This document shows, in pieces, positions 1 to 38,375 of a stretch of DNA of 38,375 bases. The first letter of the stretch is position 1, and each line of letters opens with the position of its first letter. This DNA comes from Phycisphaerae bacterium. Its GTDB lineage: Bacteria; Planctomycetota; Phycisphaerae; UBA1845. Where the stretch lies: the NCBI GenBank assembly GCA_030429365.1, contig JAUIEW010000016.1, positions 1 to 38,375 of the forward strand, in the 5' to 3' direction. The position numbers were made by a program, and so were the translations under genes. The notes under the pieces are model-generated. The model worked only from the letters and a program-made list of their open reading frames with translations. It had not been told where the DNA came from and ran no database searches.

Positions 1-9
1 GAACATCAT
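1..9 (-). CDS. Possible start of a leftward gene cut by the window edge
   Basis: On the minus strand a GGAGG sequence (bases 17-21) lies 7 bases before an ATG at 9-7, and a second ATG sits at 16-14. That is an ideal Shine-Dalgarno spacing for a gene running off the left edge. Only three codons are visible, so nothing can be said about the product. The stretch from 10 to 167 shows no other gene that I can support. Confidence 0.25.
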
Positions 10-167
10 CGTGCATCCTCCCAGCCACCACCGCCCAAGGGTTTGACGCCCCAAACGGCGAACTGTCCTTAAATGTCGTCGTCAAAACACAACCCATACA
101 CCACCAATACATCCCAACGAATGGGATATCATCGGCTGACCTGCGTCAGATTATCCAACCCGGCAGA

Positions 168-2396
168 TTATCGGAACCCCAGTTCCTTGCGAAGGCTCTC
201 CGCGTCGGTCACCGGTCGCTTGCACACCTTGTTTTCGCAGACAAAAGCTGCGGCCTTACCGTCCACCGGCTTCTTGCCCTTGAGCAGTGCAAACTGATCC
301 TCAGCCAGCGCGGGTCGGCCCGCTCCGGGGTCACCGGCCAAGAGTAGGATTTTATTGGGAAGGAAGCCAGCGTAAACCGCACATACCATCGCGTCGGTCG
401 AAGCCTCCGCCCCGTCACCGGCGATCACAATCTCCTTGACACGATCGTGGTACATGTCCGCGGCGCAAAGCAGGCGTTCAAACTGCGACGGAGAATTCTC
501 GACCGTCGACTTGAACGCTTTGAATATCGATTCGGCGTGGGCCCGATAGTCGCTTCGATCGAGCATCACCCCCAAGCGCACCAGGTTCATTGCGTGCACC
601 GAATTGCCCGAAGGGATGGCGCCGTCGCGCGGATTCTTCGACCGTGCGATCAGCTTTTCGGCATCGTCGGCTGTGAAGAAAAACCCACCGCCCGCAGAAT
701 CCAGGTAGTGCGTGATGGTGATGTCGGTCAGTGCCTGCGCCTCCGTCAGCCAGCGGGGATCGAACGTGGCTTCGTAGAGATTCAGCAGCCCCTCGATCAT
801 GAACGCATAGTCGCTGAGGTACCCAGTTAGCCGCGATTCACCGTTGCGATGCGTCCGCAGCAGTCGCCCATCTTTTCGCATCTTCGTCAGAACGAAGTCA
901 GCCGCCTTTGCAGCGGCTTGCGCGTATTGCGGATCGTCCAGCACCCGGGCCCCCTTCGCGAGGCTGGCGATCATCAAACCATTCCACCCCGTCAGGATTT
1001 TGTCGTCCAACCCGGGATGAACACGCTTCTCGCGCTCGACGAACAGTTCCTTGCGACACTGGGCCATCTGTTTTTCAAATTCAGCCGGCTCGATGCCCTT
1101 GGATTTGGCGAAGTCGTCGGCTGGCGTCTTGATGCGCAGGATGTTTTTCGCGCCAGCCGGTGCGTGTCCGCGCGACTCGAACCAGTTGCCGCCGTCGGTG
1201 ACGTCATAGAATTCGCAGAACAGCGCCCCACGCTCGTCACCGAGGACGGATTTGATTTGCTCGACTTTCCAGATGTAGAACGCGCCTTCCAATCCTTCGC
1301 TGTCGGCATCGCGCGTGGAATAGAACCCGCCCTCTTTGGATTGGAGGTCGTCGATCACGTACGCGAAGATGTCGCGGGCGACGGCTTCGAAGCGCGGATT
1401 GCCCGTCACCTGAAACGCATCAAGGTAAATTGCCGACACGAGCGCCTGGTCGTAGAGCATTTTTTCAAAGTGCGGCACCAACCACTCGGGATCGGTGCTG
1501 TAGCGACAGATGCCGCCACCAAGATGATCGTAGATCCCCCCGTCGGCCATGTTCTGCAAGGTGACGTTGACCGCATCGAGCAACGCATCATCGTTGGTGT
1601 GGCGATACGTACGCAGCATCAGCTCCATCGACATGCTGGGGGGAAACTTATTCCCGTCGCTACGAAACCCGCCCTTTTGACGGTCGAAGTAGCGGGCCAA
1701 CAACGTCGCGGCTTCGGTCACCTGCTCTTTGGATATGACGTCTTTGTCGGGCGTATCGCCCTTCGCCCATTCATCGAGGATGCCGCGAATCTGCACGCTC
1801 TGTTCGGCGATTCGGTCGCGCTCCGTGGTCCACAGATTGTGAATCTGCCCGCATAGCTGCATGAAATGCGTTTTGGGGAAATACGTCCCCGCGTAGATCG
1901 GTTCGCGATCGCTGGTCAGAAACACCGACATGGGCCAACCACCCTGCCCGCGATTCATCAACTGCGTGATGTGCATGTAGATTTCGTCGACGTCGGGCCG
2001 CTCTTCGCGATCGACCTTGACGCACACGAACCGCTCGTTGACGAAGTCGGCCACCTCTTCACTTTCGAACGTTTCGTGCTCCATCACGTGGCACCAGTGG
2101 CACGCCGAGTAACCAATGCTCAGGAAGATGGGTTTGTCTTCGCGCTTGGCTTTGGCAAACGCCTCTTCGCCCCATTCGTACCAATCGACCGGGTTGTGGG
2201 CGTGTTGCAGCAGATACGGGCTCGTTGCGTGGATTAGCCGATTGGTGTGGGCGTGCGTTTGTGCTTCCTGCATATCTTTGACGTCTCCTCCCGCCGGTGA
2301 TTCTTCTGCAACAACCGCTAATGAACTCATGCAAAGCGCGCAAATCCATGCACCGAGCAACGCACTCACGCGATTCTTGGTTAGTTTGTGTGTCAT
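168..2396 (-). CDS. DUF255 / thioredoxin-like protein (YyaL/SPATA20 family) with signal peptide
   Basis: A protein of 742 residues in the family of bacterial YyaL and animal SPATA20. An N-terminal thioredoxin-like domain (DUF255) is followed by a long six-hairpin, glycosidase-like helical domain. The CHWC motif lies near residues 99-102 in a [11 protein letters not shown] context, and the downstream blocks [22 protein letters not shown] and [12 protein letters not shown] are hallmarks of the family; full length fits. The molecular activity of the family is not established. The first 30 or so residues are hydrophobic and end in a plausible signal-peptidase site (AVVA before EESPA), which suggests export; many relatives lack this. 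The ATG at 2396 is preferred over an in-frame TTG at 2402. It lies 19 bases behind the ACT-domain gene, so the two may be co-transcribed. Confidence 0.9.
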
Positions 2397-2415
2397 GGCC
2401 AAGTCGTTTCGTTGA

Positions 2416-2892
2416 CTAACGTTTCACCGCGCCCGACGCCCGTTGCTTGTTGCGCAGATTGCTCTTGATGTCTTTCGACGATGCCCGTTTGGATTCGAGC
2501 ACTTTGATGGCTTTGGCCATGTTTTGCACCTTGAATATACCGATGGCCTTTCCGCCGGCTGCCCCGGTCGTGGAGTACAGGTAGGAAATCGGCACGCGGT
2601 TGGCTGACAACTTCTCGCACACGTCTGCGAGCATGCCGGGTTTGTTGGGCATGGTCACCCCCAGAACCTTGGCCTCGGTCATGGACAGGTTCAAATTCGT
2701 GATCACCGCCCGCGCCTTGTCCGGATTGCGGGCAACGATTCGCAGCACCCCGTGCTCGCTCGCGTCCATCATGGTGAGTGCCACGATGTTGATCTTCGCG
2801 GTGGCCAACGCCCGACACATGCGTCCCAGCGTGTCGGGTTTGTTACCGAGAAATACGGAGAACTGAGTGAGTGTATCGATCATCGCAACCAT
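2416..2892 (-). CDS. Tandem ACT-domain protein
   Basis: A 158-residue protein made of two ACT domains. The first (about residues 5-70) has the beta-alpha pattern around [27 protein letters not shown] and the second (about 75-135) around [26 protein letters not shown], each with the Gly/Pro turn and following helix typical of ACT folds. A basic tail ([17 protein letters not shown]) follows. ACT domains bind amino acids or similar small ligands and regulate enzymes; no catalytic domain is attached, so this is likely a stand-alone ligand-binding regulator whose ligand and partner are unknown. It is upstream of the thioredoxin-like gene by 19 bases. The ATG at 2892 and another three codons downstream are both possible starts. 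Confidence 0.85.
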
Positions 2893-3064
2893 CCATCAAA
2901 GAGACATGTTCGGGAAACGCACGAATGGACGTTTCGCAAGTGCATCGGCGCACAACTGGAGTTTCGCATTCTGCAAATGTGTTTCTGAAGTCTATCGCCA
3001 CCACGCAATCGCGACAAACCCACCCTCGTCACATCGCCATGCCGCCAGTCGACACAACAAAAAA

Positions 3065-3094
3065 CACCCGCAGAAGGATGTTCCTCTGCGGGTG
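3065..3094 (-). terminator. Intrinsic terminator of the cohesin-like gene
   Basis: A perfect 10-bp stem, CACCCGCAGA (3065-3074) against TCTGCGGGTG (3085-3094). On the minus strand it is followed directly by TTTTTTG. It lies about 55 bases beyond the stop codon of the 3150-4265 gene and before the ACT gene on the same strand, so it separates the two transcription units. Confidence 0.85.
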
Positions 3095-3149
3095 CCGAAT
3101 AGGTGATCAAGTTGTGCGCCGAACCGCGGCTGCGATTGACTCCGAGCGA

Positions 3150-4265
3150 TTAGATTCGCCGACGGTATCTGTTCGGACGCGTCACGCCCCACATCATCGC
3201 CAATCCCGAAAGGATCGACATCGTGGTACTCGTCATGCCAACCGCACAGAAGCCTCCCCCGGTGTTGCCCGAATTGTTGGACCCACCGGAATCGTCACCG
3301 CCGTTATTTCCCTGGCCGGAATCATCCTGCCCGCCGCTTCCGTCGTCAGCGCCACCGTCGTTGTTTCCACCGTCATCGGATCCGCCATCATCACCGGTTC
3401 CATCGGAGTCATCCATGCCAGTACCGCCATCGGTTCCGCCATCCATGCCTCCGTCATCGCCGCTTCCATCATCCATTCCGCCATCGTCGGTACCGGTGTC
3501 GCCGCCATCATCCGTTCCACCGTCGCCGGTGCCGTCGTCAGTTCCACCATCGTCGGTCCCGCCGTCGTCTGTTCCGCCGTCATCGGTCCCTCCGCCGGTG
3601 CCGCCACCACCGCCACCACCGCCTCCTGTCGAAGCAGCGGTAACCGTGACCGTCAATGGCAACGCATCCGAACCGTCGTTTCGTCCGGCGAATCCAGTGC
3701 CGATGCTGTACTCATTGTAGGCGTCAGGAATATTTGCAAATGAAAGCGTCTGACCCGAAGCGCCAGCCATATCGGGCGCCAGCAAGCTTGCGTTTCGGAA
3801 GATATAAAACTCGTGAACGCCCTCGGCATCGGCACGCAACTCAAACGATCCGAGAACGAGGTCCGTCACAGCCCCATTGATCGAGCTTGCTGGACCGCTC
3901 GCGAACCCCGCGACATAGGACATGTTTCCTCCCACTGTCCCCATCACGCCTCCATCCGAAAAGCCGTTGGCGGGTGTGTTCGCGGTGAGGAATAAGGCAT
4001 CGTTTTCGACGCGATCAGGGGTGGCAGTTGTGCCGTTGTGGTTCTGGGCTGCGCCAGTCAAAGAAAACGCGTATCCACCCAGTCCGAAGTTAGAGGCCTC
4101 ATCGGCGTCCTGCGTCCAGAGCACATTGACCAGCACCGAATCGCCAACTTGAACCGTCGCATTAACCGGATCCCCGGACGCAAACTCGATGGAAAGTTCG
4201 GATGCTCGCGCGGTTGCCGCAAAACTCAATCCAATAACGGTCAGAATCCTGAATAGTTTTTGCAC
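3150..4265 (-). CDS. Secreted cohesin-like protein with Asp/Gly repeat and C-terminal sorting tail
   Basis: A 371-residue protein. A signal peptide (about 1-22, cleavage after ATARA) leads into a beta-rich domain of about 190 residues resembling the cohesin-like/PEP-CTERM-associated domains of planctomycetes (LSIEFASGDPVNATVQVGDSVLVNV, later FSLTGAAQN and LVLGSFELRADAEG). Residues 213-335 are an acidic low-complexity run built on GGTDD-type units. The end is tripartite: GGGFCAVGM with a single Cys (340), a hydrophobic segment (SILSGLAMMWGV), and a basic tail RPNRYRRRI. This resembles MYXO-CTERM/PEP-CTERM-class sorting signals, so the protein is probably held at the surface or outer membrane after processing; that is inference. 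The start is GTG with GGAGG nine bases upstream. It has its own terminator and is divergent from the 4674 gene. Confidence 0.75.
   Translation of the reverse strand: MQKLFRILTVIGLSFAATARASELSIEFASGDPVNATVQVGDSVLVNVLWTQDADEASNFGLGGYAFSLTGAAQNHNGTTATPDRVENDALFLTANTPANGFSDGGVMGTVGGNMSYVAGFASGPASSINGAVTDLVLGSFELRADAEGVHEFYIFRNASLLAPDMAGASGQTLSFANIPDAYNEYSIGTGFAGRNDGSDALPLTVTVTAASTGGGGGGGGGTGGGTDDGGTDDGGTDDGGTDDGTGDGGTDDGGDTGTDDGGMDDGSGDDGGMDGGTDGGTGMDDSDGTGDDGGSDDGGNNDGGADDGSGGQDDSGQGNNGGDDSGGSNNSGNTGGGFCAVGMTSTTMSILSGLAMMWGVTRPNRYRRRI
3261..3629 (-). repeat. Tandem repeat encoding GGTDD-type units
   Basis: Within the 3150-4265 gene the DNA repeats with a period near 15 bases and encodes GGTDDGG-like units that decay into D/G/N/S-rich sequence towards the C terminus. 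Such runs are slippage-prone and may vary in length between strains. The acidic Asp-Gly pattern could bind calcium or act as an extended spacer; neither is shown by the sequence alone. Confidence 0.8.
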
Positions 4266-4673
4266 GGAAAGATGCCTCCAGAATATGAAACCTTCAACTG
4301 AAAGTTTCCAATACGTATTTCGCTACAACTCTTTCCCAATCTATCGACAGGCGTCTCGCCCGGGTTGTACTGGATACGACACCGAATTGATCGGCGATCG
4401 TCGATCATCGAGCACCCCCATTATCGGAACCCACACTCTATAATAGCGCGACAAAGTCGACATTTCTGCCCAAGAAGCATTAACCCTCACCGCGACATAA
4501 ATGTCGGTGGAATCGTCAAAATCGTACAAATCTTCCGCTTTGATAAGCTTGAGAATTCCTATTCTCCGCACCAGCACATGGCAAAACCTGACGTATATTC
4601 TCAATTCGGGGGACTGGCAGCCGATCAACCTGTAACCGTCGCCGAGCCGAAAATGGCCAAATGACGATCACGA
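4266..4673. other. Divergent intergenic region (408 bases) with candidate promoter and small hairpins
   Basis: No convincing gene lies here. The minus-strand Shine-Dalgarno (GGAGG) of the cohesin-like gene is at its left end. A perfect TATAAT at 4439-4444 (plus strand) is a candidate -10 box for the downstream membrane protein, but I see no good -35 box. Two short hairpins are present: CGACAT/ATGTCG (4493-4506) and GAGAAT/ATTCTC (4551-4566). Both lie in what would be the leader of a transcript from 4451 or so. I do not recognise a riboswitch. Confidence 0.4.
4439..4444 (+). promoter_or_regulatory. Candidate -10 box (TATAAT) upstream of the spermidine-synthase-like gene
   Basis: An exact TATAAT in otherwise balanced sequence, 230 bases before the predicted start codon at 4674. 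There is no recognisable TTGACA-like box 16-18 bases upstream, so this is a weak call. Confidence 0.3.
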
Positions 4674-7013
4674 GTGCGCCGCAGGCGAGATCACCTCTTC
4701 AGTTTGAAGCACACGGTCACCCTGTTATGCTTAGCTGGCGTCCGGACAATTCGCGAATCAAAAACCCAAAGGGAGTTTTGCCCAAAAGTGCTTGGCCTCT
4801 ATGCATTGACCATCTTCTGTAGCGCGTACCTCCTCTTTCTGGTCCAACCGATGGTCGGCAAGATGGTGCTTCCTTATCTGGGCGGCACGCCAGCCGTCTG
4901 GAATACTTGCATGGTCTTCTTCCAGGCGCTCTTGCTCGCTGGATACGCCTATGTGCACGGCTCGGTCAAGTGGTTTGGCGTACGCAAGCAAGCCACTTTC
5001 CATCTACTGCTGATGCTAGCGCCACTTCTTGTCTTGCCCATCACCATCAACACCCAATCGGTTCCCACCGACATCGATAACCCGATTGGCTGGCTGCTGC
5101 TTCGATTGCTATTGGGTGTGGGCCTCCCGTTCTTTGTCATTTCAACAAGCGCTCCGCTCCTGCAAATGTGGTTTGCAGAAACCGATCACCGCTCAGCCAA
5201 AGATCCATATTTTCTATACGCAGCCAGCAACTTCGGGAGCATGATCGCCCTGTTGGGCTATCCCATCTTCGTCGAACCTGCGTTCGCCCTCGATGATCAG
5301 CGGATTCTTTGGAAGTATGGTTATATGTTGCTGGTCGCTCTCGCGATTGGATGCGCCGTCATCATGTGGCGCTCGCGCCCGGCACAGACGCTGGAACCCA
5401 ACGCAGTTGCGCCCGACAACGAAGAACCAAAACGAGTCAGCGAGCCCCTTACGGCGTGGCGACAGATTCGGTGGGTGCTCCTGGCGTTTGTCCCATCAAG
5501 CCTGATGCTGGGCGTGACCACGCACGTCACCACTGAAATCGCGCCGGTCCCGTTATTGTGGGTGGTGCCCTTGGCGCTCTACTTGTTTACGTTCGTCCTG
5601 GTGTTTGCCAAAACGCAAATCCCCCCGCATCGATTCGTCCTAAAGATCCTGCCGATTTTCATCGTGCCCACTGCCCTGATGACGGTCAGAAACGAAGCGG
5701 TGCTGGGTCTGATCCCGCTTCCTTTGCATCTTGCCACGTTTTTTCTAGTCGCGATGGCGTGCCACGGCGAGATGGCCGCCGACCGACCAACAACGGACCA
5801 CCTCACCAAGTTTTATTTGCTCATGTCTGTCGGCGGCGTCCTGGGCGGGTTGGCCAATTCGGTCGTTGCGCCGCTGCTGTTCAATACGCTGGTTGAGTAC
5901 CCGTTGGTCATGGTCATTGCATGCTTTGCTCTCGCCACCAAACCCAAGCCCGCAACAATCGACAAGCGCGTTGCTTACGACGTCGGGTACGCTGTCGTGT
6001 TCGGCGTTATCGTTGCGGCCATGCTGATCTATATGCTCAAGAACAACACGGAAAATGCCCGGAGCTTCAACCCCATCGCCGTCCTCATCCCCGCGGCATT
6101 GTGCTGGGCTTGCACGAGACGTCCCATTCGCTATGCCTTCATGGTTGCCTCGATGGTCGCTGTGTCGCTGATCTGCTACGAATTGAAGACCGATCGCGCG
6201 CTTTACATGGGTCGCAACTTCTACGGCACCAAGCGGGTCGTCATCGATGCAGACGAATCCGTGCACACATTTATCCACGGTGCGACGATCCACGGTATCC
6301 AGGCGCTCGCTGATCCATTGTCCCGCGTGCCCCGAACATATTTCCATCCGGATGGCCCTGTGGGCGATGCCTTTAAGTTGATCAACCGTAGCGCCGGCGC
6401 CAAAGAAATTGGCATCATCGGACTCGGCGTCGGGTCGATGGCCAGTCCCATCTATGCGAAAGAGCATGGAAGCTTCACGTTCTACGAAATTGATCCAGCC
6501 GTCGCCCGCATCGCTAAGAATCCAGAGTACTTCACGTTCCTTCAAGACTGTCCCGCGCAAACCAAGGTCGTGCTTGGTGATGGCCGACTCACCTTGGCCA
6601 ACGCGCCAGATAGTCATTACGACGCCATCTTTCTAGATGCCTTCAGTTCCGACGCCGTTCCCACGCACCTGCTCACCCGAGAGGCCATCCAACTTTACGA
6701 ATCAAAGCTCACCGATGGTGGGATACTGGTGTTCAACATGAGTAACCGGTACCTGGACCTCGCTCCCTTGTTGGCAACCCTCGCGCATGACACGGGGTTC
6801 GAATGCGTTAAGAGGGAAGACAACGTGCCACCGGAAGTCCAGGTGAAGACCGGAAGACTTTCGTCCCGATTCATGATCATGTCGCAAGACAAAAATACCA
6901 TTCGCCTCCTGAAGGCGTTCGGAAAATGGGAAGACGGCAATGTCGACGAGGACCACCGAATCTGGACCGACAAGTACACGAACGTGTTTCAACTTCTGAA
7001 CTGGGGAAGCTGA
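4674..7013 (+). CDS. Membrane-bound spermidine synthase-like fusion protein
   Basis: A 779-residue protein with two parts. Residues 39-510 are polytopic membrane sequence starting LGLYALTIFCSAYLLFLVQP, followed by MVGKMVLPYLGGTPAVWNT, a signature of the fused spermidine synthase family. Residues 560-740 are a spermidine-synthase-type Rossmann domain: GIIGLGVGS (580-588), the acidic cofactor residue in FYEIDP (603-608), GDGR (635-638), and LDAFSSDAVP (654-663). The family is usually annotated as spermidine synthase, but the membrane-fused members are poorly characterised and the substrate may not be putrescine. The GTG at 4674 is the first start after an in-frame stop; residues 1-38 look unlike the family, and a GTG at 4788 would begin directly at the first membrane helix. 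It precedes the surface-modification run by 169 bases. Confidence 0.8.
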   Translation: MRRRRDHLFSLKHTVTLLCLAGVRTIRESKTQREFCPKVLGLYALTIFCSAYLLFLVQPMVGKMVLPYLGGTPAVWNTCMVFFQALLLAGYAYVHGSVKWFGVRKQATFHLLLMLAPLLVLPITINTQSVPTDIDNPIGWLLLRLLLGVGLPFFVISTSAPLLQMWFAETDHRSAKDPYFLYAASNFGSMIALLGYPIFVEPAFALDDQRILWKYGYMLLVALAIGCAVIMWRSRPAQTLEPNAVAPDNEEPKRVSEPLTAWRQIRWVLLAFVPSSLMLGVTTHVTTEIAPVPLLWVVPLALYLFTFVLVFAKTQIPPHRFVLKILPIFIVPTALMTVRNEAVLGLIPLPLHLATFFLVAMACHGEMAADRPTTDHLTKFYLLMSVGGVLGGLANSVVAPLLFNTLVEYPLVMVIACFALATKPKPATIDKRVAYDVGYAVVFGVIVAAMLIYMLKNNTENARSFNPIAVLIPAALCWACTRRPIRYAFMVASMVAVSLICYELKTDRALYMGRNFYGTKRVVIDADESVHTFIHGATIHGIQALADPLSRVPRTYFHPDGPVGDAFKLINRSAGAKEIGIIGLGVGSMASPIYAKEHGSFTFYEIDPAVARIAKNPEYFTFLQDCPAQTKVVLGDGRLTLANAPDSHYDAIFLDAFSSDAVPTHLLTREAIQLYESKLTDGGILVFNMSNRYLDLAPLLATLAHDTGFECVKREDNVPPEVQVKTGRLSSRFMIMSQDKNTIRLLKAFGKWEDGNVDEDHRIWTDKYTNVFQLLNWGS

Positions 7014-7182
7014 TCCTGTGACAAACGCCAATTTCAGATCACGCCAAAAGCACTTGCAAACCATCGGAGAGGGCGATAATCCAGTGGTCGCGATCATCGA
7101 TTAGCCACAAACTTGGAACCACCGAACCGACCCGCTCCCATTCACGTAGCAACAGGAAGAGTACCGAGAGTGCCCGTTTGCC

Positions 7183-8724
7183 ATGAGCAAGAAATCCAAT
7201 CGAATTCCACTCGCGTTGATCGTTTGTTCCGTTGTGATGTTGGCCCACTCCAGCGGCTGTCGCAACGAAGACAACGCCAAACCAAAGGTCAATCAGCCCG
7301 CACTCAAAAACGCCCCGAACATCGAACATGTTGTCATCATTTCGATCGACACGCTGCGAGCTGACCATCTCGGTTGTTATGGACACCCTTTCGTCAAGTC
7401 GCCCAACATCGACGCCTTCGCCAAAGAGTCGGTCCTCTTCACCAATCACATCAATGCCGCACCGACAACCTTGGCATCACACACGTCGCTGATGACCGGA
7501 ACGTATCCGCACACCCACGGCGCTCCCAAGAACGGCTTCGTCCTCGGCGACGAAAACGAAATGCTAGCCGAGGTATTGGCCAAGGATGGTTTCGATTGCG
7601 CGGGCATCATCGGCGCGTTCCCCCTCGATCCCGTGTTCAATTTCGATCAGGGTTTCTCCCACTACGACGCGACGTTTACGATTTCGCACGAGCAAGGCGT
7701 GGTTGATCAGCACCAACGCCTGGCGGCAGAAGTCACGGATGCAGCCGTCCGCTGGCTCGACAAACGCACGAAGAAAAAGAACGCCGAACGCGATCGAATG
7801 TTCATGTTCGTCCACTACTTCGATGTGCATTGGCCTTACGAAGCGCCGTTCAAGTACCGTCGACTCTACGGCGAGAGCGGATCGCGCAAGAAAGGGACGA
7901 TGAAAAACATCGAGACGGCTCGCAAGATGCTCCTCGAAGGCGAGAACAATCCCGAATTACTTGAGAAGGCGTTGGAATACGGCAAGGCACTGGACAACGA
8001 GTATTCCGCGGAGATCACCTATTGCGACGAGCATGTGGGCCGATTTTTCGACGAATTAAAGAAGCGTGGCATCTACGACAAATCGCTCATCATCCTGACG
8101 TCCGACCATGGCGAAACCATGCACGAGCACCAGGCATACTTCAGTCATGGCACAACGGTTTACGATTCCGAAGTCCACACGCCGCTGATCGTCCGCTTCC
8201 CCGGCAAAGCCCACGCGGGCAAACGCGTCACGAGCGTCGTCTCCAATGTCGATGTCGTCCCGACGATACTCCATCTGCTGAATCTACCGGGAACAAAGCG
8301 CATGGAGGGTCAGAGCTTCGCAAAGATCGTCGACGGGCCGCTAGCTGAACGGGATCCGGTCTTTTCAGAAGCGACCAAACCGTGGTGGGATCCACGCTTC
8401 CACGACAAATCGGAATGGGTGAATCAAAAAAAGTTCCAATGCGTGCGCTCCGAAACATTCAAATACGTCGCCCGCGACCCCGATCAGGTGTACGGCTTCT
8501 ACGATTTGAGCACCGATCGTGACGAGCAGAAAAACCTGATCGATTCTACCGATACGAAGCACACCCAACTCATCGCTGACCTGAAGAAGCGATTGGCCAA
8601 CTGGCGAGAGCAGGCCAATCCGATCCCGGCGTTTGAAGACAAGTCGCCCGAAACGCTTCGCAAAATGCACCACCTTGGCTACGCCGGACCAGCCGACGAA
8701 CCTGTCGACGCCACCACGAATTGA
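7183..8724 (+). CDS. Sulfatase-fold (alkaline phosphatase superfamily) lipoprotein with Thr at the nucleophile site
   Basis: A 513-residue protein. A hydrophobic signal (8-22) ends in AHSSGC, so Cys26 is a likely lipidation site, though the lipobox is imperfect. The hydrolase domain starts at HVVIISIDTLRADHLGCYG, with metal ligand Asp56, and has the second metal site in LTSDHGETMHEHQ and FSHG. The Cys/Ser-x-Pro-Ser-Arg formylglycine motif of true sulfatases is replaced by T-L-A-S-H (96-100) before the conserved TSLMTG. Formylglycine cannot be made from Thr; Thr is the nucleophile in phosphoglycerol and phosphoethanolamine transferases of this superfamily. A phospho-transfer or phosphodiesterase role is therefore at least as likely as sulfate-ester hydrolysis. 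First gene of a tight run: the next ATG follows 6 bases after the stop. Confidence 0.85.
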   Translation: MSKKSNRIPLALIVCSVVMLAHSSGCRNEDNAKPKVNQPALKNAPNIEHVVIISIDTLRADHLGCYGHPFVKSPNIDAFAKESVLFTNHINAAPTTLASHTSLMTGTYPHTHGAPKNGFVLGDENEMLAEVLAKDGFDCAGIIGAFPLDPVFNFDQGFSHYDATFTISHEQGVVDQHQRLAAEVTDAAVRWLDKRTKKKNAERDRMFMFVHYFDVHWPYEAPFKYRRLYGESGSRKKGTMKNIETARKMLLEGENNPELLEKALEYGKALDNEYSAEITYCDEHVGRFFDELKKRGIYDKSLIILTSDHGETMHEHQAYFSHGTTVYDSEVHTPLIVRFPGKAHAGKRVTSVVSNVDVVPTILHLLNLPGTKRMEGQSFAKIVDGPLAERDPVFSEATKPWWDPRFHDKSEWVNQKKFQCVRSETFKYVARDPDQVYGFYDLSTDRDEQKNLIDSTDTKHTQLIADLKKRLANWREQANPIPAFEDKSPETLRKMHHLGYAGPADEPVDATTN

Positions 8725-8730
8725 TCGGCG

Positions 8731-10149
8731 ATGAACCCGAACCCCCCTGCAATACCAACCAGCCGCAAAGCCTTCTGGATCATTATCCTGATTGCATTCG
8801 GTCTGCGCCTCGGGGCGTTGATGGTCACGACGCATATCGAACCCCTGCTCGACGAAAGGCTCTACCTTCAACGGGCGGAAGCGCTTCTCAACGGCGAAGG
8901 TTTCATCGGTTCGTACCAATCGTGGGTGCGTCATGAAGGCAGCCCGCTGATGTCGGAGTTGCCGCAGTACATCGGCAGTTACCAGCCGCCTTTCTACACG
9001 ATGTTTATCGCGGGGATTTATGCGGTCACCGGCCACAGCGTCTTCGCGGTCAAGTTTGCACAGGTCATTCTCAGCACCGTCACCGTTGGTCTTGTGTACT
9101 GGATCGCAAGCGCATGGTTTGATCGCAAGTCGGCGCTGATCGCTGCAGCATTCTGCGCCATCTATCCAAACCTGATCGCCTTCAGCCACCTGCTTTGGAC
9201 CGAAACGTTGTTCACGTTTCTGGTCATGCTCGCGTTCGGACTGCTCACGACAACGCTGGCGATTCCATCGAAGAAACGGTGTGTGGTCGCGGGCGTGCTG
9301 CTGTCGTTCGCGGCGATGACGCGGGCGGCGATTCTTTACTTCATCCCGTTTCTACTCGTCTGGTTTGTGCTGACCCACTGGACCAACCGCTCGCGTGCAA
9401 TAAGCCGATCGGCGCTGGCGGTGTTAGCATTGGTCATCGCCTTGAGCCCCTGGACGATTCGCAACTACCGCGTTCACGATGCGCTGGTTCTCGTCGACAC
9501 CAATGGACCCTTCAACGTCTGGCGCGGTAATGCCGGCAAGCACACGTTCCTGGATCGCCCGCATCCGCCGAAAATCAGCTATGCACCGCCGTTTCAATCG
9601 ATCCCCATCATGCCGGTCCGAGCCAACTGGGCGCCCGAGCTGATCGAGATCACCCGCAAGCGATGCAACACAGATCAACCCACCGACATTCAGATTGTCG
9701 AGACAGCCAAGTCTGAATCGATCAAGAACATCAAAAACGACCCCGGGTACTTCATCCAAGCCGCCATGTACAAACTGATCGACATGTGGAACCCGACATC
9801 GTTTATGATTCGCCACTTTCAACTCGGGCAATACGGCCCCGTCAACCCATCGATTCAACGCACCATCGAATGGTCGGCGATACTGACGTACGTGTTAGCC
9901 ATGCTGCTTGCCTTCCCAGGCCTGCTTCTGAGTTTGCGGAACCGCCACACATGGCTGATCGTACTGATGGTGGGCTACTTCTGTGGCATCCACGCGATCG
10001 CATTCGGCCTGACGCGGTTTCGACTACCGCTCATGCCCTTTATCATCATGCTGGCGGCTGTGGGAGTGACCAAAATGTTCGCCGCCAACGAAAGTGATGA
10101 GCCCGAAGAAGACGACATCATCACCAACGCAACGGGAGAGAATGCCTAA
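8731..10149 (+). CDS. GT-C family glycosyltransferase (ArnT/PMT-like)
   Basis: A 472-residue polytopic membrane protein. After the first membrane helix (about 13-31) a luminal loop carries PLLDERLYLQRAEALLNGEGF; the acidic DE pair in this loop is the usual catalytic site of GT39/GT83-type enzymes that take sugars from polyprenyl-phosphate donors. The block IGSYQPPFYTMFIAGIYAVTG and the following helices fit the family, and TIRNYRVHDALVLVDTNGPFNVWRGN is the typical loop after the core helices. The length is close to that of ArnT-like proteins without an extra C-terminal domain. The acceptor is unknown. It is inserted between two sulfatase-fold lipoprotein genes (gaps of 6 and 3 bases), so all three probably act on one surface glycan or lipid. 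Confidence 0.85.
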   Translation: MNPNPPAIPTSRKAFWIIILIAFGLRLGALMVTTHIEPLLDERLYLQRAEALLNGEGFIGSYQSWVRHEGSPLMSELPQYIGSYQPPFYTMFIAGIYAVTGHSVFAVKFAQVILSTVTVGLVYWIASAWFDRKSALIAAAFCAIYPNLIAFSHLLWTETLFTFLVMLAFGLLTTTLAIPSKKRCVVAGVLLSFAAMTRAAILYFIPFLLVWFVLTHWTNRSRAISRSALAVLALVIALSPWTIRNYRVHDALVLVDTNGPFNVWRGNAGKHTFLDRPHPPKISYAPPFQSIPIMPVRANWAPELIEITRKRCNTDQPTDIQIVETAKSESIKNIKNDPGYFIQAAMYKLIDMWNPTSFMIRHFQLGQYGPVNPSIQRTIEWSAILTYVLAMLLAFPGLLLSLRNRHTWLIVLMVGYFCGIHAIAFGLTRFRLPLMPFIIMLAAVGVTKMFAANESDEPEEDDIITNATGENA

Positions 10150-10152
10150 GCG

Positions 10153-11754
10153 ATGAAACGAACCAAGCGACCGACGCCGATAACGCTGCCCAGGCGCCTG
10201 CACCTGTTCACACTGGTCTGCATCACCGCGTGCTGCACGCTGGCGACATCGTGCAAGCCAGGTGCTGAAAAAAAGTCCACACAGCCCAACGTCATCTTCA
10301 TCGTCATGGATACTGCCCGGGCCGATCGCTTCGGCGTTTATGGACACAATCTCCCCACCACGCCGTTCCTGGACGGGTGGGCGAAAAACGCGCTCGTCTT
10401 TGAAGACTGCCAATCGGTGTCCAGCACAACCGTCCCATCCCACGCGTCCATGTTCACCGGGCTGTTGCCATCCGCCCACCTCACAGACAACGTCAACCCG
10501 ACACTGGAAAACGAACGCGAGACGCTCGCCGAAAAACTCGGAAAGAACGGCTACCGCACATTTCTATTCTCAGCCAACCCGTTCATCTCTGCCGACAACA
10601 ACTTCAACCAGGGCTTCGACGTCTCCGAGCATCCCTGGAGTGAGCAGCACATCGCCAAGTCAGCCGACATCATTCGATCCAAGATCGATCCAGCAGACAA
10701 GAGCAGCGAACTGCCCAAAAAAATTCAGAGCGGGCAAGTTGAAAGTTGGGCGATCAAAGCCTGCGGTGAAGTTGCAGAAGGCGCACTGACGTCATGGCTC
10801 GATCGCAGCCAAAAGGACAAACCGTTCTTCGCGTTCATCAACTACATGGAAGCCCATCGCCCACTGCTGCCACCCCGGCGACTTCGCGAGAAGTTCATGA
10901 CCAAGGCGCAGATCATGCGCTCCTACAAGACCGACCTTTCCTGGTCCCGCATGTGGGAGTACGTCTTCGGCCTCGCCGAATACCGCAAGGAAGAGGAAGA
11001 AGCCATCAGCCTCACGTACGATGCCGCGATCGCCGAACTCGACGAAATCCTCGAAAGCCTGCTGACGACACTCGAAAAACGCGGCGACCTGGCCAACACG
11101 CTCGTCGTCATCACTGCTGACCACGGCGAGCATCTTTGCGAACATCATCTGCTCGATCATCAATACTCCGTGTATCAGCCGCTCCTCGAAGTTCCCATGA
11201 TGGTGTGGCATTCGTCGCGCATCAAAGCCGGCCGCAACACCGATCCGGTGTCAAACATCGATGTCTTTCCGACCATTCTGGATTTCGCCAAGGTCTCGCG
11301 AGCATCCGAACCTGCGGTCTATGCCCAATCACTGATGCAAACGAAGCCCGATCGCGTTCGCCATTCAGACTACTTCGCCCCGCCGAAGAAACCGATCGCC
11401 GACGTGCAAAGCGTACACCGAGGCTGGAATCCAAAACCTTTCCTGCGCCGGCTACGCGCAGTCGTGGATGGGAAATACAAATTGATCTGGGCGTCAGACA
11501 AAAAACACGCCCTCTATGACTTGAGCATCGACCCGGGCGAAAAGCACAACCTCTTTGAACGGGAACCGGAAATCGCGACGGCGATTCTTTCGCAATTGAT
11601 CCCGGTGACCAAAGTCGGCGCAAAAGACACTGATGCCGTCAAGGGTTCGCAATCTGCAATTCACTCCAAACGAATGGATGCACTGGGTTACATAATGAAG
11701 GACGACGCGGATGTCGACACCAACGGGATTAGTTCCAACGGAATCGAAGAATAG
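10153..11754 (+). CDS. Second sulfatase-fold lipoprotein, TVPSH type
   Basis: A 533-residue protein with a signal segment (16-33) ending in LATSC, making Cys34 the probable lipid anchor. The domain begins NVIFIVMDTARADRFGVYG (Asp53 metal ligand). The active-site motif reads T93-V-P-S-H97 followed by ASMFTG, so Thr replaces the Cys or Ser needed for formylglycine and His replaces Arg. The second metal site is in VITADHGEHLCEHH. TxPSH proteins are commonly named sulfatase, but Thr-nucleophile members of the superfamily transfer or cleave phosphoesters; substrate is unknown here. It is not a recent duplicate of the 7183 gene: inserts differ and the motif is better kept. It starts 3 bases after the GT-C gene. 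Confidence 0.85.
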   Translation: MKRTKRPTPITLPRRLHLFTLVCITACCTLATSCKPGAEKKSTQPNVIFIVMDTARADRFGVYGHNLPTTPFLDGWAKNALVFEDCQSVSSTTVPSHASMFTGLLPSAHLTDNVNPTLENERETLAEKLGKNGYRTFLFSANPFISADNNFNQGFDVSEHPWSEQHIAKSADIIRSKIDPADKSSELPKKIQSGQVESWAIKACGEVAEGALTSWLDRSQKDKPFFAFINYMEAHRPLLPPRRLREKFMTKAQIMRSYKTDLSWSRMWEYVFGLAEYRKEEEEAISLTYDAAIAELDEILESLLTTLEKRGDLANTLVVITADHGEHLCEHHLLDHQYSVYQPLLEVPMMVWHSSRIKAGRNTDPVSNIDVFPTILDFAKVSRASEPAVYAQSLMQTKPDRVRHSDYFAPPKKPIADVQSVHRGWNPKPFLRRLRAVVDGKYKLIWASDKKHALYDLSIDPGEKHNLFEREPEIATAILSQLIPVTKVGAKDTDAVKGSQSAIHSKRMDALGYIMKDDADVDTNGISSNGIEE

Positions 11755-11796
11755 CCTTCGCGCCCGGCGCATTTGGAAATAACGGATACAACATCA

Positions 11797-13044
11797 ATGA
11801 TGCAACTCGAAACATCATGGCGATTTGCGCGACTCGTGTTGATCGGAGCGATACTGCTTAATTGTTGCGGTGCGTGCGATCGGTCAAGCGATTCGGCCAA
11901 GAAGGATCAAAATACCAAGTCGCGAATCGATGATCTTCGCGGGTTGCCATACGCTGGTACGGTCGTCGGCGACGATCCCGAACATGTCGGCGTTGTGTAC
12001 GTCGATCCGAAGCGCACAGAACCGGGTTACAATCTCGTCACCCTTGCCCAACTGTCGGAAGCCGTCCTCATCGATGCCGAAGGGCAAACGATTCGATCCT
12101 GGTCGATGTCTCCAAGCCGGCGCTGGTCGCACTGCATCTTGACGCCGACCGGCGATCTTTACGCCCTCGGCGCCGACAACGCCAACCCGCCTCAGCCGCA
12201 TGTGACGGCAAAAGCGCGTTACCTCGCGCATTTCAACTGGCAGGGCGAACTCGTTTCCAAACATCAACTGCCGGTGCATCACGACGTCGAACTTCAACCG
12301 GACGGCAATGTGCTGGCACTAACCTTCGATTCGCGCATCATCCCCGAGGTCCACAAGACGATCACCTCCCGAAACGATGCGATCTCAGAAATCACGCGGC
12401 GCGGCACCGTTGTCCGCAGGCTCTCGCTTTATGACGCGCTAACCAACGCTACGGACGGTTTTAAACTTCAGGAAGTCGCCCCCAAGAAGTGGGGCCGATC
12501 GCAAATCATCGACCTGTTTCACGCCAACTCGATCGAAACCATGCGGCGCAAAGAGCTCGCGGAAAAAAATCCGCTCTTCGGTCTCGACAACATCCTCGTG
12601 TGCATCCGCCACCAGGACACCATCGCAATGATCAATCGTAAGTCGGAAAAAGCCATCTGGACGTGGGGGCAGGGCGAAATCTCGGGCCCGCACGACGCCA
12701 CCGTGCTGGACAACGGTCATATTCTGCTGTTCGACAACGGGTTGGGCCGCGACTGGTCTCGCGTGATCGAACTCGACCCCGTCACCAAGAAAATTGTGTG
12801 GGAATACAAGGCAGAAAAACCAACCGACTTCTACACCAAGAGTCGCGGCTCGTCGCAACGGCTGCCCAACGGCAACACGCTGATCGCGGAGTCGGAAAAA
12901 GGCCACGCCTTCGAAGTGACGCCCAGCGGCGACATCGTGTGGGACTATTACAGCCCCTTCGAAGATGCATCGGGCGAACGAAGCACCCTGGGCCGCATCC
13001 GCCGCTACCCCATCGAATTCATCGAAGCCATCGACAAAAAGTAG
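11797..13044 (+). CDS. Arylsulfotransferase (ASST)-like lipoprotein
   Basis: A 415-residue protein with an N-terminal hydrophobic segment rich in Cys (ILLNCCGACDRSS), a likely lipoprotein signal. The rest is a beta-propeller of the arylsulfotransferase type, seen in repeated blade endings such as HHDVELQPDGNVLAL, FHANSIE, SGPHDATVLDNGHILLFDNG and QRLPNGNTLIAESEKGHAFEVTPSGDIVWDY. In characterised ASST enzymes a His is transiently sulfated and sulfate moves from one phenolic ester to another; His residues in similar blade positions are present (GPHDAT), but the catalytic set cannot be confirmed by eye. ATG at 11797 or 11800 is preferred over a TTG at 11773. The stop codon TAG belongs to a repeat element (13041-13061). 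Last gene of the run starting at 7183. Confidence 0.75.
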   Translation: MMQLETSWRFARLVLIGAILLNCCGACDRSSDSAKKDQNTKSRIDDLRGLPYAGTVVGDDPEHVGVVYVDPKRTEPGYNLVTLAQLSEAVLIDAEGQTIRSWSMSPSRRWSHCILTPTGDLYALGADNANPPQPHVTAKARYLAHFNWQGELVSKHQLPVHHDVELQPDGNVLALTFDSRIIPEVHKTITSRNDAISEITRRGTVVRRLSLYDALTNATDGFKLQEVAPKKWGRSQIIDLFHANSIETMRRKELAEKNPLFGLDNILVCIRHQDTIAMINRKSEKAIWTWGQGEISGPHDATVLDNGHILLFDNGLGRDWSRVIELDPVTKKIVWEYKAEKPTDFYTKSRGSSQRLPNGNTLIAESEKGHAFEVTPSGDIVWDYYSPFEDASGERSTLGRIRRYPIEFIEAIDKK

Positions 13045-13061
13045 GGTCCGCTGTTCGGACC
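13041..13061 (+). repeat. REP-like palindrome, family B (GTAG + GGTCCG...CGGACC)
   Basis: GTAG followed by the stem-loop GGTCCG-CTGTT-CGGACC. A second copy at 36989-37009 differs in one base of the loop. The TAG of the GTAG foot is the stop codon of the ASST-like gene. A GTAG tetranucleotide before an imperfect palindrome is the format of REP elements moved by RAYT (TnpA_REP) transposases. Confidence 0.75.
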
Positions 13062-13079
13062 GTTCGGCCATAGTTGCCT

Positions 13080-13098
13080 TTCCAGGATGGGGGACGGA
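13080..13098 (+). repeat. Short dispersed repeat, copy 1
   Basis: Nineteen bases beginning TTCCAGG and ending GGGGGACGGA match 30100-30118 at 18 of 19 positions. It lies between the ends of the convergent ASST-like and GT-C genes, 19 bases after the REP at 13041. Only the right half of the hairpin seen at the second copy is kept here. Confidence 0.5.
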
Positions 13099-13127
13099 AA
13101 CCAACGATCACCAAACACCCACATCAA

Positions 13128-14882
13128 TCAAGGAAGCCGCACCGTCTCCAACTCCACCGCGAACATCCCCAATTGATCATGCAAAACCGTATGCCCCTTC
13201 TCGATCGCATCCGGGCGTGGCGGTGAATGCAGCAGCGTAACTTTCCGTACACCGGCTCGAGACAACCGCCGCCGCAGCGCGGCATGCCCCTCGGAGTTTC
13301 GATCTAGAAAGATCGTCTTCGACCCGAAGCAGTTGTAGAGCTCCATCGGAATCCACCAACTGTCGGCGATGATGGTGTCCTCGGCTTCCTGCGTCACGGC
13401 CGCATTGAGTCGCACCCGAAAATCCTTCATCGTCCCCATCAACCGCAGCGCATAAACCTGCGCTCCAATCGAAAGCGCGAACACGAGCACGACAATCAAT
13501 CGATCCAACGCCAACCGGCGATCCGCTCCACACCACCAAGCCACCACATGATGCGCCGCAAACACAGCCAGCACCGGATAAAGCGTCAACAGATACCGAC
13601 ATCCCCAGTGCACACCCCTCGCATGAACCTCAGGTGACAACAGCGCGTAAAGCAAGGCATACACCAGCAACACACTCAAACTGACGCGGATCAGTCGATC
13701 GCCCTCGCCAGCCGCCGCCCCCGATCTCGCAAACGCCAGCACCAGTAACGGACACGCCGCAAACAAGCTGTTGCTCGTCAACAGCCAGATCGGCGGACTC
13801 GGTGCAATCGCCTGAAAATAAAGGACAACCGCCCCCCCAACGAGTCCGAAATAAGCCAACATCGTCAGCGAGGTTGCACCGGATTTCCCGCCGTCAGCCG
13901 GCACCATCCGCCGAATCCAAACCACAAAGATCGGCACGGTAAACAGAAGCGACCACAACCCCGTGCTTCCGACGTCGAGAAACAAATGTCGTAGTACCAG
14001 CCAGCGGTCCTGAAAAAATCCGTCCCGCACCGCACCTTCGGCATCAGTCGGCGTGAAGTGATGCCCTAGCGAATTACCCAACACCTTCCACTGAAACCAC
14101 CACAAAGGCGCAAGTGCAATCGCAGCCACCACACCAAATACAACCGCGCGATACCATCGCTTCGGTTCAACGATCGCCAACCCGACGGCCAGCACTGCCG
14201 CCAACACGTATAGGTCATCACGAAAGTAAATCGATGCCGCACACGCCAGTCCCGAAAGCGCCGCCCACAAGACCCGCGAGTCGCGCATGTACAAAAAGAA
14301 GAACACAAACGCCCAGCACGCCAACCCGGTGCCCGGTGTGTGTTCCCAGAACTCCACGCTGTAAAACCAAACCGGCGTCCCCAACCCGACGAGCACAATC
14401 GCCAGCGCCGGCACCATCCCCAATTCGCGCCGCTCACCAACCAAGATCGACGCCAACTTCCAGACGGCGGCCAACGTCAACAAGCCACCGAGCAGCGGCA
14501 TCACGTAAAGCCCCGTCATCCCCCAAAGGCGATACGGAATCGTCGAAATCAGCGGGAAAAAAGGGGCAAACGTGCCATACAGCTTGCCGTCGATGACGTG
14601 GCCAAAGCGCGAAATCAGTGGGCTATACTTGAACTCCGGGTCGATCTTCGCCCCCGGCCAATCGATCGAATAGTCGGTGTAGTCACTGCTGAGGATACTT
14701 TCCATCTGAACGAACTTGCATCCGTTGTCGACGATCCAGAAGCCGTCTTTCGGCATGTACGCCAACGTCGCCACGTATACGCCGGCGACCAATGCGAATG
14801 CGGCGAGCGCCATCCAATGCGATGACAACCGACGTGCTGATTGGCGTTCGTTTGTCTCGGATTGAATCGGTTGCGTATCCAT
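13128..14882 (-). CDS. Polytopic membrane protein, probable GT-C glycosyltransferase
   Basis: A 584-residue protein with about a dozen membrane helices starting near residue 25 (WMALAAFALVAGVYVATLAYM). The first outer loop contains WIVDNGCKFVQMESIL and then FPLISTIPYRLWGMTGLYVMPLLGGLLTLAAVWKLASIL, the layout of GT-C sugar transferases; the acidic Asp in the first loop is the candidate catalytic residue. A soluble C-terminal part of about 90 residues follows the last helix (SWWIPMELYNCFGSKTIFLDRNSEGHAALRRRL). The donor is probably a polyprenyl-phosphate sugar, by family. ATG at 14882 leaves a 34-base gap to the upstream gene; an ATG at 14948 would overlap that gene by 32 bases. Likely co-transcribed with the GT-C/TPR gene upstream. 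Confidence 0.7.
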   Translation of the reverse strand: MDTQPIQSETNERQSARRLSSHWMALAAFALVAGVYVATLAYMPKDGFWIVDNGCKFVQMESILSSDYTDYSIDWPGAKIDPEFKYSPLISRFGHVIDGKLYGTFAPFFPLISTIPYRLWGMTGLYVMPLLGGLLTLAAVWKLASILVGERRELGMVPALAIVLVGLGTPVWFYSVEFWEHTPGTGLACWAFVFFFLYMRDSRVLWAALSGLACAASIYFRDDLYVLAAVLAVGLAIVEPKRWYRAVVFGVVAAIALAPLWWFQWKVLGNSLGHHFTPTDAEGAVRDGFFQDRWLVLRHLFLDVGSTGLWSLLFTVPIFVVWIRRMVPADGGKSGATSLTMLAYFGLVGGAVVLYFQAIAPSPPIWLLTSNSLFAACPLLVLAFARSGAAAGEGDRLIRVSLSVLLVYALLYALLSPEVHARGVHWGCRYLLTLYPVLAVFAAHHVVAWWCGADRRLALDRLIVVLVFALSIGAQVYALRLMGTMKDFRVRLNAAVTQEAEDTIIADSWWIPMELYNCFGSKTIFLDRNSEGHAALRRRLSRAGVRKVTLLHSPPRPDAIEKGHTVLHDQLGMFAVELETVRLP

Positions 14883-14916
14883 GCGTTCAGGTTTCTCGCG
14901 CTGAGCGGCGCGAAGT

Positions 14917-16941
14917 TCAACGGTCTCGATAAGGACGTTGTGCGTCATACAACTTGATGCGGTCGGACAGCGCCCGGCGAAGCGGCAATTCATCTTGCGA
15001 CATGCCAAGCGACTCAAGCGCCATCCTGGCGATGACCCCAGCCTCCTGGTATCTGCCCAACTCAGCAAGTGCCGCCGCCTTCGCATCAAGCAGCGCGACC
15101 GAGGTTGACTGATTCACCATCGCTTCATTTGCGATCTGCAGCGCTTTTTCGCCGTCGCGCACCCGCGGGTTCGTACACGTTGCCAGAAGCCACGCCAATC
15201 GAAACTTTAACTCGACTTGGCCGGGAAGCGCTTCAACACCCTGCTCCAAGATGCGACGCGCCTCGCTGAATTTGTTGGTCGCGATCAGCGCGTCGGCCAA
15301 CATCACATAGACCGGACGATGGGCGTCCAGCTTGATCGCACGCTTCAGACTCTTGATTCCGCCGCGAAGATCGCGCTGGGCGAGCTTCAATTCTCCTTCG
15401 ATTTCATAGGCGAGCGGATTTTCGGGCTCCTTCTCGATTGCCTTCTGGCACGCGGCTTCTGCTTCTTCAAAGCGTTCTTGCTCGCCCAGCGCCCGCGCAA
15501 CTTTGCAATACGACACCGCGTGATCTTTCAACCCGGCGATGTCCTCGGTATGCAGGAAGGGCCAAAGCAACACGACAGCCAACACGCACACCGCCGACAG
15601 TACCCACTTGCGATTCGCGACGGAGCGCAGCAACTCAACAAATCCAAACGCAGCATACAGAATCACGATGGGAACGATGGGCAATCGAAAACGCGACGTC
15701 ACAAAAAACGCCACGATCCCAACCATGTACGCCAAACCGTATCCCCACAGCGGGAACTGCCCCACAAGCCGCCGCTTACCCGAAAGCAACACGCCCACCA
15801 ACGCAAACGGAACGAGCATGCCAAAACTGATCGGGAGAAATCGAACGATCGGTGTGTACTTGTCCGCAAAAAAGTACAGATTATACGGGTTCGGCACCTC
15901 AACATCGTTCCAGAAGTAACGCAGCTTGTGCATCATCAAGCGAAACGCTTGTGTCGGTTGATCGCGCATGAATCGAAACGCCGCGCGATAATAGAAACTC
16001 GACACTTCGCCAGCCGACAGCGCCCTTCCCATGTTGGCTTGGGCGATCGCAGCCGCATCCTGCATCCCACCCCACCAGTCGGGCCTCACGCCGGGCAGGA
16101 CGGCCATCAAGCCATCAGACTGCGGATTGTTACCGATGTAAAAATTGAACCCACCGTTGGAAGCGATCAAAACGGCTTCGCCGCCCTTGAGATAGTTCCG
16201 CACCGTCACCGGCAAGATCACAATCACGCACGCCGCGCCAAACGCCAGTGCCCGCACCAACCACTCGCGCCATTGCTTCAACCCATACGTCACGATGGGC
16301 CAACATGCCAGCACCGGAACCACCAGCAACACGTTGGGCCGATTCAGCGCCGACAGTCCAAAGCAAACGCCAGCCAGCCCCCACGACGCCAATCCCGGCC
16401 GCTCGACGCGAACCAAAAACCAAAGCCCCAGCAGATTCAAGAAAACGGTCAGCGGTTCAACCAGCAGTTCGCCATCAAAAAACACCGACACCCAATACGT
16501 CGCCGCAACCAGGCCAGCCAGCGCAGCCACCCATCGACCGAAGTATCGATGGGCGATCGCATAGAGCAGCCCGCAACTGCCGGCACCCATCATCGCCGCA
16601 AGCACGCGCGGAATCACAAAGTCAACGCCGACGATCGAATACAGAATCCCCAGAAGCCACGGATAGAGCGGCGCTCGCGCGTAGACGCCGTCAAACAAAC
16701 TGCGCCCTTCAGCGATGGCCGTCGCCCAATCCACGTGCAGCTTTGCATCGATTGACGGGTGGTCGAAGAACGGACTGCTCTGCAACTGGTGGTTGTAAAT
16801 CAGACGGATGACCAGCGCGACCAACATCACCGCGATCAGCCAAACCCAATCGAGCCCTGACCATCGGGACGGACTTGCCGACGCATCCGCTTTGAGTTCG
16901 TGTCCGTCGTCTGATTGTGGGGAGGTTTCAGGGGAAGACAT
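14917..16941 (-). CDS. GT-C glycosyltransferase fused to TPR repeats
   Basis: A 674-residue protein. Residues 1-28 are a hydrophilic cytoplasmic start; residues 29-470 are a GT39/ArnT-like membrane domain. The first outer loop has FFDHPSIDAKLHVDWATAIAEG and ARAPLYPWLLGILYSIVG, with Asp residues in the place of the family catalytic acid, and TVRNYLKGGEAVLIASNGGFNFYIGNN is the typical loop after the core helices. Residues 485-660 form TPR repeats (ARALGEQERFEEAEAACQKAIEKEPEN, then SLKRAIKLDAHRPVYVMLADALIATNKFSEARRILEQG). The TPR region ends in a variant common in planctomycetes (LATCTNPRVRDGEKALQIANEA). The repeats may bind the acceptor protein or a partner. First gene of a two-gene unit with 13128-14882; no clear Shine-Dalgarno. 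Confidence 0.85.
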   Translation of the reverse strand: MSSPETSPQSDDGHELKADASASPSRWSGLDWVWLIAVMLVALVIRLIYNHQLQSSPFFDHPSIDAKLHVDWATAIAEGRSLFDGVYARAPLYPWLLGILYSIVGVDFVIPRVLAAMMGAGSCGLLYAIAHRYFGRWVAALAGLVAATYWVSVFFDGELLVEPLTVFLNLLGLWFLVRVERPGLASWGLAGVCFGLSALNRPNVLLVVPVLACWPIVTYGLKQWREWLVRALAFGAACVIVILPVTVRNYLKGGEAVLIASNGGFNFYIGNNPQSDGLMAVLPGVRPDWWGGMQDAAAIAQANMGRALSAGEVSSFYYRAAFRFMRDQPTQAFRLMMHKLRYFWNDVEVPNPYNLYFFADKYTPIVRFLPISFGMLVPFALVGVLLSGKRRLVGQFPLWGYGLAYMVGIVAFFVTSRFRLPIVPIVILYAAFGFVELLRSVANRKWVLSAVCVLAVVLLWPFLHTEDIAGLKDHAVSYCKVARALGEQERFEEAEAACQKAIEKEPENPLAYEIEGELKLAQRDLRGGIKSLKRAIKLDAHRPVYVMLADALIATNKFSEARRILEQGVEALPGQVELKFRLAWLLATCTNPRVRDGEKALQIANEAMVNQSTSVALLDAKAAALAELGRYQEAGVIARMALESLGMSQDELPLRRALSDRIKLYDAQRPYRDR

Positions 16942-17089
16942 GGATGCTCAGCGCCACCGGGCAATCTTAGGTTCGTTCGGACCACGACTTCAGATCAGTT
17001 GCGTCCGGCGCATTGTCACGGACCAAGCCGCCCAGTGCAATCCAAACAAGTGCAATCAGTGCCCGATCGCGGGATGCGGGCGCGGGGCA

Positions 17090-18331
17090 TCACGCCTGCG
17101 CAATTGTGTCACCGAATACCGCCGCACCCTTTTTCGGCGCATCAGCCGACTCGTCCGCGATTTCCAGCACGACCAGCGTCACATCGTCACGTGGATTCAG
17201 CGATCCGGACTCCGCATCCAACGCCTCGGCAAATGAATGGACCAGATCGTCCGCTGAAAGATGGGCAATATCATGAAGCACGTTGCGGTAATGGCAATAC
17301 TCGTCAGCGCGCTCTTTCGACTCGGCGAACCCGAGTTCGACACCGTCGCTGTAGAGGATAATCTTCTCGCCCGGTCGAAGCGTCACCGACTGCGTTTCAA
17401 AATCCTGCTCGTCAAAGATCCCCAGCAAGCCCCCACCTGACTTCAACTCGGTGAGACGCCCATCGACCGAACAGTGGAATGGATAGGGATGACCGGCTCG
17501 GGCAAACTGCAATTCAAGCGTTTTGATGTTGAGGAGCAAGAAGCCAGCCGTCACAAACTGGCTGTTGGGCAGATGCTGCTCGACCAACTTTGAGTTCAAC
17601 ATGCCCAGCGTCTGACCAGGTGAATAGATCGTGTAACCCTGATCGTGCACGTTCTTCGAAGTGACCGCATTCTTGATGAACATCGTCAGCAGGCTGGCGG
17701 CCATCCCGTGCCCCACCGCGTCAGCGACATAGAACGCAACGTGATCTTCATCCACGCGATAGATGTCGTAGATATCGCCCGACACAAAGGTGGCTGGTCG
17801 ATACATCGCGGCAAAGTGCGCCCGCCCCACGTTCTCCACGTGCTGTGGCAGGAACGCCGACTGCAACCGGCCGGCCAACCGCATCTCCTGATCCACCTGG
17901 GCAAACTGCGTATTGAGCTGCTTGAACAACCGGTGCATGTTGGCCAGATCGTTCTCCATGGAAAGCACGCGCCGTTGATACAGTTCAATCGTCGCCAAAC
18001 GTCCCTGCAGTTCATCGAGAGAAATGTCCGCATCGGCATAGTCGATGCAATGACCTTCGCAGTGATTCACGAACCCTTCCGAACCGCCCATGATGATCGT
18101 GGTCGTCGCGCTCATATCCACGTGACGCACGAGATCACCGAACGATCCCTGCGATGCGTCGACCGACTCTTCTGGCGCGGAAAGAAGCAAGGCGTCAAAC
18201 GATTGATCCTTGGCCCGCGCCAAGGCGGATGCGTAGTCAGGCGATACTTCGACGAAATGACCGCGTCCGCATAGTTTGGCCTGGACGTCTTGCGCCAATC
18301 GTTGCGTGGGATCAACCAATAGCAGATGCAT
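17090..18331 (-). CDS. PP2C/SpoIIE-type phosphatase with degenerate receiver domain
   Basis: A 413-residue protein. Residues 1-120 have the shape of a response-regulator receiver (MHLLLVDPTQRLAQDV), but the phosphoacceptor position in FDALLLSAPEE is Ser51 instead of Asp, the acidic pair is reduced to one Asp, and the KP motif is missing, so it is a pseudo-receiver. A coiled-coil linker follows (about 125-170: ENDLANMHRLFKQLNTQFAQVDQEMRLAGRLQSAFLP). The phosphatase domain has SGDIYDIYRVDEDHVAFYVADAVGHGMAASLL, GLLGIFDEQDFE, ILYSDGVELGFAE and the final metal Asp in NPRDDVTLVVL. It should dephosphorylate Ser/Thr, probably in an anti-sigma/anti-anti-sigma pathway. ATG at 18331 is chosen: GAGG lies about 8 bases upstream and the receiver fold begins there. 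Confidence 0.88.
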   Translation of the reverse strand: MHLLLVDPTQRLAQDVQAKLCGRGHFVEVSPDYASALARAKDQSFDALLLSAPEESVDASQGSFGDLVRHVDMSATTTIIMGGSEGFVNHCEGHCIDYADADISLDELQGRLATIELYQRRVLSMENDLANMHRLFKQLNTQFAQVDQEMRLAGRLQSAFLPQHVENVGRAHFAAMYRPATFVSGDIYDIYRVDEDHVAFYVADAVGHGMAASLLTMFIKNAVTSKNVHDQGYTIYSPGQTLGMLNSKLVEQHLPNSQFVTAGFLLLNIKTLELQFARAGHPYPFHCSVDGRLTELKSGGGLLGIFDEQDFETQSVTLRPGEKIILYSDGVELGFAESKERADEYCHYRNVLHDIAHLSADDLVHSFAEALDAESGSLNPRDDVTLVVLEIADESADAPKKGAAVFGDTIAQA

Positions 18332-18500
18332 CTCAAGATCCTCGGTTTCTTGCGCCGTATTGAATTGAACATCGCATCTGGGATGGCGACGCTGCCGACC
18401 GCCCGAAAAGGCGCTCGATTCGGCAAGACGGAAACCCTGTCGTGTGCGAGTCGACAGTTTCTCCACCTTCAATATACGGTTCAGAATGTGATTCGGCGGC

Positions 18501-19028
18501 TTATTGAACGTTGTTTAGGACGCTGTCGGGAAATTCGAGGACGTCGCCCTCGTCGACGCCAAGCTCTTTGAAGAGCCCAGCCCGAACTTCCAGCGCGTAG
18601 CGGTAGGGTGCATCGGAGTAGGTGTTTCGCTCATCAAACGGCGCCATCGTCTTGATGGTGACGATCGTTCGATCTGAATTGACGAACGCAATGTCGAGCG
18701 GAACGGGCACGCGCCGCATCCAAAAACCCTGGCGCGTACTATTATCAGACTTGAAGACAAACAGCATTCCGGGATACCGACCGTCGGGCAGTGTCTCGAG
18801 GCGCTTGGCTTCTACTTCCATGAAACCCAGCGACCGCTCGTTATCGGTCTTTGCAATCCAAGCCGCAAACTTTTGATCGCCAATCGTCAGGTCGGCTTGT
18901 TCCATCTGATCAAACCGGTCAGGATCATCCGCCCCCGGCGGCGTGCAACCATTCAGCGGCGCAACCAGACATACGCCCAGTATGATCGCACCGAAATCCT
19001 GACATCGCTTTGAGTGTTGCGTGCTCAT
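18501..19028 (-). CDS. DUF192 family lipoprotein
   Basis: A 175-residue protein with a signal segment ending in PLNGC, a good lipobox. The rest matches DUF192: KTDNERSLGFMEVE, GMLFVFKSDNSTRQGFWMRRVPVPLDIAFVNSDRTIVTI, and YRYALEVRAGLFKELGVDEGDVLEF. The family is small, secreted or periplasmic, and of unknown activity. The ATG at 19028 has GAGG six bases upstream; an in-frame TTG one codon earlier is less likely. It starts 15 bases after the gatB stop and is probably co-transcribed with gatB. Confidence 0.9.
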   Translation of the reverse strand: MSTQHSKRCQDFGAIILGVCLVAPLNGCTPPGADDPDRFDQMEQADLTIGDQKFAAWIAKTDNERSLGFMEVEAKRLETLPDGRYPGMLFVFKSDNSTRQGFWMRRVPVPLDIAFVNSDRTIVTIKTMAPFDERNTYSDAPYRYALEVRAGLFKELGVDEGDVLEFPDSVLNNVQ

Positions 19029-19043
19029 CAAAGACCTCGCTCG

Positions 19044-20540
19044 CTACCCGGCTTGCATCTCTCTGATCTTCGCGGCGATCAACTGCCCGACAACCTTGGG
19101 ATCGGCTTTACCCCCGGAAATCTGCATGACCTTGCCCGTCAGGAAGCCCGGAGCCGCCTTCGCTTTCTTCGGATTGCTCAATGCGTCTTGAACCGCCCCG
19201 GCATTGTCCTTAAACACCTGCTCGACCCAATCCGACATCTGCCCGACATCCTGAACCTGGATGAGGTTGCGCTCCTTGGCCATCTGCTCGAAATCGATCT
19301 CGAGCGCGTCGCCTTCCATCGCCTCCAGAAGCAAACGCTCGCCAGCCGACGCATTCACCATCCCGTCTTCCAACATGCGAACCAACTGCCGCCAACTCGC
19401 CGCACTCGAAAGCACCGCGCTGACCGTCAAGTCGCGATCGTTCGCGGACTTCTTCGCAGCCCCCAGCATCAACGACGTCATTCGCTTGGCCAACGTCTTG
19501 TCGCCGTCGATCGCAGCATCAAACAAATCGGCATCACCGCGATCAGCGACGATCAAATCCGCATCGCCTGGCGACAATCCAAACTCCGAAACGAGTCGAT
19601 TGCGTCGCACCGTCGGCGCTTCGGGCAGTTCACCGCGCACTTTTTCGACCCAGTCAGCCGCCGTCGTCACCGGCATCAGATCGGGGTCGGGAAAATAACG
19701 GTAGTCGTGGGCGGCTTCCTTGCTGCGCTGATACTCCGTCATCTGTTTATCGGCATTCCACCCGCGGTTTTCGTTGGCGGCTTGCCCGAAGACGTAATTC
19801 TCATCGGAGAGCCAGTCCTGCACCTGCCGCTGCGTTTCGTATTCGATTGCGTCGCGAACGGCGCGGAAGCTGTTGAGGTTTTTGACTTCGGAAATCGGCG
19901 TGCGGTAGACATCGCTGCCGCGGGTGATCTCGACGTTGATGTTGGGCTCGAAACGCATGTGCCCTTTTTGCATGCTGGCTTCACTCACACCGAGATAGAC
20001 CGCGAGCTTTTGCAAACCGGTGCAAAAATCAAACGCCTCCTGCGCCGAGGCGATATCCGGCTCCGTGACAATTTCGAGAAGCGGTGTTCCTGTTCGATTC
20101 AAATCCACCAGCGAACATCCTGGCACATCGTGGAGGTTCTTACCGGCGTCTTCTTCGAGGTGCGCCCGGCGAATGCGAATGCGCTTCGACTCACCGCCTT
20201 CAACATCAATGTCACAGTAACCTTCATACCCCAGCGGCAGGTCGTATTGGCTGATCTGATAATTTTTGGGAAGGTCGGGGTAGTAATAGCTCTTGCGATC
20301 CCACTTGGTGAACGCGGCAATCTTGCAATTCATCGCGAGGGCGAACCGCACCGACGCCTCGTAGGCGGCTCGATTCATCACCGGCAGCGCCCCGGGAAGC
20401 CCCAGGCACACCGGACAGGTGCGGCTATTGGGCTCCGCGCCAAACTCCAGCGCACACCCGCAAAACAGCTTGGTGCGGGTGGCGAGCTGCACATGAATTT
20501 CCAGGCCCACAATCGTCCTGGTCGTCAAACCGGCAACCAC
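19044..20540 (-). CDS. gatB: Asp/Glu-tRNA amidotransferase subunit B
   Basis: A 498-residue protein, the usual length. It binds misacylated Glu-tRNA(Gln) or Asp-tRNA(Asn) and phosphorylates it before amide transfer within GatCAB. The N terminus reads IVGLEIHVQLATRTKLFCGC, and the zinc site is complete: C27-x-C29 and C42-x-x-C45 (RTCPVCLGLPGALPVMN). Other conserved blocks are KSYYYPDLPKNYQISQYDLPL, EEDAGK, LVDLNRTGTPLLEIVTEPD and YRTPISEVKNLNS. The C-terminal YqeY-like helical domain is complete. Start is GTG with AGGG about 8 bases upstream. gatA and gatC are not in the window, so the complex is encoded at separate loci. Confidence 0.97.
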   Translation of the reverse strand: MVAGLTTRTIVGLEIHVQLATRTKLFCGCALEFGAEPNSRTCPVCLGLPGALPVMNRAAYEASVRFALAMNCKIAAFTKWDRKSYYYPDLPKNYQISQYDLPLGYEGYCDIDVEGGESKRIRIRRAHLEEDAGKNLHDVPGCSLVDLNRTGTPLLEIVTEPDIASAQEAFDFCTGLQKLAVYLGVSEASMQKGHMRFEPNINVEITRGSDVYRTPISEVKNLNSFRAVRDAIEYETQRQVQDWLSDENYVFGQAANENRGWNADKQMTEYQRSKEAAHDYRYFPDPDLMPVTTAADWVEKVRGELPEAPTVRRNRLVSEFGLSPGDADLIVADRGDADLFDAAIDGDKTLAKRMTSLMLGAAKKSANDRDLTVSAVLSSAASWRQLVRMLEDGMVNASAGERLLLEAMEGDALEIDFEQMAKERNLIQVQDVGQMSDWVEQVFKDNAGAVQDALSNPKKAKAAPGFLTGKVMQISGGKADPKVVGQLIAAKIREMQAG

Positions 20541-20710
20541 GTTCCATTCCCTTCCGCGCGGTACGAATGTTCACCGCGACTTGCCTGCAACCAATGTTCT
20601 ACGCTAGATTATCCGCAGGAGGCCGAATTTCGGCAAATTCACAACCGCAGATGGGTCAACAAATACGCCTCAAGACATCCGAAAATTAAGGCGACACACC
20701 TACTACCATT

Positions 20711-21448
20711 ATGGAATCTTTCAAAACCGTATCAACCGTCGAACGAATCGTGCGCAACGGCATCGTCACCGCCATGGTGATCGGTTTCTCCGGATGGTCG
20801 TTTTATGACGGCTACGTTGGGTATCCACACGACAACCTCATGGAAGCCCGCAAGGAGCTTCCCGCCGAATTTCAGGATACGGCCACCATCAACGAGCGCG
20901 TGACCGAGGAGGCCGCAAAGAGCTTCCAAAAAGGCGTGAACGTCAAGGAGCTTTCAGAGTCGCTTGGTCCGCCGGCGTGGCAGGGTGAATTCGGTGGGGT
21001 GCACGAAAAAGCCGTATGGTTTGGCCGCGGCGGTTCGCTCATCGCCTTGGTCGACAAAATCGGCATCACGCGCACCGTCGAATGGAAATCGGGAAAACAC
21101 AAAGAGACCGACTTGTGGCTCCAGAAACTCATGGGCCTTGTGCTCGCGCCGCTTGCTGTCTTCATGCTGATCCGACTGATTGCGATGTGCACGCGCGGCG
21201 CCGAGTTCTCTGACGAAGGTTTGAAACCCTCAGGCAAAGCGCTCATCCCCTTCGATGCGATGACCGGCTGGGACGCAAAAACGTACAAAGACCGCGGACA
21301 GATCACCCTCGAATATGAAACCGCCAACGGCCAAGCGGAGTACGTCCTGGACGATTACAAACTCGCCGCTTTCAAAACCATCGTCAACGAAATCAGCAAA
21401 CGCAAAGGTTTCGACAACCCCATCAAAGAAGAAGCACCACAAACGTAG
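20711..21448 (+). CDS. Uncharacterised two-helix membrane protein
   Basis: A 245-residue protein not recognised beyond general features. One membrane helix lies at about 16-32 (NGIVTAMVIGFSGWSFYDGYV) and a second at about 137-157 (LMGLVLAPLAVFMLIRLIAM). The 100 residues between are charged and probably face the periplasm. The C-terminal 85 residues (KPSGKALIPFDAMTGWDAKTYKDRGQITLEYETANGQAEYVLDDYKLAAFKTIVNEI) have the strand-then-helix pattern of a small PH-like domain; this is inference. No Shine-Dalgarno is visible. A weak promoter is possible (TTGCCT at 20581, TAGATT at 20605). The stop codon TAG is the foot of a REP element at 21445. Confidence 0.7.
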   Translation: MESFKTVSTVERIVRNGIVTAMVIGFSGWSFYDGYVGYPHDNLMEARKELPAEFQDTATINERVTEEAAKSFQKGVNVKELSESLGPPAWQGEFGGVHEKAVWFGRGGSLIALVDKIGITRTVEWKSGKHKETDLWLQKLMGLVLAPLAVFMLIRLIAMCTRGAEFSDEGLKPSGKALIPFDAMTGWDAKTYKDRGQITLEYETANGQAEYVLDDYKLAAFKTIVNEISKRKGFDNPIKEEAPQT

Positions 21449-21524
21449 GGTGGGCCGTGCCCACCACGTCGTGGTGCTATGAATCGTCTTGTAATCAAAC
21501 AGCGGTGGGCACGGCCCACCCTAC
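21445..21524. repeat. Inverted pair of REP elements, family A (BIME-like), between convergent genes
   Basis: Two perfect 21-base arms (21445-21465 and 21504-21524) in inverted orientation with a 38-base spacer. Each arm is GTAG followed by the palindrome GGTGGGC-CGT-GCCCACC, so each can fold alone or the two can pair as one long stem. A further hairpin CACCACG-T-CGTGGTG (21462-21476) overlaps the left arm. The left GTAG gives the stop codon of the 20711 gene; the right arm ends 14 bases from the fumC stop. A third copy is at 26127. It may also act as a bidirectional transcript end, although no T-run follows. Confidence 0.85.
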
Positions 21525-21538
21525 ACATGGTCGTCGCG

Positions 21539-22930
21539 CTAATGCGGTTCAGTCATGTGCATCGCGTTGAGCGCTTCCATCAGCACATCTTCGCCCAACA
21601 CGCCCTGCTCCAGCGCCACCTCGCGAACGGTGCGCCCCTTCGCATACGCTTCCTTCGCAATCATTGCGGACTTGTCGTATCCAATGTGCGGCACCAAACT
21701 CGTGCACATCGCCAGCGACTGCTCCACCATCGACGCACAACGTTCCTTGTCGGCTTCGATGCCCGACACGCAGCGATCGGCAAACACCCGAGCCGCACTG
21801 GCCAACAACCGAATCGACTCCAGCATGTTGTGGGCGATCATCGGCATCATCACATTCAATTCGTAGTGCCCATCGCGACATCCCATCATGATCGCGGTGT
21901 CATTGCCAATCACCTGGGCAGCCACCATCACCACCATCTCGCTCATCACCGGGTTAACCTTGCCCGGCATGATGCTGCTGCCCGGCTGGGTTTCCGGCAC
22001 GCGGATTTCGCCGATTCCGCAACGTGGACCGCTCGACAGCATGCGAATGTCGTTGGCCACCTTCGACATCGCCACCGCGATCGTCCGCAACTGACCGCTG
22101 GCTTCGCACACGCCATCCTTCGACGCCTGCGCTTCAAAGTGATTCTCGGCTTCGACAAACGCGATGCCCGTCTCGCCAGCCAACCGCTCGCAAACCGTCG
22201 AACCAAACGCGGGATGCGTGTTGATTCCGGTCCCGACAGCCGTCCCGCCAATCGCCAGTTCCGACAGCGCCTTGATCGCCTTCTGGGCGCGCTTCACACT
22301 CAGGTTCAACTGCGCCGCATAACCGCTGAACTCCTGCCCCAATCGAATCGGGGTGGCGTCCTGCAAGTGCGTTCTGCCAATCTTGACCGTGTCATCAAAC
22401 GCGGTGGCTTTGCGTCCCAACTCCTGCGCCAACTGTTGAAGCGCCGGCACGAGATCATTCTTGATCGCCTCGGCCGCGGCAACGTGAATCGCCGTCGGAA
22501 TCACGTCGTTGGACGATTGCCCCATGTTGACGTGATCGTTTGGATGCACCGGATCGCGGCTTCCGATCTGCCCACCGGAAAGTTCGATCGCGCGGTTGGA
22601 GATCACCTCGTTGGTGTTCATGTTCGTGCTGGTGCCCGACCCGGTCTGGAAAACATCCAGCACAAAATGGCGATCGAGTTTGCCCGCGATGACTTCCTCT
22701 GCGGCTTGCACGATGAGATTCATCCGCTTGGCATCGAGTCGACCCAACTCGTGGTTGGTCTGAGCAGCCGCCCGCTTGATCAGCCCCATCGCCCGAACGA
22801 ACGATCGCCCAAACCGGTATCCGCTGATCGGAAAGTTCTCCACGGCCCGCTGGGTCTGTGCGCCCCAATAGGCTTCGCTGGGCACGGTCATTTCGCCCAT
22901 GCTGTCTTTTTCTATACGCGTATCGCTCAT
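21539..22930 (-). CDS. fumC: Class II fumarate hydratase
   Basis: A 463-residue enzyme that interconverts fumarate and malate in the citric acid cycle, as an iron-independent homotetramer. Conserved regions are EKDSMGEMTVPSEAYWGAQTQRAVENFPISG, TGSGTSTNMNTNEVISNRA, HPNDHVNMGQSSNDVIPTAIH, GRTHLQDATPI, and the superfamily signature GSSIMPGKVNP with its mobile catalytic loop Ser. Length matches FumC. I chose ATG at 22930 because AGGAG lies seven bases upstream and the homologous sequence starts there; an in-frame extension of 33 residues to 23029 is unlike the family. It is divergent from the ABC transporter genes and convergent with the 20711 gene. Confidence 0.97.
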   Translation of the reverse strand: MSDTRIEKDSMGEMTVPSEAYWGAQTQRAVENFPISGYRFGRSFVRAMGLIKRAAAQTNHELGRLDAKRMNLIVQAAEEVIAGKLDRHFVLDVFQTGSGTSTNMNTNEVISNRAIELSGGQIGSRDPVHPNDHVNMGQSSNDVIPTAIHVAAAEAIKNDLVPALQQLAQELGRKATAFDDTVKIGRTHLQDATPIRLGQEFSGYAAQLNLSVKRAQKAIKALSELAIGGTAVGTGINTHPAFGSTVCERLAGETGIAFVEAENHFEAQASKDGVCEASGQLRTIAVAMSKVANDIRMLSSGPRCGIGEIRVPETQPGSSIMPGKVNPVMSEMVVMVAAQVIGNDTAIMMGCRDGHYELNVMMPMIAHNMLESIRLLASAARVFADRCVSGIEADKERCASMVEQSLAMCTSLVPHIGYDKSAMIAKEAYAKGRTVREVALEQGVLGEDVLMEALNAMHMTEPH

Positions 22931-23176
22931 CGCCTGGCTCCTATGTTGCTGACCACGGATCGAATTCACCAACGGTGCATGTTCATACATCCGCCACAAA
23001 CCCGCAACCCCCGGAAAGTTGTGGGCCAACGACGGTGCAAATCCCGTAACCTTGCTGGCCCGCAGGACTTCTGCTCCAATTCAACCTCGTCATGGTCGAT
23101 AAGACAGGATCGGTTTACCATCCAACGAATTACGACTCTTTTGGCGCAAGGGGCGTCTCTGAGCAAACCAACAAGC

Positions 23177-23950
23177 ATGCCCATCATTCGCGCCAACCAA
23201 CTTCGAAAGTCGTTCCCAACCCCCAACGGCACGCTCAAGCACGCCGTCGATGGCGTCAGCTTTGAGATCGAAGCCGGAACGATCTACGGACTCCTCGGCC
23301 CCAATGGCGCCGGCAAGACCACCACGCTCCGCATGCTCGGCGGGCTCATCGCCCCCACGTCGGGCGAAGCAATCATCGACGGACACAACGTTGGCGAAAA
23401 CCCCTTCGCGGTGAAACACAGCATCGGGTTTCTGACAGCCAACACGGGTTTGTATCAACGCCTGTCACCGCGCGAAATCCTCCAGTACTTCGCGCGACTT
23501 TACGGACTGGCTCCCGAACGCACGAAGGAACGCGTCGACCATCTGATCGATTGGCTGGACATGCACTCGTTCGCCGACCTGCGCTGCGGCGCACTGTCGA
23601 CCGGCCAGAAACAGCGGACGAGCATCGCCCGGGCATTGGTCGGCGACCCGATCGTCCTGATCATGGACGAACCGACGCTGGGACTCGACGTCCTCAGCAA
23701 CCGCATCATCCTCGACTTCATCCGACGCGAGCATGACCACGGCAAAACCATCATCCTGTCGACCCACTACCTCGACGAAGCCGAAACCATCTGCGATCGA
23801 ATCGGGTTGATACACGGCGGGAAGTTGATGGCCGAAGGGACCATGGAAGAATTGCAAGCCGCCTCCGGTGAAGAAAAACTCAGCGCCATCTTCCTGAAGC
23901 TGTTCGGTGAGGCGCAAGGCGAAGACGAAAACGGACGACTGTTGGCATAA
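23177..23950 (+). CDS. ABC transporter ATP-binding protein (NatA-like)
   Basis: A 257-residue ABC ATPase. Walker A is GPNGAGKT (about 41-48), the signature is LSTGQKQR (about 141-148), and Walker B is IVLIMDEPTLGLD (about 160-172), followed by the switch His in ILSTHYLDEAE. Similarity in layout to NatA/CcmA-type exporters, with a DRIGLIHGGKLMAEGTMEEL end, supports a role with the ABC-2 permease encoded next. The ATG at 23177 begins the conserved sequence (MPIIRANQLRKSFP); the frame stays open far upstream, antisense to fumC, but that extension has no homology. It lies 25 bases before the permease start, a clear two-gene operon. Confidence 0.92.
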   Translation: MPIIRANQLRKSFPTPNGTLKHAVDGVSFEIEAGTIYGLLGPNGAGKTTTLRMLGGLIAPTSGEAIIDGHNVGENPFAVKHSIGFLTANTGLYQRLSPREILQYFARLYGLAPERTKERVDHLIDWLDMHSFADLRCGALSTGQKQRTSIARALVGDPIVLIMDEPTLGLDVLSNRIILDFIRREHDHGKTIILSTHYLDEAETICDRIGLIHGGKLMAEGTMEELQAASGEEKLSAIFLKLFGEAQGEDENGRLLA

Positions 23951-23975
23951 ACGCAAGACGACACAGAATTCAAAC

Positions 23976-26093
23976 ATGCTGATGAACCGGCGCATCTTAA
24001 CGATCTACACCAAGGAGCTTACCGAGCTTCTGCGCGACCGGCGCACCCTCATCGCCATGATCGTCGTCCCCATCGCCCTCTACCCGCTGCTCATCATCGG
24101 CTCCGTTCACTTACTCAGCGTCCAGGACGGTGAACGCAAAACCGAGAAGATCACCATCGGTATCCAATACGACCCGGAGCATCCTGAAGACAAGCAGCCA
24201 GCCGTCTGGCATCTCCAACGCCAACTGCACGCCGCCCGCGACATCATCCGCGACAACCGCGACGACGACCCGGACGATGTTGTCTCAAACGGGTTGGCCA
24301 GCATCGAACACATGGACATCGTGGTCGTCAGTGACGTCGAGCAAGCCGTCGCGCTGGGCGCCTGTGATGTCGGCGTCGTGTACCAATCGAACGGCAGTGC
24401 CAACCAAAACCCGACTCAGCAGCGTGTGACGATCAAGTACGACAAAGCCGAACTGCGCAGCGAGTCAGCCGTCGCCCGCGTGCGCGAGGTGTTTGAATTG
24501 CTCTCGCGCAACCTCACCATGGAAATTCTCATCCAGGAGAATCTCCCCTTTTGGATTCTCGACCCCATTCATGTCAGCGCCGAAAACGTCGCCACCCCAC
24601 AAAAAGTCGGCGGCATGGTGCTGGGCAGCATCGTCCCGCTGGTCCTCGTGCTCATGACCATCACCGGCGCGATCTATCCGGCCATCGATCTGACAGCCGG
24701 CGAACGAGAACGCGGCACCCTCGAAACGCTGATCGTTTGCCCCGTACCACCGGTGGAACTGATGACCGGTAAGTACCTCGTCGTCGCCACCGTCGCGATG
24801 ATGGGAGCGGCTCTCAACCTCATCAGCATGGGCGCAACGCTGCACTTCGGCGGATTCACCAAGATGATCAGCGCGTCGGGCGACACGGAACTGCCGCTGG
24901 AAGTGCTTCCCGTGATCCTCGTCGTGCTCGTACCGTTCGCGATGCTGTTCTCCGCGATCATGGTCGCGGTGTGCAGCTACGCCCGAACGTTCAAGGAAGC
25001 GCAGAACTACATCATGCCCGTCATCCTCGCGGCACTGATTCCCGGCGGGGTAGCCGCCATGCCCGGCACCGAACTTTCCGGCATCAACGCATACGTCCCG
25101 GTGATGAACATGGTGCTGCTCGCCCGCGAGATGCTGCTCGGTCATTTTGAACTGCTGACCATCACCAAAGTCATGCTGAGTACCTGCGTCTATGCCGGGT
25201 CGGCGGTCATGGTCGCGTCGCACGTTTTCAGCACCGAAGCCGCGATCTTCGCAGACTCGGCATCGCTGAAAGCAAGCTTCTCGCGACAGTTCATCCATCC
25301 GACCAAGTATCCGACGTCGACGCTGGCGCTGATCACCACCGCGATTCTCTTTCCCATTTGGATGTTCGTGCAATTCTCCATCCAACCAGCCGCCGATCAA
25401 TCCGCACTGCATACGTTTCAGATGACCGCATGGCTCATGCCGATCGCACTCGTGCTGATCCCGGTCATGCTGCTCGCGTACTTCAAGGTGCAAATCGTTT
25501 CGGCGCTGGGTTTGAGCGGCGCGAAACCGCGCTACCTCGTCGCCGCGATCCTGATCGGACTGGGCGGTTGGATTCCCGCGCACGAATTGTTCGCCCTGCA
25601 AGACGCCATCAGCCCCGTGCCCAAAGCCATCCTCGAAAGCAACAACACGCTGATGAGTGCGTTCGAAAATCAGGGACTCTGGGTACCGCTGCTTTTGATC
25701 GCGGTCATACCAGCCGTCTGCGAAGAACTGTTTTTCCGAGGCTTTTTGCTAAGTGGATTGCGAAACTCCACGAAGAAGTGGACGGCGATCATCATCGTGG
25801 CCTGCGTGTTTGCGATCTTTCACATCATCCTGATCAAGTTCGTCATCACAGCCGTTCTCGGCATCGTCCTCGGATACCTCTGCTGGCAATCGCGATCCAT
25901 CTTCCCCTCAATCCTCGCGCACATGCTGCACAACGGCATCGCGGTATCGATCGCGTTTATCCCCAGCATTGCCGAGAAAATGGGCATCGACAAACTAGCC
26001 CCCACCGATCATCTCCCAGTGCATATCATCGCAATTGGCACGGCAATGGTTGTTGGTGGCATAGTGATAGCAAAGGACAGTCAAGCGGAGTGA
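23976..26093 (+). CDS. ABC-2 permease fused to a CPBP intramembrane protease
   Basis: A 705-residue fusion. The N-terminal part is a NatB-like ABC-2 permease: a first helix near 22-42 (LIAMIVVPIALYPLLIIG), a large outer domain of roughly 160 residues, then helices with TAGERERGTLETLIVCPVPPVELMTGKYL, the typical cytoplasmic loop. The C-terminal 190 residues are a CPBP (CAAX protease/bacteriocin-processing) domain with all three motifs: E583-E584-x-x-x-R588, F612-x-x-x-H616, and H649-x-x-x-N653. Such proteases may process an exported peptide or act as self-protection; the natural substrate is unknown. ATG at 23976 is chosen (MLMNRRILTIYTKELTELLRDRRT). The stop codon TGA lies inside a GACGAAG-type repeat. 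Confidence 0.9.
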   Translation: MLMNRRILTIYTKELTELLRDRRTLIAMIVVPIALYPLLIIGSVHLLSVQDGERKTEKITIGIQYDPEHPEDKQPAVWHLQRQLHAARDIIRDNRDDDPDDVVSNGLASIEHMDIVVVSDVEQAVALGACDVGVVYQSNGSANQNPTQQRVTIKYDKAELRSESAVARVREVFELLSRNLTMEILIQENLPFWILDPIHVSAENVATPQKVGGMVLGSIVPLVLVLMTITGAIYPAIDLTAGERERGTLETLIVCPVPPVELMTGKYLVVATVAMMGAALNLISMGATLHFGGFTKMISASGDTELPLEVLPVILVVLVPFAMLFSAIMVAVCSYARTFKEAQNYIMPVILAALIPGGVAAMPGTELSGINAYVPVMNMVLLAREMLLGHFELLTITKVMLSTCVYAGSAVMVASHVFSTEAAIFADSASLKASFSRQFIHPTKYPTSTLALITTAILFPIWMFVQFSIQPAADQSALHTFQMTAWLMPIALVLIPVMLLAYFKVQIVSALGLSGAKPRYLVAAILIGLGGWIPAHELFALQDAISPVPKAILESNNTLMSAFENQGLWVPLLLIAVIPAVCEELFFRGFLLSGLRNSTKKWTAIIIVACVFAIFHIILIKFVITAVLGIVLGYLCWQSRSIFPSILAHMLHNGIAVSIAFIPSIAEKMGIDKLAPTDHLPVHIIAIGTAMVVGGIVIAKDSQAE

Positions 26094-26126
26094 CGAAGCG
26101 ACGTAGTGACGAAGCAACGAAGCGAC
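26090..26126 (+). repeat. Short tandem repeat of GACGAAGC-like units
   Basis: The stretch is built from GTGACGAAGCGACGTA, a second GTGACGAAGC, and ACGAAGCGAC. It begins at the stop codon of the permease-protease gene (TGA is part of the first unit) and runs directly into the REP at 26127. Confidence 0.7.
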
Positions 26127-26147
26127 GTAGGGTGGGCCGTGCCCACC
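26127..26147 (+). repeat. REP-like palindrome, family A, single copy
   Basis: An exact copy of the 21-base arm at 21445-21465 (GTAG, then GGTGGGC-CGT-GCCCACC). The match extends two bases to the left and two to the right. No inverted partner follows, so this is a solo element, 33 bases after the permease-protease stop. Confidence 0.8.
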
Positions 26148-26209
26148 ACCCCCAAAGTCATCAAGCGCAAGCAACCCTCGCGCACACCAAACTAAATCAC
26201 CCGCGCGTC

Positions 26210-26229
26210 ATTCCCGCGCAAGCGGGAAT
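26210..26229. repeat. dRS3-like palindrome (ATTCCC-N8-GGGAAT)
   Basis: ATTCCCGC-GCAA-GCGGGAAT forms a perfect 8-bp stem with a 4-base loop. The ATTCCC-N8-GGGAAT core equals the dRS3 element known from Neisseria and found as dispersed palindromes in many other bacteria. It is the third repeat type in the 172-base gap between the permease-protease and zinc-ribbon genes. Confidence 0.75.
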
Positions 26230-26265
26230 CCAGGACAAAAAGAAGTGTCTCCGGCGTGAGATAGG

Positions 26266-26544
26266 TTACTGCGATGAATCGCTAAATGACTTCCAGAGAA
26301 TTTCCTTCCCACATTCCGGACATCGCCCCCCTTCGGTTCCCGTCAGGTCGTATCCGCAGTGCACGCAATGACCAGGCAACGTCCAATCCGGTCGCCGCGG
26401 CCAGAGGAGAATCATGACAATGTCAATGGCCATCAATGCCATCCCCGCCTGCCAGAACATCTGCCCCGTGCCTGTCCCGGCTGCGAGAAACGAAAGTAGA
26501 AAGGCCCCCAATCCGACGAAAAAAACCAGAATCTTGATCGCCAT
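26266..26544 (-). CDS. Small membrane protein with zinc ribbon
   Basis: A 92-residue protein with two membrane helices (about 3-23 and 29-48) and a C-terminal zinc ribbon, CVHCGYDLTGTEGGRCPECG, with four Cys in a CxxC...CxxC arrangement. The CGYDLxG form of this ribbon is widespread in planctomycete proteins, which is one of the reasons for the host inference. Function is unknown. GGAGG lies six bases before the ATG, one of the strongest ribosome sites in the window. Confidence 0.8.
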   Translation of the reverse strand: MAIKILVFFVGLGAFLLSFLAAGTGTGQMFWQAGMALMAIDIVMILLWPRRPDWTLPGHCVHCGYDLTGTEGGRCPECGKEILWKSFSDSSQ

Positions 26545-26611
26545 GCCCCACCTCCATCAATCCAATGCAATGCGTCACTGTCGATCCGGTTCAAATCCTT
26601 CGCGCACAAAA

Positions 26612-26635
26612 AAACCCAGGCACCGACCTGGGTTT
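26612..26635 (-). terminator. Intrinsic terminator of the small secreted protein gene
   Basis: A perfect 9-bp stem, AAACCCAGG (26612-26620) and CCTGGGTTT (26627-26635), with a 6-base loop. On the minus strand a run of seven T spans the stem end and following bases. It lies about 30 bases after the stop at 26665. Confidence 0.88.
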
Positions 26636-26664
26636 GAAGAGTTTTTGAATCGCGTGCATCAAAC

Positions 26665-27108
26665 TTATGTGCCGGTCGGGCCGCTGATGTTCCCGAGCAG
26701 GTCAGACAACCCGCCGACATCGCTTGGCAATTGCGGATCGAGTCCGGCATTGATGCGAATCGCATTGTTCAAAAGCGTCAGCGCCGCATTGAGATTCGTA
26801 AACAGCGTGTTGATCACTTCGATCTTGACTTCCTGCTCCAACGTCAGTTCCGGCTCGACTTCGGTGATGTCCGGACCACTGCGGATGCGATCGATCGTCA
26901 GGTTGTGGCGGGCGTTGAACTCTGTCCGCGCGAACGTGACAACATTACCCGGCGCTCGAAGGGCCATCACACCCGGCGATGCCGTATTCCACGGAGCCTG
27001 AATGCCCGGCGTCACATCATCGCCCACAATCTGAGCCTGCTGAGCATTGGCCTCCGAAGCGAACAAACCCAGCCCAACAACCAAAACAATCGCTTTCGAA
27101 AAACGCAT
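26665..27108 (-). CDS. Small secreted protein of unknown function
   Basis: A 147-residue protein with a clear signal peptide (MRFSKAIVLVVGLGLFASEANA, cleavage before QQAQ). The mature part is hydrophilic and mostly helical in its second half (LTLEQEVKIEVINTLFTNLNAALTLLNNAIRINAG). No family recognised. GGAG seven bases before the ATG supports the start. It has its own terminator (26612-26635) and is separated from gyrA by the gyrA terminator, so it is probably a single-gene unit. Confidence 0.7.
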   Translation of the reverse strand: MRFSKAIVLVVGLGLFASEANAQQAQIVGDDVTPGIQAPWNTASPGVMALRAPGNVVTFARTEFNARHNLTIDRIRSGPDITEVEPELTLEQEVKIEVINTLFTNLNAALTLLNNAIRINAGLDPQLPSDVGGLSDLLGNISGPTGT

Positions 27109-27250
27109 CGCAGCACTCCTTTGGGCAAACCAATCAAATCCAGAACCGCCAACCTGTCATCCAGCCCGGGCGACCAATGCCTACAAGATCCCCGTCGGGC
27201 TGCATTGGTTTATATCGTCGACCAAGGTTCCGGTTCACCCCTAATTTCAG

Positions 27251-27275
27251 AAAAAAGCCAGCGAAATCTCGCCGG
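27251..27275 (-). terminator. Intrinsic terminator of gyrA
   Basis: On the minus strand CCGGCGA (27275-27269), a four-base loop and TCGCTGG (27264-27258) form a 7-bp stem with one G-U pair, followed by CTTTTTT (27257-27251). It lies 24 bases after the gyrA stop codon. Confidence 0.78.
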
Positions 27276-27298
27276 GAAAAGCCCATGAGCGGGCCAAA

Positions 27299-29905
27299 TC
27301 ACGCCTCAGGCTCACCGCCCGCCTCATTCGCGCCATCGGAATCAGCCGCCCCGTCCGCGGATCCCTCGTCCTCGGCTTTGTCTTCTTCCGGAACGATTCG
27401 CGCCACCGCGACCACCTTGTCTTCGTCATTGGTCTTGATCAAACGCACGCCCTGCGTCGCCCGGCCAATCTCGCGAACCTCGGCCAGGTCCGTTCGCAAC
27501 ATGATCCCCTGCTGCGTGATGAACATCAGCTCATCGTCATCGTTGACGGCTTTCATCGCGACGACGCTGCCGTTGCGATCGGTGACCTTGATGTTGATCA
27601 CGCCCTTTCCGCCGCGTTTGGTCAAACGGTACTCGTCGATATTGGTTCGCTTGCCAAAACCATTTTCGCAAACCGTCAATACCGACGCACCCGGACGAAT
27701 CGCGATCATGTCCACGACCGAGTCGCCTTTGCCCAGCGCCATACCGCGAACACCAGCCGCCGAGCGCCCCATCACGCGGACATCGTCCTCTTTGAACCGG
27801 ACGGCCATCCCGTCGCGACTTGCGAGTACGATCTCATGATCGCCATCGGTCATCTCAACGCCGATCAGCGCATCCGAAGGATTCAATACAATCGCGATGA
27901 TACCGTTCGAACGAGGACGACTGAAAGCGCCAAGCGCGGTCTTCTTGACCTTGCCCTCTGCCGTCGCAAAGAAGACAAACTGCTCTTCGAATTCCTTGAC
28001 CGGCAGGATCGCCCGATGCTCTTCGCCTTCCTGCATGTTCACCAGGTTCGCGATCGATCGGCCCCGCGCGGTTCGCGCACCGGCAGGAATATCAAACACC
28101 CGCGCCCAATACACCCGTCCACGGTTCGTGAAGAACAGCAGGTAGTCGTGCGTGTTGACCACGAAGAGATGCTCGATGAAGTCGCCTTCCTTGGTGGCTC
28201 CACCGCGCACGCCGCGACCACCGCGCCCCTGCTTGCGGTAGCTGTCGGTATCGGTTCGTTTGATGTAGCCCTCGTGCGAAATCGTGACCACCACCTGCTC
28301 GTCCGGAATCAGTTCTTCAACACTGAAATCGCCAGCCGCTTCCGTGATCGTGGTGCGGCGTGGGGTCCCGAACTTGTCGCGAATCTCGTAAAGATCCTCG
28401 CGAATGATGTCGAACACCAACGCATCGTCGGAGAGAATGCCTTCGTAGTCGGCGATCTGTTCGACGAGTTTCGTGTAGTCGCCTGCCAGCTTCTCGATTT
28501 CCAGACCGGTCAGCTTCTGAAGCTGCATCACCAGAATCGCCTGCGCCTGGACAGCCGTCAGGTAGTGCGGCTTACTCGCATCGCCAAACCGCTCGATGAA
28601 CGATTCCGGCAAGAGGTGACGCAGTGTATCGGCTTCGGTCAGCGTCAGCGGTCGCTCCATCAAACGCTCTTTCGCCGTCGCCGAATCGGGTGATTTCTTG
28701 ATCGTCTCGATGATGCCGTCGATGTCGCCGATCGCGAGGATCAACGCTTCCTGGATGTGCGCCTTCTGCTTGGCCCGCTGCAACAGGAACTGCGTGCGAC
28801 GACGGATCACGTCGCGGCGATGGCGAATGTACACATCGATCATGCGGCGCAGCGTCAGCGATTGCGGCTTGCGATCGACCAGGGCGACGTTGGAAATATT
28901 GAAATTGCTCTGCAGTGGCGTGTACTGATAAAGCTGATTCATCACCACATCGGCATTGGCCCCCTTGCGCAGCTCGATTTCGATGCGAATCTCGTGCTTG
29001 CGATCGGAAGCATCGTTGATCGACGCGACATCTTTGATCAGCCCGCCCTTCACAGCAGCCGCCGCCCGCTCGGTAATCGAACTTCGCAGCACCTGATATG
29101 GCACCTCGGTGATCACCAGCGTCTCTCTGCCGCCGCGTCCTTCTTCGACGTGTATCTTGCCGCGAATCGTGACCTGCCCTTTGCCATGCATGTAGGCATC
29201 GAGAATGCCGCGCCGGCCGCAAATCTCGCCGCCCGTCGGAAAGTCCGGACCGGGAATGATCTCAAGCAGTTCCGCGATCGTGATATTCGGATTGTCGATC
29301 ACCGCGATGATGGCGTTGCAGACCTCGGTCACGTTGTGGGGGGCCATGTTGGTGGCCATCCCGACCGCGATGCCGCTTCCACCGTTGACCAGAAGGTTCG
29401 GGAACTTGCTGGGGAGCACCGTGGGTTCGGTGCGGGTGTTGTCGAAGTTGGGTTCGACGTCGACCGTTTCGTATTCGAGGTCGGCCAACATCTCCATCGC
29501 TGCGCCGTGGAGCCGCGCTTCGGTGTATCGCATCGCTGCCGGCGGATCGCCGTCGATCGAACCCCAGTTGCCCTGCTTGTCGATGAGCACCTGGCTCATG
29601 TTCCAGGGTTGGCCCAAACGGACCATGGTCGGATAGATGACCTGGTCGCCGTGGGGGTGATAGTTGCCCGAGGTATCGCCGCTGATCTTGGCACACTTAC
29701 GAAATGCCGAGCGCGGACCGAGGTTGAGGTCGTTCATCGCGACGAGGATGCGCCGCTGCGAAGGCTTCAAACCGTCCCGCGCGTCGGGCAGGGCGCGGGC
29801 CATGATCACGCTCATCGAGTAGGTCAGATACGACCCCTTCATCTCCTCGATGAGCGACTGATTAACAATATTTTCCTGCGGAAAATCCGAGGTCGTGTCA
29901 GCCAT
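27299..29905 (-). CDS. gyrA: DNA gyrase subunit A
   Basis: An 868-residue protein, full length, that cuts and rejoins DNA and wraps it for negative supercoiling. The catalytic Tyr127 is in [10 protein letters not shown]; the C-terminal beta-pinwheel keeps a GyrA-box (KRGGKG) and several RGGRGV-type repeats, so it is gyrase and not topoisomerase IV. The acidic tail ([19 protein letters not shown]) is common. In the quinolone-binding helix the residues equal to E. coli Ser83 and Asp87 are Gln88 and Pro92 ([10 protein letters not shown]). gyrB is not adjacent. A promoter with TTGGCT and TAAAAT boxes lies 60-90 bases upstream and a terminator follows, so the gene is probably transcribed alone. 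Confidence 0.97.
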
Positions 29906-29964
29906 ATGCCTGCCAGCTCCAATGCAAAAGAGGCGTGGAAAAAAGCGACCGCTTCAAGCCCATT

Positions 29965-29993
29965 ATTTTAAGCGATTTCGACCAATCAGCCAA
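29965..29993 (-). promoter_or_regulatory. Candidate gyrA promoter (-35 TTGGCT, -10 TAAAAT)
   Basis: On the minus strand TTGGCT (29993-29988) and TAAAAT (29970-29965) are separated by exactly 17 bases, giving a predicted start near 29958 and a leader of about 50 bases before the gyrA ATG. Confidence 0.5.
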
Positions 29994-30091
29994 CCAAAGA
30001 AGCCGCCCGATTAACCCAGAAAATCATCGCCCAGAATCACAAAAAACCACTAAGAATAAAGGCCAGAATTAAAAGAAAGGCAAAATGGGTG

Positions 30092-30118
30092 CCCCGCCCT
30101 TCCAGGGTGGGGGACGGA
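30092..30118 (+). repeat. Short dispersed repeat, copy 2, with hairpin
   Basis: CCCCGCCCT (30092-30100) pairs with AGGGTGGGG (30104-30112) across a three-base loop with one G-U pair. The right part (30100-30118) matches 13080-13098 at 18 of 19 bases. It sits in the gap before the 30144 gene end. No T-run follows on either strand. Confidence 0.55.
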
Positions 30119-30143
30119 CAAGGAAAGCAAACGCCCCAATCTG

Positions 30144-31337
30144 TCAATGACTGGAGCGGGAAGCAAAGCGAAACGCCTGTTTGACCGTCTCGTAAGTGGG
30201 GGGCGCGATCAGTCCAAACGACGCAATAATTACACCGCCAACACGGTCGTCGGCGAACTGTTTAACTTTGCTCACCAACTCCTCCGGAGCCTCTTCATCC
30301 AAACTGCTCATGCGGATTTGCCGCGCGGTGTGAGAAGACGGAAGCATCTTGACTCCAGGAAATTTCATTGACCCGAAAACATCGTCCGACGTGATGAATT
30401 GATCTTGCCCCCCCAGGTATGTTTCCAATATCACGCCGCGATCATGTGAAAGCGAATCGCACGCAACATTAGGGCACAAACCAAACTCGATGCCATCCGC
30501 CAAGACGATTGAAATCGGACAATCGGCAGCAGCTGCAGTCCGTTCCACAAGTTTGGTCAAATCTGCGATTTGTGAATTCACATATGCCTCTAGAACTGGC
30601 GTCACCTTTACAAGATCTCGAAGAAACGGCTCGAGCGAAGCCCCGTTCTCCAAAACCCTCTTAAGTGAGACAGTCACCCACCGGATCGTCGCCTCGACGT
30701 CCACGTCTCGCGCGATCGCAGACTGTTTGGACGATTCGTCAAACGAAAGGTCCATCAACTCTCGAAATCCGCAACCTTCGCAGAAGCCTGAGCTAATTCC
30801 TTCGCCGGTATACGCACCACAACTGGATCGCGGCTTGGCGATCTCAATACCCGCTGGTTCACAACGTTGTGAAAGATCGATTGCCGTCGCCCGCAGCAAT
30901 TCAACAACATCAGGATTACTGGCTGAGAGCATTGTTTCTGAGAGATCGCCCCAAACGGTTTTTGCTGAACTGTCAGGATAACGCCTGGCAATCACGGGCT
31001 GTTCAAGCGCGTCGATTCGCAATCGCAATTCCAAATCGCGTTTCTTGCATGACTCCGTGATTCTCTCCAGCGGATCGCGACTTTTCAGCCAACTCGCCAC
31101 CACCGGCTTGATTCTCGTATTGGAATACTTGGATTTGTCCGGCTGAAAGAAATACCCGCCGTCGTTTCTGAAAATCCGAGGCGCTTCGAGTTCACCCGCC
31201 CGCAACTGCGACACGCGCGACGACGTCACCCGCAGCGAAATGCTCTGCGCCCCCAGCGATTGAATCCGATCAAGGCTTTCCTCGATCCCAAAATCAACCA
31301 CGTTCCAGATGTCAGCCAGAATACCCGTCGTGAACAT
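30144..31337 (-). CDS. Uncharacterised protein, possible TIM-barrel glycoside-hydrolase-like fold
   Basis: A 397-residue protein without a signal peptide. I do not recognise the family. The order of secondary structure suggests an alpha/beta barrel: FTTGILADIWNVVDFGIEESLDRIQSLGAQSISLRVT at the start, DPLERITESCKKRDLELRLRIDALEQP in the middle, and DDRVGGVIIASFGLIAPPTYETVKQAFRFA at the end. Residues 173-189 hold three Cys (CGAY...GFCEGCGF), recalling the CFC...C cluster of uncharacterised TIM-barrel proteins related to glycoside hydrolases. A candidate active site cannot be assigned. The ATG at 31337 is the first start of the frame. Same strand as its neighbours, with gaps of more than 110 bases. 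Confidence 0.6.
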   Translation of the reverse strand: MFTTGILADIWNVVDFGIEESLDRIQSLGAQSISLRVTSSRVSQLRAGELEAPRIFRNDGGYFFQPDKSKYSNTRIKPVVASWLKSRDPLERITESCKKRDLELRLRIDALEQPVIARRYPDSSAKTVWGDLSETMLSASNPDVVELLRATAIDLSQRCEPAGIEIAKPRSSCGAYTGEGISSGFCEGCGFRELMDLSFDESSKQSAIARDVDVEATIRWVTVSLKRVLENGASLEPFLRDLVKVTPVLEAYVNSQIADLTKLVERTAAAADCPISIVLADGIEFGLCPNVACDSLSHDRGVILETYLGGQDQFITSDDVFGSMKFPGVKMLPSSHTARQIRMSSLDEEAPEELVSKVKQFADDRVGGVIIASFGLIAPPTYETVKQAFRFASRSSH

Positions 31338-31453
31338 GCCGCGATCAAACCCTTACCCGTCTCGCCGCACGTCGCATCCAGCGCGATGCCATCACATCCG
31401 TGCAGCCAACAGCTAAAGGTGCAGCGATCCTGGGGATTGTCAAGCGCTTCGGG

Positions 31454-32713
31454 TCAGCGATCGTCTGTAACCCGATCGCCCGTCGCTTTCGCCGATGCCG
31501 GTAGCGCCTGCAGTGGCGGAACCAGTACCCGTTCGACAGCCAACTTCTGCGAAGTCGTCGGAATCCGATCAAGCCGCTGGCAAAGCCCGTCAAACAAATC
31601 GCGGATATCTTCCAGCGCCGATTCCGGAAGCGGCATCGCCATCGCCCCCATCCGCCCCATCAACACCCGCTCGCGCTGCATCCGCCGTTGTGCCGACCGT
31701 CGAACATCGCCAGCCAACTGCCGCTGCTCGCGCAATATCGACCATGCCGTCTCGGCTTGGGCCTCATCAAAACCGTATTGATGGATGTACTGTCTAACGT
31801 AAAGCTCCCACGCCGACTCGTTGTAAGGCGTCTCCTGCGACTTGGCTTCGTACACGCGGTAGGCCTTTTGCAGCTCGTCGAACCGCCGCCACTTGTCCTC
31901 GTCGTAGCGACCGTCGCGAACGCGCCGCTCCATCATCCGTTTGTATTCGGGAACGTCTTCGAGCCCCCACTCGCGCGGATGCCAGCCGCCCGCCTTCCAC
32001 CGCTCCCGCATGTCCTCAAATCGCTCCATCCGCTTGCGATAGCTGGCTCGGTCCCGATCGAAAACCTCGCGCTGCTCGGCGCTTAATTCCCTGGCGATCT
32101 GGTCCGAGATGGTTTCAACCTGCTCGTGTGCGAATTCGATCATCTCCTCGCCCTCGTCCATCCAGCGGGAGATATCCTCGGGCGTCATCGGCTCGCCGGA
32201 TTTGACGGACTCCACCATCTCCGTGACATGCTTGAACATCGTCCCGCCATGACGGACCGCCACCGCTCCGATTATCTGATACGACTTGGCCTGCAAATCC
32301 TTGATCTGCGCGTCGTTCATGTCATAGCGCGCACCGAACTCGTTCGTTAAGAAATCGACCCGCCGTGTGATCTGCCACGGCGGAATCTCCGCGACCCCGC
32401 GAACGGCTTGAAGCGCAAACTGGTCGGCTTCATCGTTCCATTCGTTCTCTTCCCACAACCGATCGATGCTCTTTTCGATATTGGGGACCTGATCCTCCCA
32501 GTCACCAAGACGCGCCACCTGCCGGGTCGCGAGCGAGATGCTGCCCATCCCCCAACCGCGTTCCGGCTGATCGTCTCTTGGCTGATCGTCTCTTTCAGAC
32601 TGAGTGTTCGACGACTTGGGATTCGATTCGTTGGGATCTGGAGACGAAGTGTCATCCGGTTCAGCCGCCCAGACTGTGGCGGCGAAACACAATACGATCA
32701 GTGCGGTTTTCAT
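31454..32713 (-). CDS. Secreted, highly charged helical protein of unknown function
   Basis: A 419-residue protein with a signal peptide (MKTALIVLCFAATVWA before AEPDD). A disordered Ser/Asp/Pro-rich segment with a small repeat (RDDQP twice) follows, then a long helical, Arg/Glu-rich region (SAEQREVFDRDRASYRKRMERFEDMRERWKAGG) up to residue 400. The pattern resembles periplasmic helical proteins that sense or bind, but no family is recognised. No clear Shine-Dalgarno. It is probably exported and soluble. It lies 117 bases upstream of the 30144 gene on the same strand. Confidence 0.65.
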   Translation of the reverse strand: MKTALIVLCFAATVWAAEPDDTSSPDPNESNPKSSNTQSERDDQPRDDQPERGWGMGSISLATRQVARLGDWEDQVPNIEKSIDRLWEENEWNDEADQFALQAVRGVAEIPPWQITRRVDFLTNEFGARYDMNDAQIKDLQAKSYQIIGAVAVRHGGTMFKHVTEMVESVKSGEPMTPEDISRWMDEGEEMIEFAHEQVETISDQIARELSAEQREVFDRDRASYRKRMERFEDMRERWKAGGWHPREWGLEDVPEYKRMMERRVRDGRYDEDKWRRFDELQKAYRVYEAKSQETPYNESAWELYVRQYIHQYGFDEAQAETAWSILREQRQLAGDVRRSAQRRMQRERVLMGRMGAMAMPLPESALEDIRDLFDGLCQRLDRIPTTSQKLAVERVLVPPLQALPASAKATGDRVTDDR

Positions 32714-32874
32714 CTTGAATGCGTCTCGTGTCTTGAAGTGATGGAACCTATTTCAGATCGGCGCAACCCGACTGGATTCATCACTTCGAATCGGTCGCTT
32801 ACAAGATTCTACGATGAATGACTCAACCGCCCACAATGAAATAAAATCACCGAACCACTGCGCAGTAATCGAAC

Positions 32875-32949
32875 GTGCCACTGCTCTGTGAGCAGTGCTT
32901 GATTCGGAGATCAAAATACCCCCAGGCACTGCTCACAGAGCAGTGGCAC
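32875..32949. repeat. Perfect 24-bp inverted repeat with self-palindromic arms
   Basis: Arms 32875-32898 and 32926-32949 are exact reverse complements with a 27-base spacer. Each arm holds its own hairpin, CACTGCTC-TGT-GAGCAGTG, so the element can form two small hairpins or one long stem. A short palindrome, ACTGCGCAGT, sits just before it at 32857-32866. It lies in the 290-base gap between the polyprenyl synthase stop and the 31454-32713 start; I see no gene in that gap. No T-run follows, so a terminator role is doubtful. Confidence 0.85.
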
Positions 32950-33003
32950 CAAACGACCGTAAACTGCTTATGGATTGTTGTTTGCGCGAATTAGATTTGC
33001 GGA

Positions 33004-34005
33004 TTAGTTTTCGCGCTGAATGATGAACTCGGCCATGCTGAGCAGGCTCGTGCGGCTGGCGGATTCGGGAAGACCTTCAAGCATGTTCATCGCCCGCGAC
33101 ACATGCTGCTCTGCAACAGATGTTGCATATGCAACGCTGCCAAACTCAGTCAGCAATTGCGCCACGTGCGCGCGATCGTCGTGCTCCGCACTGGCCAACT
33201 TCTTGAGCATCGCATCCTGCTTCTCTGCCGACGCTTCGCGCAGATAGTGAATCACCGGAAGCGTCATCTTGCCCAACTCAAGATCGCGCCCCAACGTCTT
33301 GCACATCTTCTTCTGCTCACCCACGACATCGAGTATGTCGTCGACAATCTGAAACGCGATGCCGGCGCTTTCACCAAAGACTTCGAGTCGACTCGCAAGC
33401 GTCTCATCCGCGCCCGCATGGGTCGCCCCCAAACGACAGCATGCCGCCGTAAGAGCAGCCGTCTTGCGGCGAATGATCTCGATGTAATCGGGTTCGCTCA
33501 GCTTGAAATGACCGCGGCTGTGAATCTGCATCAACTCACCTTCGCAGACCACGTTCGTCGTATGCCCGACCAATCGCGACGCACTCTGCGAGTCCAGACT
33601 GCTGCAAAGGTGGAAGGCATGGCTGATGAGATAATCGCCTAGCATGACCGCGGCTTCGTTACCGTTGGTCGAGCTGATCGTCGCCTGCCGACGCCGCTCC
33701 TCGGCTTGGTCCAAAACGTCGTCGTGAACCAGCGTCGCGAGGTGCACAAGCTCCACAACTGCAGCCAGCGTATGATGTTCCGACGTTACCCCGCCCGCGC
33801 CCTGCACCCCAGCCACACTCTGGCCGCTGAGCAGCAACAATGCGGGCCGCAACATCTTGCCCCGATACCCGCGCACCCGTTCGCAAAGCTGAGCCACAAA
33901 CGGCAACTCGCTTTGCAATTCCTGATCCATGATCGCCACAACCCGCGCAAGGTCGGCTTCGATGGGCCGATAGAGGTCAGGAAGATGGAGGACGGCTGGG
34001 TTCAT
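33004..34005 (-). CDS. Long-chain polyprenyl diphosphate synthase
   Basis: A 333-residue trans-prenyltransferase that condenses isopentenyl diphosphate onto an allylic primer. Both Asp-rich motifs are complete: D95-D96-V-L-D99 in ATLVHDDVLDQAEERR and DDILD in IAFQIVDDILDVVG, with the Lys/Gly block ELGKMTLPVIHYL. The residue five before the first motif is Ala, the small residue typical of enzymes making long chains (octaprenyl or longer), as in IspB. The product could feed quinone or glycan-carrier synthesis. The ATG at 34005 is used; an in-frame TTG one codon upstream is less likely. It is divergent from a GT-C gene. Confidence 0.93.
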   Translation of the reverse strand: MNPAVLHLPDLYRPIEADLARVVAIMDQELQSELPFVAQLCERVRGYRGKMLRPALLLLSGQSVAGVQGAGGVTSEHHTLAAVVELVHLATLVHDDVLDQAEERRRQATISSTNGNEAAVMLGDYLISHAFHLCSSLDSQSASRLVGHTTNVVCEGELMQIHSRGHFKLSEPDYIEIIRRKTAALTAACCRLGATHAGADETLASRLEVFGESAGIAFQIVDDILDVVGEQKKMCKTLGRDLELGKMTLPVIHYLREASAEKQDAMLKKLASAEHDDRAHVAQLLTEFGSVAYATSVAEQHVSRAMNMLEGLPESASRTSLLSMAEFIIQREN

Positions 34006-34138
34006 CAATGTCTACCTGTGGGAACAGAAGTCGTTGGAAGCCACCCCGACACAAGCAAGCCCCCATCGCGCCGCAACAACGGGTCGCGCGGGGGTGATTC
34101 GCTCCGGATATGATTCTGATTCGCACCGGGTCGGTATC

Positions 34139-34147
34139 TGCTATGCT
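34139..34147 (+). promoter_or_regulatory. Candidate extended -10 promoter of the 34234 gene
   Basis: TGC-TATGCT is an extended -10 pattern (TGN before the hexamer); the only -35-like sequence, TTCGCA at 34120, is weak. It would start a transcript near 34154, 80 bases before the ATG. Confidence 0.35.
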
Positions 34148-34233
34148 AAGCACTCGTTCACCGCGAACCAACGGCTTTCAAATGTTTTGAAAAGATTGGC
34201 ACTTCAAAAAGTTCACCCGCGCGTGGATTGCCG

Positions 34234-35838
34234 ATGATTCTGCCAGCCCCCGTCAACGATCCGTCACCCCAACGGCGCCCCAACCTGCCGGGAGTCGCCG
34301 CGCTGATCCTCTGCCTCCCGATCATCGCCCTGTCGCAATTCATCGCCCACATCCGCACCGACGACATCGATGGTTGGTTCTTTCTCCACTATGGGCGCGA
34401 ACTCCTCGGCGGAGCCATGCTTTACGGCGACCTGTGGGACATCAAACCGCCCGCGATCTTCTGGATCAACGCACTCGGGCTGGGCCTGTCCGGCGGATCA
34501 CCTGCGGGCGTCTGGGTGTTGTGTGGGTTGGCATCAATCGGGTCAGCCGCTCTGCTTTTCCGCGTCGCCCGCCGGGCCTATGGACCGTCAGCCGCTGCGA
34601 TCGGCACGGTTTTCGCCGTCATGTACTTCAACCTCTGGACGTTCCACGTCGGATGCAACAGACCAGCCACCTTCCTGATCCTCACCGAATTGGGGTGCAT
34701 GGGCCTCTATCTGAAAACCATCGCCCAACCGGCCAATTCTGCCCGCATGCTCTTCTGGGCCGGTTTGTGCGGCGGATTGGGATTGTGGTTCAAACAGACC
34801 GCGTTCGCAGCGCCAGCCGCCATCTTCATTCACCTGTTGATCGCGCGATCGGGAAGCGAACCAACCCACGCAAGCCGCTGGAAAAAAGTGTCACGCTTTG
34901 TCATCGGATATGCCGCATCCGTCGCACTGCTCGTCATCATCCTTGTCCTCACCAGCGACAGCCAATGGGCATGGGACGGAATCGTCGGGTTCAATCGAAA
35001 CTTTTTCGCACCGGGTATCGCCACATCAGTGACGCCATCGCTTCATTGGATACTCCCGAACCTGCGCGGGCTGGAGTTGCCTTTGATATTAGCCGTCGCC
35101 ACCCTCGCTGGACCTGTCTTTGCCATCTTTCGCCGCACTTCGGTTTCAACCGGCGGAAGCCAACCCGAATCGAACGCCCAGCCGCCCGTTTTGTTGCTCT
35201 TTTGGATCTGGATGGTATTGGCCATCTATCTGTCTGCCGTCGGTCCGCACAATCGTCCGATGTATCTCGCCGTCGCCCTTCCGCCGTTGGTCATGCTCGC
35301 GACGCACAGCGTTTTCCTGCTCATCAACTCGAGCCCGCGTCTGCAAAATCGCATGCCGGCCCATCATGTCGTCATCGGCGTTTTGTGGTTCGCCTTCATG
35401 CTCTGGACGCCGCTGCAAATGCAACTCGATTTCGCCCTCCGCCAATACCATTGGAAGGAGCGCGGACCCGACCCCCAATTCATCGAACTCGTGGAGGCCA
35501 TCAAGCGCCACACCCAACCCGAAGACGCCATCTTCGCCGACGGTTACGCCCCCGAACTCTACTGGCGGGCCAACCGAAGACAGGCCATCCGCTATCTGGG
35601 AACCGAAAAGATCGTACAACTCCAACAGCTGGGCCAACCGCTGATGGACGAAACCACCCGCAGCCTCATCACCGCCCGCCCGAAAGTCATCCTGTTCGAC
35701 TTCAAACGCTTCCACGCGAACGATCAGCCCAACCTCGCCAGCGTCGAAACGCTCGAAAACTGGGTCCGCGATAACTACCACCTGCCCGAACCCGACCGCT
35801 TCCCGACGCTTTGGATCCGCCAATCCGAACCCGAATAA
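34234..35838 (+). CDS. GT-C family membrane glycosyltransferase
   Basis: A 534-residue polytopic protein. After the first helix (20-40) the outer loop has HIRTDDIDGWFFLHYGRELLGGAMLYGDLWDIKPPAIFWINA; the Asp cluster is the candidate catalytic site and the GD-x-W-D-x-K-PP block is frequent in GT39-like proteins of the dolichyl-phosphate mannosyltransferase type. About ten more helices follow, then a soluble tail of about 130 residues with EAIKRHTQPEDAIFADGYAPELYWRANRRQAIRYLG, seen in related proteins. ATG at 34234 is preferred over TTG at 34228. It faces the polyprenyl diphosphate synthase across a 228-base divergent gap. Confidence 0.8.
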   Translation: MILPAPVNDPSPQRRPNLPGVAALILCLPIIALSQFIAHIRTDDIDGWFFLHYGRELLGGAMLYGDLWDIKPPAIFWINALGLGLSGGSPAGVWVLCGLASIGSAALLFRVARRAYGPSAAAIGTVFAVMYFNLWTFHVGCNRPATFLILTELGCMGLYLKTIAQPANSARMLFWAGLCGGLGLWFKQTAFAAPAAIFIHLLIARSGSEPTHASRWKKVSRFVIGYAASVALLVIILVLTSDSQWAWDGIVGFNRNFFAPGIATSVTPSLHWILPNLRGLELPLILAVATLAGPVFAIFRRTSVSTGGSQPESNAQPPVLLLFWIWMVLAIYLSAVGPHNRPMYLAVALPPLVMLATHSVFLLINSSPRLQNRMPAHHVVIGVLWFAFMLWTPLQMQLDFALRQYHWKERGPDPQFIELVEAIKRHTQPEDAIFADGYAPELYWRANRRQAIRYLGTEKIVQLQQLGQPLMDETTRSLITARPKVILFDFKRFHANDQPNLASVETLENWVRDNYHLPEPDRFPTLWIRQSEPE

Positions 35839-35854
35839 ACCATTCAAATCAATC

Positions 35855-35863
35855 TGCTATAAT
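35855..35863 (+). promoter_or_regulatory. Candidate dus promoter (extended -10, TGCTATAAT)
   Basis: A consensus TATAAT preceded by TGC, in the 86-base gap between the GT-C stop and the dus ATG. The predicted start is near 35870, giving a 55-base leader. No good -35 box, which extended -10 promoters can lack. Confidence 0.5.
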
Positions 35864-35924
35864 CCCACCAAAGCCAGGAAACCCTAGCCGCCATGAATCG
35901 CCATCGCTGACGAATCGGAAAACA

Positions 35925-36983
35925 ATGTCACCCATCAAGATCGGTAACATCCAGATCGAGCACCCGTTCACCCAAGCCGCCCTGAGCGGGTACAGCGACC
36001 TGCCCATGCGCCGCATCGCCCGGCGCTATGGCGCTTCCTACACGCTCAACGAAGTCGTCCTCGACAAAATGGTCCTCCAAAAAGGCAAGGGCCAAAAACG
36101 CATCCTCGCCCAGATCGAACCGCAGGATCAACCCGTCGGCGGGCAACTCATGGGTTCCGACCCCGATCAATTCGCGCCAGCCGCCCGCCTCCTTGCCGAC
36201 GCGGGATACAACGTCATCGACATCAACTTCGGATGCCCCGTGCGCAAAGTGCTCGGTCGTTGTCGCGGTGGATTCCTTCTATCGCAACCCGAACAAGCGC
36301 TCGACATCGTGCGCCGCGTTGTCGATGCGGTCGCCACCGACGTCCCCGTCACCGTCAAGATGCGCCGCGGACTCGACGACACGCCCGAAAGCGAACGCAA
36401 CTTCTTCGCCATCCTCGACGGCGCATTTGAAGCTGGTGTCTCCGGCGTGACCGTCCATGGCCGAACCGTTGAACAGCGCTACATAGGACCGAGTCGATGG
36501 GAGTTTTTGACCAAAGTCAAACGACACGTCGGCGATGGCCTGGTCTTTGGAAGCGGCGACCTTTTCACCGCGCAATCGTGCATCGACATGATGAATGAAA
36601 CCGGCGTCGATGGTGTGACCGTCGCGCGCGGCGCGATCGGCAACCCGTGGATCTTCGGCGAGTGCACCGCCCTCGCAACCAATCAACCGCTGCCCGATCC
36701 GCCAGGCATCACCGAGCAGCGCGAATGCATCGAAGCCCACTTCGCCGAATCCAGAGCCCACCACGGCGACGGGTTAGCCGGCAGACTCATGCGCAAGTTC
36801 GGCATCAAGTACAGCGAACTGCACCCGTGCAAGAAAGATGTCCGCGACGCATTCATCGCCGTCAAAACACCCGACGATTTCCTCGACGTGATGAACGACT
36901 GGTACGACAAGAACAAAGACTGGCCACCCGTAACCCGCCACGATGGAAAAGGCGACCTGGTAGCGGCCGGCGCTGTGTCCTGA
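35925..36983 (+). CDS. dus: tRNA-dihydrouridine synthase
   Basis: A 352-residue flavoenzyme that reduces uridine to dihydrouridine in tRNA. The FMN barrel starts MSPIKIGNIQIEHPFTQAALSGYSDLPMRR, has QLMGSDP (74-80), the block INFGCPVRKV with Cys104, then VTVKMRRGL, VHGRTVEQRYIGPSRW and VARGAIGNPWIF. The loop after Cys104 reads GRCRGGFLL, where most family members have a Gly-Ser-Ala-Leu-Leu type sequence, so it belongs to a divergent subgroup. Which of DusA, B or C it matches is not clear. ATG at 35925 begins the homologous sequence. A REP-like palindrome follows 6 bases after the stop. Confidence 0.92.
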   Translation: MSPIKIGNIQIEHPFTQAALSGYSDLPMRRIARRYGASYTLNEVVLDKMVLQKGKGQKRILAQIEPQDQPVGGQLMGSDPDQFAPAARLLADAGYNVIDINFGCPVRKVLGRCRGGFLLSQPEQALDIVRRVVDAVATDVPVTVKMRRGLDDTPESERNFFAILDGAFEAGVSGVTVHGRTVEQRYIGPSRWEFLTKVKRHVGDGLVFGSGDLFTAQSCIDMMNETGVDGVTVARGAIGNPWIFGECTALATNQPLPDPPGITEQRECIEAHFAESRAHHGDGLAGRLMRKFGIKYSELHPCKKDVRDAFIAVKTPDDFLDVMNDWYDKNKDWPPVTRHDGKGDLVAAGAVS

Positions 36984-36988
36984 AAAAT

Positions 36989-37009
36989 GTAGGGTCCGCT
37001 GTACGGACC
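36989..37009 (+). repeat. REP-like palindrome, family B, second copy
   Basis: GTAG followed by GGTCCG-CTGTA-CGGACC, 20 of 21 bases identical to 13041-13061. It begins 6 bases after the dus stop codon. Confidence 0.75.
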
Positions 37010-37206
37010 GTGCGTTTGCAGCGCCCCATATCCGCCACCAAATCAAAAGCGCGCAAAACCACTGGGTAATAGTTCCCAATTCCGGGCAAAAACGTTTCGT
37101 TTCTTGAAAATCGTCCCCAACCCGAACTCCCCACCAAGATTCCACGTCAGCCATAAACCTCTAAAAACAAAGCCTTTAAGACAATTCCCAACATGCGTTT
37201 TCCGAA

Positions 37207-37221
37207 TGGCACGCCCCTTGC
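37207..37221 (+). promoter_or_regulatory. Sigma-54 (RpoN) promoter, near-consensus
   Basis: TGGCACG-CCCC-TTGC fits the -24/-12 consensus TGGCACG-N4-TTGC at every specified base, with correct spacing between the GG and GC cores. The predicted transcript start is near 37233 on the plus strand. No protein-coding gene begins downstream on this strand before the terminator at 37429-37474. No sigma-54 activator gene is in the window and I found no clear activator site upstream. Confidence 0.65.
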
Positions 37222-37232
37222 CACTTATGACC

Positions 37233-37474
37233 AACGGTGGTGCGGAGTGGTTGGGTGAGCCGAAAAAATTTCGGCAAACCAGCCCGGCCCTGAAAGGTGG
37301 CCCCGACCAGCCGACAATAACCATTTATTTCCGTGGTGGCGTTCTGGGGAGCGCGTCGTTGCGGACTGAAGATGGTTGCGGATGTGAAAGCATCCGCAAT
37401 CGCAAATCGACAATGTCGGTTTGCAGATGGGGGGTGGCGCTCTTGGGGGAGATGCCGCCACTCCCCTTCTTTTT
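37233..37474 (+). ncRNA. Candidate sigma-54-dependent small RNA (about 240 nt)
   Basis: The interval lies between a near-consensus sigma-54 promoter and a strong intrinsic terminator on the same strand, inside a 489-base gap between the convergent dus and cREC genes. It contains two exact hairpins, GCCGAAA-AAA-TTTCGGC (37259-37275) and TTGCGGATG-TGAAAG-CATCCGCAA (37376-37399), plus the terminator stem. The in-frame ATG at 37227 lies upstream of the predicted start, and the other small frames run through the terminator or lack any recognisable protein character. I do not recognise the RNA family. The rest of the gap (37010-37206) holds nothing else that I can support. Confidence 0.45.
37429..37474 (+). 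terminator. Strong intrinsic terminator on the plus strand
   Basis: GGGGGGTGGCG (37429-37439) pairs with CGCCACTCCCC (37456-37466): an 11-bp stem with one G-U pair and a 16-base loop, followed by TTCTTTTT (37467-37474). Its T-run touches the stop codon of the convergent cREC gene. As it is 445 bases beyond the dus stop it more likely ends a separate transcript, namely the one from the sigma-54 promoter. Confidence 0.8.
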
Positions 37475-37898
37475 ATGCGCGGTGGGCGATTAACTTCTTC
37501 AACTCAATTCGCCAGGATGTTTCGATCCAATCGTCACCGATCGGCCCGACGCGTTCGACACGCCAGCCAGCATTTTGCAACAGATAGATCATCAGGTCGG
37601 CTCGCTCGACGTTTGAAGAGTGCACGATAGCCGGACACGCCGGTTCGCGCTCGGCAAGAAACTGCGCAACCATGGTTCCATCGCCCGGATCAACGTCATC
37701 ACATGGAGATTCCAAATCATGATCCAGGGAAATGAGGCACGCGCGCTGATGGAGCGCTTCGTATTCGCGCATGAACTCAGCCGCAGTCGGAAAAACGAAC
37801 ACGCGAATCGACGAATCGAATTCACCGAGCACCGCAGTCATCCGCTCGCGGCGAGATTGAGCATCCTCAAGGATCAGAATCAAACGTTCATTGGGCAT
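37473..37898 (-). CDS. Receiver-like protein of the cREC (cyclic-phosphate processing) type
   Basis: A 141-residue, single-domain protein with the Rossmann-like receiver order. The N-terminal acidic pair is in LILILEDAQSRRERM (E11, D12), and the third strand carries CLISLDHDLESP (D59-H60-D61), the LDHDL motif that separates the cREC group from ordinary response regulators. The fourth strand reads PAIVHSSNVERADLMIYLLQNAGW. In the literature cREC domains are predicted to handle cyclic phosphates, perhaps in RNA repair or conflict settings; no activity can be read from the sequence. It starts 18 bases after the 37917 gene, whose stop TAG is part of a possible AGGA ribosome site, so both are one operon. 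Confidence 0.7.
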   Translation of the reverse strand: MPNERLILILEDAQSRRERMTAVLGEFDSSIRVFVFPTAAEFMREYEALHQRACLISLDHDLESPCDDVDPGDGTMVAQFLAEREPACPAIVHSSNVERADLMIYLLQNAGWRVERVGPIGDDWIETSWRIELKKLIAHRA

Positions 37899-37916
37899 AG
37901 CTGTTCGGTGACGTTC

Positions 37917-38375
37917 CTAGAGCCCGAAATGCAGGAGAAAATGATCGCCCTTGCTGACCTGCGTGGCCATCGCCGCAATGTCCGACAACGCGCGAACCGT
38001 AGGATCACGATCCACCTCAATGCGGCTCGGACGCGGTTCCTTGCTTTTCGCCTGATGCTCCCAGTTGACCGTTAGTTCAAAACTTGCAGGAGCTTGACGA
38101 AACAGGTCGGCCCACCCCTTGAAGATAGCCGCCGCATGTAGCGCATGCTCGGGAAGAATTACGGTCGGACCATAGAAGTTCAAACCGAATTGCGGGGGAT
38201 GGTCACTGACAGTCGGATTGATTGTCGGAATCCACTCAAGTGAATCAGCGATATAACGACAAACATCATCCGGCAACGTGGCGCAATCCCGCGTCCCGCA
38301 GAACTTTGCATAGTCCCGGGGACTGAATTTGCGGGCATCCACAACTAGAAATTCGTGCGAAGGCACAATCGATAA
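37917..38375 (-). CDS. Unrecognised protein paired with cREC (5' end at window edge)
   Basis: At least 149 residues; the first visible start is GTG at 38366 but the frame is open to the window edge, so the true start may lie outside. I do not recognise a family. The sequence is soluble, with blocks CGTRDCATLPDDVCRYIADSLEWIPTINP, GLNFYGPTVILPEHALHAAAIFKGWADLFRQAP and SDIAAMATQVSKGDHFLLHFGL. The FYGPT...ILPEHA...FKGWADLF pattern recalls small proteins that accompany toxins as immunity proteins, but this is only an impression. It is upstream of, and tightly linked to, the cREC gene. Confidence 0.6.
   Translation of the reverse strand, partial: LSIVPSHEFLVVDARKFSPRDYAKFCGTRDCATLPDDVCRYIADSLEWIPTINPTVSDHPPQFGLNFYGPTVILPEHALHAAAIFKGWADLFRQAPASFELTVNWEHQAKSKEPRPSRIEVDRDPTVRALSDIAAMATQVSKGDHFLLHFGL

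Follow-up and report, generated by a model that had tools for sequence, protein, structure and literature searches.

A conserved, structured RNA gene with a predicted sigma-54 promoter in a genus of Phycisphaerae, and a second RNA locus preceded by the same dyad-plus-box unit

The gap between the dus gene and the convergent cREC gene of this Phycisphaerae genome raises the question whether it holds a gene of its own and, if so, how that gene is switched on and what its product does. In the window, the stretch of 38,375 nucleotides that was analysed, the gap is bordered upstream by the dus stop at 36983 (Pfam Dus match, E 8e-61) and downstream by an open reading frame with a cREC domain at 37473-37898 (-). 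All evidence of the present study is computational. It points, with a probability of roughly 0.8, to a gene for a conserved, folded small RNA (RNA1) that has its own sigma-54 promoter and a putative activator site, is co-regulated with a second RNA (RNA2) and acts in trans.

Promoter, upstream dyad and fold of RNA1

The letters TGGCACGCCCCTTGC at 37207-37221 (+), inside the dus-cREC gap, represent a predicted sigma-54 promoter of the type TGGCAC-N5-TTGC (-24/-12). The first-pass annotation had regarded such a match as rare by chance, but this is not the case: the box alone is common, with 1.3 chance matches expected in the window if one mismatch is allowed, and in the whole genome there are 24 exact matches to the pattern versus 12 to the reversed control. 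What gives the match weight is its conservation and the dyad upstream of it, not the box sequence itself. Conservation of the -24/-12 elements in relatives, which the same annotation had named as a check, was indeed found, as TGGCAC-N5-TTGC is exact in five of five genomes of the genus. This genus includes Phycisphaerales bacterium UBA1845. The public record JANQQE010000021.1 (L046) is labelled 'Alphaproteobacteria bacterium isolate IP29b_bin.190'; its genome falls in this planctomycete genus, and the label looks wrong.

The expectation that an rpoN gene accompanies the promoter was confirmed in all four congeners but not in the source genome itself, a 5.2-Mb assembly of 455 contigs and 95% completeness that gave no match for rpoN (sigma-54 DNA-binding domain PF04552). 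PF04552 was present in 57 of the 60 genomes searched, and the source genome belongs to the three that lack it. Since 57 of the 59 other relatives, all four congeners among them, carry rpoN, its absence here is probably an assembly gap. We assume that RpoN is used at this promoter and that sigma-54 RNA polymerase would start RNA1 at about 37233, approximately 12 nt after the -12 element.

Further upstream, the sequence TGGGTAATAGTTCCCA at 37063-37078 (+) features a dyad of the form GGG-N8-CCC (37064-37077), 143 bp before the -24 box, which resembles an activator site. An enhancer-binding protein is presumably bound at this dyad and would activate RNA1 from there. A second, weaker half-site may be present in CTTGAAAATCGTCCCCAA at 37103-37120 (+); this assignment is tentative, with a PWM score of 9.1 at -104 in the window genome (G000) and weaker scores in the relatives. 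In four species the RNA1 dyad is located between -141 and -143; in G003 it is degenerate.

The pattern of conservation outlines these elements. Identity to the window in G001, G002, G004 and G003, in this order, amounts to 100, 89, 94 and 72% for the dyad but only to 86, 63, 61 and 42% for the spacer that follows it, and to 100, 89, 94 and 78% for the box but only to 100, 40, 50 and 50% between box and start. For the 3' domain of RNA1 the values are 99, 93, 94 and 78%, and just downstream of it 100, 62, 37 and 43%. G001 is about 98% identical to the window species and counts for little; this footprint rests on G002, G003 and G004.

RNA1 is predicted as a small RNA of about 242 nt at 37233-37474 (+). 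Its 5' domain (37233-37311, +) has a branched fold and is the variable part of the molecule, being 81-97% identical in three relatives and 39% identical in G003. It is followed by four hairpins on the same strand. Hairpin A (37324-37370) exposes GGGG at 37346-37349 in the invariant CUGGGGAG loop region, has 97.9% of cells paired and contains the likewise invariant GTTCTGGGGAGCGCGTC. Hairpin B (37374-37401; GGUUGCGGAUG ... CAUCCGCAAUC) has two pairs with compensatory changes, and hairpin C (37402-37424; GCAAAUCGAC ... GUCGGUUUGC) has 100% of cells paired and a loop that differs by single bases between species. Hairpin D (37425-37474) is the intrinsic terminator, formed by GGGGGGTGGCG ... CGCCACTCCCC and then TTCTTTTT, with GGGG at 37445-37448 in its invariant CUCUUGGGGGAGAUG loop region, 100% of cells paired and one pair changed on both sides; the transcript would end at this hairpin and its U-run, at 37474. 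The stretches that are invariant across the genus, GUUCUGGGGAGCGCGUC and GUGGCGCUCUUGGGGGAGAUG, include the two GGGG loops.

The fold of RNA1 in the window genome reaches -120 kcal/mol as compared to -91.5 +/- 5.3 for shuffled sequences (z = -5.4), and across the five genus genomes the z-scores range from -5.3 to -7.3. In the 3' domain, which comprises 60 pairs, 98.3% of cells are paired and four pairs are changed on both sides, so that the compensatory stem changes for which the first-pass annotation had suggested a search do exist. A control in which the partners were slid by 1-3 columns gave a pairing of only 41-58%; as the structure was built from the same sequences in which the pairing was counted, this control is biased in its favour. 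The box, the terminator and the two hairpins that had been noticed between them (37374-37401 and 37402-37424) are all real, to which the third hairpin at 37324-37370 and the folded 5' domain have to be added.

Box, RNA1 and terminator are present in all five genomes, that is, in the window genome and in all four others (G001-G004). Two conditions that the first-pass annotation had named as refuting, absence from close relatives and lack of rpoN, came out in its favour, the latter by virtue of the four congeners. The idea that the terminator was made for a separate transcript is in agreement with these results, which argue for a small RNA gene that stands alone, has a terminator of its own and is preceded by a conserved sigma-54 promoter. 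Rfam searches of the window at gathering thresholds gave no matching family, and a permissive search over the RNA1 region (E up to 10) gave chance-level matches only.

Outside the genus RNA1 was not detected. A covariance model (CM R1) found it throughout the genus and only there among 114 genomes of the order, the remainder giving chance scores only. A loop-pair pattern returned four genus contigs and unrelated chance records from all GTDB-species contigs, and nothing outside the genus in a class sample. The inspected matches to a loose terminator pattern outside the genus (L016-L019 and L027) lack the sigma-54/RNA architecture, and L016, L017, L018 and L027 appear to be coding sequence. RNA1 is sampled from a single genus with five genomes, one pair of which is 98% identical.

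A second RNA locus with the same unit

A search of the genus with the conserved upstream block TGGGNAATAGTTCCCAATTCCGGG revealed, besides RNA1, one extra site each in G000, G001 and G002, and the composite pattern of dyad and box added a copy in G004. In G001, G002 and G004, dyad and box occur together at exactly two loci, RNA1 and this second one, RNA2; in G000 the second locus is recognised by its dyad, and the -12 region of its RNA2 reads CATGC. G003 carries both RNA1 and RNA2, the dyads being equally distant there but degenerate. RNA2 is accordingly present in all five genomes (L088, from G000:C420:36616 onward, and L086, L087, L094 and L106). It has a length of about 290-400 nt in the genus, features repeated UU-GGGG-AA hairpins and ends in a nearly invariant terminator (GCCGCGGCCGAC...GTCGGTCGCGGC and a T-run). 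Its upstream neighbours vary: a shared open reading frame, GNAT-like by eye, is found in G000, G002 and G004, and a YidC-like one in G003. The RNA2 dyad lies about 144 bp before a TGGCAC-type box and thus at the same distance as before RNA1. We assume that RNA2 is driven by this dyad-plus-box unit in the same way as RNA1, in which case one signal would raise both RNAs.

With a covariance model built on the RNA2 terminator (CM R2), relatives were identified in five genomes of the same family (G018, G024, G035, G060 and G070) and in G043, which belongs to another family of the order. These relatives carry sigma-54-like boxes and mostly the GGG-N8-CCC dyad; the -12 element ends in TTGC in G035, G060 and G070, in GTGC in G024, in TTGG in G043 and in GTGT in G018. 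Further CM R2 matches (L116, L120 and L122-L126) were rejected, being either coding or located away from any sigma-54 box. No Rfam match was obtained for three RNA2 loci of the genus at E up to 1, nor for the relatives outside the genus. Taking RNA1 and RNA2 loci together, 14 of the upstream regions, which number 16, contain GGG-N8-CCC between -110 and -145, and only RNA1 of G003 and the G043 locus do not; the background frequency is 0.21 per kb. The consensus was derived from these 16 regions themselves, and the count is descriptive rather than an independent test.

In 114 genomes of the order the composite pattern retrieved only the RNA1 and RNA2 loci of the genus and one other place. The latter (L092, G105:C276:4798-4945) combines a dyad with TGGCATCGGGGTTGC shortly upstream of an apparent STAS-like protein gene; this may be a chance match, or the gene may belong to a related regulon as a member that encodes a protein. 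In genus g32, about 2.4 of the 5.25 Mb of G060 were scanned for dyad and box, and in this part only the known RNA2 and a single chance site turned up, with no second RNA. RNA1 and RNA2 share only matches of 9-12 nt and were rejected as sequence paralogs. They probably form a real two-RNA regulon under one switch.

Alternative explanations and possible mode of action

The neighbourhood of RNA1 suggests other explanations that have to be considered. The cREC stop codon lies inside the T-run of the window, and a cREC-like open reading frame ends at the same point in G002, as would be expected if RNA1 were a cis-antisense RNA or a shared terminator for the convergent gene. The first-pass annotation had in fact proposed pairing with the cREC mRNA. 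However, cREC and RNA1 overlap by a few bases only, at the terminator, and cREC adjoins RNA1 in G000 and G002, whereas G003 and G004 retain RNA1, box and terminator but have no cREC beside them. The proposed pairing is therefore not conserved, and we regard a cis function for cREC as very improbable. Hardly more can be said for the structured stretch being a processed 3' untranslated region of dus with a fortuitous sigma-54 match. It is true that dus precedes RNA1 in all four annotated genomes (G000, G002, G003 and G004) and that single sigma-54 boxes are common in the genome, but conservation covers box and dyad and leaves out the spacer and the segment between box and start, and RNA2 is preceded by the same dyad-box unit with no dus nearby. 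After the dus stop, at 36993-37009, there is a small perfect hairpin, GGTCCGCTGTACGGACC, and a similar one, GGTCCGCACAGCGGACC, follows dus in G004; their occurrence suggests a dispersed repeat or a dus terminator.

An open frame for 129 amino acids at 37104-37493 (+), 48% identical to one in G003, could in principle code for a small protein. Its frame begins upstream of the promoter, conservation tracks the stems, relatives do not keep the ATG at 37229, and single-base differences in loop length between species shift the frame. Because of these single-base indels and the non-conserved ATG the overlapping frame is excluded as the cause of conservation, and a coding function is extremely improbable.

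A separate small RNA is the preferred reading. RNA1 is not a leader, because the genes downstream of it vary between genomes and run toward RNA1 where they are close by. As it is not a leader and pairing with cREC is not conserved, RNA1 most likely acts in trans, presumably by means of its GGGG hairpin loops, which are invariant and exposed. These loops are similar to the repeated ones of RNA2 and, as in RNA2, closed by U-A/C-G pairs. Two alternatives are proposed. RNA1 could pair with C-rich stretches of mRNAs, or RNA1 and RNA2 could bind the same RNA-binding partner, with one of them titrating it. In 16 RNAs, 21 GGGG-loop hairpins with at least three pairs were counted against 3.8 expected (largest shuffle total 12). 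The excess comes mostly from RNA2, RNA1 containing one such hairpin with at least three pairs and one with two. Titration of a hitherto undescribed RNA-binding protein, or of a diverged CsrA paralog, by one RNA of the pair via repeated UU-GGGG-AA hairpins is a speculative possibility to which we attach limited weight; if true, it would represent a new type of recognition between small RNA and protein and the first sigma-54 small RNA circuit in Planctomycetota.

Decoys of the Csr/Rsm type, which titrate CsrA via GGA motifs in hairpin loops, deserve separate mention. Like CsrB/RsmZ, the two RNAs have G-rich hairpin loops (UGGGGA) and appear to be co-regulated, and CsrA is encoded in the genome, all five genus members carrying two csrA genes and most other relatives searched one. 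Unlike in CsrB/RsmZ, neither RNA1 nor RNA2 contains more GGA than its composition predicts, and ANGGA repeats are lacking: four of the five species have no such motif in RNA1, and the RNA2s of the genus contain one or two copies. Moreover, the flagellin leader that adjoins csrA in this genome contains CsrA-like sites of the ordinary kind (ACAAGGAUG, AAGGAGG), and therefore the CsrA of this lineage probably prefers a motif other than UUGGGGAA. The GGA and ANGGA counts do not support a CsrA-sponge role for RNA1, and we consider decoys of this type unlikely. The csrA copies of G000 are located at C329:11419-11574 and C275:8555-8710, the C275 copy directly upstream of a flagellin-like gene.

Comparison with known sigma-54-controlled small RNAs

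Small RNAs under sigma-54 control have so far been known mainly from Proteobacteria and Myxococcota. Our literature search found no report that combines a sigma-54-dependent small RNA with Planctomycetes or Planctomycetota, and a 2025 comparative survey of sigma-54 regulons that covers Planctomycetota does not mention small RNAs (PMC12316311). Two RNA families without Rfam entry, together with a predicted switch of dyad, -24/-12 box, RNA and terminator, offer a concrete starting point for work on post-transcriptional control in Planctomycetota. Further members can be sought with the dyad-plus-box rule.

RNA1 shares single features with several of the known systems. Qrr small RNAs have a length of about 100 nt and depend on Hfq. 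In Vibrio they are controlled by sigma-54 and the NtrC-type activator LuxO (PMC10162802). RNA1 similarly has a sigma-54 box and a putative activator site, but unlike Qrr it comprises about 242 nt and has no match in Rfam. Pxr of Myxococcus is a structured small RNA of several stems with an upstream sigma-54 promoter and adjoins the gene for a sigma-54 response regulator (PMC5568312); unlike RNA1 it has about 108 nt, and its sequence is unrelated. Neither RNA1 nor RNA2 has an identified activator gene next to it.

The overall organisation resembles two other systems more closely. CrcZ and CrcY are small RNAs that titrate an RNA-binding protein, and CrcZ carries A-rich Hfq/Crc motifs. In Pseudomonas they belong to the CbrB regulon, with an enhancer-binding protein and sigma-54 (PMC6296734). 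RNA1 is likewise a stand-alone RNA of a few hundred nucleotides with predicted control by an enhancer-binding protein and sigma-54; unlike the A-rich CrcZ it is G-rich and strongly folded. For GlmY and GlmZ of Enterobacteriaceae, the respective reports describe two separate small RNA loci with sigma-54 promoters and a common enhancer-binding protein, GlrR/QseF (PMC3844500, PMC6075780), and the interaction of both RNAs with RapZ, for which GlmY acts as a decoy (PMC7073468). RNA1 and RNA2, at two loci that share dyad and sigma-54 box, correspond to this arrangement in their presumed working only, the activator being a predicted one. They differ by the sequence of the activator site, by their occurrence in Planctomycetota and by having no Rfam match, so that no sequence relation to GlmY/GlmZ is detected. 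RNA1 and RNA2 are most likely organised like GlmY/GlmZ or CrcZ/CrcY.
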